A DNA stretch of 64,000 bases from Parvularcula marina (GTDB lineage: Bacteria; Pseudomonadota; Alphaproteobacteria; Caulobacterales; Parvularculaceae): NCBI RefSeq assembly GCF_003399445.1, contig NZ_QUQO01000001.1, positions 2,539,001-2,603,000 of the forward strand, given 5' to 3'. Both the position numbers and the translations under genes were made by a program. Below the pieces are notes generated by a model, which did not search any database, had not been told where the DNA came from, and saw only the letters and a program-made list of their open reading frames with translations. Below are positions 1 through 64,000 of the stretch, in pieces (within the stretch, counting starts at the first letter, position 1; the number at the start of each line of letters is the position of its first letter).

Positions 1-1067
1 CCCATGGCGGTCGGGTCGCCCAGATAATCCGCGCGGTCGGCATAGGCGAGGCGGCCTGCCTCCCCATACATCATCCACAGCTCAGGCCCCGGAGTTTCAG
101 GCAGACCCTTGGCTTCCATCATGCCGAGGGTCTGGAGCATGGCGAGCGCGGAACTTGGCGGCGCCATGGTGCAGATCTCATAGCCCTTGAAGTCGCCGCA
201 GACGGCCTCGCGGGCGACCGGCTCATATTCGAAGATGTCATCAAGCGCGATCAGCGGCTGGCCGGCGCGGGTGGCCACGGCATCGACAATGCCTTGCGCG
301 ATATCGCCGGAATAAAAGGCCCCGGCGCCATTATCCGCAATGGTACGGACGGTTTCGGCATAGGGTGCATTCTTGAAGACGGCGCCTTCGGCAAGCGTTG
401 ATCCGTCTTCTGAGAAATAAAGCGAATGGGCCATCTCGTCGGCGGCAAGGAAGCTTGCGCTATCTTTGAGAACCTTGGCCATGCGGGGGGAGACCTCGAA
501 CCCTTCGCTAGCAAGGCGGTAGGCGTCGGCATAGAGCTCTGACCATTCAAGCCGCCCATGCTCCCTGTGCGCCATGTCCATCATCGCCACGACACCGGGC
601 ACGCCGACGGCACGGCCCGAGCCGAGCGCCACGCGGTAGCTCATCCGGCTGCCGTCATCGTTCAGGAAGAGCTCGCGGCTGGCGGTGAAGGGGGCCGTCT
701 CCCGGCCATCATAGGCGGTCACGGCGCCGGACTGCGCGTCATAATAGAGCATGAACGCGCCGCCCCCGAGGCCGGAGGATTGCGGCTCAACAAGGCCAAG
801 GACCGCCTGCACGGCGATCGCGGCGTCTACCGCCGTGCCGCCTTCGCGCAAGATGCGGGCGCCGGCTTCGGTTGCGAGGGGGTGGGCCGAGGACACCGCC
901 CATTTATGTGTGGCGTCGGTTTCATTGGCTTCCGGCTGGCCTTCATCTGAGCCGATCGGGGCTGCAGCGGGCGGATCTGCTGCATCTCCTGCCTCTGGGG
1001 TTTTCTCACCACCGCCACAGGCGGCTACAGCTAAGGCAAGGCAGGCAGGCAGAATGATGTTTTTCAT
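1..1067 (-). CDS. ggt: Gamma-glutamyltransferase, N-terminal part (runs off window start)
   Basis: Family member of the Ntn-hydrolase gamma-glutamyltransferases, which cleave glutathione and other gamma-glutamyl compounds outside the cytoplasm. About 355 residues are visible. The protein begins with a lipoprotein signal (MKNIILPACLALAVAACGGG, lipobox AVAAC) and a low-complexity linker, then enters the family body: HPLATEAGARILREGGTAVD and the glycine-rich SSGLGGGAFMLYYD region typical of the large subunit, and near the window edge RLAYADRADYLGDP. The autocatalytic cleavage site and nucleophilic Thr of the small subunit lie beyond base 1, so activity cannot be judged. Being lipid-anchored suggests an envelope location rather than a free periplasmic enzyme. 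Start chosen at the ATG that opens the signal peptide. Confidence 0.9.
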   Translation of the reverse strand, partial: MKNIILPACLALAVAACGGGEKTPEAGDAADPPAAAPIGSDEGQPEANETDATHKWAVSSAHPLATEAGARILREGGTAVDAAIAVQAVLGLVEPQSSGLGGGAFMLYYDAQSGAVTAYDGRETAPFTASRELFLNDDGSRMSYRVALGSGRAVGVPGVVAMMDMAHREHGRLEWSELYADAYRLASEGFEVSPRMAKVLKDSASFLAADEMAHSLYFSEDGSTLAEGAVFKNAPYAETVRTIADNGAGAFYSGDIAQGIVDAVATRAGQPLIALDDIFEYEPVAREAVCGDFKGYEICTMAPPSSALAMLQTLGMMEAKGLPETPGPELWMMYGEAGRLAYADRADYLGDPTAM

Positions 1068-1148
1068 GGATGTTCCCCAAGGGCAGATAAACCGGACCTT
1101 ACGGCCTGCCGCCACTTGCAAACAACCCAATAGCCTCTCTGGTTCCCT

Positions 1149-1619
1149 TTAGCGGGCCTCTATCGGCAAATTGACCTTGATCTCGCCTGCCTTCTCAAAG
1201 GTCAGGGTGATCTCGGCGGTCTCGGATTCGGCAAGCGCGGCGTCAGGATTGATGAGCATCAGGTGGTATCCGCCCGGCTTGAGCTGGACCTTGGACTGGC
1301 TGGGCAGATCGAGGTTTTCGACCTTGCGCATCTTCATCATGCCGTCATCCATCGACATTTCGTGGATCTCGACGGTGGCCAGCGGAGAGGACGCCGTCAG
1401 CAGCACATCATCCGCATCGGCGATGATATCGAGATAGGCGGCAGTCGTGAGCGAGCCGGGCTTGGGCGCTTTGACATAGCCATTCTCGATCGTGATGCCG
1501 GTTTCCGATGTCATCTCAGCATGTGTTTCGGCCGCGGGGGCGTCATCTTTGCCGCAGGCCGTGAGGGCGAAAAGCAGCGATGCAGCCGCCGCCTTGGCAA
1601 TCAGGTCAGTCCGGGCCAT
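1149..1619 (-). CDS. PCuAC-type periplasmic copper chaperone (lipoprotein)
   Basis: A 156-residue protein with an N-terminal lipoprotein signal (LLFALTAC) and a PCuAC/DUF461 domain over about residues 40-155. The copper-ligand pattern is visible: HEMSMDDGMMKM, and then GGYHLML about 35 residues after the first His, giving the His/Met set that binds Cu(I) in this family. Family members deliver copper to the CuA or CuB site of cytochrome oxidase in the periplasm. It lies downstream of nothing on its own strand for 100 bases and is followed by the ggt gene 80 bp away, so the two may be co-transcribed. No oxidase or Sco gene is in the window. Confidence in the family is high; the partner oxidase is inference. 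Confidence 0.9.
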   Translation of the reverse strand: MARTDLIAKAAAASLLFALTACGKDDAPAAETHAEMTSETGITIENGYVKAPKPGSLTTAAYLDIIADADDVLLTASSPLATVEIHEMSMDDGMMKMRKVENLDLPSQSKVQLKPGGYHLMLINPDAALAESETAEITLTFEKAGEIKVNLPIEAR

Positions 1620-1720
1620 ATGCGGTCTCCTTGAAAGACATCAAAAACGTCCCGCGCCGATAGCGCCGACCCCTCCGGGCGGCAAGGCGGCAAGAGCGCG
1701 CGGGGGCGACAGGAGGCCCG

Positions 1721-2152
1721 ATGACCCCAGCTGAAATCACAAAACTCGAACGCTATTTGCGCAGCCGCTTCCATGATGACAGCCTCGCGCTGAAAAGCGT
1801 CGAAGGCGCGCCCGCCGCCGGGGTTTATATCGGCGAGGATTTCCAGGGCATTCTGACCCGTGACGAAGACGAGGGAGAGGTTTCCTATGACTTCGTGATG
1901 CGGCTCGAAAGCGAGGAAGAAACCCTGACCGCCTGGGAAATGATGCGCCTGCAGCAGGTGCTGGCCGAGAAACTCAAGGATCCGAAGATCCTGCTCAAGA
2001 CCCGCGAGAAGACGCGGGACTCAGCTGAGGTGTACACGGATGATGAGTTCCTCGGTGTGATCTTCCTCGATATCGAAGATGAGGATGGCATGGCCAGCTT
2101 CAATATGGGCATTCTCGATATCGATCTTGATGACACAGAAGGCAGTGCCTGA
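1721..2152 (+). CDS. Tandem-duplicated DUF3126 protein
   Basis: A 143-residue cytosolic acidic protein made of two copies of the small alphaproteobacterial DUF3126 unit. Copy 1 (about 1-68) begins MTPAEITKLERYLRSRF and contains GVYIGEDFQGILTRDEDEGE. Copy 2 (about 69-140) contains AWEMMRLQQVLAEKL and AEVYTDDEFLGVIFLDIEDE. Both have the helix, then the xVYxxxxFxGxxxxDxxD pattern. As I know the family, members are usually a single unit of about 65-75 residues, so the double length is unusual. Function is unknown for the family. An AGGAGG ribosome site sits 5 bases before the ATG. The 3' end overlaps the next gene by 23 bp, implying translational coupling. Confidence 0.8.
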   Translation: MTPAEITKLERYLRSRFHDDSLALKSVEGAPAAGVYIGEDFQGILTRDEDEGEVSYDFVMRLESEEETLTAWEMMRLQQVLAEKLKDPKILLKTREKTRDSAEVYTDDEFLGVIFLDIEDEDGMASFNMGILDIDLDDTEGSA

Positions 2153-2780
2153 GACGCCGCCGCTTGAGGCGCTAAAGGCGGAACTCTCCGCCTGCCGACA
2201 TTGTGAGGTTGAGGGGATCATCCCCAGCGCCAATCCGGTGTATCAGATCCCGGCGGGCGCGCGTATCGGCGTTTTCGGTCAGGCGCCGGGCAATCTTGCG
2301 CATATCGAAGGTAAGCCCTTTTTTGATCCATCCGGTGTTCGCCTTCGTGAATGGCTGGGGATGACGGAAGAAGAGTTCTACGACTCTGGCCGTCTTGCGG
2401 TTGTCCCCATGGCGTTCTGTTTTCCCGGCTATGACGGGACAGGCAAGACGGGGAAGGGTGGGGATCTGCCGCCACCCAAGGTCTGTGCGGAGATATGGCG
2501 GGAACGGATCATGAGCGCGATCATCTCCCGGCTTGATGTCGTTCTCCTGATCGGGCGCTACGCCATGAACTGGCACCTGCCGGAGGAGAAAAAGCGCGGG
2601 GTTCGCGATATCGTCGCGGATTGGGAGGCGCGCTTTGCCGAGGCGGAGGAGACGGGTCGGCTGGTCCTGCCGCTACCGCATCCAAGCTGGCGCAATACCG
2701 CCTGGCTCAAGAAAAATCCGTGGTTTGAGGAATTTGTCGTACCGCGCCTGCAGGCAGCCGTGCGGGAAGCGATGATATAA
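2130..2780 (+). CDS. Uracil-DNA glycosylase superfamily protein (COG1573-like)
   Basis: A 216-residue protein with the uracil-DNA glycosylase fold signatures: motif 1 GVFGQAPGNLAHIEGKPFFD at about residue 46 and motif 2 LPLPHPSWRNT near residue 183. The superfamily removes uracil from DNA in base-excision repair; in this subgroup the first motif has GQAPG where canonical family 4 enzymes have GEAPG, and the protein starts with a CRHCE pair that may contribute to an iron-sulfur site as in family 4. Which lesion it acts on cannot be read from sequence. The start was put at the ATG inside the end of the DUF3126 gene because an upstream in-frame start would read through that gene. Its 3' end is 3 bp from a convergent gene. 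Confidence 0.8.
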   Translation: MTQKAVPETPPLEALKAELSACRHCEVEGIIPSANPVYQIPAGARIGVFGQAPGNLAHIEGKPFFDPSGVRLREWLGMTEEEFYDSGRLAVVPMAFCFPGYDGTGKTGKGGDLPPPKVCAEIWRERIMSAIISRLDVVLLIGRYAMNWHLPEEKKRGVRDIVADWEARFAEAEETGRLVLPLPHPSWRNTAWLKKNPWFEEFVVPRLQAAVREAMI

Positions 2781-2783
2781 AAC

Positions 2784-3122
2784 TTAGCGTCCCGGCGCAG
2801 ACCCAGTCGGCTCTTCATCCGGCAGGATGATCGAATTGCTGTTGTCGGGGCCAGGCGTGTCTTCATCATCCGCAGGTGTCTCTGCGTCGATGTCTTCTGC
2901 CGCTTCATCCGTCATGCTGTCTTCATCGGCCGGGATGGCCTCCGGATCACCGATCGGCATCACCGAGGCTTGCGGCTCTTCTTCAGGCGCGATCTCTTCA
3001 GCGACGCTCTCGGTCGAAGTGTCCGTTTCAGAGGTCGCGCCGGACCGTTTGGACCCTGTATAGAGGTAAAGGCCGATCGACACGACGAAGATGGCAATGA
3101 TCAGTCTGATGGCCCCGGTCAT
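2784..3122 (-). CDS. Hypothetical single-pass membrane protein with acidic tail
   Basis: A 112-residue protein with one transmembrane segment near the N terminus (IRLIIAIFVVSIGLYLYTG, about residues 5-23) followed by a very acidic, low-complexity tail rich in Glu, Asp, Ala and Pro with no cysteine. The positively charged SKRSG after the helix suggests the tail faces the cytoplasm. I do not recognise a family. It sits convergent to the glycosylase gene and 52 bp downstream of nothing obvious on its strand, with the ABC exporter ending 53 bp upstream of its start, so it could be transcribed with the exporter. Confidence 0.6.
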   Translation of the reverse strand: MTGAIRLIIAIFVVSIGLYLYTGSKRSGATSETDTSTESVAEEIAPEEEPQASVMPIGDPEAIPADEDSMTDEAAEDIDAETPADDEDTPGPDNSNSIILPDEEPTGSAPGR

Positions 3123-3174
3123 GGCTTTTCCCCTCTGCAGCCGCAGCTATCATAGCCGAAGGAGGGGCGGTGCG

Positions 3175-5013
3175 CTACTCAGCCGCTTCGGCCTCGGTAA
3201 AGCCTTCGGACTGGCGCCGCCACAATTCGGCATAAAGGCCGCCTTTTTCCAGAAGCTCCGTATGCGTGCCGGACTCGACAACGCGGCCTGCCTCGAGAAC
3301 GACGATGCGGTCGGCATCGACTACCGTGGAGAGACGGTGCGCAATGGTGATCGTCGTGCGGTTCTCTTCGACCTCGCGCAGCGCGCCGATAATGCCCTGC
3401 TCGGTTGCGGAATCGAGGGCGGAGGTCGCCTCATCAAGGATCAGGATCGGTGGATCCTTCAGGACCGTGCGGGCGATGGCGACGCGCTGTTTCTCTCCAC
3501 CTGAGAGTTTGAGGCCGCGCTCGCCGACCATGGTGTCATAGCCGAGCGGCAGACCGGCAATGAAGTCATGGATCTGCGCGGTGCGCGCGGCAGCCTCGAT
3601 CTCTGCCTGACTGGCGCCGGGCTTGCCGTAGGCGATGTTGAAGCCGATCGTGTCGTTGAACAGCACCGTATCCTGAGGAACCATGCCGATGACACGGCGC
3701 AGGCTCTTTTGCGTCACTTCATTTATCGGCTGACCGTCGATGAGGATGTGTCCCTGATCGGTGTCATAGAAGCGGTAGAGAAGACGTGCGATCGTGGACT
3801 TACCCGCCCCCGAGGGTCCGACAACGGCCACTTTCTCTCCCGGCGCGGCCTCGAAGCTGATCCCGTGGAGGATCTGGCGTTCGGGGTCGTAGCTGAAATG
3901 CACATCCTCGAAAGTGATGGCGCCGCCGGAAATGATCAGCTCGCGTGCGTTTGTGTCGTCCTCGACCTCCGGGCCGACCTTCAGCAGGGCGAACATGCGC
4001 TCCATGTCGACCAGGGCCTGTTTGATCTCGCGATAGGCAAAGCCGAGAATGTTCAGCGGTTGGTAGAGCTGCATCATGATCAGGCTGACGCCCGTCATCT
4101 CGCCAATGCCGTACCGGCCGGAGGCCACACCGCTCGCGGTGACCCAGAGGGCTGCAACGAGGCCAAAATTGATGACCAGTGACTGTCCGAAATTAAGGAG
4201 CGCCAGCGAGGTCTGTGATTTGACGGCGGCCTTCTGATAATCGCACAGCGCCTCGTCATAGCGGGCCGCTTCATACCCCTCATTGCCGAAATATTTGACC
4301 GTCTCGTAGTTCAGCAGCGCATCCACCGAACGGGTTGTCGCGAGCTGGTCCTTTTCGTTCATGGTGCGGCGGAATTTCAGCCGCCACTCGGTCGATGACA
4401 CCGTGAACCAGAAATAGATGACGACCGTCACAACGACGATGATGACGAGCGACCATTCATAACGGATGCCGAATGCGGCGGAGACCAGCGCCAGCTGGAT
4501 CAGGGTCGGGCCGATATTGAAGAGGAGGAAGCGGAAGAGAAAATCGATCGCCCGCACCCCGCGTTCAATCAGCCGCGAGAGCCCGCCCGTCCGCCGTTCA
4601 AGATGGAACCGCAAGGAGAGGGAATGAAGGTGCTTGAAGACCGAGACCGCGACTTCGCGCTGGGCGGTCTGCCCGACGACCGAGAAGAAATACTCCCTGA
4701 GCTGCGGCAACCCGGCCGCCAGCAGCCGGAGAACGCCATAGCCTATGACGAACCCGGCAACCGCTGCCGTCAGGCCCAGCATCTCATCCTGCTCTGCGAG
4801 CTGGTTGATGCCGCGCGCCAGCGCGAGAGGGGCGGCGACCATGATGATCTGGCCGATCAGGATGACGGCAAAGGCCGCGATGATCCGGCGTTTGAAGTCC
4901 GGGCGGTCCTTGCGCCACATATAAGGCATCAGGAACCGGACCGAGGCGATCTGCTCGGCGAGGCTCGATTCGGCTTGCTCGCCGTCTTTGGCAGTCACAC
5001 TCAAGGGAGGCAT
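3175..5013 (-). CDS. Atm1-type ABC exporter (permease fused to ATPase)
   Basis: A 612-residue half-transporter of the Atm1/HMT1 group, inner-membrane exporters of glutathione-derived sulfur compounds needed for cytosolic iron-sulfur assembly or metal detoxification. The N-terminal 340 residues form a six-helix ABC permease with the family's typical opening (FLMPYMWRKDRPDFKRRI). The C-terminal ATPase has Walker A GPSGAGKST near residue 396, the Q-loop GMVPQDTVLFNDTI, signature LSGGEKQR near 500, Walker B ILILDEATSALDS near 522 and the switch His in TIAHRLSTV. All catalytic elements look intact. No clear ribosome site precedes the ATG, so translation may be weak or the message leaderless. Substrate is inferred from family only. 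Confidence 0.88.
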   Translation of the reverse strand: MPPLSVTAKDGEQAESSLAEQIASVRFLMPYMWRKDRPDFKRRIIAAFAVILIGQIIMVAAPLALARGINQLAEQDEMLGLTAAVAGFVIGYGVLRLLAAGLPQLREYFFSVVGQTAQREVAVSVFKHLHSLSLRFHLERRTGGLSRLIERGVRAIDFLFRFLLFNIGPTLIQLALVSAAFGIRYEWSLVIIVVVTVVIYFWFTVSSTEWRLKFRRTMNEKDQLATTRSVDALLNYETVKYFGNEGYEAARYDEALCDYQKAAVKSQTSLALLNFGQSLVINFGLVAALWVTASGVASGRYGIGEMTGVSLIMMQLYQPLNILGFAYREIKQALVDMERMFALLKVGPEVEDDTNARELIISGGAITFEDVHFSYDPERQILHGISFEAAPGEKVAVVGPSGAGKSTIARLLYRFYDTDQGHILIDGQPINEVTQKSLRRVIGMVPQDTVLFNDTIGFNIAYGKPGASQAEIEAAARTAQIHDFIAGLPLGYDTMVGERGLKLSGGEKQRVAIARTVLKDPPILILDEATSALDSATEQGIIGALREVEENRTTITIAHRLSTVVDADRIVVLEAGRVVESGTHTELLEKGGLYAELWRRQSEGFTEAEAAE

Positions 5014-5229
5014 GGGGGCTATTTAGGGATTGCTGGGGGCATTGGCGAGCCGCTTGATTTGCTGTCCTGCCGCCACTTTAGGATAGGCAAGCAGGATGAA
5101 ATATTTACCGCGTCCTAACTGTAATTACTGAAGTATTACGGTGTCGTGGCCCAAACAATGCGCTTCAAAACTAATCGAACCGAAAGAAATTAGCGCTAGT
5201 TCTTCTCACATGCGAGGAGTGCTAGCTTT

Positions 5230-5778
5230 ATGAAGGGTGCCGTGTTCACCGAGCTCTTCGACTATGTCGAGGATGCCCATGGTCCTGAATTTCTTCAGGA
5301 AACGATCGATGCTGCCGACCTGCCCACAAAGGGCGTCTACGCCACGACGGGGACTTATCCGACGTCTGAAATGGTGTCTCTGGTCAGTGTTCTCTCCAAC
5401 AGTTCCGGCATCGCGGTGCCAGACCTCCTCCGAGTCTTCGGCGAGCATCTCTTCGGCCGATTTACCGTTTCCTATCCGGCGCTTTTCGAGGGCTGCGATG
5501 ATGCATTCTCGTTCCTCGCGTCGGTTGAGAATGTCATCCACATGGAAGTGCGTAAGCTTTATCCTGATGCTGAGCTTCCGACATTTGAAACGGCAGTACA
5601 CACGGATACGCATCTCCAGCTTATCTATCGGTCGAGACGGCACATGGGAGACCTCTGCGAAGGTCTGATCAGAGGATGCCTCGCGCATTTCGAGGAAGAG
5701 GCGGTCATCACACGCACGACTCTTGAAGAGAGCCCGGATTCAGTCATCAAGTTTGACATTGAGAAGCAGCCCAAATGA
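5230..5778 (+). CDS. H-NOX heme nitric oxide sensor protein
   Basis: A 182-residue stand-alone H-NOX (HNOB) domain, a cytosolic heme protein that binds nitric oxide. It begins MKGAVFTELFDYVEDAHG, the family's usual N terminus. The proximal heme ligand is His104 in the segment VIHMEVRKLYPDAELP, and the heme-propionate motif YxSxR is complete as Tyr133, Ser135, Arg137. The conserved EGLIRG and HFEEE follow. Length matches stand-alone members. AGGAG lies 10 bases upstream of the ATG. Its stop overlaps the next start (ATGA), so it is translationally coupled to the kinase, matching known H-NOX/kinase operons in which NO-bound H-NOX inhibits the kinase. Whether it also binds oxygen cannot be decided here. 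Confidence 0.93.
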   Translation: MKGAVFTELFDYVEDAHGPEFLQETIDAADLPTKGVYATTGTYPTSEMVSLVSVLSNSSGIAVPDLLRVFGEHLFGRFTVSYPALFEGCDDAFSFLASVENVIHMEVRKLYPDAELPTFETAVHTDTHLQLIYRSRRHMGDLCEGLIRGCLAHFEEEAVITRTTLEESPDSVIKFDIEKQPK

Positions 5779-7145
5779 CAGAAAATATCGATCTTTATAA
5801 GTCTATTGCCGCTCGGGAAAAGGCGAGCCGGAAAGAGGCCGAACGGCTGCTTGAAGAAAAAAGCCGTGAGCTGTTTTCGCAGCAGGAGGCTCTGGAAGTC
5901 TCCACAGCCCATCTGAAAAAGACAGCAACGCTTCTGTCAGAAATCATGCGCGTCGCGCCGGATGGTGTTTACATGATTTCGTCCTCACTGAAGCTCCATG
6001 ACTGCAATGCTGCGGCCACGGAGCAGTTGAAGATGAGCCGCGGCGAGATGTGCGGGCATGAGGCGGAGGAGTATTTCCCCGGCATCACGAGGGTGCTTGC
6101 AGACGCAGGGGACGGCTATTTCTCACTGGAACAGTTCAGGGTTCGCTCGGCTGACGGCTCATCCTTCCCGGCAGAGGTTAGGGGCTATCATGGCCCGATC
6201 GGTTCAGAGCGGATCTATCTTCTCTTCGTTCACGATATTGCAAAACGTGTAGCTTCTGAAAAGAAGCGTACACGCATTGAACAACAGCTCGACGAAGCGC
6301 GGCGCCTGGAGGCAATCGGAGCGCTTTCGGCTGGCATTGCGCATGAGATCAATACGCCGATCCAATTCATTGGCGACAATCTCGCCTTCCTTCAGGATGC
6401 GCTGAAAAAAATTCACCTATCCTGGCGGAAATATGAAGAGCTTCGCTGCGCCGTGGCAGAGGACGGGGGGTACCAGGATCAAGTCAACGTCATCGATGAG
6501 CATAGCGCAGAAGTTCGGCTGGACGTTCTGGTCAAGGATATCTTCGAATGCCTTCAGGAAAGCCAGGAAGGGATTGCGCAGGTGCGCGACATTGTCCTGC
6601 TGATGAAAGAATTTTCGCACCCGGGATCTGGCGACAGTGATAATGTCGATATCAATCGGTTGATCCGTAACTCGCTTAATATCTCCAAGAGAAATATCGA
6701 TTGCGGCATCATCGTCGAGCAGGATCTGTCTGAAAACCTTCCTGAGTTGAACTGCCGGCAGAGCCAATTGCAACAGGTGATCCTCAATCTCGTCCTGAAT
6801 GCGGTCGATGCGATCAAGGACAAGCGAGAAGAGGGCGGAAAAATCCGTATCTCAACGAAACCTGTGGATGGCTTTGTGCAGATCCGTATCAGCGACAATG
6901 GCGGCGGCGTGCCGCAATCGCTGCGTCAGAAGATCTTCGATCCGTTCTTCACCACCAAGCCGGTCGGCAAGGGAACCGGGCAGGGGCTGGCGCTGGCGAA
7001 AGACGTTATTGTCAAAGGGCACAGTGGCCGCCTGACACTGGTTGATGAGCCGCCATTCGATACGACCTTCCTGATCGAGTTGCCAATGGCGCATGTCATG
7101 GAAGAAATCATTTCTGCGGAGGAACATGATGTCACAGCAGCGTAG
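5775..7145 (+). CDS. H-NOX-associated soluble PAS sensor histidine kinase
   Basis: A 456-residue cytosolic kinase with no transmembrane helix. Order: N-terminal coiled coil with the ARKEAERLLEEKSREL type segment often seen in H-NOX-associated proteins (residues about 10-45), a PAS domain (about 50-160), then a histidine kinase core with phospho-acceptor His190 in AGIAHEINTP, a long inserted helical stretch, N-box NLVLNAVDAI, G1 ISDNGGGVP, F-box FDPFFTTKPVGKGTG and G2 QGLALAKDV. All catalytic boxes appear intact. It overlaps the H-NOX gene by 4 bp and the next gene by 17 bp. By analogy with characterised systems it is the direct partner controlled by the H-NOX protein; its phosphotransfer target may be the next gene product. 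Confidence 0.92.
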   Translation: MTENIDLYKSIAAREKASRKEAERLLEEKSRELFSQQEALEVSTAHLKKTATLLSEIMRVAPDGVYMISSSLKLHDCNAAATEQLKMSRGEMCGHEAEEYFPGITRVLADAGDGYFSLEQFRVRSADGSSFPAEVRGYHGPIGSERIYLLFVHDIAKRVASEKKRTRIEQQLDEARRLEAIGALSAGIAHEINTPIQFIGDNLAFLQDALKKIHLSWRKYEELRCAVAEDGGYQDQVNVIDEHSAEVRLDVLVKDIFECLQESQEGIAQVRDIVLLMKEFSHPGSGDSDNVDINRLIRNSLNISKRNIDCGIIVEQDLSENLPELNCRQSQLQQVILNLVLNAVDAIKDKREEGGKIRISTKPVDGFVQIRISDNGGGVPQSLRQKIFDPFFTTKPVGKGTGQGLALAKDVIVKGHSGRLTLVDEPPFDTTFLIELPMAHVMEEIISAEEHDVTAA

Positions 7146-8271
7146 CAAAGTTCTTCTTGTTGATGACGAACCCAGATTGCTGTCCGCCCTGCGCCGGCGG
7201 CTGGCGAGTGATTTTGATATTCTGACGGCAGAAAGCGGTCCGCTGGCACTCGATATTCTTGCGACGGATGAAGAGGTCGGCATTGTCGTTGCGGACATGC
7301 AGATGCCGGAGATGAATGGCATCGAGCTTCTGACGCGATTGCGTGAAGAGTATCCGCAGATCCGGCGGATCATGCTGACCGGTAACTCCGACCAGGAAAC
7401 CGCGATTGCGGCCATCAATGAAGGCGCCGTCATGCGCTTTTTGCGCAAGCCTTGTGATGCGGATGAGCTTCGGAAGATCCTCAATCAGGGATTTGAAGAA
7501 CTCAAATTCATGAGCCAGGGCAGTATTGAGGGTCAGAAAGAAGACACGACCGAGGCGGATCATGCCTCCACCCGCCGGGCGTTCATCAATCTGCTGAATG
7601 CGGAGCTTTCGACGCCCGTCAGCGATCTGGTTCGGGCGGTGACCGAGTTGTCCGATGCTGATGACGCCTTTGATCCCCTATCGACGCTGACGCGCGTGCG
7701 GGATCGCGGCGAATATATGCTGATGCTGGTCGGACGCCTGATCGAATTTGCCCGCCTGCCGCATCTCTCAGAAAAAGACGATACGTCGCCGCATTGTGAG
7801 ATCGTCAGCATTGTCGCTGACGAAGTCGAGCAGCTTCGCGGACTGGCGAATGAGAAGAAAGTCACGCTCTCACTCGATGCCCGCCGCCGGAAGGCGGCAG
7901 CTCTTGCCAAGGGACAGGAAGTTCGCTTGGCACTCCGTGAGCTGATCGAAAATGCGATCAAGTTCTCGCATCGCGGGGAGCATGTGAGCGTCCTGCTTCA
8001 TGTTGAACAGGATGAAGTGCGGATCATGGTTGCGGATTCGGGCAGGGGGCTGACGGAGTCGGTCGCGCATGTGGCGAACTCGCCGCTTTATGTCGACAAG
8101 GATGGCCACGCCAAGCTGCATGAAGGCATGGGCTTTGGGCTGGCACTCGTCTCGACGATCGCCAAGCTCAATCACGCGAAATTCCATATTGCCCCGCGCG
8201 AGGGCGGCGGGACTTCGGCCGCCATCGGCTTCCGTCGGCCGGTCACCACGCAGGCGACAAATCTGGGCTAA
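7129..8271 (+). CDS. Receiver domain fused to a histidine kinase ATPase core lacking the phospho-acceptor His
   Basis: A 380-residue protein. Residues 1-125 are a CheY-like receiver (VLLVDDEP, phospho-acceptor Asp56 in VVADMQMPEMNG, MLTGNSD, LRKPCD with the conserved Lys). Residues about 145-210 resemble a HisKA dimerisation helix pair but the H-box reads NAELSTPV, with Ala158 where the His of HELRTP would be. Residues 230-375 form an HATPase domain with N-box ELIENAIKFSHRG (Asn275), G1 VADSGRGL and G2 GMGFGLALVS. So ATP binding looks preserved while autophosphorylation on the usual His cannot occur. The second of two adjacent ATGs (7129) is best spaced from GGAGGA at 7118; it overlaps the kinase gene by 17 bp. 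Likely the output or modulator of the H-NOX system; mechanism unknown. Confidence 0.85.
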   Translation: MSQQRSKVLLVDDEPRLLSALRRRLASDFDILTAESGPLALDILATDEEVGIVVADMQMPEMNGIELLTRLREEYPQIRRIMLTGNSDQETAIAAINEGAVMRFLRKPCDADELRKILNQGFEELKFMSQGSIEGQKEDTTEADHASTRRAFINLLNAELSTPVSDLVRAVTELSDADDAFDPLSTLTRVRDRGEYMLMLVGRLIEFARLPHLSEKDDTSPHCEIVSIVADEVEQLRGLANEKKVTLSLDARRRKAAALAKGQEVRLALRELIENAIKFSHRGEHVSVLLHVEQDEVRIMVADSGRGLTESVAHVANSPLYVDKDGHAKLHEGMGFGLALVSTIAKLNHAKFHIAPREGGGTSAAIGFRRPVTTQATNLG

Positions 8272-8275
8272 GCGT

Positions 8276-9244
8276 TCAGACGCTCAAATCTTCGCCAAGT
8301 CGCAAGCGATCAGCAACCTGAATGATGTCCTTGAGCTCTTCTGCAAAGCGCTCAAGGTCACGGCGCGCGGCGCCCGGCTGTAAGGTCAGGGAAGGCTCGA
8401 ACCTGTTCTTCCGGCAGGGGATCATGGCGAGGAATTTGCCTTCATAAAAGGCGGCCTGCATCCGGCCATCCCCCAGATCTTTGGCGAGATGGTAGAGCCG
8501 TTCCATGAAGGTTGTGGTGAGGAGCATTCGTGAGGCGATCTGATCCTCGCTGTAAACTTCGAATTCCTTTTCAAACCGAGGGTCTTCAAGGCCGACCCGT
8601 TCGAGTTTGGTGAACGCATCGCCGAACCAGTTGCCGATTGCGCCCATGTCGCGCCGGATGATCATCCGGCCACTGAAATCCTTTTTGTGTTCGAAGACGG
8701 CAAAGAGGCCATCAAAGACGGTCACATCTCTCTTGTTCTTGCCCGAACCGCGTACATCGACCAGTTTTGCTTCCATCAGGGAAAAGCGGACACCGCCCCA
8801 GACGCCGGTGATGTAATCCTCGAACCGGCGCTTGTCGTGATGCGGAATAAGACTGGAGCGGCGAAGGAATTCCATCGGAATATTGCCGCGCGCGCGATAC
8901 TGGAACTCCGGCCCGAAGCTCTGAACGAAGCGATTGAAGGCTTCATTCTTGATGCTGCTTTTATAGCGCCGACCGGGTGTCTGCGCGATCGCCAGCCCGA
9001 TGACCGTGATGCCGATCGCCAGCATGAGCGCTTCGCCATAGTCGAGACCGTCGAAAAAGATGGCGCCGACCAGCAGCAGCGCCAGGGCGCCGCCCCCTGC
9101 GATGCCTGCGTAAAGGCGGTACTTGTTCATCAGGCTGACAGCTTCCACGCGGCGGGTCTCAAACTCACCGCCAATGGCTGCTGCGCGCTCGGCGATCAGC
9201 TCGTCGATGGCGCGGCTGTCTTCTGTCGTCGAATTTTCCGTCAA
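8276..9244 (-). CDS. DUF3137 family membrane protein
   Basis: A 322-residue protein with two adjacent transmembrane helices near the N terminus (about residues 43-63 and 69-88: GGGALALLLVGAIFF and EALMLAIGITVIGLAIA) and a large, presumably cytosolic, C-terminal domain of the DUF3137 type (FEDYITGVWGGVRFSLMEAK, DGLFAVFEHKKDFSG, FEVYSEDQIASRMLLT). Function of the family is unknown, but it regularly sits beside lemA. Here it begins 11 bp after the LemA stop. The reading frame starts with TTG at 9244; no in-frame ATG precedes the membrane region, so the rare start is likely. It converges on the H-NOX operon with a 4-bp gap. Confidence 0.85.
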   Translation of the reverse strand: MTENSTTEDSRAIDELIAERAAAIGGEFETRRVEAVSLMNKYRLYAGIAGGGALALLLVGAIFFDGLDYGEALMLAIGITVIGLAIAQTPGRRYKSSIKNEAFNRFVQSFGPEFQYRARGNIPMEFLRRSSLIPHHDKRRFEDYITGVWGGVRFSLMEAKLVDVRGSGKNKRDVTVFDGLFAVFEHKKDFSGRMIIRRDMGAIGNWFGDAFTKLERVGLEDPRFEKEFEVYSEDQIASRMLLTTTFMERLYHLAKDLGDGRMQAAFYEGKFLAMIPCRKNRFEPSLTLQPGAARRDLERFAEELKDIIQVADRLRLGEDLSV

Positions 9245-9255
9245 GACGGATCGCC

Positions 9256-9834
9256 TTATGCCGGGTTCAGATAATCATCCGCATTGATGGGCGCGCGGCT
9301 TGCCTCTGCGGCTTCGTAATACGGCATGGAACTGACGCCTGCCATATTGGCGATGACGCTGCCGGGGAAGATTTCGACTGAATTGTTCAGATCCGTGACG
9401 GCAGAGTTGTAGAAACGGCGGGCGGCGGTGATCTGCGCTTCGACTTCGCTCATGGTTTCCATGGCTTCTTCGATCGGCCCGTCACCCTTGAGATCAGGAT
9501 AGTTTTCGATCTGTACCCGGAGCTGGCCCAGTTTCGAGCTGAGCTGCTCGGCAAAATTGAGGTGCTGTTTGACCTCTTCGCCATTGCCCCGGTCATAATC
9601 CTTGGTCACTTCCGAACGCAGAACGGTGATTTCGGTCAGGAGCTTTTCCTCGTGAGAGAGAAAACGCTGCGCGGCGCGCAGGAGGTTCGGGATCAGATCA
9701 GAGCGAAGTTGCAGATGGGCGTCGATAGAGCCCAAGGCTTCCTTCACCTTGTTCCGTCGTCCGATGATGCTGACATACCAGAAATAGGCGCCGGCTGCGA
9801 TGATGACCAATACGGCGGGGACGATCAGTTCCAT
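9256..9834 (-). CDS. lemA: LemA family protein
   Basis: A 192-residue LemA protein: a single N-terminal transmembrane helix (LIVPAVLVIIAAGAYFWYVSI), then the coiled four-helix body with the family's IGRRNKVKEALGSIDAHLQLRSDLIPNLL and the Asn-rich C-terminal third (ARRFYNSAVTDLNNSVEIFPGSVIA). LemA proteins are membrane-anchored with the helical bundle outside the cytoplasm; their role is not established. GGAGAG sits 5 bases before the ATG. It is the first gene of a two-gene unit with the DUF3137 gene, a common pairing that suggests a shared envelope task. Confidence 0.92.
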   Translation of the reverse strand: MELIVPAVLVIIAAGAYFWYVSIIGRRNKVKEALGSIDAHLQLRSDLIPNLLRAAQRFLSHEEKLLTEITVLRSEVTKDYDRGNGEEVKQHLNFAEQLSSKLGQLRVQIENYPDLKGDGPIEEAMETMSEVEAQITAARRFYNSAVTDLNNSVEIFPGSVIANMAGVSSMPYYEAAEASRAPINADDYLNPA

Positions 9835-10025
9835 GGTTCTCTCCCGTGGCTCACAAGGTGGAGATTTGTCCTATCCCGCGCCGTCCTAATCAACAATGTA
9901 CATGCGGGGGACAGCCTGCCCGCTGTTTATGGGGGTGCAACCACGAGTGAAGGCGATTCGAATAAATAACCAGAGGTTGTGCGTCATGAAAGCTTCCTCT
10001 ACGTTGGCGTTCTGTGAGGAGCGGC

Positions 10026-10253
10026 ATGAAGCGTCTTTATTCCTATCTGAAACGAGTGGTGCGGCTCTCCGTCCGGCAGGAGAAATGCGCGGCCTGTGAA
10101 GGGACGGGCAGGAACTTGCAGCTTTCCGCCCAGCTCATGCCGAACTCGGTGTGTACCAGATGCGAAGGCGATGGATGGGTCATGACAAGACGCCCGGAAT
10201 ATGGGCCATTGCCGGAGCCGAAAGCCGTTCGCCCCTTCAGGTCACCATCCTGA
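10026..10253 (+). CDS. Small protein with two DnaJ-like CxxCxGxG motifs
   Basis: A 75-residue basic protein. It carries CAACEGTG (about residue 20) and CTRCEGDG (about residue 43), the repeat seen in the DnaJ zinc-finger region, so one structural zinc ion bound by four cysteines is likely. The N terminus is basic and amphipathic (MKRLYSYLKRVVRL); the C terminus is Pro-rich. The ATG was preferred to a GTG 12 bases upstream because GAGGA is spaced 5 bases from the ATG. No named function. It stands alone between lemA, transcribed away from it, and tRNA-Met on the opposite strand. Confidence 0.65.
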   Translation: MKRLYSYLKRVVRLSVRQEKCAACEGTGRNLQLSAQLMPNSVCTRCEGDGWVMTRRPEYGPLPEPKAVRPFRSPS

Positions 10254-10389
10254 CCTCGCAAGAGCACTCTTTGGTCTCGAACAAATAGCCTGACAAAGTA
10301 ATGTGCGCTGACGGTTTGCGATGAAATGCGCCTGCACCGCGTAGGGGCATTGCATCTGCAGTCATGCGATGAGATTTGAAGAGGGGTTC

Positions 10390-10466
10390 TGGTAGCGCGG
10401 GGCGGAATTGAACCGCCGACCTCAGGGTTATGAATCCTGCGCTCTCACCAACTGAGCTACCGCGCC
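10390..10466 (-). tRNA. tRNA-Met (CAU), elongator type
   Basis: Read on the minus strand the 77 bases fold as a tRNA: acceptor GGCGCGG against CCGCGCT (one terminal G-U pair), D arm GCTC...GAGC, anticodon loop TTCATAA giving CAU, T arm GGCGG-TTCAATT-CCGCC, and an encoded CCA end. The acceptor and D-arm sequence fit elongator tRNA-Met better than initiator or tRNA-Ile2, though the CAU anticodon alone cannot exclude the latter. The anticodon stem closes with an A-C mismatch. Confidence 0.92.
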
Positions 10467-10640
10467 AGAAGGCGCGTCGTATGCCTTTCTCGTGCCCGGC
10501 TTGTCAATCATTTTGGCGCCTTAGATCAGATACAATTCGGGACGGATGAACCCCTTCGCTGACACGTGCCCGCGACACTCGCCTCCTAAATCGTTTTCAT
10601 CGGCCGGACGCCCCGGCGACACGACCAAAGGATACCCGAC

Positions 10641-11321
10641 ATGATCAATTCACTGACCCTTCTGGCAAGCCTTGCAGCCCTTGGCGCCGGTGAGCCCGGC
10701 ATGGCCAATAAAGGCCCGGTGACGCTTGAGACCCGGCTAGCTCAGGCTGGCGCCCAGTTCGAGAAAATGGACACCAATGGTGATGGTTTTCTGACCGAAG
10801 CAGACAAGCCCGAACGCCCGGACCATTTCGCCTCGCTTGATGCCGATGGCTCTGGCGCGATCGAGAAGGATGAGATGCTCGATCAGGCGCTCACCCGGTT
10901 TGATGAGCGTGACACCAATGCCAATGGCACGATCGATGAGGACGAAAAGCCCGACCGCAAGCGCCGCTTTGCACGCAAAGGCGGCGGGGAGCGCGGCGCC
11001 ATGACCCGTGAAAAAGTCGAGGAAATGGTGTCAAAGCAGTTCGATCATCTTGATACGGACGGAAATGGCGCTGTCACTCAGGAAGAAATGGAGGCCGCTC
11101 GTGAGGCACGCAAAGGTATGAGAGAGGGCCGCCGGGGTGGCGAGCGCCGCGGTGGTCACCCGGATCTGAGCAAGATCGACACAAACGGTGATGGCAAGGT
11201 TTCAAAAGAGGAGCATCTTGCCGCAACCGAAGCGCGCTTTAAGAAATTGGATGCCAACGGCGACGGCACACTGACCGAAGAAGAGCGCCGTGCTGCCTAT
11301 AAAGGCAAACGCGACCAGTAA
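10641..11321 (+). CDS. Six-EF-hand calcium-binding protein
   Basis: A 226-residue protein with an N-terminal hydrophobic signal-like segment (MINSLTLLASLAALGAG) and six EF-hand loops: DTNGDGFLTEAD, DADGSGAIEKDE, DTNANGTIDEDE, DTDGNGAVTQEE, DTNGDGKVSKEE and DANGDGTLTEEE. All have Asp at positions 1 and 3 or Asn/Asp equivalents, Gly at 6 and an acidic residue at 12, so calcium binding is plausible in each. A basic GMREGRRGGERRGG stretch separates loops 4 and 5. The signal predicts export; in the periplasm or outside it may buffer or sense calcium. AAAGGA precedes the ATG by 9 bases, and a strong terminator follows. Target protein unknown. Confidence 0.88.
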   Translation: MINSLTLLASLAALGAGEPGMANKGPVTLETRLAQAGAQFEKMDTNGDGFLTEADKPERPDHFASLDADGSGAIEKDEMLDQALTRFDERDTNANGTIDEDEKPDRKRRFARKGGGERGAMTREKVEEMVSKQFDHLDTDGNGAVTQEEMEAAREARKGMREGRRGGERRGGHPDLSKIDTNGDGKVSKEEHLAATEARFKKLDANGDGTLTEEERRAAYKGKRDQ

Positions 11322-11349
11322 GCTGGCTTTGGGATTGGGAAGAATTGAG

Positions 11350-11378
11350 CGGCCCCTCTTTGGAGGGGCCGTTTTTTT
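11350..11378 (+). terminator. Rho-independent terminator of the EF-hand gene
   Basis: Hairpin CGGCCCCTC-TT-TGGAGGGGCCG-like: arms CGGCCCCTC and GAGGGGCCG around a short TTTG-type loop, followed directly by seven T. It lies 29 bp after the EF-hand stop and abuts the stop codon of the convergent gene. Confidence 0.9.
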
Positions 11379-11904
11379 ATTCCGTAGGCGCTGCTGCGGC
11401 GTCAGCCGGGCGATAAACGGCGTTGCCAAGCGCGCGGAAGATGTCCGCGATATCTGCGCGGGCTGATTTGGGCAGGTTCACTTCCTGCGCGATCGACTCC
11501 CCGCCATTGATCGAGGCGAGCATTCGCCATTGCTCTGACGGTTTTTCCAGAATGGCGCAGACGCGATCGGCGCGGGCGGCGGCGGCTGAATTCTTGCGTG
11601 CCGCATTGCGGATGAACCCGGCCGACAGGCCGTCTTCCTCGATCAGGACCGTCACGGCCTGACGCATGGCTTCTTCGTCGCCGGCATAGGGCGTAAGCCC
11701 GGCAAGGACGACGAACTCCTTGTCCGTCATTTCGCCCGACAGAACCCCTGTGCCGCAGGCGCAGGCGGATGTCCGGTCGATCCGGTCCTCAACCGCATTT
11801 GCGCACCAGGAGGTGAAGGTCGCGGTCGCCGCGGCCATGTCATCATCGCTGACCAGCTGGACGGAAGCGGCAAGGCCGACACTTGAGATCAAGGACAGGA
11901 ACAT
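11377..11904 (-). CDS. Hypothetical exported cysteine-containing protein
   Basis: A 175-residue protein with a short signal peptide (MFLSLISSVGLAASVQ). The mature part is helical and contains four cysteines (SWCANAVEDR, SACACGTG, DRVCAIL), of which those around residues 35-50 could form disulfides in the periplasm. I recognise no family. GGGGAGA precedes the ATG by 6 bases. It is convergent with the EF-hand gene, its stop codon lying inside the T-run of that gene's terminator. Confidence 0.6.
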   Translation of the reverse strand: MFLSLISSVGLAASVQLVSDDDMAAATATFTSWCANAVEDRIDRTSACACGTGVLSGEMTDKEFVVLAGLTPYAGDEEAMRQAVTVLIEEDGLSAGFIRNAARKNSAAAARADRVCAILEKPSEQWRMLASINGGESIAQEVNLPKSARADIADIFRALGNAVYRPADAAAAPTE

Positions 11905-12011
11905 GGGCGAATCTCCCCAGACAATTTCGCCTTAGCATTGTGGCATTCCTCTCGCGGAAGGGAAAGAGCGATCCCCTGTCTGAGCAGTATCGGGAAGGCG
12001 GGAAGAAGGGA

Positions 12012-12088
12012 TGGCGACCCCGGTAGGATTCGAACCCACGACCGTCGGATTAGAAGTCCGGTGCTCTATCCAGCTGAGCTACGGGGCC
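12012..12088 (-). tRNA. tRNA-Arg (UCU)
   Basis: On the minus strand the 77 bases give acceptor GGCCCCG against CGGGGTC, D arm GCTCAGCTGGATAGAGC, anticodon loop CTTCTAA (UCU), T arm with GGTTCGAAT, and an encoded CCA end. It marks the left border of the pectin locus. Confidence 0.95.
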
Positions 12089-12393
12089 ACGCGCGGGGTG
12101 GCTCATACATGAGGCCGTGCGCAGGGTCCAAGGGATGTTGGGCTGCGTTCACAGAAAATCATGACCCGGGGCGGGGCAGAGTGAGGGCATCCGATTCTGT
12201 CATGGGGGCCCTGCCAGGCTGTTGTCGGGATGCAACAAGTCTCAGTAGTGTGATGGTCTGTGAGATATCCGGCAGATTTTAAATCATTGTATTAAAAGGA
12301 GATTTCAGCATTTTGCCTTGGTGTTTGTGCTCTTTGTGCCACAGCGGCGCGAGCAGGCGAGTTGAAAATTCCTCGCAGACCAGATATTGTCCA
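12089..12393. other. Intergenic stretch left of the pectin locus
   Basis: About 300 bases upstream of the operator pair. I see no credible gene. It becomes AT-rich around 12275-12300 (TTAAATCATTGTATTAAAAG), unlike the surrounding GC-rich DNA, and probably holds the upstream promoter region of the TonB receptor gene, but no confident -35/-10 pair can be assigned by eye. Confidence 0.5.
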
Positions 12394-12407
12394 TGACACC
12401 GGTATCA
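12394..12407 (+). promoter_or_regulatory. LacI-family operator, copy 1 (TonB receptor promoter)
   Basis: TGACACCGGTATCA, nearly palindromic around CCGG (ideal TGACACCGGTGTCA). The same core occurs at 12412, 18288 (minus), 20925 and 24116, always upstream of a pectin-locus gene. It lies 61 bp before the receptor start and 18 bp, start to start, from copy 2. Confidence 0.8.
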
Positions 12408-12411
12408 AAAA

Positions 12412-12425
12412 TGACACCGGTTACT
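12412..12425 (+). promoter_or_regulatory. LacI-family operator, copy 2 (TonB receptor promoter)
   Basis: TGACACCGGTTACT, same core as the other locus operators. The 18-bp offset from copy 1 puts the two dimers nearly on one helical face (1.7 turns), so cooperative or blocking binding is possible. 43 bp upstream of the start codon. Confidence 0.8.
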
Positions 12426-12467
12426 CAATAAGTAGGCGTGTCCAGATGCGCGCCAGGGAGGATGAAG

Positions 12468-15203
12468 ATGACTGGGCAAGGGAAATTCGTGCGCCTACTT
12501 TTAGGTGCATCCGTTCTGACTATGGCGGGGGCTCTTCCGGCCACTGCACAAGATACGACCGACACACAGGCAGACGATGACGTCGTCGTCGTGACCGGCT
12601 TCCGCCAGTCACTGGCGGCCAGCCTTGATGTGAAGAAGGAAGAGACAGGTGTCGTCGACGCAATCGTCGCAGAAGACATCGCTGACTTCCCCGATTTGAA
12701 CCTCGCAGAATCGCTGCAGCGCATTCCGGGTATCGCGATTGACCGTCAGGCTGGCGAAGGCCGCCGCGTCACGGTTCGTGGTCTTGGCGGTGACTTCACG
12801 CGTGTGCGGATCAACGGCATGGAAGCCTTGAGCACCACGGGTGGCTCTGACGCATCGGGCGGTACCAACCGTTCGCGTGCCTTTGACTTCAACACGTTTG
12901 CTGCTGAGCTTTTCAACCAGCTGGTCGTGCGCAAGACGCAGTCCGCTTCTGTTGAAGAAGGCTCGCTCGGCGCCAATGTCGAGCTGAAAACTGCACAGCC
13001 TTTTGATTACAGCACCGGCTGGACCGGCGCGGCTTCCGTACAAGGTCTTTATAACGACCTGATCGAAGAAACCTCGCCGCGTATGGCTGGTCTCGTTTCC
13101 TACACCAACCCGGACAAGACCTTTGGCTGGCTCGCTTCGATCGCCTACAGCGACCGGACGATCCGCGAAGAAGGTTTCTCGACCGTCCGCTTTGACGATC
13201 TGGGCACGTTCCGTTCGGTCAATGGCGAGGATTGCTCGGGCAACCCGACCGGCGGCGCTTGTGAAGAAGTGCGTAACTCCTATTACGCCCGGATCCCGCG
13301 CTATGGCCGTCTGGATTATGAGCAAGAGCGTCTCGGCCTGACCGGGTCGGTTCAGTTCGCGCCGTCCGACCAGACGACGATCTCGATCGACGGTCTTTAT
13401 TCAGTCTTCGAAGGCTCGCGCGATGAGAACTTCATGGAAGTCTTCATCCGGTCGAACACGGACAATATCGACATCACCGATTATGTCGTCGATGGCGACG
13501 GTGTCCTGTCCTACTTCACTGGCGATGTTCAGGCTGACCTCTCCAACGGCATCATTCCGGTTCGCTCCGAGCGCCGGAAAGACAAGCTGAAAACCGAGTT
13601 CAACCAGCTGACCTTTAATGTGGAGCACGAGTTCAACGATGCATGGCGCGGCAATGTCTTCGCCGGTCATTCGAAGTCGGAATTCTCCATTCCTCAGCAG
13701 GCGACTGTTTTCTTCGATGCGGCAAGCCCGGTCGAAGGGTATATGCTCGACTTCCGCAACAACCTCGAAACGCCGCTGGTTGATTTCGGCAACTTCGATG
13801 TGACGTCACCGTCAAGCTATCTCTTCACCCAGTTCCGGAACCGTCCGCAGGGTGTCGATAACACCTTCGATACGTTCCAGGGCAATCTGTCATGGGATTA
13901 CAGCGACAACGTCACGCTGCAAGCTGGTGTTTCCTGGAAGAAGTTCGAGTTCGCAACCGAAGAAGTTCGGGCTGAAGGCAGTGTCACGGATGTACCGGGC
14001 GTCTCTGCATTCATTCCGGTGACGGCTGATCTTGCTGATCAGATTTCCGGCTTCGGCAGCGGGCTTGATCTGCCTTCTGGTGTCGATACGTCCTGGCTGA
14101 CGCCGGACTTTGATGCGGCTGCGGATCTTGTTGACCTCTTCAGCTTTGGCGGTGCGGTCCGTGAACAGGATACGCGCAGCGTCGAGGAAGAAGATACGGG
14201 TGCGTATGTTCAGGCTGTCTTCAACGGCATGTGGGGCGAAATGCCTGTCCGTGGTGACATCGGTGTTCGCTATGTCGAAACCGAGACGGCGGCAACCGGC
14301 TTCCTCAGCGGTGACCAAGTGACGGTCTCCCGGAAATATGATGACTGGCTGCCGGCTGTGAACCTCGTGTTCGAGCCGAAAGACGATTTCCTCATCCGTG
14401 GCGGTATCGCCAAGGTGATGGCACGTCCGTCGCTTGGCAACCTGACGCCGGGTGGTTCGATCGATACGTTCAACGGTCCGCCCTTTGGCATCAGCCAAGG
14501 CAACCCGGGTCTCGATCCGTTCCGGGCGACGACTTATGACGTGTCCTTCGAATATTACTTCGCTGAAGAATCCCTCTTCGCTGTGGGCCTCTTCTATAAG
14601 GACATCGACTCCTTCTTCACCAATGCTGATACGATCACGACGACTTTCAGCCAAACGGGTCTCCCGGATTCCGTGGCCGGTGCAACGTCACCGCTGGGTG
14701 AGCTGCTCGCCATGGGTCAGGACCCGGCCGTTGAGATCGATCAGGTCGTAAATGGTGACAGCGCGTCAGTGCAGGGGATGGAGATTGTCTATCAGCAACC
14801 CTTCACCTTCCTGCCTGTCGAAGGCTTCGGTTTTGTCGGGAACTACACCTTTGTGGACTCCGACGACATCATCGGCTTCTCGGAGAACTCATGGAACGCA
14901 ACTCTCTATTATGAGAATGCACAGTTCCAGGCTCGCCTGACGGGTGCGTATCGGGATGAGTACCAGACGCGCCGGCCAAATGGCAGTGGACGGACTGAAG
15001 GACGGGAAGAGCGCGGTGTGGCTGACACATTCAACCTCGACTTTGCCAGCTCCTATGCGGTCAATGAATCGCTTGAGCTGACCTTCGAGGCGATCAACCT
15101 CACCGATGAGTTTGAGCACCAGACATTTGATACTCTGATGCTGCCGACACTTTACCACCACACGGGCCGGAACTTTATCTTCGGTGCACGTTACTCCTTC
15201 TAA
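12468..15203 (+). CDS. TonB-dependent receptor, Caulobacter/Xanthomonas carbohydrate type
   Basis: A 911-residue outer-membrane receptor that would import pectic oligosaccharides using TonB energy. After a Sec signal (FVRLLLGASVLTMAGALPATAQ) comes the TonB box region VVVTGFRQSL, then the plug with SLQRIPGIAIDR, RRVTVRGLGGDFTRVRINGM and the 22-strand barrel ending in FIFGARYSF with the usual terminal Phe. The plug opening (GFRQSLAASLDVKK, VVDAIVAEDIADFPD) is that of the large receptors found in Caulobacter and Xanthomonas glycan loci. AGGGAGG is 6 bases before the chosen ATG; an ATG six bases earlier touches the ribosome site. Two operators precede it and a terminator follows. The sugar substrate is inferred from its neighbours. 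Confidence 0.93.
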   Translation: MTGQGKFVRLLLGASVLTMAGALPATAQDTTDTQADDDVVVVTGFRQSLAASLDVKKEETGVVDAIVAEDIADFPDLNLAESLQRIPGIAIDRQAGEGRRVTVRGLGGDFTRVRINGMEALSTTGGSDASGGTNRSRAFDFNTFAAELFNQLVVRKTQSASVEEGSLGANVELKTAQPFDYSTGWTGAASVQGLYNDLIEETSPRMAGLVSYTNPDKTFGWLASIAYSDRTIREEGFSTVRFDDLGTFRSVNGEDCSGNPTGGACEEVRNSYYARIPRYGRLDYEQERLGLTGSVQFAPSDQTTISIDGLYSVFEGSRDENFMEVFIRSNTDNIDITDYVVDGDGVLSYFTGDVQADLSNGIIPVRSERRKDKLKTEFNQLTFNVEHEFNDAWRGNVFAGHSKSEFSIPQQATVFFDAASPVEGYMLDFRNNLETPLVDFGNFDVTSPSSYLFTQFRNRPQGVDNTFDTFQGNLSWDYSDNVTLQAGVSWKKFEFATEEVRAEGSVTDVPGVSAFIPVTADLADQISGFGSGLDLPSGVDTSWLTPDFDAAADLVDLFSFGGAVREQDTRSVEEEDTGAYVQAVFNGMWGEMPVRGDIGVRYVETETAATGFLSGDQVTVSRKYDDWLPAVNLVFEPKDDFLIRGGIAKVMARPSLGNLTPGGSIDTFNGPPFGISQGNPGLDPFRATTYDVSFEYYFAEESLFAVGLFYKDIDSFFTNADTITTTFSQTGLPDSVAGATSPLGELLAMGQDPAVEIDQVVNGDSASVQGMEIVYQQPFTFLPVEGFGFVGNYTFVDSDDIIGFSENSWNATLYYENAQFQARLTGAYRDEYQTRRPNGSGRTEGREERGVADTFNLDFASSYAVNESLELTFEAINLTDEFEHQTFDTLMLPTLYHHTGRNFIFGARYSF

Positions 15204-15263
15204 GGAGTGAAACGCTTCCCTGTGCTTTTGGCCGGTCACCTCGGGATCGGCCAGGGCTAACCT

Positions 15264-15300
15264 GACGCGGCGCAGTTAAGTCTGTGCCGCGTCTTTTTTT
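15264..15300 (+). terminator. Rho-independent terminator between the TonB receptor and GH43 genes
   Basis: A 12-bp stem (GACGCGGCGCAG against CTGTGCCGCGTC, one G-U pair), 6-base loop, then seven T. It ends 11 bp before the GH43 start, so GH43 transcription must come from read-through or from a promoter embedded here. Confidence 0.9.
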
Positions 15301-15311
15301 ATGTGAGCGAG

Positions 15312-16943
15312 ATGATGCGGACACGGCGGGATTCCCTGAAGTTACTTGGTGCAACTCCTTTGGTGCTGGGAGGGTGCGCATCCTCCTTGCCAGAAGTCCT
15401 CGCGAACAAAGCGCGAGCGCCGATAAATGAAGGTCCCGATTGGGGGCAGACATTCGAAGGACAACGCCAGGCGGACAGGGGAGACGGAACATTCCTCAAC
15501 CCGATCCTTGCAGGCGATCATCCAGATCCGTCGATCATCCGTGTGGGGGAGACTTATTATCTCACCTTTTCCAGCTTTGATGCCTATCCGGGATTGCTGA
15601 TCTGGCAGTCAAAGGATCTCGTGAACTGGTCACCGCTTGGGCCTGCGCTGAAAGACTATATCGGATCGGTCTGGGCACCGGACCTCATCCATCATGACGG
15701 GCGTTTTTATATCTACATTCCGGCAAGAACGGCCGACTACAAATCAATTTATGTCATCACGGCTGATGATATAAACGGGCCGTGGTCCGAGCCTGTCGAT
15801 CTTCATCTGCCGGATCACATCGATCCGGGACATATCGTCGGCGAGGACGGCAATCGCTATCTCTTTCTCTCCAATGGCGATCTCGTCCAGCTGGCCGATG
15901 ATGGGCTTTCTACGGTTGGTGAAGTCAAGCATGTCTACGATCCTTGGCGGTACCCGGAGGATTGGGACGTCGAATGTTTCTGCCCTGAAGGGCCGAAAAT
16001 GCTGCGGCGGGGTGAGTGGTTCTACATGCTGACAGCCGTTGGCGGCACGGCAGGCCCACCGACCGGGCATATGGTCATTGCTGCGCGGTCAAAATCCGTT
16101 TTCGGGCCGTGGGCGCATGCGCCGAATAATCCGCAGGTGCGCACAGCCTCGCGGGCGGAAGCCTGGTGGTCGCGGGGGCACGCAACCCTGATCGAAGGGC
16201 CGCAGGCAGATGATTGGTGGCTCATTTATCACGGCTATGAACGCGAATTCTGGACACTCGGGCGGCAATGCCTGCTCGAACCTGTCAAATGGCGGGACGA
16301 TGGATGGTTTGAAGCATTGGGCGCTGATCTCTCAAAGCCGCTGCCCATGCCGAAAGGCGGAGAGGCGATCCAGCATGGCCTGCCGCTATCGGATGATTTC
16401 TCCGCGCCTGACCTTAAACCTCAATGGGCGTTTTATAATCCGGGGGCCGCTGAATATGACCGCTTGCAGATCGGCAGCGGGGAGTTGTCCCTTGCCGCAA
16501 AAGGGGCTGAGCCCCGTGACAGCTCGCCGCTCTGTTTTGTCACAGGCGATCGGCATTACTCCGTAGAAGTCGAGATCGAGCGTGACCCGTCCGCACGTGG
16601 CGGCCTGCTTCTTTTCTATAATGACGGGCTATATTGCGGGCTTGGATTTGATGAAGCGGGGCTCGTCATGCATCGCTATGGGCAGGAGCGTCGCCGGCAG
16701 GATATCGCGCCGGGCACAACGCGGCTTTTCCTGAAAGTGACGAACCGGGAGCATATCGTCACTTTCCATTTCAGTCTGGATGGCGAGACGTGGACGAAGT
16801 TCGATGTCCAGATGGAAGTCTCAGGCTATCATCATAATGTCGGTTATGACTTCCTCAGCCTGCGACCTGCCATCTATGCCGCCAAAGAGGGCGCCGTGCG
16901 GTTCCGCAATCTCGTTTATCGCGGGCAGTACGACCTCGTGTGA
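15312..16943 (+). CDS. Glycoside hydrolase family 43, Tat lipoprotein
   Basis: A 543-residue glycosidase. The N terminus TRRDSLKLLGATPLVLGGC is a twin-arginine signal with lipobox, predicting folded export and lipid anchoring. The five-blade catalytic domain (about residues 60-350) shows HPDPSIIRVGETYY (base Asp), IDPGHIVGEDG (pKa-modulating Asp) and CPEGPKML (acid Glu). Residues 370-540 form a beta-sandwich module (DDFSAPDLKPQWAFYNP) as in many GH43 proteins. GH43 enzymes release arabinose, xylose or galactose; in this locus arabinan or galactan side chains of pectin are the likely target, but the subfamily cannot be fixed by eye. Two adjacent ATGs (15312, 15315) are possible; the GTG at 15303 has no better ribosome site. 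Confidence 0.88.
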   Translation: MMRTRRDSLKLLGATPLVLGGCASSLPEVLANKARAPINEGPDWGQTFEGQRQADRGDGTFLNPILAGDHPDPSIIRVGETYYLTFSSFDAYPGLLIWQSKDLVNWSPLGPALKDYIGSVWAPDLIHHDGRFYIYIPARTADYKSIYVITADDINGPWSEPVDLHLPDHIDPGHIVGEDGNRYLFLSNGDLVQLADDGLSTVGEVKHVYDPWRYPEDWDVECFCPEGPKMLRRGEWFYMLTAVGGTAGPPTGHMVIAARSKSVFGPWAHAPNNPQVRTASRAEAWWSRGHATLIEGPQADDWWLIYHGYEREFWTLGRQCLLEPVKWRDDGWFEALGADLSKPLPMPKGGEAIQHGLPLSDDFSAPDLKPQWAFYNPGAAEYDRLQIGSGELSLAAKGAEPRDSSPLCFVTGDRHYSVEVEIERDPSARGGLLLFYNDGLYCGLGFDEAGLVMHRYGQERRRQDIAPGTTRLFLKVTNREHIVTFHFSLDGETWTKFDVQMEVSGYHHNVGYDFLSLRPAIYAAKEGAVRFRNLVYRGQYDLV

Positions 16944-16953
16944 GGAGGGAGCG

Positions 16954-17415
16954 TTAGTGCTCCCATTCCTCTTCGAGGAATTCAGCCGCTTCACCATCCC
17001 ACAGGACTTCGCGCTTGCCGCCATCGGCATCGAAGAATTCATAGACGATGCGGCCATCCGTCTGCGTGCTTTCAATCGTGCGCGTGACGGCAAAATCAGG
17101 CGCCATCTCTTTTAGCGCGGCGAGGACCGGTGCGGGCGCAGTCTTCGCATCGATGTCCCGCTGGATCTCGACAACTTCCCAGCCGTCATCGGTCTGCATG
17201 ATGTCGAGTTCCCATTCATGACCGGCAGAATCTTCGCCTTCGAGGTCATAATAGACGACGCCATTGCGCGTTTCGCGCTCAGCTTCTGTGAAGGTGACAT
17301 CGGGCCGGACGGATTTCGCCACGTCGATCACCGCTTCGGGGACGTCGCTCATCTCAACATCGGCCTTGTCCGGGTTGAGGGCGAAAAGGGAGAGGCTGGC
17401 AAGAAGGATAGACAT
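16954..17415 (-). CDS. Exported PepSY-like protein
   Basis: A 153-residue protein with a signal peptide (MSILLASLSLFALNPDKA) and two PepSY-like repeats: DVPEAVIDVAKSVRPDVTFTEAERE...VVYYDLEGED and PVLAALKEMAPDFAVTRTIEST...IVYEFFDADG. Such periplasmic domains are thought to inhibit or bind peptidases or act as sensors. It starts 5 bp after the hydratase stop with GGAG 8 bases before the ATG, so the two share a transcript under the divergent operator at 18288. Why a PepSY protein belongs to a pectin regulon is unexplained. The family call is moderate: the repeat shape is seen, no diagnostic residue exists. Confidence 0.6.
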   Translation of the reverse strand: MSILLASLSLFALNPDKADVEMSDVPEAVIDVAKSVRPDVTFTEAERETRNGVVYYDLEGEDSAGHEWELDIMQTDDGWEVVEIQRDIDAKTAPAPVLAALKEMAPDFAVTRTIESTQTDGRIVYEFFDADGGKREVLWDGEAAEFLEEEWEH

Positions 17416-17420
17416 GAGAA

Positions 17421-18248
17421 TCACTCCGCTGCGTGCTGATGAATGCCGTTATCTTCGAAGGCGCATCGAATCGAAACGCCGGTCACAAAGCGGATCTCGG
17501 CATGTTGACCCGCATGAACCTGATGAACGCCTGTGACGGCGCCGGTGGAAATGAGCATGCCTTTCTTCAGCGGACGGCCACGAGCCGCCGCATTCGAAAG
17601 GGCATAGCGCAAGGATTCGATTGGGCCGCCCGGCATGCCGGCGGCGTTGGCTGCGCCAATCTTCTCGCCATCGACATAGGTTTCGCATTCCCAGTAATCG
17701 GGCGGCATATCGAGCAGTGTCCGGATTTCCGGCCCTTTGATGAGGCCGTAATTGTTCCCAAAATCCGTGATCGTCACGAGCGGCCCGTGATCATTGATCG
17801 CGGGGAAGGGGCTTGAGGCGATCTCGATGCCTGCACACACCCGCGCGGCTATGTCGCGGGCCTCGCTGAGGCTCCATTCTGTTTTGTCCGCAGGCGCGTC
17901 TTCGGCGATCTCGAGGATGAATTCGCCTTCGACGGCTGCAAATCCAGCGCCGTAAATGCCTGCCTGGACGACATCATCCGTACCCGGCTTGATCAGCTGC
18001 GAGAAGATCGGGCCGATAAGACGGTCCGCACCCAACTGGCCAGCAAATGGCTCGGGAATACGGCCAACTTTCCAGCCGGCGATCTCGTCGGGCCATTGAT
18101 TGATCGCGGCATCCTGCGCGGCATAGGCGTCGGTCAGATCCGGCGGGAACGGGCCAGGATAGGTCGGCAGCGTTCCCGAAGATGCGCGCGCTTCAATAAA
18201 TGCCTCGGCTGTCGCTTTGGGAGAGAATTCCTCCGGGGCCTTTGTCAT
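17421..18248 (-). CDS. 2-keto-4-pentenoate hydratase / MhpD-type FAH-superfamily enzyme
   Basis: A 275-residue cytosolic enzyme of the fumarylacetoacetate hydrolase superfamily, MhpD/HpaH branch. Visible: GWKVGRIPEP, the metal-binding VEGEFILE (two Glu), ITDFGNNYGLI (Asp) and the C-terminal STGAVTGVHQVHAGQ. MhpD enzymes hydrate 2-keto-4-pentenoates; relatives act as dehydratases on 2-keto-3-deoxy sugar acids, which would suit a uronate or side-chain sugar pathway here. The ATG at 18248 was chosen because AAGGAGAA stands just upstream; longer in-frame extension would run into the operator. Divergent from the pectate lyase gene, sharing the operator 40 bp upstream. Exact substrate unknown. Confidence 0.78.
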   Translation of the reverse strand: MTKAPEEFSPKATAEAFIEARASSGTLPTYPGPFPPDLTDAYAAQDAAINQWPDEIAGWKVGRIPEPFAGQLGADRLIGPIFSQLIKPGTDDVVQAGIYGAGFAAVEGEFILEIAEDAPADKTEWSLSEARDIAARVCAGIEIASSPFPAINDHGPLVTITDFGNNYGLIKGPEIRTLLDMPPDYWECETYVDGEKIGAANAAGMPGGPIESLRYALSNAAARGRPLKKGMLISTGAVTGVHQVHAGQHAEIRFVTGVSIRCAFEDNGIHQHAAE

Positions 18249-18287
18249 TACGTTCTCCTTGCGCGGCTCTCCGCCGTGGACAGTAGC

Positions 18288-18301
18288 GGAAACCGGTGTC
18301 A
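18288..18301 (-). promoter_or_regulatory. LacI-family operator, copy 3 (hydratase / pectate lyase divergent promoter)
   Basis: On the minus strand TGACACCGGTTTCC. It lies 40 bp upstream of the hydratase ATG and 64 bp upstream of the pectate lyase ATG, so one site can control both directions. Confidence 0.78.
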
Positions 18302-18364
18302 TTATCCAGTCAAACATGACAACACCGCAGGGATTTCCCAAGCGGTAAATGGGAGTGAAATCTA

Positions 18365-19726
18365 ATGAAACTGCCTTTCGGCCGGTCTATTTCCTCATTT
18401 TTTCTGGCAAGTTCGATGCTCTTTCTGCCTGCGTGCAGCGAAGGTCACAGCACTCAGGCGGCTGACGCGGTTGAACTGGCTTTCCCCGGGGCGATGGGCT
18501 GGGCGGCTGACACTGTCGGGGGCCGTGGCGGTGAGATTCTCAAGGTCACCAATCTGAATTCAGACGGTCCGGGCTCGCTTCGCGCAGCGCTGTCGGCGGA
18601 AGGGCCGCGCATCGTTGTTTTTGAGGTTGGCGGCGTGATCGACCTTGAAGGCGATAATATCCGGATCAACCAGCCCAACCTGACGATTGCCGGTCAGACC
18701 GCGCCGTCACCTGGGATCACGATCATCAAGGGTGGGCTGATCATCTCAACCAATGATGTCATTGTCCGCCATCTGCGAATCCGGCCCGGCGATCTGGGTG
18801 AAGCGCCGCGCAGCGGACGCGATATCGACGCGATCACGACATCGAGCGCCTATAATGTCATCGTCGATCATAACTCCCTGACCTGGGCGACCGATGAAAA
18901 CCTCTCCGCTTCCGGTCCGCGCTTTACAGGTGAGACCCCGGATGAATGGCGCGATGGCGCCTCCCACAGGATCAGTTTCACCAATAATATCATCGCCGAA
19001 GGCTTGGCGAACTCAACTCATGCGAAGGGGGAGCACTCCAAAGGCTCTCTTATTCATGACAATACGTCCGACATTCTGATCGCGCGTAATCTTTATGCGC
19101 ATAATTATGAGCGCAGCCCGCTCTTCAAAGGCGGCGTTCGCGGCGCCATCGTCAACAATTTCATCTTCAACCCTGGCCAGCGGGCGATTCATTATAATCT
19201 GCAGGCGCTGGAATGGGGCGATGCGGAATATCAGACAGGCGAGATGGATGTTGTCGGCAACGTCCTTCGCGGGGGGCATGACACAATGCCCGGCCTTCCT
19301 CTCGTCATGATTGGCGGCAATGGATCGGCCAAACTCTATGCGGCGAAGAATATCGCGGTCGATCTTTACGGAAATCCGCTGCCGAAACTCGGTCGTTACA
19401 CGACGGATAGCTCGGGGTTGATCGAGATCGCATCCCCCAATGGCGGCATTCCAAATCTTGAAGGGCTCGAGCCTGAAGAAGTTGAGCGTCATGTCTTGAG
19501 CCATGCTGGGGCCCGGCCATGGGACCGTGATGGCCACGATGTGCGGGTGCTCGCCGATGCTGCCGAAGGACGCGGCAAGATCATTGACAGTCAGGAAGAG
19601 GTCGGCGGTTATCCGGAAGTCGAGATGACGCGCAAACCCTTCGATCCGGCATTGTGGGATCTCAATACGATGGAGCCGCTCGATCCGGCGACGCTCGACG
19701 ATGGGGAGTCGGCACGAGGTACTTGA
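18365..19726 (+). CDS. Pectate lyase, PL1-like, lipoprotein
   Basis: A 453-residue secreted lyase. Signal with lipobox (SMLFLPACSEG) predicts lipid anchoring. The body is a right-handed parallel beta-helix: AFPGAMGWAADTVGGRGGEIL, repeated turns such as NLTIAGQTAPSPGITIIKGG and VIVRHLRIRPGD, the calcium/substrate strand YNVIVDHNSLTWATDEN, and later NNIIAEGL, RNLYAHNYERSP. These match polysaccharide lyase family 1 proteins, which cut polygalacturonate by beta-elimination to give unsaturated products, the substrates of the isomerase/KduD genes downstream. GGGAG lies 9 bases before the ATG. The last 40 residues are Asp/Pro-rich and probably disordered. Lid residues for chain-end versus internal cutting cannot be told. 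Confidence 0.85.
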   Translation: MKLPFGRSISSFFLASSMLFLPACSEGHSTQAADAVELAFPGAMGWAADTVGGRGGEILKVTNLNSDGPGSLRAALSAEGPRIVVFEVGGVIDLEGDNIRINQPNLTIAGQTAPSPGITIIKGGLIISTNDVIVRHLRIRPGDLGEAPRSGRDIDAITTSSAYNVIVDHNSLTWATDENLSASGPRFTGETPDEWRDGASHRISFTNNIIAEGLANSTHAKGEHSKGSLIHDNTSDILIARNLYAHNYERSPLFKGGVRGAIVNNFIFNPGQRAIHYNLQALEWGDAEYQTGEMDVVGNVLRGGHDTMPGLPLVMIGGNGSAKLYAAKNIAVDLYGNPLPKLGRYTTDSSGLIEIASPNGGIPNLEGLEPEEVERHVLSHAGARPWDRDGHDVRVLADAAEGRGKIIDSQEEVGGYPEVEMTRKPFDPALWDLNTMEPLDPATLDDGESARGT

Positions 19727-19800
19727 ACCATCGCAGGAATTTGGTGAGGAAGATCCGCTATGCGTAATGATGCGGCCATCACCGGATGTGCGGGGGCTTG

Positions 19801-20862
19801 ATGCCAAATGGAACAGAAAAACCGGGTCTGACCCGCAGCGTAGAGGGCAAAGTCACGATTAATGACATTGCCCGTCTCGCCAATGTTTCAAAGAAGACGG
19901 TCTCTCGCGTCATCAACAATTCCCCGCTGGTGCGTGAAGATACTCGCCGGCGGGTTCAGGCTGTCATCAAACGGTCCGGCTTTACGCCCGATCCACGTGC
20001 GCGGGCACTTGCCTTTCGGCGATCATTCCTCGTCGGGATGATCTACGATAACCCCAGCCCCCAATATGTCGTGAACATGCAGCGCGGCATTCTCGATGCG
20101 CTTGAGGACACAGGGCATTTGCTGGTGCTGCAGCCTTGTGACCGTTCAAATCCTGATCTTCTCGATCAGATCCGGGCATTCGTCCGTGAGCAGAAACCCA
20201 AAGGCGTCATCCTGACCCCCTCCATCTCCGAAGATGAGGAAGTGGCAGAAATCCTGCGGCAGGAAGACTGCCCTTATGTGCGGATCGCGTCTGTTGCGGT
20301 CGATGACAGCGATAAGCTGGTGCGTACCCATGACCATGATGGCGGACGCGAAGCCGCACGCCATCTTGCAAGCCTTGGCCATACGCGGATCGCCCATGTT
20401 CATGGTCCTGAACTTTTCCGGTCGGCGCATGAGCGGCGCCGGGGTTTTGAAGAGGGGCTGGCGGAATTCGGGCTGACGCTTTTGCCCGAGCTGACGCGGG
20501 AAGGGGCCTACACCTTCGATACAGGTGTCGAATGCGCAAGGGAGCTTTTGTCGCTCGATAATCCGCCAACGGCCATTTTCCTCGGCAATGATGAAATGGC
20601 GGTAGGGGCCTATCACGCGGCAAGGGCGCAGGGCCTTCGTATTCCGGAAGATATTTCTGTCGTCGGCTATGATGATACGCCGATGGCTTCGCGTGTCTGG
20701 CCCTTGATGACGACAGTGAGGATTGCGATCCGCGATCTTGGCGGGGAGGCGACGCGCCTTCTACTTGGCGGGCGCGAATATGCCGATGCCAAGGGGGAGG
20801 TCGACTTCTCCCCGGAGCTTATCGTGCGCGCGTCAACGCGGTCTCTCAATGGGGCTGCTTAA
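19801..20862 (+). CDS. LacI-family transcriptional regulator of the pectin locus
   Basis: A 353-residue repressor. The helix-turn-helix is at about residues 18-42 (VTINDIARLANVSKKTVSRVINNSPLVRE), followed by the hinge helix RRRVQAVIKRSGFTPDPRARAL and a periplasmic-binding-protein-like sensor domain (RRSFLVGMIYDNPSPQYV, VILTPSIS, LGNDEMAVGAYHAARAQGLRIPEDISVVGYDDTP). It sits in the middle of the locus and the five TGACACCGGT sites have the CCGG-centred palindromic form typical of LacI operators, so it very likely represses all the units until a pectin breakdown product binds. The ATG at 19801 is preceded by GGGGG; an earlier ATG has no ribosome site. No operator is seen directly before its own start. 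Confidence 0.9.
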   Translation: MPNGTEKPGLTRSVEGKVTINDIARLANVSKKTVSRVINNSPLVREDTRRRVQAVIKRSGFTPDPRARALAFRRSFLVGMIYDNPSPQYVVNMQRGILDALEDTGHLLVLQPCDRSNPDLLDQIRAFVREQKPKGVILTPSISEDEEVAEILRQEDCPYVRIASVAVDDSDKLVRTHDHDGGREAARHLASLGHTRIAHVHGPELFRSAHERRRGFEEGLAEFGLTLLPELTREGAYTFDTGVECARELLSLDNPPTAIFLGNDEMAVGAYHAARAQGLRIPEDISVVGYDDTPMASRVWPLMTTVRIAIRDLGGEATRLLLGGREYADAKGEVDFSPELIVRASTRSLNGAA

Positions 20863-20924
20863 AAGCAGCAAACTTCCCCGCCTTGTAAGTTTTGCTCTGT
20901 TGAAGCGCAGGGTCGGGGGTGTTA

Positions 20925-20938
20925 TGACACCGGTTACC
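20925..20938 (+). promoter_or_regulatory. LacI-family operator, copy 4 (isomerase-kduD promoter)
   Basis: TGACACCGGTTACC, identical to copy 5 over all 14 bases. It lies 71 bp before the isomerase start, just after the LacI gene. Confidence 0.82.
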
Positions 20939-21008
20939 AAGCTGGTTCAAAACCACCACAAGAATGCCAACCAGGCTGCGGAACTCACGCAATAGACAGG
21001 AATATCCC

Positions 21009-21650
21009 ATGAAGGTCGCGCTCATCATTGAAAACAGTCAGGCTGCCAAAAGCAGCATCGTTCACGAGGCGCTGACCTCTGTGGTGGAGCCGCTCGGCCA
21101 CTCCGTCTTCCATTACGGCATGTATGGCCCGGAAGATGATGCGTCGCTGACCTATATCATGAACGGTCTTCTCGCGGGCATCCTGATCAATTCAAAAGCG
21201 GCCGATTTCGTCGTGACGGGATGCGGTACGGGCATGGGCTCCATGCTCGCCTGCAACACCATGCCGAATGTTGTTTGCGGCCTTGTGATTGACCCCACCG
21301 ATGCTTTCCTCTTTGGGCAGATCAATGACGGCAATGCGATCTCCATGCCTTACGCCAAGGGGTTTGGTTGGGCTGCGGAGCTTAATCTGCAGGACTGCTA
21401 CCGCAAGCTCTTCGAGGTCGAGCGCGGCGTCGGTTACCCCAAGGAGCGGGCTGCGATCATGGCCAAGAACCGCGGTATTTTCAGTGAAATGAAGGCTGCC
21501 GCGACGAAAGACATGCTGACGGTGTTGCAGTCTGTTGATCAGGATATCCTCAAAGCCGCCATCGCTGGCGAGCGGTTCGAGGAGTACTTCTTCTCCAATG
21601 CCAAGGATGAAGCGATCATGGACTATGTCAAAGGCGTGCTCTCAGCCTGA
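21009..21650 (+). CDS. RpiB/LacAB-fold sugar isomerase, likely replaces KduI
   Basis: A 213-residue cytosolic isomerase of the RpiB/LacA/LacB family: MKVALIIENSQAAK at the start, then the conserved VVTGCGTGMGSMLACNTMPNV with the catalytic-type Cys and glycine loop, and DGNAISMPYAKGFGW. Sugar-phosphate isomerases of this family are about 150 residues; the C-terminal 60-residue extension is like the uronate-type members (DhuI of streptococci, which isomerises 4-deoxy-5-hexosulose uronate). It is directly upstream of kduD, and no kduI is present, so it probably supplies the isomerase step of the unsaturated-galacturonate pathway. An upstream in-frame ATG was rejected because it lies close to the operator and has no ribosome site. 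Function is inference from fold and context. Confidence 0.75.
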   Translation: MKVALIIENSQAAKSSIVHEALTSVVEPLGHSVFHYGMYGPEDDASLTYIMNGLLAGILINSKAADFVVTGCGTGMGSMLACNTMPNVVCGLVIDPTDAFLFGQINDGNAISMPYAKGFGWAAELNLQDCYRKLFEVERGVGYPKERAAIMAKNRGIFSEMKAAATKDMLTVLQSVDQDILKAAIAGERFEEYFFSNAKDEAIMDYVKGVLSA

Positions 21651-21702
21651 TCAAGGCCTGACCTAAAACGACCGATAAAATAAATACCGGAGGAACCATC
21701 AG

Positions 21703-22464
21703 ATGAGTTTCAATCCCTTCAACCTTGAGGGCAAGATTGCCGTCGTGACCGGTGCGAATACGGGGATCGGTCAGGGGCTCGCGGTCGGACTGGCAGAAGC
21801 CGGGGCCGATATCGTCGCCGTCGGACGATCGGCGCCGACCGAGACACAAAAGCTCGTCGAAGAGGCGGGGCGCCGGTTTGCTTTTGTAGAAGCTGATCTG
21901 GGGCAGGCGGACAAGGCGGGCAGTGTTGCTGAGGCGGCATCTGCGCCCTTCGGTACACCGTCCGTGCTCGTCAATAATGCCGGTACGATCATGCGCAATG
22001 ATGCGCTCGATTTTACCGAAGAGGAATGGGACACGGTCATGGACGTGAACCTCAAAAGCCTCTTCTTCCTTTGTCAGGCCTTCGCCCGCAAATGGGTGGA
22101 GGCAGGCACCGGCGGCAAGATCATCAATATTGCCTCCATGCTGTCCTATCAGGGCGGTATCCGCGTTGCATCGTATACGGCGAGTAAAAGCGGCGTGATG
22201 GGTCTGACCCGTCTTCTCGCCAATGAATGGGCAACAAAAGGCATCAATGTGAATGCCATTGCGCCCGGCTATATTGCGACCAACAACACCGCGGCGCTTC
22301 GTGCGGATGAAAAGCGCAATTCGGAAATTCTCGGGCGCATTCCGGCGGGCCGCTGGGGGGCACCCAGCGATCTGGCCGGGGCGGCGGTTTTCCTCTCGTC
22401 GAGCGCATCTGACTATGTGCACGGAACAACTGTGCCCGTTGATGGCGGCTGGCTGGCCCGCTGA
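21703..22464 (+). CDS. kduD: 2-deoxy-D-gluconate 3-dehydrogenase (2-keto-3-deoxygluconate-forming)
   Basis: A 253-residue short-chain dehydrogenase. It follows E. coli KduD closely: PFNLEGKIAVVTGANTGIGQ (NAD-binding TGxxxGIG), LVNNAGTIMRNDAL, NIASMLSYQGGIRVASYTASK (catalytic Ser, Tyr, Lys), NVNAIAPGYIATNNTAALRAD, ILGRIPAGRWGAPSDLAGA and the C-terminal VDGGWLAR. The enzyme reduces 2,5-diketo-3-deoxygluconate to 2-keto-3-deoxygluconate in pectate breakdown. GGAGGA stands about 8 bases upstream of the ATG. It is 52 bp downstream of the isomerase gene and overlaps the next gene by one base (TGATG form), one operon. Confidence 0.93.
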   Translation: MSFNPFNLEGKIAVVTGANTGIGQGLAVGLAEAGADIVAVGRSAPTETQKLVEEAGRRFAFVEADLGQADKAGSVAEAASAPFGTPSVLVNNAGTIMRNDALDFTEEEWDTVMDVNLKSLFFLCQAFARKWVEAGTGGKIINIASMLSYQGGIRVASYTASKSGVMGLTRLLANEWATKGINVNAIAPGYIATNNTAALRADEKRNSEILGRIPAGRWGAPSDLAGAAVFLSSSASDYVHGTTVPVDGGWLAR

Positions 22465-24053
22465 TGACAAACGCAAAAGGGCAATCACGCCGTGATGTGA
22501 TGGTCGGGGCCGGGGCAGTTTCTCTTCTCGGGCTTTCGGGTGGTTTGGCGCAAGCCGCAAGTCAGGATCCCGTGCTGCGCACGGCTCATGGTCCCGTCCG
22601 GGGGCTGAAGGATGGGCCGATCCATGTCTTCAAGGGCGTGCGCTATGGCGCGGACACAGGCCCGCGCCGGTTCCAGAAACCGGTGGCACCAGCTTCATGG
22701 AAAGAGGTGAGGGACGCCACGTCCTATGGCGCCGCTTCTCCTCAACGCGGGGATCGGCAGTGGGATGAGGACTGTCTATTCCTCAATGTCTGGACACCCG
22801 GTATCCGCGATGGCGCCAAGCGGCCCATCATGGTCTATTTTCATGGCGGCGCTTATAATTCCGGGTCCGGATCAGCTGAGCTTTATGACGGACGGCGCCT
22901 TGCGGAGACGCATGATGTCATCGTCATCACGGTCAATCACCGCCTCAATGCGTTCGGCTATCTCTATCTACCTTTCCTGACGGGCGGGCAGTTTGCCGAT
23001 TCCGGCAATGCCGGCATGTGGGATCTCATCCTTGCGCTCAAATGGGTGAAGGCGAATGCCGCCGCCATGGGCGGGGATGCCTCGCGCGTCATGGTCTTTG
23101 GCCAGTCGGGCGGCGGCGCGAAAATCGCCACCCTGATGGCGGCGCCGGATGCAAAGGGACTGTTTCATTCAGGCGCGACGATGAGCGGCCAGCAGGTCAC
23201 GGCCTCGGGTCCGCTCAACGCAACAGAACGGGCGCGGGCATTTCTGGCCGAAGCCGGGCTTGATCCGTCGGATACGGAAGGGTTGCTCAACGCCCCCGCC
23301 GAACGTCTCGTTGAGGCGCTGTCGGTTTCAGACCCCATCAATCCGGCACTGGGTCTTTACATGGGCCCGGTCCTCGATGGGCGGATGCTGACCCGCCACC
23401 CCTTCTGGCCGGATGCGCCGGCCCAGTCGGCTAATATCCCGATGATCCTTGGTAACACGAAAGATGAGACGCGAAATCTCATCGGCCGCCGGGAGCCGGA
23501 CAGTTTCTCTCTGTCCTGGGAAGATGTCCCGGTGCGGCTTGCCCGGCATATGCGGGTCGATATCAATCCCGAGACGGTGGTTGCGACCTATCGGGAGGCT
23601 TACCCCGATTATTCGCCCTCAGACGTCTTTTTTGCGGCGACGACTGCGGGGCGGTCATGGCGCGGACAAGTTGACGAAGCGGATGTGCGCGGCTCGGCCG
23701 AGCATCCGACATGGGTCTACCAGATGGATTTGCCGTCACCCGATGATGGCGGCAAATGGGGCGCACCGCACACGATCGATATCGCCCATGCCTTTGGCAA
23801 TCTTGATGCGCCGGGATCGATCACCGGCACGGGGCCTGCGGCTCGCCGGGTGTCAGATGAGCTGAGCACGGCGTTCGTCAATCTGGCGCGTAATGGCAAT
23901 CCGAACCATGACGGTCTGCCCCAATGGGGCCAGTACCGGTTGTCCGAACGGGCGACCATGGTCTTCGGAGAGACGACGCGCCTCGTTGATGACCCGCGAA
24001 AGGTCGAGCGGGAGCTCTTTGCCCGCGTGCCGTTCATTCAGTGGGGCACCTGA
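22464..24053 (+). CDS. Exported type B carboxylesterase
   Basis: A 529-residue carboxylesterase/lipase family protein. N terminus SRRDVMVGAGAVSLLGLSGG is a twin-arginine signal. Visible family features: the oxyanion loop FHGGAYNSGSGSA, the nucleophile Ser215 in VFGQSGGGAKI, EDCLFLNVWTP and the His region WGAPHTIDIAHAF. Type B carboxylesterases cleave esters; within a pectin regulon removal of acetyl, methyl or feruloyl groups from pectic oligosaccharides in the periplasm is the likely task. It is co-transcribed with kduD (start overlaps its stop by one base). No trace of frameshift. Substrate cannot be read from sequence. Confidence 0.87.
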   Translation: MTNAKGQSRRDVMVGAGAVSLLGLSGGLAQAASQDPVLRTAHGPVRGLKDGPIHVFKGVRYGADTGPRRFQKPVAPASWKEVRDATSYGAASPQRGDRQWDEDCLFLNVWTPGIRDGAKRPIMVYFHGGAYNSGSGSAELYDGRRLAETHDVIVITVNHRLNAFGYLYLPFLTGGQFADSGNAGMWDLILALKWVKANAAAMGGDASRVMVFGQSGGGAKIATLMAAPDAKGLFHSGATMSGQQVTASGPLNATERARAFLAEAGLDPSDTEGLLNAPAERLVEALSVSDPINPALGLYMGPVLDGRMLTRHPFWPDAPAQSANIPMILGNTKDETRNLIGRREPDSFSLSWEDVPVRLARHMRVDINPETVVATYREAYPDYSPSDVFFAATTAGRSWRGQVDEADVRGSAEHPTWVYQMDLPSPDDGGKWGAPHTIDIAHAFGNLDAPGSITGTGPAARRVSDELSTAFVNLARNGNPNHDGLPQWGQYRLSERATMVFGETTRLVDDPRKVERELFARVPFIQWGT

Positions 24054-24115
24054 CCCGAAATTCTGGCTTCATAGGTGTAAGGCGGCAGAGCGGTGGAATC
24101 ATCTTGCACATTTGA

Positions 24116-24129
24116 TGACACCGGTTACC
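24116..24129 (+). promoter_or_regulatory. LacI-family operator, copy 5 (TRAP transporter promoter)
   Basis: TGACACCGGTTACC, same as copy 4. It lies 57 bp before the small leader ORF and 119 bp before dctP, and controls the transporter-esterase operon. Confidence 0.82.
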
Positions 24130-24185
24130 ATACGGGAAATACTAAGAAAAACGGGCGTTCGGCCCGATGTTCAGGAGAGGAAAAG

Positions 24186-24251
24186 ATGCCGGGGCATCAT
24201 GGCGTCGCCCGAGGAGGCGGCATTTCGATCAATGCTGGCACAGCGTCATGA
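24186..24251 (+). CDS. Putative 21-residue leader peptide upstream of dctP
   Basis: An ORF of 21 codons (MPGHHGVARGGGISINAGTA and one more residue). It has the best ribosome site in this region, AGGAGAGG 5 bases before its ATG, whereas dctP's own ATG has none. Its TGA overlaps the dctP ATG (ATGA), the layout of translational coupling. The peptide itself has no recognisable motif. It may simply load ribosomes for dctP. Confidence 0.45.
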   Translation: MPGHHGVARGGGISINAGTAS

Positions 24252-25243
24252 CGGGCGGTTTCACGCTTGATCGCCGGATGCTGATGGTCGGTGGCGGTGC
24301 GGCATTGCTCGCCGCCTGCGAGGCGCGGCCGACAAATATTCTGCGCTCAAATGATACGCACCCATACGGTTATCCCACAGTCGAGGCGGTTGAAGAGTTG
24401 GGGCGCCAGCTTTCGCGCCTGACAGACGGACGCTTGAGTGTGAAGGTCTATGCGGGCGGTCAGCTCGGATCGGAGCGGGACACGCTTGAGATCACGACCT
24501 TTGGCGGTCTCGACATGAACCGCGTCAATCTCGCGCCGCTCAATTCCATCGAGAAGATGACCATCGTGCCGTCTTTGCCCTTCCTGTTCCGGTCGCAGGA
24601 ACACCTACGGCAAGCGATGGACGGCGCGCCCGGCGAGGTGATCCTTAACTCCCTTGAACCGCACGGGCTGATCGGGCTTTGTTTTTATGACTCAGGGGCC
24701 CGGTCATTCTACAACACCAAACAGCCCATCAATTCGCCCGATGACATGAAGGGCATGAAGATACGGGTACAGAATTCCGATCTTTATGTGTCGATGATCC
24801 GGGCACTCGGCGCGGATGCCACGCCAATGTCACTTGGTGAGGTGTACCAATCATTGGTTCAGGGCGTCATCGATGGCGCAGAGAATAACTGGCCGTCCTA
24901 TGACAGTGGCCGCCATTATGAGGCGGCGCCATATTACAGCCTGACGGGGCACGTCATGGCCCCGGAAATCCTTGTGATGTCGGTTGCGCGCTGGGAAGCG
25001 CTAAAGCCTTCAGACCGCGAAGCGGTACGGGAAGCGGCGCGGCTGTCGGTCCCCTATATGCGCGAGCGCTGGGACAAAAGGGTGTCAGCTTCGCGGGTGA
25101 AACTCCTCGCAGAAGGCGTTCAGGCCAATGAAATCCCGGATCTTGCGCCCTTCGTTGAGGCCATGCGCCCGGTCTGGAACCAGTTCCTGACGACCGAGGA
25201 TCAGCGCCAGCTTGTCACGCAGATCGAGGAGATGGCCCCATGA
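24248..25243 (+). CDS. dctP: TRAP transporter solute-binding protein DctP, Tat lipoprotein
   Basis: A 331-residue periplasmic binding protein. The N terminus FTLDRRMLMVGGGAALLAAC has a twin-arginine motif and lipobox. Mature body shows DctP features: YPTVEAVEELGRQLSRLTDGRL, the Arg-containing MKGMKIRVQNSDLYVSM that salt-bridges the carboxylate of sugar-acid ligands, and GVIDGAENNWPSY. It captures an acidic sugar, here probably galacturonate or an unsaturated oligogalacturonide, for DctQM. The ATG chosen overlaps the stop of a 21-codon leader ORF. Its stop overlaps dctQ (ATGA). A start further upstream would give a long basic N terminus and is less likely. Confidence 0.9.
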   Translation: MTGGFTLDRRMLMVGGGAALLAACEARPTNILRSNDTHPYGYPTVEAVEELGRQLSRLTDGRLSVKVYAGGQLGSERDTLEITTFGGLDMNRVNLAPLNSIEKMTIVPSLPFLFRSQEHLRQAMDGAPGEVILNSLEPHGLIGLCFYDSGARSFYNTKQPINSPDDMKGMKIRVQNSDLYVSMIRALGADATPMSLGEVYQSLVQGVIDGAENNWPSYDSGRHYEAAPYYSLTGHVMAPEILVMSVARWEALKPSDREAVREAARLSVPYMRERWDKRVSASRVKLLAEGVQANEIPDLAPFVEAMRPVWNQFLTTEDQRQLVTQIEEMAP

Positions 25244-25764
25244 CGGACCGTAGCCTGATTGAAAGCCTGAGCGTGGTGACACGCCGCGGCGCGGATCTTC
25301 TGCTCGCCATCGGGGCGGCCGGGCTGATCCTGATGACAGCGATTGTCGGTTGGCAGGTCTTTGGCCGCTATGTGCTCAATTCGAGCCCTTCATGGTCGGA
25401 GCAGGCGGCCCTCACTTTGATGATCTGGTATGTCTCTTTTGGGGCTGCCGCCGGTGTGCGCGAGGGCTTTCACATCCGTATCGTCGCCTTTGAGGCCGCG
25501 CTCGGGCCGGTCCGTGCTCGCTATATGCGGATTTTCTCCGACACGGTCGTCGGTGTCTGCGGCCTTTGTATGCTGATCGGCGGGTCCATTCTGGTCTCAA
25601 AGACCTGGAGCCATGTCATCCCCTCGCTCGGCATCCCGCGCGGGCTTGCCTATCTCGGCCTGCCGATCGCCGGTGCCCTGATCATTTTATTCGCCCTTGA
25701 ACGTGTTCTCGAGACCCTGGCCAAACGCCATCTCGAAGATGAGGAGGATCCAAGATGGAGCTGA
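25240..25764 (+). CDS. dctQ: TRAP transporter small permease DctQ
   Basis: A 174-residue membrane protein with four predicted helices (LLLAIGAAGLILMTAIVGWQ, SEQAALTLMIWYVSFGAAAG, DTVVGVCGLCMLIGGSIL, YLGLPIAGALIILFALERV), and the DctQ landmark WQVFGRYVLNSSPSWSEQ near residue 40. It joins DctM in the inner membrane to drive Na+-coupled import of ligand from DctP. It overlaps dctP by 4 bp and dctM by 10 bp. Confidence 0.93.
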   Translation: MTDRSLIESLSVVTRRGADLLLAIGAAGLILMTAIVGWQVFGRYVLNSSPSWSEQAALTLMIWYVSFGAAAGVREGFHIRIVAFEAALGPVRARYMRIFSDTVVGVCGLCMLIGGSILVSKTWSHVIPSLGIPRGLAYLGLPIAGALIILFALERVLETLAKRHLEDEEDPRWS

Positions 25765-27038
25765 CCCTTCTGGTCCTCAGCCTGCTGGTCTTACTGGCCG
25801 CAGGCGTGCCTGTCGCCTTTTCGCTGCTTAGTGCCGCGCTCCTCACTTTCTGGGCGCTCGGCATCCCGATGGTCGCTGTGTTCCAGCGGGTCGCTGCGGG
25901 GATGAGCGTCTTTACACTGATGGCAATTCCTTTCTTCATCTTTGCCGGTGATCTCATGTACCGCTCGGGCATTGCGGGGCGCCTTGTGCAGCTTGCCGAA
26001 GCCACGCTTGGCCGCCCGCGCGGCGGGCTGGGGCTCGTGAACGTTGGCGCGTCGACCATGTTCGGCGCGGTCTCCGGGTCTGCCATCGCCAGTGCCTCGG
26101 CCATGGGCTCAACGCTCATGCCCCTGATGAAAGAGAAGGGCTATGACGGCGACTATGCCGTCAACGTCACCGTGACGGCGGCGGTTGTCGGCCTGCTGAT
26201 CCCGCCATCGCACAACATGATCATCTATGCGGCCTCGACCGGAACGGGCGTCTCCATCGGCTCACTCTTCCTTGCCGGGATCGTTCCCGGCCTGATCACC
26301 GCGCTCATGCTGATGGTTGTGGCCTATCTGGTCGCGGTCAAGCGCGGCTATCCCAAAGGGCATTTCCCGGGATGGCGCGCCTTTGCAAGGGCAACTGTCT
26401 ATGCCGTGCCCGGCCTTTTGTCGGCCGTCATCATCATGGGCGGGATTTTGAGCGGCATCTTCACGGCCACGGAATCATCCGCCATCGCCGTTATCTATAC
26501 GATGCTGATTGCGGCCTTCGTTTACCGAAGCCTCGGGTTCAAGGGGATCTACCAGTCCGCGCTGCAATCGGTGAAGATCACGGCCATGGTTCTCCTCATC
26601 ATCGGGGCGGCGACGGCGTTCGGCTATGCGCTCGCGATCCTCGAAGGCCCGCAAAAGCTCGCGGCCCTCATTACCTCGATCAGTAATGAGCCGATTATCA
26701 TTTTCCTGATCGTCAATATTATCCTGTTGGTGCTGGGCACCTTCATGGACATGTCGCCCCTGATCGTGATCACAACGCCCATCCTTCTGCCCGTCGTGGC
26801 GGAGGCAGGGATGGACCCAGTTCATTTTGGGATCGTCATGATGCTGAATTTAGGCATCGGGCTCGTCACCCCGCCTGTGGGGTCGGTCCTGTTCGTCGGC
26901 TCGGCCGTGGGCAAGATCGCCGTCGAGCAGGCGGTGAAATCGATCTGGCCTTTCTATCTTGCGCTGATCTGTGCGCTCATCATCATCACCTATTTCCCGG
27001 CAGTGTCGTTGAGCCTGCCCAATGCCTTTGCGAATTAA
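25755..27038 (+). CDS. dctM: TRAP transporter large permease DctM
   Basis: A 427-residue, about 12-helix membrane transporter. Family marks: VAAGMSVFTLMAIPFFIFAG, GASTMFGAVSGSAIASASAMG, VTAAVVGLLIPPSHNMIIYA, GIFTATESSAIAVIYT and LNLGIGLVTPPVGSVLF. GAGGA is 6 bases before the ATG. It forms the sodium-coupled channel of the uronate importer and is followed 18 bp later by the acetyl esterase gene. Confidence 0.95.
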   Translation: MELTLLVLSLLVLLAAGVPVAFSLLSAALLTFWALGIPMVAVFQRVAAGMSVFTLMAIPFFIFAGDLMYRSGIAGRLVQLAEATLGRPRGGLGLVNVGASTMFGAVSGSAIASASAMGSTLMPLMKEKGYDGDYAVNVTVTAAVVGLLIPPSHNMIIYAASTGTGVSIGSLFLAGIVPGLITALMLMVVAYLVAVKRGYPKGHFPGWRAFARATVYAVPGLLSAVIIMGGILSGIFTATESSAIAVIYTMLIAAFVYRSLGFKGIYQSALQSVKITAMVLLIIGAATAFGYALAILEGPQKLAALITSISNEPIIIFLIVNIILLVLGTFMDMSPLIVITTPILLPVVAEAGMDPVHFGIVMMLNLGIGLVTPPVGSVLFVGSAVGKIAVEQAVKSIWPFYLALICALIIITYFPAVSLSLPNAFAN

Positions 27039-27056
27039 GAGAGAGGCGGCAGAAAG

Positions 27057-28055
27057 ATGGATCGTCGAGAGCTGCTGAAATCAGGTTTGCTGGGCGTGCC
27101 GGCACTGGGCGCGCTGACGGCTTGCGGGGGCAGCCAGCCTTCTTCTTCTTCTGATGATACGTCCCTCATCGTTGATGTTGATCGGCAGCCGGATGAAACG
27201 GTTGCCTTGTGGCCGGATGTCCCGCCGGGCGGTGTGCCCGCTGGGCTCGAAGAGCATTATGTTGAGCGGGAGAACAAGTTCGGTCTGCCGGACCGCGCAG
27301 CCCATGACGTCACCCGGCCTGCCTTGAGCATTTTCAAACCGGAAAACCCGACGGGCGAAGCGCTGCTCCTCATTCCCGGTGGCGGCTACCGCTATGTCGT
27401 TGTCGAGAAGGAAGGCTGGGAAGGCGCTAGATATTTCAACCGCCGGGGGATCACCTGTTACGTGATGACCTATCGGTTGCCGCATCAAGGTTGGGCCGCA
27501 GGTTCTGACGCGCCGCTGCAGGATGCCCAGCGCGCCATGCGGGTCATTCGTGCTCGTGCGCAGACGGACAATATCGATCCTGCCCGCGTGGCGGCGATGG
27601 GCTTTTCGGCGGGCGGGCATGTTGCGGGCTCGCTCGGCCTCAAATTCGATGCTGATGTTTATCAGCCAGTCGACGACGCGGATCGCTTGTCCGCACGGCC
27701 TGACCGGCTTGCCATGATCTATCCTGTGGTGACGATGCGGGCACCCGCCGCGCATGAAGGATCACGCATTCATCTGATTGGCGAGGCGCCGGCGGAGGAG
27801 CTCTATCGCGCTTACTCGCTTGATGAGCAGGCGAGGGGAGATGCGCCGCCAACTTTCTTCCTGCACAGCTCGGATGATCTTTCCGTGCCGGTCGCCAATT
27901 CGGTCGGGCTATATTCTGCGCTCAACGCGGCGGGTGTGCCCGCAGCGATGCATGTCTTCACCCACGGGGGGCATGGCTTTGGGGTGCGCGGGCTCGAGAA
28001 CACACCGCAGGCCGTCTGGCCGCAGCTTGTCCTCGACTGGTGGCGAAAGGCGTGA
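27057..28055 (+). CDS. Exported alpha/beta hydrolase, acetyl-esterase type
   Basis: A 332-residue esterase with a Tat/lipoprotein signal (MDRRELLKSGLLGVPALGALTACGG). The fold shows HGxx-equivalent LLLIPGGGYRYVVVEKEGWE, nucleophile Ser184 in AAMGFSAGGHVAGS, Asp in LHSSDDLSVP and His in FTHGGHGFGVRG. This layout is that of xylan/pectin acetyl esterases. Last gene of the dctPQM operon, so under the same LacI operator; probably removes acetyl groups from galacturonate units before or during uptake. The gene stops 6 bp from a convergent complex I gene, the right end of the locus. Confidence 0.83.
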   Translation: MDRRELLKSGLLGVPALGALTACGGSQPSSSSDDTSLIVDVDRQPDETVALWPDVPPGGVPAGLEEHYVERENKFGLPDRAAHDVTRPALSIFKPENPTGEALLLIPGGGYRYVVVEKEGWEGARYFNRRGITCYVMTYRLPHQGWAAGSDAPLQDAQRAMRVIRARAQTDNIDPARVAAMGFSAGGHVAGSLGLKFDADVYQPVDDADRLSARPDRLAMIYPVVTMRAPAAHEGSRIHLIGEAPAEELYRAYSLDEQARGDAPPTFFLHSSDDLSVPVANSVGLYSALNAAGVPAAMHVFTHGGHGFGVRGLENTPQAVWPQLVLDWWRKA

Positions 28056-28061
28056 GCCTGC

Positions 28062-28370
28062 TCAGTGCGTCCAGGGCAGACGGCGGCGATAGGCGAAATT
28101 GTCGGAATAGGCCTTGAGCACGCGCGGCGCTTCTTCGCGGTCCATCACCTGATAGGGAATCTTGTGTTCCTTGGCGTAGGCGATCGCTTCTTCTTTGGTG
28201 TCAAAGCGCATGCGGACTTCGCTGGCGAGCATGTCCGAGGAAGACGTCCAGCCCATCAGCGGGTCTGTCGTTCGGGGCGCGGCCCCTTCGAATTCGAGCG
28301 TCCACTGGGTGGTCTTTGCCTTGCCTGACTGCATGGCCGTCTTCGATGGACGGTAGATCCGGGCGAGCAT
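28062..28370 (-). CDS. NDUFS4-like complex I accessory subunit
   Basis: A 102-residue protein of the ETC complex I subunit family (mitochondrial NDUFS4 relative). Visible: MLARIYRPSKTAMQSGKAKT, WTLEFE, DPLMGWTSSSDM, LRFxx-equivalent VRMRFDTKEEAIAYAKEHKI and the C-terminal YSDNFAYRRRLPWTH. It binds the peripheral arm of NADH dehydrogenase; it is a mark of Alphaproteobacteria. The start at 28370 was chosen over an earlier in-frame ATG that lies inside the tRNA-Pro gene. It sits 35 bp downstream of that tRNA, same strand, and may be co-transcribed with it. Confidence 0.9.
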   Translation of the reverse strand: MLARIYRPSKTAMQSGKAKTTQWTLEFEGAAPRTTDPLMGWTSSSDMLASEVRMRFDTKEEAIAYAKEHKIPYQVMDREEAPRVLKAYSDNFAYRRRLPWTH

Positions 28371-28405
28371 ATTCGACCTTTCTTCCTTCAATCTGACCGG
28401 CGGCA

Positions 28406-28482
28406 TGGTCGGGGCGGCAGGATTCGAACCTGCGACCCTCTGTTCCCAAAACAGATGCGCTACCAGGCTGCGCTACGCCCCG
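28406..28482 (-). tRNA. tRNA-Pro (UGG)
   Basis: Minus-strand 77 bases: acceptor CGGGGCG against CGCCCCG, D arm GCGCAGCCTGGTAGCGC, anticodon loop TTTGGGA (UGG), T arm GCAGGTTCGAATCCTGC, encoded CCA. Right border of the pectin region. Confidence 0.95.
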
Positions 28483-28586
28483 ACGGCACGTCCAGTCAGT
28501 TTTCCCGGCAAGCGCCGGGCCCTCCCACTATCGCCGTTGAGCTGAGGCGTCAAAAGGTATTCGTCTTATTCCTTGCCCCAGCCCGC

Positions 28587-28618
28587 AAAAAAGGCCGCTC
28601 CCCGGGGACAGCGGCCTT
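28587..28618 (-). terminator. Rho-independent terminator of the second TonB receptor gene
   Basis: Read on the minus strand: AAGGCCGCT, loop of about 10 bases GTCCCCGGGG, AGCGGCCTT, then a T-run. 39 bp after the receptor stop. Confidence 0.88.
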
Positions 28619-28656
28619 CATCAATGCATCAGGAGATGCGCGTCACCTTGGCGAGA

Positions 28657-31095
28657 TCAATCGAGACTGAAGTCATAGGTGAAGCGAACGCCAATCGTCC
28701 GGGGTGCCGCGACATGCGTGGCAAAGGTGCGGACATTGGCGCCGGCGATCGTCTGGTTATAGAGCGAGTTGCCGATGACGCCGGTCTCGGCATATTCGTC
28801 GAACAGGTTGTTCACGAACAATGAGCCCTTCCAGCTGCCCGCGTCATAGACGACCGAGCCATTGGCGATGCCGTAGCTGTCGAGCGTCAAGCTGCCGCCC
28901 CTGCCGCCGGTTGTTGTCAGGATATCGTCCTGCCACGCATAGCCGAAATTGTAGGTCAGCGTGTTGTCGAGGAAGGGCTGCTCATAGCTTGCAAAGAAGG
29001 AGAACTGGTTCTCCGGCGAGCCTGGCAGTCTGTCGCCTTTCTCACCGTCAAAGAAGGCCGTGCCAAAACCCGGAGGCGTGATCGAGCGGACAAGATCCGG
29101 CACCGGCGCGGTCAGTTCGGTTTCCACATGGCTGAAGGAGCCACGCAGATTGAGGGCCGGGATCGGCCGCCATGCCGCGGAAATCTCCGCGCCACGAGAC
29201 TCAGCGCCATCGGCATTGACCGTGATCGGAAGAGAGGCGTTGACCGTCGCCGAGGACACCTGTGGATCGGTCCATTCGATGTAATAGACCGCGCCGTTCA
29301 GGGTCAGCGTATTGTCGAGAAGCTGGGATTTGACGCCAATCTCATAGTTCGTGGTCTGGTCGGGGCCGAATTGAGTTTCATCCCGGTCAGAGATGTCATT
29401 CGCACCCGGACCAAAAGCCTGACCCGGTAGTAGGGCGCAGGCGCCCTGCATGACAGGGGCCATCGGGTCGAAATCGTCACAAGTGGCGATCCCGTTCGAC
29501 GCGCCGATCCGGTAGCCTTCACTGACGGTCGCATAGACCAGCAGATCGCTGTTCACCTCGTAAGAAGCATTGAACTTGAACAAGGTGCCGTCATCAGACT
29601 GGTTCGGAGACGTATCAATATTCTTGATCTGATCAACTGTCAGCGCAACGAAGCCGGGGTCAAAGAGCGGGAAGTCGACCGCATCATAGGTCTCCAGCTC
29701 ATAATCATAGGTCCGTCCGCCTGCGGTCAGTGTCAGCCGCTCGAAAAGCTCAAGCGAGACCTCGCCGAAGAACGCGGTTTCTTCGAGATAGGAGTGGAAC
29801 TGCGAGAAATATTCGAGATCATCCGGGCGGTCGAACCCGGCGAAATCCGCATAGCCCGGCGTATATTCCGCAGAGAAATTAGCCGTTTCAAGCTCGTTAT
29901 AGAACCCGCCGATGATCCAGCTGAACGGCCCATCATGCTTTGAAACAAGACGGACTTCCTGGTTGATCCGTTCTTCGAGGCCTTTCTCCCGCGTGAAGGC
30001 GGTGAAGGTCGGGAAGCTCTCATAGGAATATTCAAGCGTGATCAGAAGGTCCGTCTGGTCGCGCTGGCCGTCATCCTCAAATCGGCTGTAGCCGGTCGCA
30101 GAGGTCAGCTCGGCAAACCCAAGATCGGCGATCACTTCAAGAGCGATCAGCTCGTTCTGGATCTGGTTCGGTTCCTCGACGCGTTTTGCGGATTCATATT
30201 TCCCGGCCGGGACGGTCGAACGGGCGCTGGAGATCTGGCGGCCGCCAATATCCGTCCGCTGGAAATAGTAAGTGAGCGTCGCATCGATCGCGTCAATCGG
30301 CTGCCAGCGCGCAGCGATACGGCCCGAATAGGTCTCTTCGCTGTTCACGTCTTCCTGAGGCGAAAGGTTGGCCGCGACATCGGCCGGGTCAGAGAAATCC
30401 GGGTCCGGGTTGGAGACACCGGGTTCAAGCACGACAAACGGATAATCGATGAAGCCTGAATCATTGCGGAAGTCGAAAGAGCCCCGGATGGCAAAATTGT
30501 CTGCAACGACGGTGTTGAAGGTAAAACCAACATCCGTACTCAGATCGTCAGCTTCTTCATACTGATAAAGCTCCGACCGGACAGAGAGGGTGCTCGCCTC
30601 GAAATCGGGCTTTTTCGGAATGTAGCGGATCGCGCCGCCGAGTGTACCGGCACCGTAAAGCGTGCCCTGCGGCCCGAGCAAGACTTCGACACGCTCAAGG
30701 TCATTGAGTTTGAGGTCGATATAGACCGGGATTTCGCCAAGATAGGTCGCAACCGTGCCGCCACCATCATTATTGCCATCACCGGAGCCCAGCGCGTCGG
30801 CGTTCAGGCCGCGAACGATGATCGGGTTGCCCTGACGGCCGCCGCGATCGACGACATTGATGCCCGGCACATAGGCGAGGACGTCAGAGAGCTCGTCGAA
30901 ACCCTGTTCTTCAATCTGCGCGCCGCCGATCGCGGCAATGTTGATCGGGACATCCTGCACAGTTTCCGCCCGACGGGTCGCCGTCACGACGATGACGTCA
31001 TCATCGCCATCAGTCTGCGCATATGCCGTTGGTGCCGCCATGGCGACGGCGATGGCGCCAGCACTGACTGATTTCAGAAATAGGTTGGTCTTCAT
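28657..31095 (-). CDS. TonB-dependent receptor (second)
   Basis: An 812-residue outer-membrane receptor. Signal peptide MKTNLFLKSVSAGAIAVAMA, TonB box DDVIVVTATRR, plug with VPINIAAIGGAQIEEQGFDE, YVPGINVVDRGGRQ, NPIIVRGLN and LGPQGTLYGAGTLGGAIRYI, and a C-terminal barrel ending with a Phe-Ser-Leu-Asp tail rather than the usual final Phe. Sequence type differs from the receptor at 12.5 kb and resembles the general siderophore/vitamin/aromatic receptor group. No LacI operator precedes it. The ATG at 31095 follows GAGG by 7 bases; upstream in-frame starts would add a long non-signal stretch. Substrate unknown. Confidence 0.9.
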   Translation of the reverse strand: MKTNLFLKSVSAGAIAVAMAAPTAYAQTDGDDDVIVVTATRRAETVQDVPINIAAIGGAQIEEQGFDELSDVLAYVPGINVVDRGGRQGNPIIVRGLNADALGSGDGNNDGGGTVATYLGEIPVYIDLKLNDLERVEVLLGPQGTLYGAGTLGGAIRYIPKKPDFEASTLSVRSELYQYEEADDLSTDVGFTFNTVVADNFAIRGSFDFRNDSGFIDYPFVVLEPGVSNPDPDFSDPADVAANLSPQEDVNSEETYSGRIAARWQPIDAIDATLTYYFQRTDIGGRQISSARSTVPAGKYESAKRVEEPNQIQNELIALEVIADLGFAELTSATGYSRFEDDGQRDQTDLLITLEYSYESFPTFTAFTREKGLEERINQEVRLVSKHDGPFSWIIGGFYNELETANFSAEYTPGYADFAGFDRPDDLEYFSQFHSYLEETAFFGEVSLELFERLTLTAGGRTYDYELETYDAVDFPLFDPGFVALTVDQIKNIDTSPNQSDDGTLFKFNASYEVNSDLLVYATVSEGYRIGASNGIATCDDFDPMAPVMQGACALLPGQAFGPGANDISDRDETQFGPDQTTNYEIGVKSQLLDNTLTLNGAVYYIEWTDPQVSSATVNASLPITVNADGAESRGAEISAAWRPIPALNLRGSFSHVETELTAPVPDLVRSITPPGFGTAFFDGEKGDRLPGSPENQFSFFASYEQPFLDNTLTYNFGYAWQDDILTTTGGRGGSLTLDSYGIANGSVVYDAGSWKGSLFVNNLFDEYAETGVIGNSLYNQTIAGANVRTFATHVAAPRTIGVRFTYDFSLD

Positions 31096-31257
31096 GTTCT
31101 GCCTCATCTTTTTGGACATAAATAACGACAGGACGGTCTTTGCTGTGCCCAAAAACTCTAATACCTGCTGCAACGCACAATAGCAGGACGGCTACACAAA
31201 GCTGTCACATTAGTGACACAGCTGGACGCTTCCTCCTCAATTGGCTGGGATAAGCGG

Positions 31258-32853
31258 ATGATGACCGTAGACAATTTACATCAGCGCCAACTCGAGGAGG
31301 CCGCTCGCCTGCTTGAGGCGAAGGATTACCAGGCCGCGCATGCGGTCTGCATCGAGGTGCTGACAGCAGATCCTGCCAATAGTGAGGCCTATCACCTGCT
31401 CGGGATCCTGACGGCCGAGCATGGAAATCATCAAAAAGCCTGCGAGATATTCGACCGGGCGCTGGCAGAGGATTCGGCCAGAGCAGACACGCTGGCGCAC
31501 AAGGCTCGCAGCCTGATCGCCCTTAATCACAAGGAAGAGGCGGTTCGGCATGCTGAGCTGGCCGCCGCCGCCGCGCCGGAAGACGCGCTGACGCTCGATA
31601 CGATCGGGGTCGTCTTCAGCCGGGCGGGGCTGCACGACCGGGCTGTCAGCTTTTATGAGCGGGCTGTCTCATTGAGCGCGGACACGCCGAACCTTCATTA
31701 TAATCTTGGCGCGGCGCTCCAGTTCATTGGCCGGATGGACGAGGCCAGAGCCGCCTATCGGCAGGCCGTCGCTCTTGATCCTGATGATGCGCGGGCGTTG
31801 ACGGCAGCAGTACAGATCACCCGTCAGTCGAAGGAGGCAAATGACCTCGCGGCGCTTGAGGCGGCTTTTGCGCGGCTGAAAGAGGATGCCGACGCGGCGC
31901 TGCATCTGGGACACGCTCTTGCCAAAGCCCATGAGGATATGGGGGAGCCGGAGAAAGCGCTTCAGTGGCTGACACGCGGCAAGGCCCGCAAGAAACAATC
32001 GCTGGACTATGATCCGGCCACGGATCAGAAGTTGTTCGATGCGGCCTGCCGGACGGCTGGGTTCGCTTCAGTCCAAGGAGAGGAGAGCGCCGAGCCGATA
32101 TTCATCACAGGTATGCCGCGGACTGGCACGACGCTGGTCGAACGCATTCTGTCGAGCCATTCTGAAGTTCAGTCGGCAGGGGAGCTGACCGATTTTGCTC
32201 TTTGCCTGAAACGGATGACGGGGACCCCATCGCCTTATGTACTTGATCCTGAAACGCTGAGCGCGGCCGAAGGCATTGATGCGGATGCATTGGGTGCGGC
32301 CTATATGCAAAGCGTTCAGTCGACGCAAAAGATCGGCGGGCGGTTCATCGACAAGATGCCGCTCAATATCTTCTTTGCCCCCCTAATCCTGAGGGCCTTG
32401 CCCAATGCCCGCGTTATCTGCCTGCGGCGTCATCCGGCGGATACGGTCCTCAGCAATTACCGGCAGCTTTTTGCGACCGGGTTTTCATATTACAATTACG
32501 CCTATGATCTGACGCATACGGCGCAATATTATGCAGGCTTTGATCGGATGGTCCGGCATTTTGCAGAGAACCTGCCTACGGACCGGTTCTGCGAAGTGCA
32601 TTATGAGCAGGTTGTTGAGGATATCGATAGTGAGGCGCGGCGCTTGCTCGATTTCTGCGGCCTCGATTTTGAACCGGGCTGCATCGATTTTCACAAGAAC
32701 GCCTCGCCTGTCGCGACGGCGAGTTCCGCGCAGGTTCGCCAGCCGCTTTACAGGACATCGCTCGACCGGTGGCGGCGCTACCTGCCCGGCATTGATGAGG
32801 CACTTAAAGTGCTGATCGATGAAGGCTGTCTGCCCGCCGACGCTCTGGAATAG
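31258..32853 (+). CDS. TPR-sulfotransferase fusion protein
   Basis: A 531-residue cytosolic protein. Residues about 5-270 are tetratricopeptide repeats (EAARLLEAKDYQAAHAVCIE, AYHLLGILTAEHGNHQKACE, LDTIGVVFSRAGLHDRAVSF, LHYNLGAALQFIGRMDEARA). Residues about 280-525 are a sulfotransferase domain with the PAPS-binding PSB loop ITGMPRTGTTLVERILSSH, the 3'-phosphate motif RVICLRRHPADTVLSNY and the C-terminal LYRTSLDRWRRYL. Such proteins transfer sulfate to a protein or glycan; the TPR part likely binds the acceptor. It is divergent from the second TonB receptor. Starts at ATG 31258 or 31261 are equally possible; an upstream GTG is less likely. Confidence 0.85.
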   Translation: MMTVDNLHQRQLEEAARLLEAKDYQAAHAVCIEVLTADPANSEAYHLLGILTAEHGNHQKACEIFDRALAEDSARADTLAHKARSLIALNHKEEAVRHAELAAAAAPEDALTLDTIGVVFSRAGLHDRAVSFYERAVSLSADTPNLHYNLGAALQFIGRMDEARAAYRQAVALDPDDARALTAAVQITRQSKEANDLAALEAAFARLKEDADAALHLGHALAKAHEDMGEPEKALQWLTRGKARKKQSLDYDPATDQKLFDAACRTAGFASVQGEESAEPIFITGMPRTGTTLVERILSSHSEVQSAGELTDFALCLKRMTGTPSPYVLDPETLSAAEGIDADALGAAYMQSVQSTQKIGGRFIDKMPLNIFFAPLILRALPNARVICLRRHPADTVLSNYRQLFATGFSYYNYAYDLTHTAQYYAGFDRMVRHFAENLPTDRFCEVHYEQVVEDIDSEARRLLDFCGLDFEPGCIDFHKNASPVATASSAQVRQPLYRTSLDRWRRYLPGIDEALKVLIDEGCLPADALE

Positions 32854-32874
32854 CCAGAACATCGGCTCGCAAGA

Positions 32875-35481
32875 TCACTCTTCTTCGTAATCGCCGGAGG
32901 CGCGGCGGATCGTCTGGCTGAAGAAGATCGAGTTCATCACCAGCTTCTGGCTCCCCAAGAAGGTCGCCCGGAAACTCGGATTGTCGGCAATCAGGATGAC
33001 AGCGCCGCGGCCCTTGCGCTCGGCAATGACAGCGGGTGTGTCAGCGATTTCCTTGATGCGGCGCTCTGAGGTGTAGCCGGACAACAGCAGATCATCTTCG
33101 CCTTCATAGGCGGCGACAACCGCATAAGGATCATCTTCCGGCCATTCGAGCGTCAGCGTCGTGTTGCGCAGCACCGGCAGGTGACGATCTTCATAGCCAT
33201 AGCCGATGGGGTGGCTCGGATCGATATCGGTCAGGAAGATGGCGCCGCCGATGATGTGCTCGGCTTCCTTCTCATCCATCTCACTATAGTTGAGGCGGAG
33301 AGGGGTCTCCTCTTCATCCTCGTCCTTCGCGTCATCATCTTCGGCTTCGACACCCAGAATATTCTCCTGTGCCCAGACGGCGGACTGACGCATGGCGATC
33401 AGTGTACCGCCTTCTTCGGAAACCCACTGCGAGACACGCTTCTCAGCCGAATCCGAGAGGCCGACATTGCCGCCGCCGACCATCAGAAGATGCGTATAGC
33501 GGGACCAGTCGAGCCCGCGCAGCTCACCCTTTCGGCGGATCGTCACGGGCATCTTCATGGTGTGATCAAGCAGATGCCAGATCTCGCCGGCATCATAAGG
33601 CGCGAGCCCGTCATCAACGAGGAGGAGGACAGACGGTTTTTCAATCGCCGAGAAGCTCCGTCCCCCAACGGCATCGGTTGCGACATCCGCCGCGCCGGAA
33701 GTGGCGGCGGTCACCGTGATGCCGTCCTCCCGGGCGATCTCTTCCATGATGGCATGGATTTCTTCGTCCGATTTTTCCTGACGGATCAACGGGACAAAGA
33801 CGGCCCCGCGCTCGAACGCGACATCGCCTTCGGCGGTGCGAATATCAAAAGGCTCGGACGCAATGCGAACGAGGACGTCTTCGGAAAGTAGCCGATAGAG
33901 CGCACGCGGCGCGTAATATTCCGACCAGTCAAACACATAGCCATAGCGTGCCGGGGCAGGGGCTTTAACTTGTGGCACATCGGTAACGCTGGTGACTTCC
34001 TCTCCCAGCATCCCGGCATCAAACTCATCTTCATCGACAGGTCTTGAGACGAGGTCATAGGCATCAGTCAGCGTCCATCCGGACACGTCATAGAAAATGT
34101 TCTCTTCGAACTCTGTGACCCGGTCGAAAATGCCGAGAACCATCCGGTATTGGCGCTGGTCAAGCGGGACGATGTAGGCATCCCCTTCGCCCTGAGGTTT
34201 GCTCTCGTCCAGTTCGGCCGTGTCCGACAGATGGTGGACCGTAACGTCGTGCTGGCGGAGGACATCAAGGAAACGGTTCGTTTTGCCCAGATCACTGCCG
34301 GAGAAAAAGACATACGCTTTGGTGTCGTCGTTGGCAGCTTCTTCGAGAGCGGTTTCAAAGAAATCGTCCTGGAACGCCTTGATCTCGTCTTCCTGCTCGA
34401 GCGACCCCTTGATGGTTGAGAGCGTCGTGCGGAAATGGGTGCGGATATTGTCCGCATAGGTCCGTTCGCCGTTAGCGGTTTCGATTTTGCCGCCGCGTGC
34501 CGCACCGGCTTCGAAGAGGATGCCGAGCCCGCCATTGACCTGCGGATAGGTCGAGCCCTTGCCGATGTAGAAATTATCAAAGCCCTGTTCGGTGAAATAG
34601 AGGCGCTGCTCGCTATCCATGAAATCACGATGCCGGTCGGCAATGCGTTTCGTCAGGACACGTGCCTGATCTGGGATCAGCGGGTTCAGGCGCTTGGGCT
34701 CGCCGGGGTGGAAATAATAGGAGGCTTCTGACCCCATCTCGTGGAAGTCAGCAGACACATGCGGCTTCCATTCATGCCATTTGGAGACCCATGCACGGGA
34801 TTCAGGCTGCGTCTGCAAGAGCCATTGGCGGTTGAGGTCGAACCAGTAATGGTTGGTCCGCGCTTCCGTCCACATATTATGCTGGATATGCGCAGGGTCG
34901 GTGACCGGCACGTCACCGGCATAGGTCTCAACATAATTGGCGCGGCGGGAATGCCCGTCAGGGTTCAGGATGCCAACGACCAGCAGGACGGACCGCTCAA
35001 GCGTTTCCTGGGTTTCGGCATCGCGGGCGGCAGCGAAATGATAAAGCGACGGGATCACGGCATCCATGCCGGAGGATTCTGCGCCGTGTACACCGTAATT
35101 GAGCCAGATCATCATCGGTGTATCACTGTCGGCGTCTTCATCCCCCCGCACACGGGCAAGATGCGCCTCACGGATGTCATCCAGATTTTCGTGATTTTCA
35201 GGGGAGGTGACCGTGAAGAACAGGATCGGCCGGCCTTCATGGGTGTAGCCGATGGTCTCAACGGCGATCCGGTCGGAGGCCTCGGCAAGCTCGCTCAGAT
35301 ATCCGACAAGCTGGTCATGCCGCACCGGCTTATCGCCCATCCCATGGCGCAGATAATCATCCGGCACGGGAATCGCCTCATCATAGCGCACGCCATCGGG
35401 CATGAACCATGAAATCGGTTCGGCGCTGGCGGTGGTGAAGAGGGTCAGGAGGGCGGAGGCGGTGAGCAGGATTTGACGCAT
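32875..35481 (-). CDS. M14-family zinc carboxypeptidase-like exported peptidase
   Basis: An 868-residue protein with a Sec signal (QILLTASALLTLFTTASA). The zinc-carboxypeptidase domain spans about residues 35-370: zinc ligands His132 and Glu135 in NYGVHGAESSG and His247 in VSADFHEMG, substrate Asn-Arg-type ANYVETY and FDLNRQW, and the C-terminal catalytic Glu in GILFEAGAARGG. Residues 380-868 are a large extension with a glutamine amidotransferase-like fold hint (SVLLLVDDGLAPYDAGE, LMVGGGNVG). Members are periplasmic or outer-membrane peptidases of unclear substrate. GGGGA precedes the ATG. The acidic DDDAKDEDEEE patch near residue 715 is notable. Confidence 0.88.
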   Translation of the reverse strand: MRQILLTASALLTLFTTASAEPISWFMPDGVRYDEAIPVPDDYLRHGMGDKPVRHDQLVGYLSELAEASDRIAVETIGYTHEGRPILFFTVTSPENHENLDDIREAHLARVRGDEDADSDTPMMIWLNYGVHGAESSGMDAVIPSLYHFAAARDAETQETLERSVLLVVGILNPDGHSRRANYVETYAGDVPVTDPAHIQHNMWTEARTNHYWFDLNRQWLLQTQPESRAWVSKWHEWKPHVSADFHEMGSEASYYFHPGEPKRLNPLIPDQARVLTKRIADRHRDFMDSEQRLYFTEQGFDNFYIGKGSTYPQVNGGLGILFEAGAARGGKIETANGERTYADNIRTHFRTTLSTIKGSLEQEDEIKAFQDDFFETALEEAANDDTKAYVFFSGSDLGKTNRFLDVLRQHDVTVHHLSDTAELDESKPQGEGDAYIVPLDQRQYRMVLGIFDRVTEFEENIFYDVSGWTLTDAYDLVSRPVDEDEFDAGMLGEEVTSVTDVPQVKAPAPARYGYVFDWSEYYAPRALYRLLSEDVLVRIASEPFDIRTAEGDVAFERGAVFVPLIRQEKSDEEIHAIMEEIAREDGITVTAATSGAADVATDAVGGRSFSAIEKPSVLLLVDDGLAPYDAGEIWHLLDHTMKMPVTIRRKGELRGLDWSRYTHLLMVGGGNVGLSDSAEKRVSQWVSEEGGTLIAMRQSAVWAQENILGVEAEDDDAKDEDEEETPLRLNYSEMDEKEAEHIIGGAIFLTDIDPSHPIGYGYEDRHLPVLRNTTLTLEWPEDDPYAVVAAYEGEDDLLLSGYTSERRIKEIADTPAVIAERKGRGAVILIADNPSFRATFLGSQKLVMNSIFFSQTIRRASGDYEEE

Positions 35482-35574
35482 AACATTCCCCAGTAAACGA
35501 GAAAGGTTATGACTTTGCGGAAGAGGCGGGTCAAACCCCCGTCAATCTTCCGTATACCCTAATAGGTTGTAAAT

Positions 35575-37287
35575 CTAGCGCGTTGACACTGCTTGATAGA
35601 TCGGGCGCTCCCCTGCGGAAAGAGCATCCCGGCTGGGGGCTGGCTCACCGAAGCGGTCTCGATAGACCCACATATTGGTGATGACGGTTTCGACAAAATG
35701 CCGCGCCTGCTGGTTCGGCACGCTCTCGATCATCAGGAGCGGGTCTTCGATGCCGGTGCGGGACTGCCAGCGGTTATAGCTGCCGGGTCCCCAATTATAG
35801 CTGAGCGCCATCTCGAAGAGGTCGCCTTCGCCGTTATTGTACCGGGTCAGGAGCTGTTCGACATAGGACTGGCCGAGCTGCATATTGTACTCAGGCTCAT
35901 AGAGCTTGGACGATGAGTGCCCGGTCGCAAGCCCCGTATTATTCGACACATAGGACGCGGTGCGCGGCATCAGCTGCATCAGGCCGCGTGCGCCGACGCT
36001 GGAGGTCGCCTCTGTCATGAATTTCGATTCCTGACGGATCAGGCCGAAGAGGATCGCCCGGTCGATCGTGAAACCGCCTGTCGGTTCGTAATCAGGAACA
36101 GGGAACAGGCCCGAACGAAGATGCGCGAAATCTTCACGGTCGCCTTGGCCCTGAAGGGCAATCAGAAGCTCCGCACTCGGCAGGTCCGCCGCGCGGGCAA
36201 AGGCCAGAAGGCTTGCATCTTCCTCAGCGGACAGCTCGCCTTGCGCCCATTGCAGCTCATGCTCTGCGGCCGTTTTCTGGCCGACCTGCGCAAGGGCAAG
36301 GGCGCGGGTCAGGCGAGGGGTCTTCTCCGAAATACGTTCCAGATCCTCATCCGTCGGCGGATAGATCCGCCATTCTATATCAGGATCAAGGCCGAGCTGG
36401 CCAAGCGCAAGCTGGCCATACATGGTGAAAGGATAGCTTGAGGCGAGCCCGAGATATTCGGTCACATCCGCCGTGCGGCCTGTCGCAAGCGCAGCACGGG
36501 CAGCCCAGAAGGCCGCGCCTGCCCGCATCGTATCTTCCTGATAAGGAACATCAGCCTGCTTGGAGAAATGCGTATAGGCGGTTTCGTAATCGTCACGGCG
36601 CCACGCAATCAGGCCCTCGATCCAATGCGAGAGGACGGCGACTTCCGATGAGCGCTTCGTCGCGGCCTCGGCGATTTCCTGCGCCTTGCTCAGCTCGCCT
36701 TCATAATAATAGGCGGCGGCAACCCAGCCGCGTGCGCGGTCGGTCTGGGCGGCGGTCAGTTTATTGAACTGCTGCGGCGCCATCAGATAGTTGAGCGCCT
36801 GCGTCGCGCGGCCCTCGCGCGTCAGATAGCGAAGGCGGCTTTCGATCCGGCGGACGTCGCTGGGGAAATTCGAGGTGGCGTAATCCTCTTCAAGCTGCGG
36901 ATGCAGGGGAAGAGGGGGCGGGGAGCGCCAAGGGCGGCCTGATGGGCGACGCGGGGCGGCCCCGGACTGGCGCTTGCGGGCGAGCCTGTAGACAGGCGCT
37001 GCATTGGGGTGATCGGCATAGGCTGCCAGCCAGCGGCGAAGCTCCGGATAAGAAGAGCGGTAGGCCGTCGGATGCATATAGCGCTGCTCAAGGACGTAAC
37101 CGAGCAGCACCTTGTTCTCGAGTTTCGCGATCAGGGCATCGGCTGATTGCCAATCGCCTTTTTCCTGTGCCGTGAAGATCTTGCGATACCGGGTCTCGTC
37201 GGCATCGCTGAGCGGCTCCCAAGGCGAGGCCTTGGCCACGGAAATGCTGGCCAGCAGCAGAGCAAAAACTGATAGAACGCGTCGCAT
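35575..37287 (-). CDS. Soluble-type lytic transglycosylase
   Basis: A 570-residue periplasmic murein lytic transglycosylase. After a signal (RVLSVFALLLASISVAKA) comes a long helical superhelix (about residues 30-400) like the U and L domains of Slt70, then the catalytic SLT domain with Glu420 in GLIRQESKFM, followed by SSVGARGLMQLMPRTA and the YNWGPGSYNRW motif near the C terminus. It cleaves peptidoglycan glycan strands forming 1,6-anhydro ends. The ATG at 37287 opens the signal peptide with GGAG 8 bases upstream; a longer form from 37320 is possible. An Arg/Pro-rich segment (APRRPSGRPWRSPPP) near residue 120 interrupts the superhelix. Confidence 0.9.
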   Translation of the reverse strand: MRRVLSVFALLLASISVAKASPWEPLSDADETRYRKIFTAQEKGDWQSADALIAKLENKVLLGYVLEQRYMHPTAYRSSYPELRRWLAAYADHPNAAPVYRLARKRQSGAAPRRPSGRPWRSPPPLPLHPQLEEDYATSNFPSDVRRIESRLRYLTREGRATQALNYLMAPQQFNKLTAAQTDRARGWVAAAYYYEGELSKAQEIAEAATKRSSEVAVLSHWIEGLIAWRRDDYETAYTHFSKQADVPYQEDTMRAGAAFWAARAALATGRTADVTEYLGLASSYPFTMYGQLALGQLGLDPDIEWRIYPPTDEDLERISEKTPRLTRALALAQVGQKTAAEHELQWAQGELSAEEDASLLAFARAADLPSAELLIALQGQGDREDFAHLRSGLFPVPDYEPTGGFTIDRAILFGLIRQESKFMTEATSSVGARGLMQLMPRTASYVSNNTGLATGHSSSKLYEPEYNMQLGQSYVEQLLTRYNNGEGDLFEMALSYNWGPGSYNRWQSRTGIEDPLLMIESVPNQQARHFVETVITNMWVYRDRFGEPAPSRDALSAGERPIYQAVSTR

Positions 37288-37348
37288 GGGGCGGGCTCCG
37301 AAACTCTCTCCAAGGCTCATATCAACACCCAGACGGTGAATGAACCGT

Positions 37349-38188
37349 TCAGGTGGCGCAAAGCCGATCTCTTATCTGCAAAAGGTCTGCCCATGCGAGC
37401 CGTTTTTGTGCCGGGCTCCTTAATAGATAGGCAGGGTGGAAGATCGGCATGACCGGCACTGTCCCGCCCTGAGCCAGCGGCCATTCCCGCCATGTCCCGC
37501 GGGAGCGCGTGATTCCGGGCGCCCCGGGGAAGAGCGACTGGGTCGAGACATTGCCGGTGAGGACGATCACCTTTGGCGCTGACAGCTCAATGAATTTTCG
37601 CAGGAAGGGCAGGCAGGTTGCCTTTTCGGCCTCGGTCGGGGCCCGGTTGCCCGGCGGGCGCCAGTAAACCGAATTGGTGATGCAGGTATCGCCGAGCTCA
37701 TCCCCGCTGCTTCTGGAGTGCCCGATCGAGGCGAGCATCCGGTCCAGAAGCTGGCCGGCGCGGCCGACAAAGGGTTTGCCGATCCGGTCTTCCTCGCGGC
37801 CCGGCGCTTCGCCGATGATCAGGAGCGGGGCCTTGATAATCCCATCATAAACGACCGTGTTGCGGGCGCCGGCTTTAAGGGGGCAGCCCTCGAAGGCGGC
37901 GATGGCAGCGGCGAGGCCCTCAATGCTGTTCGCGCCATCGGCCGCTTCCTGCGCAAGGCCAACGGCTTCATCCGTAGACGGTGTATCCGCGATCGGCACC
38001 GGCTTCGGCGCTTCCTTTTCAGGGATAGGTCGCGCAGGAGCGGCGGCCTTGGGCCGGTCGAGACGGAACGGCGTCTTCGGCCATTCGGTGAAATCCGTCG
38101 GGGTGCTTGCTTCCGCTGTGTCGATGCCGCTCGCTTTATACCAGTCGAGCAGGGCACGGGCCTGGGCTTCGTTCATTTGGGTGGTCAT
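37349..38188 (-). CDS. Uracil-DNA glycosylase, family 4/5-like
   Basis: A 279-residue DNA-repair enzyme. The C-terminal 190 residues carry the catalytic motifs: IIGEAPGREEDRIGKPFVG with Gln-type GRAGQLLD, NSVYWRPPGNRAPT, VLTGNVSTQSLF and IFHPAYLLRSP. An N-terminal 85-residue Pro/Ala-rich linker precedes it, as in many alphaproteobacterial members. Cysteines at GCPLKA, DTCITN and ATCLPF may ligate the [4Fe-4S] cluster of family 4, but the spacing is looser than in thermophilic enzymes. It removes uracil from DNA. Its ATG overlaps the GNAT stop by 4 bp. Paired with another uracil-DNA-glycosylase-like gene at 2.1 kb. Confidence 0.88.
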   Translation of the reverse strand: MTTQMNEAQARALLDWYKASGIDTAEASTPTDFTEWPKTPFRLDRPKAAAPARPIPEKEAPKPVPIADTPSTDEAVGLAQEAADGANSIEGLAAAIAAFEGCPLKAGARNTVVYDGIIKAPLLIIGEAPGREEDRIGKPFVGRAGQLLDRMLASIGHSRSSGDELGDTCITNSVYWRPPGNRAPTEAEKATCLPFLRKFIELSAPKVIVLTGNVSTQSLFPGAPGITRSRGTWREWPLAQGGTVPVMPIFHPAYLLRSPAQKRLAWADLLQIRDRLCAT

Positions 38189-38718
38189 GCATGCGCCTTA
38201 GCAGCAGGCGTCAGCGAGTCGCTGCCATAACGCATGGCGACATCACAGCGGCAATAGGCGCTGCCGAAAAGCGATTTCACGTCCGTCGAGTGAACGAAAC
38301 CGAGCTTCTCATAGAGATGGATCGCGGCCTCACATTTTGAATTGGTGAGGAGGACGAGGTCGGTTGCACCGAGCTCCCTCGCGCGGGCGATTAGTGCCGC
38401 CAGCAGGGCTTCACCCGCCTTGTGGCCGCGCGCCTCTGCCGTCACGCCCATTTTGGTCAGCTCAAAGATGCCTTGGCTAAGCGGCCGTAATGCGCCCGCG
38501 CCTACAATCCGGTTGTCCGGCAGGGCGGCGAAAAGAATGTCGCCGCCGGGATTGATGAGTTTCCCCTCAGGATCATTCAGGACTTCGCGGTCGACATCCT
38601 CGAGCGTGAACATCTCCTCGATCCATTCAGCATTGATGCGCGCAAAATCGGACGCTCGTTCAGGCGCGTAAGGCAGGATCTCAAGAGCGGGCGGGGCCGC
38701 GGTCAGGGTGTCACTCAT
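38185..38718 (-). CDS. GNAT-family N-acetyltransferase
   Basis: A 177-residue cytosolic acetyltransferase. The acetyl-CoA binding motif A is seen as LTKMGVTAEARGHKAGEALL, followed by ATDLVLLTNSKCEAAIHLYEKLGFVHS. Motif D/C strands are present. The acceptor is unknown. It is first in a two-gene unit and overlaps the glycosylase start (ATGA), which suggests joint expression only. Confidence 0.87.
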   Translation of the reverse strand: MSDTLTAAPPALEILPYAPERASDFARINAEWIEEMFTLEDVDREVLNDPEGKLINPGGDILFAALPDNRIVGAGALRPLSQGIFELTKMGVTAEARGHKAGEALLAALIARARELGATDLVLLTNSKCEAAIHLYEKLGFVHSTDVKSLFGSAYCRCDVAMRYGSDSLTPAAKAHA

Positions 38719-38733
38719 GATGTGAGTTTAGCC

Positions 38734-40101
38734 CTATCGGCGGTCGGCAATCCACTCAGCAATTCTGTCCATGACCTCAGGGGACATTGTCTCTTCGATC
38801 TCCCCATATTCGGTCATCGCGCCGGTCTCAGCGGATTGGAAGAGATGGTTCTTGCCCTCAAAGACAATGACCTCCGCGCCTTTTCTTTTCCTGAAAATCT
38901 CTTCGGCGATCGGGGCATGGACGTCTGCGAGAACCTGCACATCTTTTGAACCGAAAAGCGCGAGGACCGGCCCTTTATAGGCCCGGTAGTGCGGGGCTGG
39001 ATCGGATCGAAGCAGGGACCAGAAATAGGGCGTGCAGAGCTGCATGATCTGGTCACGTTGTGCCGCTGGCACGCTAGCCGAATAAAGCTGGATGAGGGGG
39101 CAGGCCGCTTCCGGCGTTTCGGCATTTACGACCGCATCAACGAAGAGCTTTTGCTGGGCCATGGCTGCCTTGGCCGCGGCTTCGCTTCCACCTGTGGCAA
39201 GTGTGATGCTCTCTGCCTGTTCAATCAGGACATCGCCGATATTCGTGAAGGGGCCGGCCAGCGTCACGACGAATTTCGGTTTTGCGCCGTACTCACCGAT
39301 GGCCAGCCCAGCGGAGACGCCGCCCTCGGAATGACCCAGATATCCGGCCTTGCGGACTTCGGGCCGCTTCTCGATGAGAGCGAGGGCTGCTGCAGCATCC
39401 CCGGCAAACTGATTGACGGTTGATGAGGCAAAGCTGCCTTCGCTCGATCCCATGCCGCGATCATCGTACCGGAAGCTGGCAATCCCGGCTTTGGCCAGAT
39501 GATCGGCGAGCACAAGGAACGGTTTGTGATCGAAGGGCGGGAGGTATTCGTCCCGGTCCTGAGGACCTGACCCGTTGAGCAGCACGACCGTAAGGAATGG
39601 CCCTTTACCTTCGGGGATGACGAAGGTGCCCGACAGAAGAGGCCCGCCCTCGGACGAAAAGGTGATCTCTTCCTCCTGATAAGGACGATCATCCCCCGGT
39701 TCCTGCGGCCTGGGGATCCGCGCAGTTGGTTCTGCGTCCTTCACGAGGGTGAGGTCGAAACTGGCGCCATTCTGGACGAAACTGCCCGTCATCGCGGTGC
39801 CATCCTCGGATAGGTGGGCCGTATAAACCGCGCCGATGTCACCAAAGGTGAGTTTGATGGTGCCATCTTCTTCAAGGGCGATGTCGCTTGCCGTCATGCC
39901 AAAGGCGCCCTGATTGGGGCTGTCGAGAGACGCGGCATATTCGCCCGCCGCCTCGGTCACGTGAAGGACCAGCGGCAGGGAGACACCCGGTGCGACCTCG
40001 AGATTCCCGGCCCAGTCACCGATATAATCGTCCAGTCCTCGTGCCCATGCGCTGCTGAAAAACCCACTGAGAACAACAAGGAAGAAGAGTGCTCGGCGCA
40101 T
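38734..40101 (-). CDS. Exported alpha/beta hydrolase
   Basis: A 455-residue protein with a signal peptide (MRRALFFLVVLSGFFSSAWA). Residues 20-130 form a beta-rich N-terminal domain (DYIGDWAGNLEVAPGVSLPL) seen in many hydrolases of this type; residues 150-455 are an alpha/beta hydrolase with LNGSGPQDRDEY, FRYDDRGMGSSEG, nucleophile Ser in YLGHSEGGVSAG, Asp in LFGSKDVQV and His in FEGKNHLFQ. Function likely esterase or peptidase of the periplasm. The ATG at 40101 is preceded by GGGG at 5 bases; reading further upstream would run antisense to the ETF-QO gene. A perfect AT-rich palindrome lies 16 bp upstream. Confidence 0.85.
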   Translation of the reverse strand: MRRALFFLVVLSGFFSSAWARGLDDYIGDWAGNLEVAPGVSLPLVLHVTEAAGEYAASLDSPNQGAFGMTASDIALEEDGTIKLTFGDIGAVYTAHLSEDGTAMTGSFVQNGASFDLTLVKDAEPTARIPRPQEPGDDRPYQEEEITFSSEGGPLLSGTFVIPEGKGPFLTVVLLNGSGPQDRDEYLPPFDHKPFLVLADHLAKAGIASFRYDDRGMGSSEGSFASSTVNQFAGDAAAALALIEKRPEVRKAGYLGHSEGGVSAGLAIGEYGAKPKFVVTLAGPFTNIGDVLIEQAESITLATGGSEAAAKAAMAQQKLFVDAVVNAETPEAACPLIQLYSASVPAAQRDQIMQLCTPYFWSLLRSDPAPHYRAYKGPVLALFGSKDVQVLADVHAPIAEEIFRKRKGAEVIVFEGKNHLFQSAETGAMTEYGEIEETMSPEVMDRIAEWIADRR

Positions 40102-40116
40102 GATATCCCCACCATC

Positions 40117-40136
40117 ATTTAGATATTTATCTAAAT
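40117..40136. promoter_or_regulatory. Perfect 20-bp AT-rich palindrome, probable operator
   Basis: ATTTAGATATTTATCTAAAT, exact inverted repeat around the central TT/TA. It stands out in GC-rich DNA, 16 bp upstream of the hydrolase ATG and 116 bp upstream of ETF-QO. It looks like a dimeric repressor site of the ArsR/winged-helix kind, but no such regulator gene is nearby. Confidence 0.6.
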
Positions 40137-40252
40137 ATAGGACATCACCACAATTCTGCCAAGGGGGCGTGCGGACATAGCACATTGTGCTTGCGCGCGA
40201 GGACGCATAATCCTCGCAGGATTTCAAAGCAAAGATATCGGGAGAACCGCCC

Positions 40253-41932
40253 ATGTATGATGATATGCCCGTCGACCGTGAGAGCATGGAATTCGATGTG
40301 GTCATCGTCGGGGCCGGGCCGGCAGGGCTGTCGGCGGCGATCCGGCTGAAGCAGCTTGAGGCCGAAACGGGCCGCGAGATTTCGGTCGTTGTCGTTGAAA
40401 AAGGCTCGGAGGTCGGTGCACATATTCTTTCAGGCGCCGTGCTCGACCCGAAAGCGCTCGATGAATTGCTGCCCGATTGGCGCGAAGACGCTGACTGCCC
40501 GATCGATACGCCCGTCATCAAAGAGAAGTTCATGTATATGGGCCCGGCAGGCTCCATGCCGCTGCCGGTCTGCGCGATGCCCGACATGCTCAAAAACCAT
40601 GGCTGTTATGCCGTCAGTATGGGGAATGTCTGCCGCTGGCTCGCCGAAAAGGCAGAGGCGATGGGCGTTGAGGTCTATCCGATGATGGCGGCCTCGCGGC
40701 TCATCCGGAATGACGATAATTCCGTCGCTGGCGTGATCGTTGGCGAAGCCGGCATTGGCCGGGATGGCGAGCACAAGGCATCCTATGAACCCGGTATGGA
40801 GCTGCGCGGACGCTATACCCTTCTGGCCGAAGGGGTGCGCGGCTCTCTATCCAAACAGGTAATTTCCGAATTCAGTCTTGATGAAGGCAAGGAGCCGCAG
40901 AAATACGGCATCGGGCTCAAGGAACTCTGGGTCGTGCCGGATGAGAAATTCCAGAAGGGCCTTGTCCAACATACATTCGGCTGGCCGCTGAATAACTCAA
41001 CGGGCGGCGGCTCATGGATGTATCATTTCGGCGAGAATTTCGTCTCGGTCGGTTTCGTCGTCCACCTCAATTACAAGAACCCGTATCTTTCTCCGTATCA
41101 GGAGTTCCAGCGCTTCAAGACGCATCCTGAGATCGCGCCGATCCTCGAAGGCGGGGAGCGGGTGGCCTATGGCGCGCGGGCAATTACCGAGGGTGGGTTC
41201 CAGTCTGTGCCCGATCTGACATTCCCGGGCGGCGCGCTGATCGGCTGCTCTGCAGGCTTTGTGAATGTGCCGCGCATCAAGGGCAATCATAACGCGATGA
41301 AGACCGGCATGATGGCGGCGGAAGCTGCCTTTGCTGCCGTTGGTGAAGGGCGGCAGGCCGACAAGCTTGTCGAATATCAGCGGGCCTATGATCACTCATG
41401 GGTGCGTGCCGAGCTGCACAAGGTGCGGAACGCCAAGCCGCTCTGGTCCAAATACGGCACGATCTTCGGGGCGCTCGCTCTGACCGGACTCGATCTGTCG
41501 ATCAGTACACGGCTCGGCGGGTTCTCTCTTTTCGGTACGCTCAAGCACGGCAAGACCGATGCGGAGAGCCTCGAGAAAGCGGCCAAGCACAAACCCATTC
41601 ACTACCCGAAGCCGGATGGCGTCCTGACATTCGACAAACTGACCAATGTGTCTTTCTCCGCGACCAACCACGAAGAAGACCAGCCCATTCACCTGAAGCT
41701 CAAAGACCCCTCGATGATGACGCGGGTGCAGTTGCCGCAATATGCGGGGCCATCCCAGCGCTACTGCCCGGCCGGGGTCTACGAATATATTGAGGAAGGC
41801 GGGGAGACGAAGTTCCAGATCAACTCGCAGAACTGCGTCCACTGCAAGACTTGCGATATCAAGGATCCCGAACAGAATATCGTCTGGACCGTGCCTGAGG
41901 GCGGCGGCGGCCCGAACTATCCGAATATGTGA
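40253..41932 (+). CDS. etfD: Electron transfer flavoprotein-ubiquinone oxidoreductase
   Basis: A 559-residue membrane-bound flavo-iron-sulfur protein that passes electrons from ETF (fatty and amino acid oxidation) to ubiquinone. FAD-binding GxGxxG is VVIVGAGPAGLSAA near residue 18; KGSEVGAHILSGAV, the membrane-quinone region MYHFGENFVSVGFVV and GCSAGFVNVPRIKG follow; the [4Fe-4S] ligands are Cys in RYCPAGVYEY and NCVHCKTCDIKDP. Length matches the family. GGGAGAA is just upstream of the ATG. All motifs intact. Confidence 0.95.
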   Translation: MYDDMPVDRESMEFDVVIVGAGPAGLSAAIRLKQLEAETGREISVVVVEKGSEVGAHILSGAVLDPKALDELLPDWREDADCPIDTPVIKEKFMYMGPAGSMPLPVCAMPDMLKNHGCYAVSMGNVCRWLAEKAEAMGVEVYPMMAASRLIRNDDNSVAGVIVGEAGIGRDGEHKASYEPGMELRGRYTLLAEGVRGSLSKQVISEFSLDEGKEPQKYGIGLKELWVVPDEKFQKGLVQHTFGWPLNNSTGGGSWMYHFGENFVSVGFVVHLNYKNPYLSPYQEFQRFKTHPEIAPILEGGERVAYGARAITEGGFQSVPDLTFPGGALIGCSAGFVNVPRIKGNHNAMKTGMMAAEAAFAAVGEGRQADKLVEYQRAYDHSWVRAELHKVRNAKPLWSKYGTIFGALALTGLDLSISTRLGGFSLFGTLKHGKTDAESLEKAAKHKPIHYPKPDGVLTFDKLTNVSFSATNHEEDQPIHLKLKDPSMMTRVQLPQYAGPSQRYCPAGVYEYIEEGGETKFQINSQNCVHCKTCDIKDPEQNIVWTVPEGGGGPNYPNM

Positions 41933-42016
41933 CCTCCTTCCCAGAAGTCACCAAAACTTTAGTCGCCGTCTGAATCCCCTCTGGCTACAAGTGTGGTCAG
42001 AATAAAGGGGGAGAGC

Positions 42017-42487
42017 ATGACTCTTGCGAACATTATACTCTGTGGCCTGCTTGCGGTGACATCCGTTCAGGCTGCCGAGGAGCCGCGCTGGACGCCAGAG
42101 CAGCAGGAAATCATTGATCTGGCCTCACGAGGCCCATTTGCCCTCAATGATGACTTCGATGCCTGGGCGGAGGGCTATCATCCGGACTGGAGCTATTGGC
42201 GGCTGGGCGCAGAGACAATCCGTCCGCGCGATGAGCATATGCAGGCCGTAGCTGACTATATGGCGACAGGGGTCAGGATTGTCGACTTTGAATTCACGCC
42301 GATCGATGTGGTGGTCCGAGGCGATACGGCCCTTCTGCGATACAACGCGATCGAGAGTATCGAAAATCCTGACGGGACGCGCCGGGATGTGCATTTTTCG
42401 GCCGCCGGTTTTTATGCGCGGGAGGAAGGCGAGTGGAAAGTCCTCGCCTCGAACCTCTATTATGTGCCTGACGGTGAAGCTGAGTAA
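42017..42487 (+). CDS. Exported NTF2-like (SnoaL/DUF4440-type) protein
   Basis: A 156-residue protein with a Sec signal (NIILCGLLAVTSVQA). The mature part is an NTF2-like cone: WAEGYHPDWSYW, the strands VRIVDFEFTPIDVVVRGDTALLRYNA and FSAAGFYAREEGEWKVLASNLYY. Such domains bind small ligands or form non-enzymatic subunits; no catalytic set is evident. GGGGGAG is directly before the ATG. Confidence 0.8.
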   Translation: MTLANIILCGLLAVTSVQAAEEPRWTPEQQEIIDLASRGPFALNDDFDAWAEGYHPDWSYWRLGAETIRPRDEHMQAVADYMATGVRIVDFEFTPIDVVVRGDTALLRYNAIESIENPDGTRRDVHFSAAGFYAREEGEWKVLASNLYYVPDGEAE

Positions 42488-42518
42488 CCGCACTCACCTG
42501 TGATCCCCGTCACAGCTA

Positions 42519-42544
42519 ACAGGGTTAGCCTGCGGTAACCCTGT
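42519..42544. repeat. Perfect 9-bp inverted repeat upstream of small peptide gene
   Basis: ACAGGGTTA, 8-base spacer GCCTGCGG, TAACCCTGT. No T-run follows, so an operator or mRNA hairpin is more likely than a terminator. It lies 54 bp before the first of the small peptide genes and 32 bp after the NTF2-like stop. Confidence 0.6.
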
Positions 42545-42597
42545 CATCACCGGCGCGAGTGAGAGGCGCGCTGCCCGATGCTCCAAGGGGGTCTGAC

Positions 42598-42765
42598 ATG
42601 ACCAATTTTTTTACGACGATATTCATCACCTGCTTTTTGTTTGCGCTGGCAACGCTGGCGCCCGCCGTATCCGAAGCGACATCGACGCTTGGCAAGGAAG
42701 TTGAGAGCCAGCTCTCCGCCGGGGTCATCTGTATGTCGAATGCTGGCAAAGGCGCCGGCTGCTGA
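42598..42765 (+). CDS. Small hydrophobic exported peptide 1
   Basis: A 55-residue ORF. The first 25 residues are hydrophobic (FFTTIFITCFLFALATLAPA) and look like a signal peptide or anchor; then SEATSTLGKEVESQLSAG, and a Cys-containing tail MSNAGKGAGC. AAGGGGG is 6 bases before the ATG. The end of the hydrophobic part (APAVSEAT) resembles the same region of the next small ORF (LPSLAEAT). No family known to me. Confidence 0.45.
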   Translation: MTNFFTTIFITCFLFALATLAPAVSEATSTLGKEVESQLSAGVICMSNAGKGAGC

Positions 42766-42839
42766 GCCGTTGAGAACCAATTCCCGCATCATGCGTTCAA
42801 CCAGAGACAGCTGGCGGCGTATGGTGTGGAGTTTTTATC

Positions 42840-42962
42840 ATGGTACAGATTTTATTCAGTTATGCGTTCGTCATTCTGGTCGCGGTGATGATTGCGGTTC
42901 TGCCGTCCCTTGCTGAGGCGACAATGCAGCTGGCTGCGAACATTTTCGGCGTTTTAGCCTGA
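42840..42962 (+). CDS. Small hydrophobic peptide 2
   Basis: A 40-residue ORF, mostly hydrophobic: YAFVILVAVMIAVLPSLAEA then TMQLAANIFGVLA. GGAG stands 8 bases before the ATG. Related in layout to peptide 1, 75 bp upstream. It is either a membrane peptide or a signal with a short mature amphipathic tail. Confidence 0.4.
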   Translation: MVQILFSYAFVILVAVMIAVLPSLAEATMQLAANIFGVLA

Positions 42963-43018
42963 CCCCCGGATTCCTGAGCCCATTGGCCAAATTAGCTTTT
43001 TTGCCCTAGTGGGCTCCG

Positions 43019-44059
43019 ATGATCGTCATCGGACCGCATATCCTTACAAACCCGGTGCTGCTTGCGCCCATGTCGGGGATTTCCGACCTGCCGTTCCGGC
43101 GCGCGGTCGCGAAAGCCGGGGCGGGGATGGTTGTATCTGAAATGGTGGCCTCTGAGGATCTGGTCCGCTCGCGCGCGGATGTTGTCCTGCGCGCTGCAAC
43201 CGATGAAGCGATCACGCCGAATGTCATTCAGCTTGCCGGTCGTGAGGCGCAATGGATGGAAGAGGGCGCGCGCATTGCCGAGGCGAATGGTGCCGACATT
43301 GTCGATATCAATATGGGGTGTCCGGCTCGAAAGGTGACGGGGCATCTCTCCGGCTCGGCGCTGATGCGAGATCTCGATCACGCCCTCACGCTGATCGAAG
43401 CTGTCATCCGGGGGACGACAAAGCCTGTGACCCTGAAGATGCGGCTGGGCTGGGACCATGACAGCCTCAATGCAGCAGAGTTGGGCGCGCGGGCCGAGGC
43501 GGCAGGCGTGAAGATGCTGACCGTTCATGGAAGGACCCGCCAGCAATTCTACAAGGGGACTGCAGACTGGGCCGCCGTGCGCGTGGTCAAAGAAGCGGTT
43601 TCGATCCCTGTGATCGTCAATGGTGATATCTGTGATGCCTCAACGGCCCGCGAAGCGCTCCGGCTCTCAGGTGCCGATGGCGTGATGGTCGGGCGCGCTG
43701 CCGAAGGGCGGCCCTGGTTGCCGGGGGCGCTGGCAAAAGCGCTCGATGAAGGCGGAGAGATGTCGATCCCGGATCTGGCATCTCAGGCCCGGCAGGTGCT
43801 GGACCTATATAAAGACACACTCACCCATTATGCCGAGGGCCATGGCCGGGGCGAAGAGGCCGGGGTGCGGCTGGCCGTGCGGACGGCCCGCAAGCATCTT
43901 TCGGGCTTTATCACTCATGCGCCTGCCGCGTGGGAAGCGGAAGAGCGATCGTCCCTGCGGAGCCAGCTTTGCCGTAGCGAAAACCCGGACGAGGTCATCG
44001 ACATCCTGTCCCGCCTTGCCAGCGAAAATCAGGGCGATATTTCCACAAAAGCTGCGTGA
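43019..44059 (+). CDS. dusB: tRNA-dihydrouridine synthase B
   Basis: A 346-residue FMN enzyme reducing uridines in the tRNA D-loop. Seen: [44 protein letters not shown], catalytic Cys101 in [39 protein letters not shown] and the [17 protein letters not shown] phosphate loop. In alphaproteobacteria it usually heads the ntr operon, and ntrY follows here 98 bp later. The ribosome site before its ATG is weak. Confidence 0.94.
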
Positions 44060-44157
44060 CACGTCCTGCGGGAGGATGTACTGTTGCGCTTTGGCAACGC
44101 TGTGGCGCGGGTGACACGCTCGTCATGGTGACATTCGGATCGGTCTGAAGAGGCAGG

Positions 44158-46440
44158 GTGAGCAAGAAAGCTCATACGGACGGCACGAAAGCACAGATTG
44201 GCGACCGCACCATGAAGAGCGGGACGCTCTTTTTGGCATTGGCCGCACTTGGCGCCGTCATCTTCGGGATCACAGCCTATGCGATGGTTCACTTCGTCGA
44301 GGGCGTGCCGCGTTCGATCACGGCTGTCTTCGCGCTGGTGGTCATGTTCTCGGTCGCGCTGTCGGTCGTGGTTGTCGCGAACCTCATCGATGTCTTCAAA
44401 GGGTCGAGGGCGGGCTTGCGCGGCGCAAAGCTGCACAAGCGGTTCGTCACCCTGCTGATCGTTGTCGGCGTTCTGCCGGCGATCATCGCCTTTGCGCTGA
44501 CGGGGACCGTCCTCAAAGCGTTCTCGGATGAGTATTTCGTTGACCGGGTGACCGAGGCAAACCTCGTCGCGCGGGACTTCGCCAATGGCTATTTCACCTC
44601 CGAGTCCCGAAAGCTCGGGCCGGAAGTCGTCCAGATGGCGACCGATTTATCCTTACAGGCACAAACCGGCCTGACGCCGGAAGCGCAGCCCGTGGGCTTT
44701 CGCAAATATCTTCTCGGTCAGGCCATTTTGAGAAATCTCTCCGGCATCACCATTCTTGATCGCGACTATAATGTCGTCATGGAGGTGAGCCGCCTGCCGG
44801 GCGGGCACTACCGCCTGCCGCCTAAAGCCTATTTCGATGATGTCAGCACGCCGGGCGCCATTCCCTACAAGTTCGACGCCAATGACCGGAACACCTTCGA
44901 TGCGTGGTATGCGCTCTATTATACCCCGCAGGGCTATTTCATCGTCGCCTATAAGGCTGAGAACCCGGCCATCGCAGAGCAGCTGCTTCAGGTCCGGCAA
45001 TTCCGTGACCAGACGAACGAAGTTGAGACAAGGCTTGCCGAACTCAGCCGGACCTTCGCCATAGGCTATGGGCTGGTCATGGTTCTCCTGTTGCTCGGCG
45101 CGATGTGGATCGGGATCATTGTCGCCAATGCGATCATCGGGCCGGTGCGGCGTCTGGCGACGGCAGCAGGCGCGGTTTCCGAAGGCGATCTCACCAGCCG
45201 GGTGGAAATCCGCAAAGGCGATGGCGAGCTTGGGGAGTTGGGCGAAGCGTTTAATGAGATGACCCGCCAGCTGGCCGGGCAGCGCGATGATCTGATCGCG
45301 GCGCATGAGCAGTCAGATGCAAGGCGGCGTTTCATTGAGACGGTGATTTCCGGTGTGCCCGCGGGCGTCCTTAATGTCCGCAATGACGGTCGTGTGGCTC
45401 TTGCCAATCCGTCAGCGGAGCGCCTGCTTGGGGCCGCACCGGGCCGGGTCAATGGTGCAGATATCTCAGACGTCCTGCCCGAGCTTGATGGACTGATGGA
45501 GCAGGCAAAGGCGCTGACCGGTCAGGATGTGCGCGACCAGATCGAGTTATCAAGGGGCGGCACATCACGGATCATCAATGTGCGGATCAGTCCAGATGAT
45601 CCTGAACAGCCTTCCGGCTTCCTGATCACCCTTGATGATATTACCGAGCTGATCTCGGCCCAACGGAACGCGGCATGGGGTGATGTGGCGCGCCGGATCG
45701 CCCATGAGATCAAGAACCCGCTGACACCCATCCAGCTCTCGGCAGAGCGCCTGAAGCGCCGTTACGGCAAGCAGCTTGGCGAGGACAGAGAGGTCTTCGA
45801 TCTCTGTACGGAGACAATTATCCGGCATGTCGGCGATATCGGCCGCATGGTGAATGAGTTCTCCTCCTTTGCCCGGATGCCGGAACCTATTCTTGCGAAT
45901 GTCGACCTGCGGGAAATCGCGCGGTCCTCGGCATTTTCTTTCTCTGTCGCGAACCCCAATATCGAATTCAAATTCGAGATCCCTGATGAGCCGGTTGTGG
46001 CCGTGTGCGATGGCCGGCTGGTGGGGCAGGCGGTCGTCAATCTTGTGAAGAACGCGGTCGAGGCGATCATTGAAGGCGATATCGGAGAGCCGGGCCAGAT
46101 CATCATCGCGCTGGAGACGGACGGTACCGAAGTCCGCCTCGATGTCATCGATAATGGCAGGGGACTGCCCGAGAAAGACCGCTCCCGCCTGACCGAGCCC
46201 TATATGACCACAAGGGCGAAAGGGACGGGGCTTGGCCTCGCCATTGTCCGCAAGGCGGTTGAGGAACATGGCGGCAGCTTTGCGCTGATCGACCGGGCGA
46301 GTGACGGAAATCGCGGCGCCATTGCGAGAATCATTCTTCCCGCGCCTGCTGCTGAAGAGAGCAGCAAGGACGTAACTGAGACGCAGGCGGATGAAGCGCC
46401 TGTAAGTGAACAATCAGCTCAAATGGAGAGAGAAGCCTGA
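44158..46440 (+). CDS. ntrY: NtrY-type nitrogen/redox sensor histidine kinase
   Basis: A 760-residue inner-membrane kinase. Three helices precede and one follows a periplasmic sensor region (about residues 115-300): TLFLALAALGAVIFGITAYA, VFALVVMFSVALSVVVVANL, VTLLIVVGVLPAIIAFALTG and YGLVMVLLLLGAMWIGIIVA. Then HAMP (IGPVRRLATAAGAVSEGD), PAS, HisKA with His516 in RRIAHEIKNPLTP, N-box NLVKNAVEAI, G1 VIDNGRGLP and G2 TGLGLAIV. It phosphorylates NtrX. A GTG start follows an AAGAGG ribosome site; the first ATG (44212) is an alternative. Its stop overlaps the ntrX ATG by one base. Confidence 0.93.
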   Translation: MSKKAHTDGTKAQIGDRTMKSGTLFLALAALGAVIFGITAYAMVHFVEGVPRSITAVFALVVMFSVALSVVVVANLIDVFKGSRAGLRGAKLHKRFVTLLIVVGVLPAIIAFALTGTVLKAFSDEYFVDRVTEANLVARDFANGYFTSESRKLGPEVVQMATDLSLQAQTGLTPEAQPVGFRKYLLGQAILRNLSGITILDRDYNVVMEVSRLPGGHYRLPPKAYFDDVSTPGAIPYKFDANDRNTFDAWYALYYTPQGYFIVAYKAENPAIAEQLLQVRQFRDQTNEVETRLAELSRTFAIGYGLVMVLLLLGAMWIGIIVANAIIGPVRRLATAAGAVSEGDLTSRVEIRKGDGELGELGEAFNEMTRQLAGQRDDLIAAHEQSDARRRFIETVISGVPAGVLNVRNDGRVALANPSAERLLGAAPGRVNGADISDVLPELDGLMEQAKALTGQDVRDQIELSRGGTSRIINVRISPDDPEQPSGFLITLDDITELISAQRNAAWGDVARRIAHEIKNPLTPIQLSAERLKRRYGKQLGEDREVFDLCTETIIRHVGDIGRMVNEFSSFARMPEPILANVDLREIARSSAFSFSVANPNIEFKFEIPDEPVVAVCDGRLVGQAVVNLVKNAVEAIIEGDIGEPGQIIIALETDGTEVRLDVIDNGRGLPEKDRSRLTEPYMTTRAKGTGLGLAIVRKAVEEHGGSFALIDRASDGNRGAIARIILPAPAAEESSKDVTETQADEAPVSEQSAQMEREA

Positions 46441-47828
46441 TGGTTTCATCAGTTGATATTCTGGTCGTCGATGACGAACGTGATATCCGCGAAATGGTCG
46501 CGGGGATTCTCGAGGATGAGGGGTATAATCCGCGTACCGCTGCGGATAGTGACGCTGTCTTTGCGGCCGTCCGTGACCGGATCCCTTCTCTGGTCATTCT
46601 TGATATCTGGTTGCAGGGCTCAAAGCTTGATGGTCTCGCCATCCTCGATGAGCTTAAAGCCATGCATCCTGATTTGTCGGTCATCGTCATTTCAGGACAC
46701 GGCACGATAGAGACGGCCATCGCAGCGATCCGTAAGGGCGCCTACGACTTCATCGAAAAGCCGTTCAATGCCGACAAGCTGATGATCACGGTCGCGCGCG
46801 CGCTGGAGCTTGCGCAGCTCCGCCGTGAGAATACCGACCTCCGGGAACGGTCAAGCGAGCTGACGTTGATCGGTGACAGTAATCTGATGTCGGGTCTTCG
46901 TGCGACGATCGACAAGGTCGCGGATGCTCGCTCTCGTGTGCTGATCGAAGGTCCAGTTGGCTCCGGCAAGGAAATGGTGGCGCGCGAGCTTCATAAACAG
47001 TCCTCGCGCGCGGAGCGGCCTTTCGTGGTCGTCAGTGCCGCGACGATCGAGCCTGACCGGATGGAAGAAGCCCTGTTCGGCATCGAGGGCGAAGATGGAC
47101 GGCCACATGTCATCGGACTTCTCGAGAAGGCGCATGGCGGCACACTTCTTTTTGACGAAGTTGGCGACATGCCGCTTGAGACTCAGACCAAGATCCTCCG
47201 CGTTCTCGTCGATCAGCGTTTCATGCGGGTGAGCGGCGTTGCGCCTGTTGCCGTTGATGTGCGGATTGTGTCTTCGACGTCCCGTGATCTTCTGGCTGCT
47301 GCAGAAACAGGCGCGTTCCGTACGGATCTTTATCATCGTCTCGCCGTCGTCAAAATGACGACGCCATCACTGGCGGAGCGTCGTGAAGATATCGGCCTTC
47401 TGGCAGAGCATTTCCTGCGCCAGATCGCAGACACATCAGGTTTCTGCCGCCGGCAGCTGACAGAAGAGGCGCGGGCCGCTCTCCAGACCTATGCCTGGCC
47501 CGGCAATGTCCGGCAGCTCAGAAACGTGCTCGAGCGGACCCTGATCCTGTCGGGCCGCGATGAGCGCAAGGCCATCGCACTCGAGGAACTGCCCGAGGAA
47601 GTCGTCCGCTCAGGACCTGTCTTCCCCGTTGGAGATGGCCTCGAGCAGATCATCTCTCTTCCCTTGCGCGAGGCGCGGGAGCGGTTCGAGCGTGAATATC
47701 TGATGGCGCAGATCGCACGTTTTGCCGGGAACATCTCCCGCACGGCGGCCTTTATCGGCATGGAACGCTCGGCCCTTCACCGGAAGCTGAAAGCCCTCAA
47801 GGTCAATAGCGGCGGCAAGGAAGAATAG
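46440..47828 (+). CDS. ntrX: NtrX response regulator
   Basis: A 462-residue regulator: receiver (Asp55 in LVILDIWLQG, Lys in FIEKPFNA), AAA+ domain (IEGPVGSGKEMVARELH Walker A, TLLFDEVGDMP Walker B) and a C-terminal Fis-type helix-turn-helix (GNISRTAAFIGMERSALHRKLKAL). The sigma-54-contacting GAFTGA loop is absent: after EALFGIEG the sequence goes EDGRPHVIGLLEKAHGG. This is what I know from other alphaproteobacterial NtrX proteins, which act with sigma-70. It works downstream of NtrY in nitrogen, redox or envelope control. Confidence 0.93.
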   Translation: MVSSVDILVVDDERDIREMVAGILEDEGYNPRTAADSDAVFAAVRDRIPSLVILDIWLQGSKLDGLAILDELKAMHPDLSVIVISGHGTIETAIAAIRKGAYDFIEKPFNADKLMITVARALELAQLRRENTDLRERSSELTLIGDSNLMSGLRATIDKVADARSRVLIEGPVGSGKEMVARELHKQSSRAERPFVVVSAATIEPDRMEEALFGIEGEDGRPHVIGLLEKAHGGTLLFDEVGDMPLETQTKILRVLVDQRFMRVSGVAPVAVDVRIVSSTSRDLLAAAETGAFRTDLYHRLAVVKMTTPSLAERREDIGLLAEHFLRQIADTSGFCRRQLTEEARAALQTYAWPGNVRQLRNVLERTLILSGRDERKAIALEELPEEVVRSGPVFPVGDGLEQIISLPLREARERFEREYLMAQIARFAGNISRTAAFIGMERSALHRKLKALKVNSGGKEE

Positions 47829-47951
47829 GGGAGGCGCAAAAGCCTCGGTTGCCCCGGACGGCTGCGCACCGCATATTAACGCTGGCGGGGCAAAAGGCAG
47901 CGACCATCGCCACTTCCTCTGGGGAAGCTGCTCAACGGATAATGAGTGCCC

Positions 47952-48722
47952 ATGTCAGCGCCTGCACCGAAAATTCACAAGCCGGGATTTTTCGCGTCCG
48001 TCCGCAACAGCTTCCTGACGGGGGTCGTGATCGCGGCGCCGCTGCTGATCACCTTCGCAGTGATCTATTGGCTGATCACCGGGCCGCTCGCCCGGCTCGA
48101 TGTTTTCGTTCAGAACAAGATCCCCCAGCGTTGGCTGCCGCCCTTCCTTGAGGAAGTCTCGATTGTCCCGGGCTTCGGGGTGCTCGTTGCCGTTATCTTC
48201 CTGATTTTGCTGGGGATCGTGGCCAAGAACTTCATCGGCCAGTTCTTCATCAATTTCGGTGAGCGCGTGCTCGACAGCGTGCCGGTCGTCCGCAACCTCT
48301 ACGGCTTTTTCAAAAATGTCTTTGAAATGGCGCTGCAGCAGTCAGAGCAATCCTTCAAGGAAGTGGCGCTGATCGAATATCCGCGCCCCGGCTTGTGGAC
48401 GATCTGTTTCGTTGTGACCTCGACCAAGGGGGAAGTCCGTCACGGGCTGAAAGACATCGGCGATGACATGACGAATGTCTTCGTGCCGACCACACCCAAT
48501 CCCACTTCGGGATTTCTGCTCTTCGTGCCGCGCTCAAAACTGCGGCCATTGGAGATGAGCGTTGAGGATGGAGCGAAAATGATCTTCTCGGCCGGCCTTG
48601 TGGCGCCCCAATATGATCCAGATGCGCCGACGCCGTTGCCGTCCGACACCACAAACGGGCATTCGGGCAAGGGATTTCGCTTTCTGGGGCGTAAAAACTC
48701 GAACGGGAACCGGGAAGCCTGA
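47952..48722 (+). CDS. DUF502 family inner-membrane protein
   Basis: A 256-residue protein with two transmembrane helices (FLTGVVIAAPLLITFAVIYWLITG and FGVLVAVIFLILLGIVAKNFIG) and the DUF502 body: RVLDSVPVVRNLYGFFKNVFEM, VALIEYPRPGLWTICFVV, NVFVPTTPNPTSGFLLFVP and MSVEDGAKMIFSAGLV. Function unknown; such proteins often neighbour recG in alphaproteobacteria. Start at 47952 was preferred to the GTG six bases upstream. Confidence 0.9.
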   Translation: MSAPAPKIHKPGFFASVRNSFLTGVVIAAPLLITFAVIYWLITGPLARLDVFVQNKIPQRWLPPFLEEVSIVPGFGVLVAVIFLILLGIVAKNFIGQFFINFGERVLDSVPVVRNLYGFFKNVFEMALQQSEQSFKEVALIEYPRPGLWTICFVVTSTKGEVRHGLKDIGDDMTNVFVPTTPNPTSGFLLFVPRSKLRPLEMSVEDGAKMIFSAGLVAPQYDPDAPTPLPSDTTNGHSGKGFRFLGRKNSNGNREA

Positions 48723-48874
48723 CCGCAACATGCCCGTCAGGCGGGTAAGTCACGCATTTAACTATAAAAATCCGGGGATTAACCAAAGAAAAGCGGCCCT
48801 TAACCGGGCATTCATCTTGCACATCAGGGGTTGCGTACGGTAACTTTCTGTAAACCTCTTGTGCGAGTAGAGAC

Positions 48875-49606
48875 ATGAAACGCGTTTTGAGTATCCTTAT
48901 TGCCGCTGGCATGGCGCTGTTTGCGACGGCCCAAGCAGGCACTGTGTATAATTACACGATCACCGATTCCAATCAGAAGGCCGATGTCGGCCAGCTGGAA
49001 TATCTCTCTGTGTCTTACGACACGGACGAGAAAATTTCCTTCAAGGCCAAGCTTGGCAAATCGCCTGCCGGCGTTGCGGCCAATGGCGGCTGGTTTGTGC
49101 TGAGCCCGGGTGCGAACCCGAAGGGCATCGGTAACGAACTCGCGATCTTCTACATGGATTTCGAAGGCGGCGACCTTTACGTCTACAAATATGACGGCCG
49201 TTCAGGCAGCAGCTCTTTCGGTCCGAACTCTTTCAAGCGCTATGGCTCCTACATCACCACTTACTATGACGTCCTGAACGTCACCGGTGATGCGGATGGC
49301 CTGACAATCGAAATCAACAACCTTTCGATTACTGAACTGGCGCCTGGCACCTTCGGCCCGAACTGGACCGGCGCTTCCTTTGGCGAGAAATTCGGCGCCT
49401 GGATCCACTTCACGGCTCTTGATGAGTTCCGCACACGTCGCGGCAAGATCAAGGCTTACGATCCGGGTCTGCAAAGCTGGTACGACATTGCCAATCGCAA
49501 CACGACCGAAGTTTCCGAACCGATCGGTTTCGCAGCGGCTGGTCTTCTGCTCGCAGGTGGCCTCGTCGGGTGGCGCCGTCGCCAGCAGCGTGTTGCTGCC
49601 GCATAA
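48875..49606 (+). CDS. PEP-CTERM-type exported protein
   Basis: A 243-residue protein with a signal peptide (LSILIAAGMALFATAQA) and at its end a sorting signal: SEP, then a hydrophobic helix GFAAAGLLLAGGLVGW and basic RRRQQR. In PEP-CTERM proteins this tail is cut by an exosortase and the protein is sent to the envelope or exopolysaccharide. The motif here reads VSEP, a variant. The middle 190 residues (YNYTITDSNQKADVGQL, FYMDFEGGDLYVYKYDGRSG) are beta-rich with no family I recognise. No exosortase in the window. Confidence 0.8.
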   Translation: MKRVLSILIAAGMALFATAQAGTVYNYTITDSNQKADVGQLEYLSVSYDTDEKISFKAKLGKSPAGVAANGGWFVLSPGANPKGIGNELAIFYMDFEGGDLYVYKYDGRSGSSSFGPNSFKRYGSYITTYYDVLNVTGDADGLTIEINNLSITELAPGTFGPNWTGASFGEKFGAWIHFTALDEFRTRRGKIKAYDPGLQSWYDIANRNTTEVSEPIGFAAAGLLLAGGLVGWRRRQQRVAAA

Positions 49607-49609
49607 AGA

Positions 49610-51700
49610 TTATCCGGCTCTGAGACGTTTCACCGCGTCATCCTGGCCGTAGAGATAAAGGAGCAGCCGTCGCGCTGCTCCTTTTTTTGTTTCCAGATCC
49701 GGGTCTTCTTCGATGATCGTGCGAGCTGTTGCTGCCGCTTTCTCAAGGAGACGGCCGTCACGGCCCAGATCGGCGATGGTGAAATCAGGCAGGCCGGACT
49801 GAGCCGTCCCCAGCGCATCGCCGGGGCCGCGCAGCAGAAGATCCTCCTCCGCGATCCGGAACCCGTCTTCTGTCTCTCGCAGAATGTTGAGCCGCGCTTT
49901 CGCCGTCTCACCGAGCACGCCGCTCTCGCCTGTCGAATAGAGGAGGAGGCAGCTTGAGGGCTTCTCGCCCCGGCCAACCCGGCCGCGTAGCTGGTGGAGC
50001 TGGGCAAGCCCGAAACGCTCGGCATGCTCGATCACCATGACGGTGGCGTTCGGCGTATTGACCCCGACTTCGATGACAGTGGTCGCGACCAGCACGGCAA
50101 TCTCGCCCCGCGAGAAGGCTTCGATGACGGCGTCTTTTTCCTCCGCCTTCATCTGTCCGTGTACCATGCCGACCCGATCCCCGAAGCGGTCGGTGAGCGC
50201 GGCAGTTCGCGACTCGACGGATGTCAGATCGAGCATTTCGGTATCGGCGACCAGCGGGCAGACCCAATAGACCTGATCGCCTTTCTCAAGTGCACGCCCG
50301 ATGGCGGAGATGACGTCCTCTATACGCTCAAGGGGCAGGGCGCGGGTCGTCACGGGTTTCCGGCCCGGCGGCTTCTCCCGGATCTGGCTGACTTCCATAT
50401 CGCCATAGGTCGTGAGGGCCAGCGTGCGCGGGATCGGCGTTGCCGTCATGACAAGGACATCGGCCCGGCGCCCCTTGTCCTGCAGCGACAGACGCTGGCT
50501 GACCCCGAAACGGTGCTGCTCATCAACGACGACAAGTCCGAGGTCGGAGAATTCGACATCCGAGGAGAAGAGGGCATGCGTACCGATGACCATCTGCACA
50601 TAACCCTTGGCGATACCCGAACGGGTTGCGGCGCGGGCCGGTCCCTTGTCCCGGCCAAGCACGAGGGCCGTCGTCAAGCCAAGCTTGTCGCAATAGGGCG
50701 CAATCGTCTCGTAATGCTGCTGGGCCAGAATCTCTGTCGGGGCCATCAGGGCCGCCTGCGCGCCGGCTTCGACAGCCCGCAGCATGGCAAGGAGCGCGAC
50801 CATGGTTTTGCCGGACCCGACATCGCCCTGAACGAGCCGCACCATCCGCGAGGGGGCGGACATGTCTTCTTCGATCTCGGTTAGGACTTTTTCCTGATCA
50901 CCGGTCAGGGCAAAGGGCAGAGCCTTTCTGGCAGGCTTTGTCAGGGAGCCGTCTCCCATCAGGGACCGGCCCGCCATTTTCTGGCGGCGATGACGGATCA
51001 GACCGAGCGCCAGCTGGTTCGAGAGAAGCTCATCATAGGCCAGCCGCTGGCGGTGCGTGGCTTCATGGCTAAGCTCAAGAGAAGATATAGGATTATGCAG
51101 TGTCCGGATTGCCTCTTTCCATGCGGGCAACAGCGCGGCTTCTTCTTCAGAGAGCCATTCAGGCAGGTCCGGGACGCGGGTCAGGGCGTCGCCGATGGCT
51201 TTCCGGTAGACGGCTGCCGTCAGCCCGGCGGTCAGTGGATAAACGGCTTCGCCCGGCGGGATGCCGCCCTCATCAGCACTCGCGACATAATCCGGATGAG
51301 TGATCTGGCGTTCACTGTCATAGAGGTCGATTTTGCCGCTGATGAGACGTGTGCTGCCTTCCGGCAATGACCGCACAAGCCAGTCAGCCCGCGCATGGAA
51401 ATAGACAAGCGTCAGGAAGCCTGTCTCATCCGAACAGATGATCTTGTAGGGCAGGGATTTCCGGTTGCCCGGCGGCGCCTGATGCTTGTCGATCCTGACT
51501 TCAACGGTCGCTACACGGCCCGGTTCGGCGTCTGCCAGTTTGGGGCGATAGGAGCGGTCGATAAACCCGACGGGCGGCTGGAGCAGCAGATCGATGATCC
51601 GCGGCCCGGCCAGTTTGGACATCAGCGCAGCAATTTTTGGCCCCACCCCGCGTAAGGAGGAGACATCAGCAAAAAGCGGATTGAGGATCGAGGGCCGCAT
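49610..51700 (-). CDS. recG: ATP-dependent DNA helicase RecG
   Basis: A 696-residue helicase that remodels stalled replication forks and Holliday junctions. The N-terminal wedge/OB region (LRGVGPKIAALMSKLAGPRI, VATVEVRIDKHQAP) precedes the SF2 motor: Q-type LTGDQEKVLTEIE, Walker A RLVQGDVGSGKTMVAL, motif Ia MAPTEILAQQHYE, DEQH box VVVDEQHRFGV, motif III VMTATPIPRTLAL, then IAVLVATTVIEVGVNTPNATVMVIEHAERFG and QLHQLRGRVGRGE. Length is that of RecG. Its 3' end holds the embedded terminator of the neighbour. Confidence 0.96.
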   Translation of the reverse strand: MRPSILNPLFADVSSLRGVGPKIAALMSKLAGPRIIDLLLQPPVGFIDRSYRPKLADAEPGRVATVEVRIDKHQAPPGNRKSLPYKIICSDETGFLTLVYFHARADWLVRSLPEGSTRLISGKIDLYDSERQITHPDYVASADEGGIPPGEAVYPLTAGLTAAVYRKAIGDALTRVPDLPEWLSEEEAALLPAWKEAIRTLHNPISSLELSHEATHRQRLAYDELLSNQLALGLIRHRRQKMAGRSLMGDGSLTKPARKALPFALTGDQEKVLTEIEEDMSAPSRMVRLVQGDVGSGKTMVALLAMLRAVEAGAQAALMAPTEILAQQHYETIAPYCDKLGLTTALVLGRDKGPARAATRSGIAKGYVQMVIGTHALFSSDVEFSDLGLVVVDEQHRFGVSQRLSLQDKGRRADVLVMTATPIPRTLALTTYGDMEVSQIREKPPGRKPVTTRALPLERIEDVISAIGRALEKGDQVYWVCPLVADTEMLDLTSVESRTAALTDRFGDRVGMVHGQMKAEEKDAVIEAFSRGEIAVLVATTVIEVGVNTPNATVMVIEHAERFGLAQLHQLRGRVGRGEKPSSCLLLYSTGESGVLGETAKARLNILRETEDGFRIAEEDLLLRGPGDALGTAQSGLPDFTIADLGRDGRLLEKAAATARTIIEEDPDLETKKGAARRLLLYLYGQDDAVKRLRAG
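49658..49688 (+). terminator. Rho-independent terminator inside the 3' end of recG (antisense)
   Basis: AAGGAGCAG, 8-base loop CCGTCGCG, CTGCTCCTT, running into seven T. On the plus strand it follows the PEP-CTERM gene by 52 bp but lies in the last codons of recG on the minus strand. Confidence 0.85.
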
Positions 51701-51739
51701 GGAAGCGCTTTTAGCGCCGTCCGGGCCGCTTCGTCACCT

Positions 51740-52525
51740 CTATTGGCCCAGCCGCGCTGCGGCGCGCTGACGGGCGACAGCGGAATCTGAATCCTCAAGA
51801 TAGATGAGGCCGATCAGTCGGCGGATGATCATTTCCTCATAAGGGGCCTTCTCTGCATCGGAGAGGGCGATGACCCACATGTCCTCGATCAGCTTCATCT
51901 TGCCGTCGCGGTCGAGATCCTGTTTCACGACCCGGCTGAAGCCATACATGTCGTTCGCGGCGGCCTGCGCCTCCTCGGCGCTGGTCCGCAGGGCGAGAGC
52001 TTCTTCCGGCGAGAGGGAAAACTGGGCTTTCAGCATCTCATCAATGAGGGAGCGCTCTTCATCCGTATACTCTTCGTCGGCGCGCGCGGCCTCAACGAGG
52101 AGCGCGGCGACGGCGCTTTTGAGATTGGCGTTCTCGTCTTCCACGACATCTTCAGAAGGGCGAAAACGGGCAAAGAGTTTATCCAGCATGAAAGTCCTTT
52201 GTTCTGTTGGGGGCGTCTTTTGCGACAGAATTTCACTGTGATCGATATAAAGCTTCTGCGCTTCTGCGGCAGGCCCGCGCCGTTCAGCAAGCCCGGTAAT
52301 CTCCAGTATCCGGATGGATTTTTCTTTCGTGAAAGTGACCGTGTCGCCCGGACGGACAGAAAAGCCCGGCTTGCCGGTACGATCCGTCCTGCCATTGCGG
52401 GTAATGCGGACGCCCTTGCCTGAGATGACCTTGGCTGCGAGTGCCCGCGTCTTGAAAATGCGGGCACACCACAGCCATTTGTCGAGCCGCTGCGTGTCTT
52501 CCGGCATCGCCGTCACGCGGGCCAT
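51740..52525 (-). CDS. S4 RNA-binding domain fused to TerB-like domain
   Basis: A 261-residue protein. Residues about 12-100 are an S4 domain of the Hsp15 kind (RLDKWLWCARIFKTRALAAKVI, RITRNGRTDRTGKPGFSVRPGD), which binds rRNA or aborted 50S subunits. Residues 113-261 are a TerB-like helical domain (LFARFRPSEDVVEDENANLKSAV, ADEEYTDEERSLIDEML, DRDGKMKLIEDMWVIALSDAEKAPYEEMIIRRLIGLI). The two are normally separate neighbouring genes. Right before Met113 the DNA has AAAGGA 5 bases from an ATG at 52189, so the TerB part may also be made on its own. Likely an operon with recG and the MBL gene. The exact start (52525, GTG 52516 or 52507) is open. Confidence 0.8.
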   Translation of the reverse strand: MARVTAMPEDTQRLDKWLWCARIFKTRALAAKVISGKGVRITRNGRTDRTGKPGFSVRPGDTVTFTKEKSIRILEITGLAERRGPAAEAQKLYIDHSEILSQKTPPTEQRTFMLDKLFARFRPSEDVVEDENANLKSAVAALLVEAARADEEYTDEERSLIDEMLKAQFSLSPEEALALRTSAEEAQAAANDMYGFSRVVKQDLDRDGKMKLIEDMWVIALSDAEKAPYEEMIIRRLIGLIYLEDSDSAVARQRAAARLGQ

Positions 52526-52550
52526 TCCTCAGAGCGAGACAGTGAACTCA

Positions 52551-53696
52551 TCATTGCTGCGGGTCGTCCGCGTCCTCGCTGTCACTCTCGATCTTGGTGA
52601 GGTCTTCGATCACTTCAGCCGCACGGCTGCGCGCCTTGTTCACGGCCTGCTCCGTTTCATCCTGCGCCGCTTCGAGCCGCGTCGTTGCTGTCTGGGGATC
52701 ATCATCATTGATCATCGCGTCGGACGAGGCGGTGACTTTGGTGGCGCTGGCCGGGACCGCTTTGGCTTCTTTGGCAGGCCCGGCGTCAACGGCGGCTTTC
52801 GCTTCCGCATCCGTTGCCATCAGATCATCGAATTGCGTGCCGGTCATGCGGTCGCCATCGATAAAGCGCCATGACCATGTGCCGTTATATTCGGCCAGCG
52901 GGTCGGCAGCGATGACCTCATCGCGGGAGAGGCCCTTCATCATCTCGGCACGGACGAGCGCGCGGGTCGCCTGAAGCATGGTGATCGTTGCCGCAACGTC
53001 ATCGCGGCTGGAAAGGGGCCCATGTCCGGGGACGATGCGGGTGTCCTTGTCGGCCAGATCATGAATCGCCTCCAGCGCTGAAATGGCGCCGCCAACCGAG
53101 CCGCCTGAGCCGAGATCAACGTAAGGATAGCGCCCAGCAAACATCAGATCACCTGTATGGATGACATTGGACTTGGGCAGATAAAGGAAGGCATCTCCGT
53201 CCGTATGCGCATCTGCTGCATGCATCACGCGGAACTCATCACTGTTCCAGTAAAATGTCGTGTTCTCCGAGAAGGTGATGACCGGGAATGTGTCCGTGTC
53301 GATGGCGCGGGCTTCGGGCGTGTTGGCAAGCCGGCTGCGGACATTCTCATGCGCGATGATGGTCGCACCTTCTGAATAGAACGCCTTGTTGCCGCCCGTG
53401 TGGTCGCCGTGAAAATGAGTGTTCAGAACAAAGACGATGGGCCCGTCCGAAACTTCCTTAATGAGCTCAAGGTTCTGCTCGGCCACATTGGCGAATTGGC
53501 TGTCGACAACAAAAGTGCCGTCATCCCCGGTCGAGAACAGGATATTCCCGCCATTGCCGGTCAGCATATAGAGCCCACCGCCAAGATCGGCGCGCTCAGT
53601 TTCAGCCTGCTGCAGGCTCGCTGTGATGCTCGTGGGAGCAGGGTGGAGCATGAGCGTGGAGAGGCTGGCGGCAATGGCCGTGCAAATCGGGGACAT
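52551..53696 (-). CDS. Exported MBL-fold metallo-hydrolase
   Basis: A 381-residue protein with a weak signal peptide (ICTAIAASLSTLMLHPAP). The metallo-beta-lactamase fold spans about residues 35-265 with the zinc site His94-x-His96-x-Asp98-His99 in LNTHFHGDHTGG, His in MHAADAHTDGDAF, Asp in VIHTGDLMF and His in IVPGHGPLSS. The final 100 residues are Ala/Lys/Asp-rich, including EAAQDETEQAVNKARSRAAE, probably coiled coil. Hydrolyses an unknown substrate, maybe a beta-lactam or lactone, in the periplasm. GAGGA precedes the ATG. Next gene down is the S4-TerB fusion, 25 bp away. Confidence 0.88.
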   Translation of the reverse strand: MSPICTAIAASLSTLMLHPAPTSITASLQQAETERADLGGGLYMLTGNGGNILFSTGDDGTFVVDSQFANVAEQNLELIKEVSDGPIVFVLNTHFHGDHTGGNKAFYSEGATIIAHENVRSRLANTPEARAIDTDTFPVITFSENTTFYWNSDEFRVMHAADAHTDGDAFLYLPKSNVIHTGDLMFAGRYPYVDLGSGGSVGGAISALEAIHDLADKDTRIVPGHGPLSSRDDVAATITMLQATRALVRAEMMKGLSRDEVIAADPLAEYNGTWSWRFIDGDRMTGTQFDDLMATDAEAKAAVDAGPAKEAKAVPASATKVTASSDAMINDDDPQTATTRLEAAQDETEQAVNKARSRAAEVIEDLTKIESDSEDADDPQQ

Positions 53697-53789
53697 GGGG
53701 ACTCCTCATCCTGGACACTGTTATCGAGGTGGTCTCCTTATAAGAGATAGAAAGCGGACTGGCTCCCCCACCGGGCAGTGACAAAGATG

Positions 53790-53981
53790 TTAGTCTTCCT
53801 CGAAAATCTCTTCGATGGAGAGGCCGAAGAGCCGCGAGATCTTGAAGGCGAGCGGCAGGCTAGGGTCGTATTTTTCTTTCTCGATGGCGTTCACGGTCTG
53901 CCGGGAAACGCCCAGTTCTTCGGCCAGCACGGCCTGGCTCCAGCCCCGTTCGGCGCGCAGTTCCTTGATCCGGCTCTTCAT
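53790..53981 (-). CDS. Small XRE-family helix-turn-helix regulator
   Basis: A 63-residue DNA-binding protein that is all helix-turn-helix: IKELRAERGWSQAVLAEELG, VSRQTVNAIEKEKYDPSLPL, AFKISRLFGLSIEEIFEED. This is the YozG/YgzD-like type often encoded with a small membrane partner. Its ATG overlaps the stop of the membrane-protein gene (ATGA). The likely binding sites are the two perfect palindromes at 54440 and 54477. Confidence 0.9.
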   Translation of the reverse strand: MKSRIKELRAERGWSQAVLAEELGVSRQTVNAIEKEKYDPSLPLAFKISRLFGLSIEEIFEED

Positions 53982-54421
53982 CTGTAAGCGATGGCGAGCA
54001 CGAAGCGCACGGCGCCGTAAACTCCGGCAGTGAACGGGGCGATGAAAATGAGCGGCAGATCGGGAAGCGGGGTGAGGAAGCTTGCCACGCCCCAAAGCGT
54101 GAGAAACCACATGGTGATCCCGCAACTGATCGCAAGAGACTGAACTTCAAGCGCGCGCATCAGCTCATCAAGCCGCCGCAAAATGATGACGTAAGATCCA
54201 AACCACGCTGTCAGAATAAGAGCCATCACGAGCAAGAAGGCAGCGATGACGGGGGCAGGCGTGGTTGGTTCAAGGAAACGATCCGCTCCCAGAATGCCTG
54301 ACACGAACAGGAATGCAAAGACGCCTTCGATCAGTGATCGTTTCATCGGAGGAATGGGGGCGGGCTCGTTTTCGGCGGGCTGAGGCATGAGGTTTTCCGG
54401 CATATCTGGAGCTGCGGACAT
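53978..54421 (-). CDS. Four-helix membrane protein paired with the XRE regulator
   Basis: A protein of up to 147 residues (if started at 54421; ATGs at 54403, 54388 and 54343 are also in frame) with four hydrophobic helices: GVFAFLFVSGILGADRF, VIAAFLLVMALILTAWFGSY, AISCGITMWFLTLWGVASFL and LPLIFIAPFTAGVYGAVRFV. The N terminus is Pro/Glu-rich. It resembles the small DUF2975/DUF2178-like partners of HTH genes; I cannot name the family. It may control the regulator at the membrane. Confidence 0.65.
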   Translation of the reverse strand: MSAAPDMPENLMPQPAENEPAPIPPMKRSLIEGVFAFLFVSGILGADRFLEPTTPAPVIAAFLLVMALILTAWFGSYVIILRRLDELMRALEVQSLAISCGITMWFLTLWGVASFLTPLPDLPLIFIAPFTAGVYGAVRFVLAIAYR

Positions 54422-54439
54422 GCAATCCGTCGACAAAAA

Positions 54440-54457
54440 TGTCAAGTGTGCTTGACA
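54440..54457. promoter_or_regulatory. Perfect operator palindrome A
   Basis: TGTCAAGTGTGCTTGACA: exact 7-bp arms TGTCAAG/CTTGACA with spacer TGTG. Located between the divergent membrane-protein/HTH pair and the amidohydrolase gene; the left arm lies 19 bp before 54421. Confidence 0.8.
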
Positions 54458-54476
54458 ATCGGGTGATGGGGTGTTT

Positions 54477-54494
54477 TGTCAAGGAGACTTGACA
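54477..54494. promoter_or_regulatory. Perfect operator palindrome B
   Basis: TGTCAAGGAGACTTGACA: same arms as palindrome A, different spacer GAGA, centre-to-centre 37 bp. It ends 19 bp before the amidohydrolase ATG. Likely site of the XRE protein, to control both directions. Confidence 0.8.
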
Positions 54495-54513
54495 ATCAAA
54501 GCCCGGAGTTCTC

Positions 54514-55959
54514 ATGCCCCGTCATTTCATCTTGATACTATTGTTGCTGGCATTTCTCATGTCGGCCTGTACCGCTTCGCAAAACTACAAGGACGCAGAT
54601 CTTTATTCCGGCTTCACCCGGCTCGATCCAGACCGGCAGAAGCGAGTTGAGGACGCCTGGCTCATCGTCCGGGATGGGACGATTGTCGAAATGGGGCAGG
54701 GCACTCCTCCTCAAGGTGACTTTGCCGAGCGCTACGACATGAGCGGCCTATACGGCCTGCCGGGCCTGATCGATGGTCATGCGCACATCACGGCGGGGCC
54801 GCATAAGCTTGAGGTTGTCGATGGTGCGCCGCGCGTGACCATTGAGAGCGTTGATGCCATCACCGAGTTTCATGCAAAAATTGCGATCGGCTTTGGCGTG
54901 ACGACGGTGCGCAATCCCGGCGGGGATCCTGTGGCAAATGCTGCTTATGACGAAAAGGTCGCCAGCGGTGAGTGGATCGGGCCACAGGCCCTTCATGCCG
55001 GCGCGGTCATTCAGCCGCCGCCCTTTACCGGCGCAGCCTTCGCTTATCCCAAGTCCCCGGAGGAATGGGATCGGGAAGCCGCCCGCCAGGCCGATCTCGG
55101 CATGACCTATTTCAAGCTTTATACATCGCTTACGGAGGAAGAGCTTGGCGAGGGAGTGCGTGCCGCGAAAGCTCATGGCCTGATCCCCATCGCTCATCTC
55201 GATGCTGTCAGCTGGACCAAGGCGGCTGATCTTGGTGTTGAGATAATGGAGCACGCTCTGCCGACCAGTCCGGATCTTATCGAACCAGACCAACGAGAAG
55301 CCTATCTTAAAGACGCCTCCTATGGGCTCAGCTCGAAACCCGCGTACGTCTGGTTTGAGATGGTGGATTATGACGGCCCGTTATTCACCGAGATGGTCCG
55401 TGCACTTAAAGATCACGGCGTTGCGCTTAATCTTACCCTCTCGGTGAATGAGCTCATCTACAATACGGACGATCTGTCCGGGGTGCTGCTGGAAGAGGAT
55501 GCGAAATTCACTCACCCGGAATCGCTGACCGCAATGAAGCAATTCCTTGCAGGCGCAGCCTATGGCTGGACGCCGGAGGATTACGAGCGAGCCCGTACTG
55601 TCTGGCCGCGCGTTCATGAGTTCGTGCAGCGTCTTGAGACGGCTGGCATCCCGATGATGATCGGCACGGACAGTAATTCGGGCGGCGTCTACATGGCCCA
55701 TGAAATGGCCCTGCATATCGATGCCGGGCTGGATGCCTGGACAGTTCTCGACATGGCGACCGGTGGCGCAGCCGATATCATGGGGCTGGGGGACAGCACC
55801 GGCAGGCTCGCGCCGGGATATGAAGCGGATATCGTTTTTCTCTCCGCGGACCCGCTCACTGACATGTCCGCCATTCGCAAAGTCGTCCACGTCGTGACGG
55901 ATGGAATGTCGCATGATGCGGCGGCCGTGCGGGAAAGTGCCCTCAGCAGCCTTAACTAA
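54514..55959 (+). CDS. Lipoprotein metal-dependent amidohydrolase
   Basis: A 481-residue amidohydrolase-family protein. Lipoprotein signal ([15 protein letters not shown]), then the beta-sandwich start ([20 protein letters not shown]) and TIM barrel with HxH metal site in [14 protein letters not shown], Lys in [16 protein letters not shown], His in [17 protein letters not shown] and Asp in IGTDSNSGG. The C-terminal [19 protein letters not shown] closes the sandwich. Members include imidazolonepropionase-like and peptidase-like enzymes. GGAG precedes the ATG. Likely repressed through palindrome B. Substrate unknown. Confidence 0.88.
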
Positions 55960-56035
55960 CCAATCAGAACTCTTGGATTGTGATCGACCGCGAGGGAATG
56001 TAGCGTCTTCGCTCGCGGAAGAAATACGGCAAGTC

Positions 56036-57394
56036 ATGACCTGGAGCCCTGATAGCTGGCGCGCAAAGCCGGCAAAACATATCCCGGAGGATTATCCTGA
56101 CCCGGAGGCCCTTGCGGCCGTTGAGACCGAGCTAGTCCGCTATCCGCCACTCGTTTTTGCGGGGGAGGCGCGCAGCCTCAAATCGCGGCTCGCGGATGTG
56201 GCGATGGGCAAGGCGTTCCTGCTTCAGGGCGGGGACTGCGCGGAGAGCTTCAAGGAATTCCATCCCGACAATATCCGCGACACGTTCCGCGTGCTGCTGC
56301 AAATGGCGGTGGCGCTGACCTATGGCGCAGCGATGCCGGTCGTGAAGGTTGGCCGTATCGCCGGGCAATTCGCCAAGCCGCGTTCGGCGCCGACCGAAAC
56401 GCAGGACGGGGTGACCCTGCCGAGCTATCGCGGGGACAACATCAACGGCATGGCGTTCGAAGCGGATGCCCGCGCGCCGGACCCCCAGCGCCTGCTTCAG
56501 GCCTATGGCCAGTCCGCCGCAACGCTCAACCTGATCCGTGCGCTGGCAAAGGGCGGCTATGCCGACCTGCGCAATGTGCATCGCTGGACCCTCGAATTTG
56601 TCGAGGGCGCGTCGCAAGGCGAGCGCTATCGTCAGCTTGCGGACAAGATTTCTGATGCCATGGCCTTCATGGATGCCTGCGGGATTACCTCTGCAGGGGC
56701 CCGCGCCATGACGGAGGTTGAGTTCTTCACCAGCCACGAGGCGCTGCTGCTTGGCTATGAACAGGCGATGACGCGGAAGGATTCAACGACCGGCGACTGG
56801 TATGATACCTCCGCGCATCTGGTCTGGATCGGGGACCGCACGCGCCAGCCGGATGGCGCGCATATCGAATTCTGCAAGGGGATCAAAAACCCCATCGGCC
56901 TCAAATGCGGGCCGTCGCTTGATCCCGATGAACTGATAGAGCTGATCGATATTCTGAACCCGGAAAATGAGCCGGGCCGCATGGTGCTTATCTCCCGCTT
57001 TGGCGCGGGCAAGGTCGGCGACGGCCTGCCCAAACTCGTCCGCAAGGTGAAGGAAGAGGGGCGCCATGTCGTCTGGTCGTCCGATCCCATGCACGGCAAT
57101 ACGGTCAAGGCCTCGACCGGCTACAAGACGCGCGCCTTTGACGATATCGGCTCTGAGATCGCTCAGTTCTTTGACATCTGCCGTGCCGAGGGCGCCTATC
57201 CCGGCGGCGTGCATTTCGAGATGACGGGGCAGGACGTGACCGAATGCATCGGTGGCGGGCAGGACATTTCCGAAGAGGATCTCTCCGACCGCTATCACAC
57301 GCATTGCGATCCCCGGCTCAACGCCAGCCAGGCGCTCGAACTTGCTTTCATCCTCGCCGAGAAACTGCGCGAGGACCGGTCGAATGGCGGCTAA
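56036..57394 (+). CDS. aroG: 3-deoxy-7-phosphoheptulonate synthase, class II
   Basis: A 452-residue class II DAHP synthase, first step of aromatic amino acid synthesis (PEP plus erythrose 4-phosphate). Landmarks: [95 protein letters not shown] and [18 protein letters not shown]. Metal and substrate residues are in place. Length matches class II. The ATG at 56036 was chosen at the usual family N terminus ([19 protein letters not shown]); longer reading overlaps the previous gene. Confidence 0.95.
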
Positions 57395-57413
57395 GTTTCG
57401 ATCGGGGAGTGAT

Positions 57414-57977
57414 GTGAAAAAGCAGATCATCGTTGCCGGACTGATCGCGCTGTCGCTCGTTGGCTGTGCCACGCGAAAAGACAGTGAAGTCGGCAAGGGC
57501 GCAGAAGTCGCTGTCAAGGAAAGTCGCGACGGGCTCGGCGATGCCGTTCTGGCGCCTGCGGAGGATCTCAATATCCGCCGGGAGGAAATCCCGCAGATCC
57601 TGATCGACCTCACTGCCGTTTATGGTCCTATAAGTGCGGAGGGCTGTGAGCTGATCATCGAGGAAGTGACGGCTCTTTCCGCCGTGCTCGGACCGGATGA
57701 AGATGTGCTCAAGGCAAAGGCATCAAGATCTGAGAAGTTGGGAAAAGGGACGGCAGATATGGCACTCAACGCTGTTGAGGATGCCTCGACCGGTTTCATC
57801 CCCTTCCGCAGCCTTGTCCGCCGGGCGACTGGCGCCACCGCCTATGAGAAAAAGGTACGGGCTGCCTATCAGCGCGGGCTGTTGCGCCGGACATATCTCA
57901 AAGGTGTCGGCGCCGAGCGGGGATGCCCGCCGCCGGGGTCACCCATTCCCACACCGCCTGAGGAACCTACCAAGTAA
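57414..57977 (+). CDS. Hypothetical lipoprotein
   Basis: A 187-residue protein beginning with GTG (GGGAG 4 bases upstream), KKQIIVAGLIALSLVGCATRK being a lipoprotein signal. The mature part is helical: EIPQILIDLTAVYGPISAEGCELIIE, LNAVEDASTGFIPFRSLVRR, and a Pro-rich C terminus. I recognise no family. It follows the DAHP synthase gene by 19 bp and may be transcribed with it. Confidence 0.65.
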   Translation: MKKQIIVAGLIALSLVGCATRKDSEVGKGAEVAVKESRDGLGDAVLAPAEDLNIRREEIPQILIDLTAVYGPISAEGCELIIEEVTALSAVLGPDEDVLKAKASRSEKLGKGTADMALNAVEDASTGFIPFRSLVRRATGATAYEKKVRAAYQRGLLRRTYLKGVGAERGCPPPGSPIPTPPEEPTK

Positions 57978-58033
57978 CGCGCGGTAACATGGCTTGATGT
58001 GCACTGCAGCACGGCTGGTTTAGAAGCGTATTC

Positions 58034-58972
58034 ATGAGTACGAATTTGCGGGCCGGGGTCGCTGGGGCAGGCGTCTTTGGCGGCTATCATGCCAATAAAT
58101 ATGCCGAAGCGGCGGGGGCTGACCTTGCTGCCATCTATGATGTCGACCTGACGCGCGCTCAGGAAGGCGCATCGAAGCATGGTGCCGTCGGCACAGATGA
58201 TTTCGATGAGTTTCTCAGCCTGATCGACGTTGTGACCATCGCAACGCCGGCCAGCACACATGGGGCGCTGGCCGAGAAGGCGCTGATGGCGGGCAAACAT
58301 GTGCTTGTCGAAAAGCCGATTTCTCTCGACCTGGATGTCGCGGACCGGCTGATCGCCCTTTCACAGGAAAAGGGCTGCGTTCTTCAGGTCGGGCATCAGG
58401 AGCGCTACGTCGCGGATGCGTTCGGGCTTTTTGACCGCGGGGCGCCGACGGAAATCCGCTCGCGGCGTCTCAACAAATTTTCCGGGCGGGCCATGGATGT
58501 CTCGGTCGTCTTTGATCTGATGATCCATGACCTCGATCTCCTCGCGCTTCTCGCCGATACCGACACAGCCGAGATCACGCATCTTGATGTTCGGGCGGAG
58601 CATGGTGATCTTGCTGATTATGTCGATGTCGCTCTTCTGACGTCATCCGGGATCAGGGCGCAGTTGACGGCATCGCGCCTTGAAGAAAACCCAAATCGTG
58701 ATCTGGGTCTTGTTTTTGGTGAGGGGGAGATCGTCCTCGATTTCCTCAAGCGCGAGACGACGAACACGACCTCAACCCCTTTGCCGGTTGATTTTGGCAG
58801 CGACGACAAGCCTAGGGCGCTGGCCGATCCGTTGGCGCATGGCACCGAGACTTTCCTCGAAGCCGTCCGTACCGGGAGCGAGCCGACAGTTGGGGGCCGG
58901 GCCGGGCGCCGGGCGCTTTCTCTTGCACTGATGATTGAAAATGCCGCAATGGCGGCTCTCAAGGACCAATAA
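58034..58972 (+). CDS. Gfo/Idh/MocA-family oxidoreductase
   Basis: A 312-residue NAD(P)-binding oxidoreductase: Rossmann GVAGAGVFGGYHANKY, IATPASTHGALAEKAL, VLVEKPISLDLD (EKP motif), and C-terminal catalytic DLMIHDLDLLALL. Followed one base later by a DegT aminotransferase, the pair oxidise and then aminate a sugar nucleotide in pathways such as 2,3-diamino-sugar synthesis for surface glycans. Which nucleotide sugar is not determined. Confidence 0.88.
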   Translation: MSTNLRAGVAGAGVFGGYHANKYAEAAGADLAAIYDVDLTRAQEGASKHGAVGTDDFDEFLSLIDVVTIATPASTHGALAEKALMAGKHVLVEKPISLDLDVADRLIALSQEKGCVLQVGHQERYVADAFGLFDRGAPTEIRSRRLNKFSGRAMDVSVVFDLMIHDLDLLALLADTDTAEITHLDVRAEHGDLADYVDVALLTSSGIRAQLTASRLEENPNRDLGLVFGEGEIVLDFLKRETTNTTSTPLPVDFGSDDKPRALADPLAHGTETFLEAVRTGSEPTVGGRAGRRALSLALMIENAAMAALKDQ

Positions 58973-58973
58973 G

Positions 58974-60140
58974 ATGAACGCTGTCAACAATCTCGCGCTG
59001 GAACGTGAATCTCGTGTGGGAAACATCGCCTTTATCGACCTGAAGGCGCAGCAAAAGGTCATTCGCGACCGGGTGGAGAAGCGCCTGATCGCGGTGCTGG
59101 ATCATGGCCGCTACATCGCCGGTCCTGAAATCGACGAGCTTGAGCAGACGCTCGCCCAGAAAACCGGCGCCAAACATTGTATCGCCTGCAGCTCCGGAAC
59201 GGATGCCCTGATCATCCCGATGATGGGCATGCAGATGACACGGGCCGATGCGGTCTTTATTCCGGCCTTCACCTATAACGCGACGGCCAATGCCGTGCTG
59301 GTGGCGGGCGCAACGCCGGTCTTTGTCGATATCGATCCTTATACACTCAATATGTGTCCGAAGGATCTTGAGCGCCGGGTTGATGAAGCAAAGGCCGCAG
59401 GCCTCACGCCGCGCATGGTCCTTGCGGTTGATCTCTTCGGTGTGCCAGCGGATTACCCGGCCCTCGGCGCGATTGCCTCGGCACACAATATGCGCGTGAT
59501 GGGCGATGGCGCACAGAGCTTTGGCGGCAAGCAATCTGGCAACTGGGTTGGCAACATCACGCCGATCACCGGTGTCAGCTTCTTCCCCGGCAAATCGCTC
59601 GGCGCCTATGGCGATGGCGGCGCGACCTTCACCAATGATGATGAGGTGGCGGAATGGTGCACCTCGATCCGCTGGCACGGCACCGATGAAGCACGCGCCA
59701 ATTCCGTCCGGGTCGGTATCAATGGCCGTATGGCGACATTCCAGGCCGCCGTTCTGCTTGAGAAGAATGCGATCTTCTGGGACGAGCTTGAGGTTCGCAA
59801 GAAAGTGGCCCGCACCTATGACGCGCGGCTCGGCAATATCGCCGAGCTGCAGTCCATCCCGGACGGTACGGAGAGCGGCTACGGCTATTACACTCTTCAG
59901 ATCGATGAACGCGATACTGTCCGTGAAAAGATGAACGAGATCGGTGTGCCGACGGCGATTTATTACAAGACCCCATTGCATCAGATGGAAGCGTTCACGG
60001 AATTTGCCCCCGAAAGCGGCCTGCCCAATGCGGAGAAGGCAACCTCACGGGTTCTCTCCCTGCCAATGCATCCCTATCTGACCGAAGAGCAGACGGATTT
60101 CGTCTGCGAAGCCCTGCTCGCGTCATATAAAGCAGCTTAG
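58974..60140 (+). CDS. DegT/DnrJ/EryC1/StrS aminotransferase
   Basis: A 388-residue PLP-dependent sugar aminotransferase. Seen: IAFIDLKAQQKVIRDRVEKR, CSSGTDALIIPMMG, FTYNATANAVLVAGATPVFVD, GDGAQSFGGKQSG, the Schiff-base Lys in SFFPGKSLGAYGDGG and NGRMATFQAAVLLEK. It resembles the WbpE/WlbC type that aminates 3-keto UDP-sugars, fitting the adjacent oxidoreductase. AAGGA lies 8 bases before the ATG. Acetyltransferase partner is not in the window. Confidence 0.92.
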   Translation: MNAVNNLALERESRVGNIAFIDLKAQQKVIRDRVEKRLIAVLDHGRYIAGPEIDELEQTLAQKTGAKHCIACSSGTDALIIPMMGMQMTRADAVFIPAFTYNATANAVLVAGATPVFVDIDPYTLNMCPKDLERRVDEAKAAGLTPRMVLAVDLFGVPADYPALGAIASAHNMRVMGDGAQSFGGKQSGNWVGNITPITGVSFFPGKSLGAYGDGGATFTNDDEVAEWCTSIRWHGTDEARANSVRVGINGRMATFQAAVLLEKNAIFWDELEVRKKVARTYDARLGNIAELQSIPDGTESGYGYYTLQIDERDTVREKMNEIGVPTAIYYKTPLHQMEAFTEFAPESGLPNAEKATSRVLSLPMHPYLTEEQTDFVCEALLASYKAA

Positions 60141-60148
60141 GAGACGCC

Positions 60149-61816
60149 GTGACTGACCGGCTCTGCATCGTCCTCGCACAGCTCAATCCGTCCGTTGGCG
60201 GCATTGATGAGAACATGGAGCGGATCCGGGCGGCGCGGGCCGAGGCAGCGGATGCGGATCTCATTGTCTTCCCGGAGCTGGTGATCTCCGGCTATCCGCC
60301 CGAGGATATGGTGCTGCGGCCGAGTTACGCGGCGGCCTGCCGTGCGGCCGTCTCGGAGCTTGCCAAAGAGACGGCATCAGGCCCTGCCATCATTATCGGC
60401 AGCCCGTGGCCCGATGCTCAAAGCCACGACAAGCGGCCCTTCAATGCGACCGTGCTCTGCGCAGACGGTAAGATCATCGCTGCGGCCCGCAAACGTGAGC
60501 TGCCCAATTACGGGGTCTTTGACGAGCCGCGCACTTTTCAGTCAGCGGAGAGTGTGACACCGCCGATCGACTTCAAGGGCGTTAAGATTGGCCTCATGAC
60601 CTGCGAGGATATGTGGTATCCGGACACGGCCGATGAGTTAAAAGAACAGGGGGCGGAGCTTCTGATTGCCCCCCATGGCTCCCCGTTCCGGCGGACATGC
60701 CATGGCGAGCGCCTGTTTCAGGCAGAAGCGCGAGTTCGGGAAACCGGCCTGCCGCTGATTTTCGTCAATCAGGTCGGCGGTCAGGATGAACTCGTCTTCG
60801 ATGGCGGAGCCTTCGTCATGCAGACAGATGAGACGACGCGCTGTGCGCCCCTGTTTGAGGAAGGCCTCTATCCGACCTTGTGGGAGAAGGAAGTAGGGGG
60901 CCTTGTCTGCATCGACGGGCCGTCTGCCGAATGGCCTGAAGAAGAGGCCCTGACCTATCCCGCGCTCGTCCTTGGGACGCGCGATTATATTCGCAAAAGC
61001 GGTTTTGAGCGGGTGGTGATCGGCCTGTCGGGCGGTATCGACTCGGCTCTGGTCGCTGCCATTGCGACCGATGCTTTGGGGCCGGAGAATGTCCGCTGCG
61101 TGATGATGCCCTCGCGCTATACAAGCGATCATTCGCTTGAAGATGCGAAGGCCTGCGCCGAAGCGCTCGGTGTGAGGTATAATATCGTGCCCATCGAAGA
61201 GGCCGTGACCGCGCTCACCTCCATGCTCGATCCGCTCTTCGGCGATCTGCCGCCCGATGAGACCGAGGAAAACCTTCAGTCGCGGATCAGGGGGACGACC
61301 CTGATGGCGATCACCAATAAGTTTGGCTCGCTGATGCTCTCAACGGGCAACAAGTCCGAAATGGCCGTCGGCTATGCAACCCTCTATGGCGACATGAACG
61401 GCGCCTATAATCCGATCAAGGATGTCTATAAAACGAAGGTCTTCTCGCTTGCGCGCTGGCGGAATGAGAACCTCGTTGCGCAAGGTCTGGGGCCTGCCGG
61501 CATGGTGATCCCTGAACGGATCATCACGAAACCGCCCTCCGCTGAGCTGCGCGAGGACCAGAAAGACGAGGATTCGCTGCCGCCTTATGAGGTGCTTGAC
61601 GACATCCTTCATGGGTTGATCGAGGAAGAGCTTTCCTTTCCGCAGATCATCTCGCGCGGGCATGATGCTGCGACTGTCCAGCGGGTGCAGGGGCTGCTTT
61701 ACCGCGCGGAGTTCAAACGGCGTCAGGCGCCGCCGGGGCCAAAGGTCACGTCGAAGAATTTCGGGCGGGACAGGCGCTATCCCATTCTCAATCGCTGGCG
61801 TGACCCGATTGAGTGA
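60149..61816 (+). CDS. nadE: Glutamine-dependent NAD+ synthetase
   Basis: A 555-residue two-domain enzyme. The N-terminal glutaminase has the nitrilase triad: Glu in IVFPELVISGYPPED, Lys in RKRELPNYGVFDE, Cys in IGLMTCEDMWY. The C-terminal synthetase has the pyrophosphate loop VIGLSGGIDSALVAA, MMPSRYTSDHS and TGNKSEMAVGYATLYGDM. It makes NAD from deamido-NAD. Starts with GTG (GGAGACGCC upstream); next to, 8 bp after, the aminotransferase gene. Confidence 0.96.
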   Translation: MTDRLCIVLAQLNPSVGGIDENMERIRAARAEAADADLIVFPELVISGYPPEDMVLRPSYAAACRAAVSELAKETASGPAIIIGSPWPDAQSHDKRPFNATVLCADGKIIAAARKRELPNYGVFDEPRTFQSAESVTPPIDFKGVKIGLMTCEDMWYPDTADELKEQGAELLIAPHGSPFRRTCHGERLFQAEARVRETGLPLIFVNQVGGQDELVFDGGAFVMQTDETTRCAPLFEEGLYPTLWEKEVGGLVCIDGPSAEWPEEEALTYPALVLGTRDYIRKSGFERVVIGLSGGIDSALVAAIATDALGPENVRCVMMPSRYTSDHSLEDAKACAEALGVRYNIVPIEEAVTALTSMLDPLFGDLPPDETEENLQSRIRGTTLMAITNKFGSLMLSTGNKSEMAVGYATLYGDMNGAYNPIKDVYKTKVFSLARWRNENLVAQGLGPAGMVIPERIITKPPSAELREDQKDEDSLPPYEVLDDILHGLIEEELSFPQIISRGHDAATVQRVQGLLYRAEFKRRQAPPGPKVTSKNFGRDRRYPILNRWRDPIE

Positions 61817-61871
61817 AACCCTTGAAGCGGATGGGCCGAATAGGGGAGTATAGTTCCCGAAAGGATTTCCC

Positions 61872-62318
61872 ATGACCCGCCTTGCTTTTCTGGCCGCCAT
61901 TTTCAGCTTTGCCCTCGCAGGCCCCGCTTTTGCAGCAAAGCCGCCCGTCTACACCGTTCCCGGCAGCGATCTTGCTGCAGGCGGCTATGACGTCGTCAGT
62001 TTCTTTGAAGGCGAGGCGATGCGCGGGTCAGCGGAATATACGACCCGCTATAATGGCGCTGTCTGGCAGTTTAATTCGGCTGAAAATCTCAAACGCTTCG
62101 AGAAAGACCCGGCTGCCTATGCGCCCCAATATGGCGGCTATTGCGCCTGGGCCGTCGCGCAGGGCTACCTTGCCAAAGGCGATCCGCGCTTTGCGACGGT
62201 CGTGGCCGGCAAGCTCTATTTCAATTTCAACGGCAATATTCAGGCAAAGTGGAGCAGAGATATTCCGGGCCAGATTGCAAACGCAAACGCCAATTGGCCC
62301 GGCATCCTAGACCGCTGA
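61872..62318 (+). CDS. Exported YHS-domain protein
   Basis: A 148-residue protein with a signal peptide (LAFLAAIFSFALAGPAFA). The YHS domain, residues about 35-110, reads GYDVVSFFEGEAMRGSAEYTTRY...VWQFNSAENLKRFEKDPAAYAPQYGGYCAWAVAQG. Such domains may bind metal. The rest FNGNIQAKWSRDIP is typical of the periplasmic type. It ends one base before a convergent gene. Confidence 0.88.
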   Translation: MTRLAFLAAIFSFALAGPAFAAKPPVYTVPGSDLAAGGYDVVSFFEGEAMRGSAEYTTRYNGAVWQFNSAENLKRFEKDPAAYAPQYGGYCAWAVAQGYLAKGDPRFATVVAGKLYFNFNGNIQAKWSRDIPGQIANANANWPGILDR

Positions 62319-62642
62319 TCAGGGTGAGACGCCGAACTGGCGCGGCACATAAAGCTCAGTGAGCGCTTGGCCAACCGTCACATTCTCCGCACCCGGACGT
62401 TGGCAGCCGGGGATCCCGACAGACGCCAGCGTCTGGTTGGGAGACACGGTGCCTTCCGCGACGAGCTTCTGAAGCGGGAAGATGCAGTCATCGAGAATGT
62501 TGACCAGCCCTTCAGGCTCGGTTTTGACCTCGCGCGGAGCTGCGCCCCGACCAGGTTGTGCGGCACTGGCAGTGCTCACGCCAAGCAGCCCAATTACGCA
62601 AGCAGCAGCAATCGCTTGCGAAAGACGATTCCGGATTACCAT
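62319..62642 (-). CDS. Hypothetical small exported protein
   Basis: A 107-residue protein with a clear signal peptide (QAIAAACVIGLLGVSTASAA) and a short mature part with two cysteines (LDDCIFPLQKLV, VGIPGCQRPG) that could form a disulfide. I recognise no family. Convergent with the YHS gene with no gap. Confidence 0.6.
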   Translation of the reverse strand: MVIRNRLSQAIAAACVIGLLGVSTASAAQPGRGAAPREVKTEPEGLVNILDDCIFPLQKLVAEGTVSPNQTLASVGIPGCQRPGAENVTVGQALTELYVPRQFGVSP

Positions 62643-62848
62643 CTGATTTCTCTCCTGTGGCCCTACAGAACGAATGCGCCAACAGCGTCAATTGTTCCGC
62701 AGAAGGCCCCCCATACCCATTGGTTAACATAAAGTTGTAACAGTTCCTTGTCATTGCTGCAGTGCAGTTTCCAGCAAGCGCTTAATATCATGACGGAATT
62801 GTCATGTGAGGCGCACGGTATTGGAGAAATGAAGGGAGTTGAAACCCG

Positions 62849-62925
62849 TGGTCGGAGTGGCCGGATTCGAACCGACGACCCCTTCACCCCCAGTAAAGTG
62901 CGCTACCAGGCTGCGCTACACTCCG
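62849..62925 (-). tRNA. tRNA-Pro (GGG)
   Basis: Minus-strand 77 bases: acceptor CGGAGTG against CACTCCG, D arm GCGCAGCCTGGTAGCGC, anticodon loop CTGGGGG (GGG), T arm GTCGGTTCGAATCCGGC, encoded CCA. Second proline tRNA of the window. Confidence 0.93.
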
Positions 62926-63019
62926 GACACACGGGATTTCGCAGGTGACGACAGGCGCCTTTCTGCGAGGCGCCGCGCTTAGCACCAGCGGGGCAGCGGG
63001 GGCAACTGGAACTGCGTGC

Positions 63020-63436
63020 TTAATTCGGGGTGGGGTGAAAAAGCGTCTCGCGCAATTGATGCAGGCTGGTCTTGAGGGAATGAGCCCGGGCGAGCAGCTC
63101 TTCGAGCTGTTGGCGGTCGACTTCCACAGGCACGCTTTTTTGTTGCTCCACCTCACCGGCAAGGGCGGTTCGCCCAAGCTCAGAAACATAAGAAGGCCCA
63201 CGTTCCGAGAAGATTTTCTGGACGCCCTTGGTGGTGAAACCCTGCTCGTGGAGGAGGACTTTGACGCCGTTCAGAAGCTCAATGTCTTGCAGGCGGTAAT
63301 AGCGTCGCCCGCCAGCGCGCCGCATTGGCCGGATCGCACCGAAGCTATCTTCCCAATGGCGAAGGACATGTTGAGGCAGGCAAAGTTCTTCCGCAGCCTC
63401 CGAGATCGTTCGAAAGGCGTCGCGGGCCTTTTTCAT
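63020..63436 (-). CDS. MerR-family regulator
   Basis: A 138-residue regulator. The winged helix-turn-helix at residues 9-75 reads [47 protein letters not shown]. The C-terminal part ([26 protein letters not shown]) is a dimerisation helix without metal-binding cysteines. It starts inside the ihfA stop (ATGA). This ihfA-merR arrangement is widespread in alphaproteobacteria; the ligand is unknown. Confidence 0.9.
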
Positions 63437-63750
63437 CCATTCGTGCCGGCGCTGCCGCGCAGACCCTCATTGATCTGGTCTTTGAGAACATGGGAGGCAC
63501 GGAAGGTCAGGACACGGCGCGGCGTGATCGCAACTTCTTCGCCTGTCTTGGGATTGCGTCCGATTCGCTCATTTTTGGAGCGTACCTGGAAAGTGCCGAA
63601 TGAGCTCAGCTTGACGGCTTCGCCGGTTTCGAGCCGGGCCGCGATCGTGTCGAGCACGCTTTCAACCAGTTCCCCGGATTCCTGACGTGACAGACCGACG
63701 GCACGATAGACTGCCTCAGTCAGATCAGCTCGCGTATGCGTTTTTCCCAT
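63433..63750 (-). CDS. ihfA: Integration host factor subunit alpha
   Basis: A 105-residue DNA-bending protein: [60 protein letters not shown] and [20 protein letters not shown], with the intercalating Pro in RNPKTGE. It pairs with IhfB to bend DNA. The ATG at 63750 matches the family N terminus MGKTHTRAD; upstream codons in frame belong to the leader. Confidence 0.94.
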
Positions 63751-63912
63751 GTGATCGCACCCCTGAGGAATCTTATCATAAGTTATGACGCCATTTCGAC
63801 GATCCTGCAATCGCAACACCTGACAGCGATTTGTCCACCCCCTTATGGGGAGGGCAGAGCCAATTCCACTCACTTTTCCGACTTTTAGCAGTGATTGAGC
63901 GAAAAAGTTCAC

Positions 63913-64000
63913 TTAGAGCTGGATGACGGCTGCGCCCCAGGTCAGGCCGCCGCCCATGCCCTCGATAATCACAAGATCACCGTCTTTTATGCGGCCATCT
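63913..64000 (-). CDS. fabH: 3-oxoacyl-ACP synthase III, C-terminal fragment (runs off window end)
   Basis: Only the last 28 residues are visible: DGRIKDGDLVIIEGMGGGLT followed by WGAAVIQL and stop. That is the FabH C terminus with the conserved GGGxTWG loop. FabH starts fatty acid synthesis. Its position upstream of ihfA is the usual alphaproteobacterial order. Confidence 0.85.
   Translation of the reverse strand, partial: DGRIKDGDLVIIEGMGGGLTWGAAVIQL

Follow-up and report, generated by a model that had tools for sequence, protein, structure and literature searches.

The window, the whole 64,000-nucleotide stretch of Parvularcula marina DNA that was analysed, carries an apparent three-gene operon on the plus strand at 5230-8271, encoding an H-NOX protein, a PAS histidine kinase and a receiver-DHp-ATPase protein. 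Gene calls and Pfam domains confirmed the three-gene H-NOX operon placed here by the initial annotation. The features are as follows.

5230..5778, plus strand: H-NOX (haem NO/O2-binding) protein of 182 amino acids, PF07700 (HNOB) E 3.6e-37
5775..7145, plus strand: PAS-HisKA-HATPase histidine kinase of 456 amino acids (the middle kinase), HATPase_c E 9e-23, aligned with 12 orthologues
7129..8271, plus strand: His-less receiver-DHp-HATPase protein of 380 amino acids (the third gene), Response_reg E 8.3e-25, HATPase_c E 2.1e-15
7150..7482, plus strand: receiver domain of the third protein, residues 8-118, Pfam Response_reg, with D12, D13, D56, T84 and K107 present
7564..7794, plus strand: DHp region used in the rate test, residues 146-222
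7600..7602, plus strand: Ala158 codon GCG, at the phospho-acceptor His position (His in 12/12 family relatives)
7603..7614, plus strand: E159-L160-S161-T162, in which E159 (H+1) and T162 (H+4) of the H-box are kept
7918..8226, plus strand: HATPase_c (CA) domain, residues 264-366, with N275, D303/G305/G307 and G333/G335/G337 kept

From the coordinates, the H-NOX and kinase genes overlap by 4 bases and the kinase and third genes by 17 bases. The start of the third gene was set at the ATG at 7129, from which its residue numbers are counted; in-frame ATGs are also present at 7126 and 7093. The H-NOX gene adjoins a histidine kinase gene, as in an H-NOX signalling operon. Within the H-NOX protein we take VIHMEVRKLYPDAELP to resemble the proximal-His region and YRSRR to resemble the YxSxR motif. 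The PAS and HisKA matches of the middle kinase score below the Pfam cut-offs. Its H-box, GIAHEINTPI, is intact.

The third protein has the residues of a response-regulator receiver, D12, D13, D56, T84 and K107, which are presumably the acidic pocket, the phospho-Asp and the Thr/Ser and Lys. The intact receiver with Asp56 that had been described at the outset was therefore borne out. The H-box reads NLLNAELSTPVSD, with Ala158 (GCG) at the acceptor site as first annotated, and the phospho-acceptor His of HisKA kinases is absent. HisKA was not matched in the third protein at E values up to 1; it was matched in all three tested relatives (E 1.7e-15 to 7.8e-13). A sequencing error, already thought unlikely, was ruled out. 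GCG is three bases off either His codon (CAT or CAC) and any Ala codon is at least two changes away, so one error cannot give Ala158. A substitute acceptor His in the dimerisation helix, which had been named as an objection, was also ruled out, residues 146-211 containing no other His; His is found at 145, 212, 222, 281 and beyond. The ATP site had been called intact-looking, which holds for the N, G1 and G2 motifs, all kept in the alignment columns, but not for the F-box Phe, which is invariant in the 12 relatives and replaced by Leu in the third protein (F320L). The HATPase_c bit score of the third protein was 57.6 compared to 66.3-74.9 in the three tested relatives.

The third gene was present in 13 of the 62 genomes of the GTDB family, the window's own included (E 1e-40). 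An order-level search of 398 genomes, an even draw from a larger group, recovered the same 13 genomes (E 1e-35), with no match outside the window's own family among the 398 at that threshold. The gene was absent from all nine other genomes of the same genus in the 62-genome family search. The proteins of the 12 other genomes were 38-46% identical to the third protein over nearly the full length, and the same kinase gene lay directly upstream in 13/13 genomes. By this full-length homology and the upstream kinase gene the third protein belongs to an N-terminal-receiver kinase group of the family. Two relatives are Parvularcula and Marinicaulis MAGs. The next-best match in the window genome itself (E 3.5e-12) covered the receiver alone. 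A related-locus search was restricted to 80 of 204 loci, in which the two close full-length relatives were those of genomes G023 and G031, counted once; inspection by eye placed the other alignable loci among these 80 with ordinary kinases whose H-box is intact, or with receivers that have a different output.

The initial annotation had suggested searching for the same gene order elsewhere, and it was found. H-NOX precedes the kinase and third-gene pair in 7 of the 13 family genomes with the third gene, namely the window's own (G000) and G010, G011, G013, G014, G015 and G041, the H-NOX of G013 starting with GTG. No H-NOX match was found in the other six, among them G002 and G042 with a completeness of just 84 and 89%. 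Because the pair occurs in 13/13 genomes and H-NOX in 7/13, the pair is the stable unit and H-NOX one input to it. Outside the family there were 68 H-NOX matches, of which 40 were examined with about 6 kb downstream (two ended by contig ends), together with three of genus g37. A domain search found a receiver-first HisKA-HATPase protein at none of the 40 loci. Of the 40, 22 had a frame that matched DHp and kept its H-box, with DHp alone in one of them (L198), and no kinase frame was shown at the other 18. Eight H-NOX loci were labelled by eye. Seven had a GGDEF- or EAL-like protein beside H-NOX, and the eighth was L198.

Alignment with HisKA proteins, also suggested beforehand, separated the window copy from its relatives. 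The H-box reads HELRTPL or HELKTPL in 12/12 family relatives and AELSTPV in the window row alone. A class search (385 genomes, with the G041 protein as query) gave four full-length receiver-HisKA-HATPase proteins besides the window's, with identities of 29-33%. His was present in all four of these distant matches, which are possible orthologues. Since 12/12 relatives and 4/4 distant matches carry the His, the window copy has lost it. This is a lineage-specific loss of His in an N-terminal-receiver kinase and not a new kind of regulator.

The surrounding helices have changed as well. Of 30 alpha-1 residues 20 were unseen in any relative in the window protein, compared to 0-4 in the other rows; for alpha-2 it was 11 of 29, again compared to 0-4. 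Positions that are always V, I, L, M or F in the relatives remained so in the window protein at 9/10 places in alpha-1 and 9/9 in alpha-2. Among the ten invariant alpha-1 columns A151, F152, E159, L160, T162 and P163 were kept. Unseen residues in alpha-1 occupied 8 of 13 hydrophobic-or-Ala columns and 12 of 17 other columns, and the changes are not limited to surface-type positions. In HisKA proteins alpha-1 bears the His and is the helix that contacts the response regulator, so its alteration points to a change of partner or of the way in which contact is made.

Evolutionary rates were compared by domain in the 13 rows, against reference branch lengths taken from the upstream kinase together with the remaining domains; the DHp comprised 77 columns. 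The tree topology was built with the DHp included (one node had a support of 69) and only the reference branch lengths excluded it. The DHp evolved about 3-fold faster on the window branch, with a likelihood ratio test (LRT) value of 23.58, which was still 21.10 after removal of the His column and gap columns. Alpha-1 alone gave 26.05, with a best multiplier of 6, the top of the grid, and alpha-2 gave 3.13. None of the values elsewhere on this branch was significant (CA 0.92, receiver 0.01, middle-kinase core 0.01, its PAS 1.98), the lack of excess rate being a relative measure and not direct proof of selection. Among the 12 other terminal branches LRT exceeded 4 in two, G041 (5.28) and G011 (4.78), both of which were slower; the largest faster value was 3.42, for G014. 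In a simulated null of 100 alignments, with the reference branch lengths and multipliers of 1 to 4, the maximum was 9.90 and 0/100 reached the DHp value.

These rates bear on whether the gene is simply degenerating, with the receiver alone mattering as the kinase's terminal acceptor, a phosphate sink, while the C-terminal half decays. The window row is the most diverged of the 13. Of 87 columns that do not vary among the 12 relatives it has changed 17 (receiver 5/47, DHp 7/16, CA 5/24); G041 follows with 6 changed columns in all (CA 4/23), and then G031 with 5. The missing F-box Phe and the lower HATPase_c score point the same way. However, the frame is open across 380 codons and the CA domain has no significant excess rate. 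As the DHp diverged far along this same branch, the CA domain seems to have persisted after the His was lost. With a length of 0.94 in the joint tree, the window branch is a long one that possibly spans the root, and decay confined to its most recent part could escape notice. General decay is not what the domain rates show, and we consider degeneration unlikely. The initial annotation had allowed for a decayed copy of a gene with a normal H-box. Homologues with a normal H-box were indeed found (12/12), but no gene-wide decay was seen in the rates. Our reading is of a dimerisation helix that has been altered but would still fold, between receiver and ATPase domains that would have stayed useful.

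The residues kept in alpha-1 also raise the question of a dedicated phosphatase. A bifunctional HisKA enzyme would have lost its kinase activity with the His, leaving receiver-gated dephosphorylation of a response regulator. Thr162 (H+4) is kept although 20 of the 30 residues of its helix are unseen in relatives, and its survival makes such a role possible. A precedent is described for CrdS, in which Asn or Thr at H+4 is required for phosphatase activity and the H371A form keeps most of that activity (PMC3510030). The half-life of the regulator is given there as 2.6 min with CrdS H371A, 53.5 min without CrdS and less than 1 min with the wild type (PMC3510030). E159 is also kept, however, and the equivalent residue in CrdS was needed for kinase activity only (PMC3510030), so the retention of Thr162 is not specific to a phosphatase. 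In PleC the H610A change is reported to abolish both activities (PMC3510030). Alpha-1, the docking place for a response regulator, is strongly altered in the window protein, and the proposal names no substrate. A pure phosphatase is thus quite unlikely in our judgement.

The window genome contains a second H-NOX operon, with the following features.

G000:C1:903267-905034, minus strand: second H-NOX operon
G000:C1:904555-905034, minus strand: second H-NOX gene
903267-904484, minus strand: hybrid kinase of 406 amino acids following the second H-NOX gene, HisKA E 3.1e-13, HATPase_c E 5e-9, with a receiver

The H-box of the hybrid is MLSHELKTPL, with the His intact. The Asp of its G1 motif is replaced and the GxGLGL loop of G2 is missing, both of which are kept in 10 aligned family hybrids (10 usable rows of 11, L217 being left out). 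Judged by these motifs, the hybrid is the mirror image of the window protein, with the His kept and the ATP-site motifs lost. In G052, of the same genus, the neighbour of H-NOX is a DHp-receiver protein without an ATPase, and in genus g37 a DHp-only protein lies beside H-NOX in 4/4 H-NOX-bearing genomes; the one tested scored 25.0 bits for HisKA, just under the cut-off. HisKA proteins without HATPase are known, with 1556 of 42417 counted in SMART (PMC3591291). The cases in the window genome, G052 and g37 indicate that H-NOX partners in this order lost one kinase half more than once. The kinases of the window genome were surveyed through 30 of 35 HATPase_c matches and all 25 HisKA matches, giving 32 frames. 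Ten had no H-box pattern, and of the five of these that were read one had Tyr and four had His (L242, L246, L248, L252 and L253 were left out). A separate frame of the genome with HISYQLRNPL looks DivL-like.

The third protein could also act as part of a split kinase, with an ATPase that phosphorylates a His in trans on a different protein, such as the second H-NOX-linked kinase. The hybrid, with its His but without the G1 Asp and G2 loop, would be a candidate substrate, and CheA3/CheA4 of Rhodobacter sphaeroides are a characterised precedent in which His and ATPase functions lie on separate proteins (PMC3591291). That pair differs in being of the CheA type and experimentally shown (PMC3591291), whereas the present case is one of sequence complementarity. 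Several observations speak against the idea. G052 has a CA-less H-NOX-linked protein yet no match to the window gene, and the four g37 H-NOX genomes have DHp-only proteins while all matches to the window gene in the order search lay in its own family. These proteins manage without the window ATPase, and a split kinase involving it is therefore possible but not required. The DHp helix of the window protein that would need to match the partner is the one that has diverged, and the ATPase domain of the hybrid still passes the Pfam cut-off (37.0 bits against 26.4). A split kinase is very improbable on this evidence. The fuller version, in which both H-NOX operons together would form a receiver-gated split histidine kinase acting only when both NO-sensing branches meet, is about as improbable.

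The reading that we prefer, with moderate confidence, is that the third gene encodes a pseudokinase which arose in this lineage from an N-terminal-receiver histidine kinase and whose output would be by contact or dephosphorylation. DivL has Tyr in place of the His and no N-terminal receiver, and so differs from the third protein. It is alike in being a pseudokinase with a kinase fold, the role proposed here, and is thought to act on the kinase CckA (PMC4853435). ExsG of Agrobacterium tumefaciens also has a receiver ahead of a soluble kinase core and is a proposed link from an upstream sensor kinase to a downstream regulator (PMC3899027). Its phosphorylated receiver is described as inhibiting the kinase core by stabilising a compact form, while nucleotide binding favours an open form (PMC3899027). 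ExsG belongs to the HWE kinases and autophosphorylates on His151 (PMC3899027). The relatives of the third protein are of the HisKA type and the third protein itself has no such His, so the resemblance is in layout only. HnoD of Shewanella oneidensis is a response regulator that has degenerated and acts by allostery, downstream of an H-NOX-linked kinase; it differs in having a degenerate c-di-GMP turnover output domain and no kinase core (PMC6335343, PMC8738867). The conserved His of the Caulobacter hybrid kinase CCNA_03265 is also reported absent with the receiver Asp kept, but the passage concerned makes no H-NOX link and gives nearby His151 as the authors' candidate (PMC11481889).

The loss of His, the conserved gene setting and the DHp-only acceleration are observed, and each biochemical step of the following scheme is inferred. 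H-NOX would control autophosphorylation of the middle kinase, as judged from known systems in which NO-bound H-NOX inhibits autophosphorylation of its kinase (PMC8738867). Gene order and intact motifs suggest that the middle kinase would phosphorylate Asp56 of the third protein. By comparison with ExsG the phosphorylated receiver would alter the DHp-ATPase half, and the binding of nucleotide to the CA domain would form part of the switch. Lacking an acceptor His, the third protein is predicted from its sequence neither to autophosphorylate nor to transfer phosphate by the canonical route. The third protein would instead act on another two-component protein, either by contact or by removing its phosphate; as E159 is kept besides Thr162, the sequence does not decide between the two. 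The phosphorylation-gated pseudokinase of the initial annotation fits the missing acceptor His, the intact receiver, the mostly intact ATP motifs and the DHp-only divergence; the sequestration or control of the H-NOX kinase in particular that was suggested there is hypothetical. Its claim of a different signalling shape was not supported, given that an N-terminal receiver controlling a kinase core is described for ExsG (PMC3899027) and that the relatives share the layout with the His in place.

There are known examples of receiver-first kinases, of pseudokinases and of degenerate H-NOX response regulators. Literature searches, with subscription journals mostly outside their scope, returned nothing on topic among the titles and abstract openings for H-NOX with pseudokinase, and nothing for H-NOX with Parvularcula. 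At this locus the proposed change from histidine kinase to pseudokinase can be studied by comparison within a conserved gene setting, with 12 relatives that have the His and one that does not, and with a rate signature that shows which domain changed. With it one can test directly whether a kinase may retain its ATPase and receiver halves for signalling when phosphotransfer is gone, in a system that offers both a predicted input, NO via H-NOX, and a relative with the His as control.

Two further loci lie elsewhere in the genome that holds the window:
G000:C1:903267-905034, minus strand, second H-NOX operon (locus L132), outside the window
G000:C2:378713-379399, HisKA protein of 296 aa (locus L266)

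The hybrid kinase of the second operon keeps its H-box. Its G1 Asp and G2 loop are gone, so the protein is perhaps unable to use ATP. The 296-aa HisKA protein has an intact H-box (SMNHELRTPL) and an ATPase domain scoring 25.7 bits, below the Pfam cut-off.

The proteins that follow H-NOX in two other genomes were:
L129:3080-3832, minus strand, DHp-receiver protein of 251 aa (G052, same genus as the window)
L127:2869-4317, minus strand, GAF and Guanylate_cyc protein, from domain matches (G012)

The 251-aa protein carries the motif RNINHEFRTPM and is without an ATPase domain. In genus g37, a short coiled-coil and DHp-only protein (H-box TSINHEFRTPL) follows H-NOX at L210, L211, L212 and L198, and no ATPase domain was found in it at these loci. 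This arrangement occurred in all four H-NOX-bearing g37 genomes in the H-NOX search of the order. The protein is a putative H-NOX-linked phosphotransfer or phosphatase protein. The G012 neighbour matched Guanylate_cyc (E 2.1e-28) and GAF (E 3e-20), with no kinase in that position. The pair is possibly a two-gene bacterial counterpart of NO-linked cyclase.
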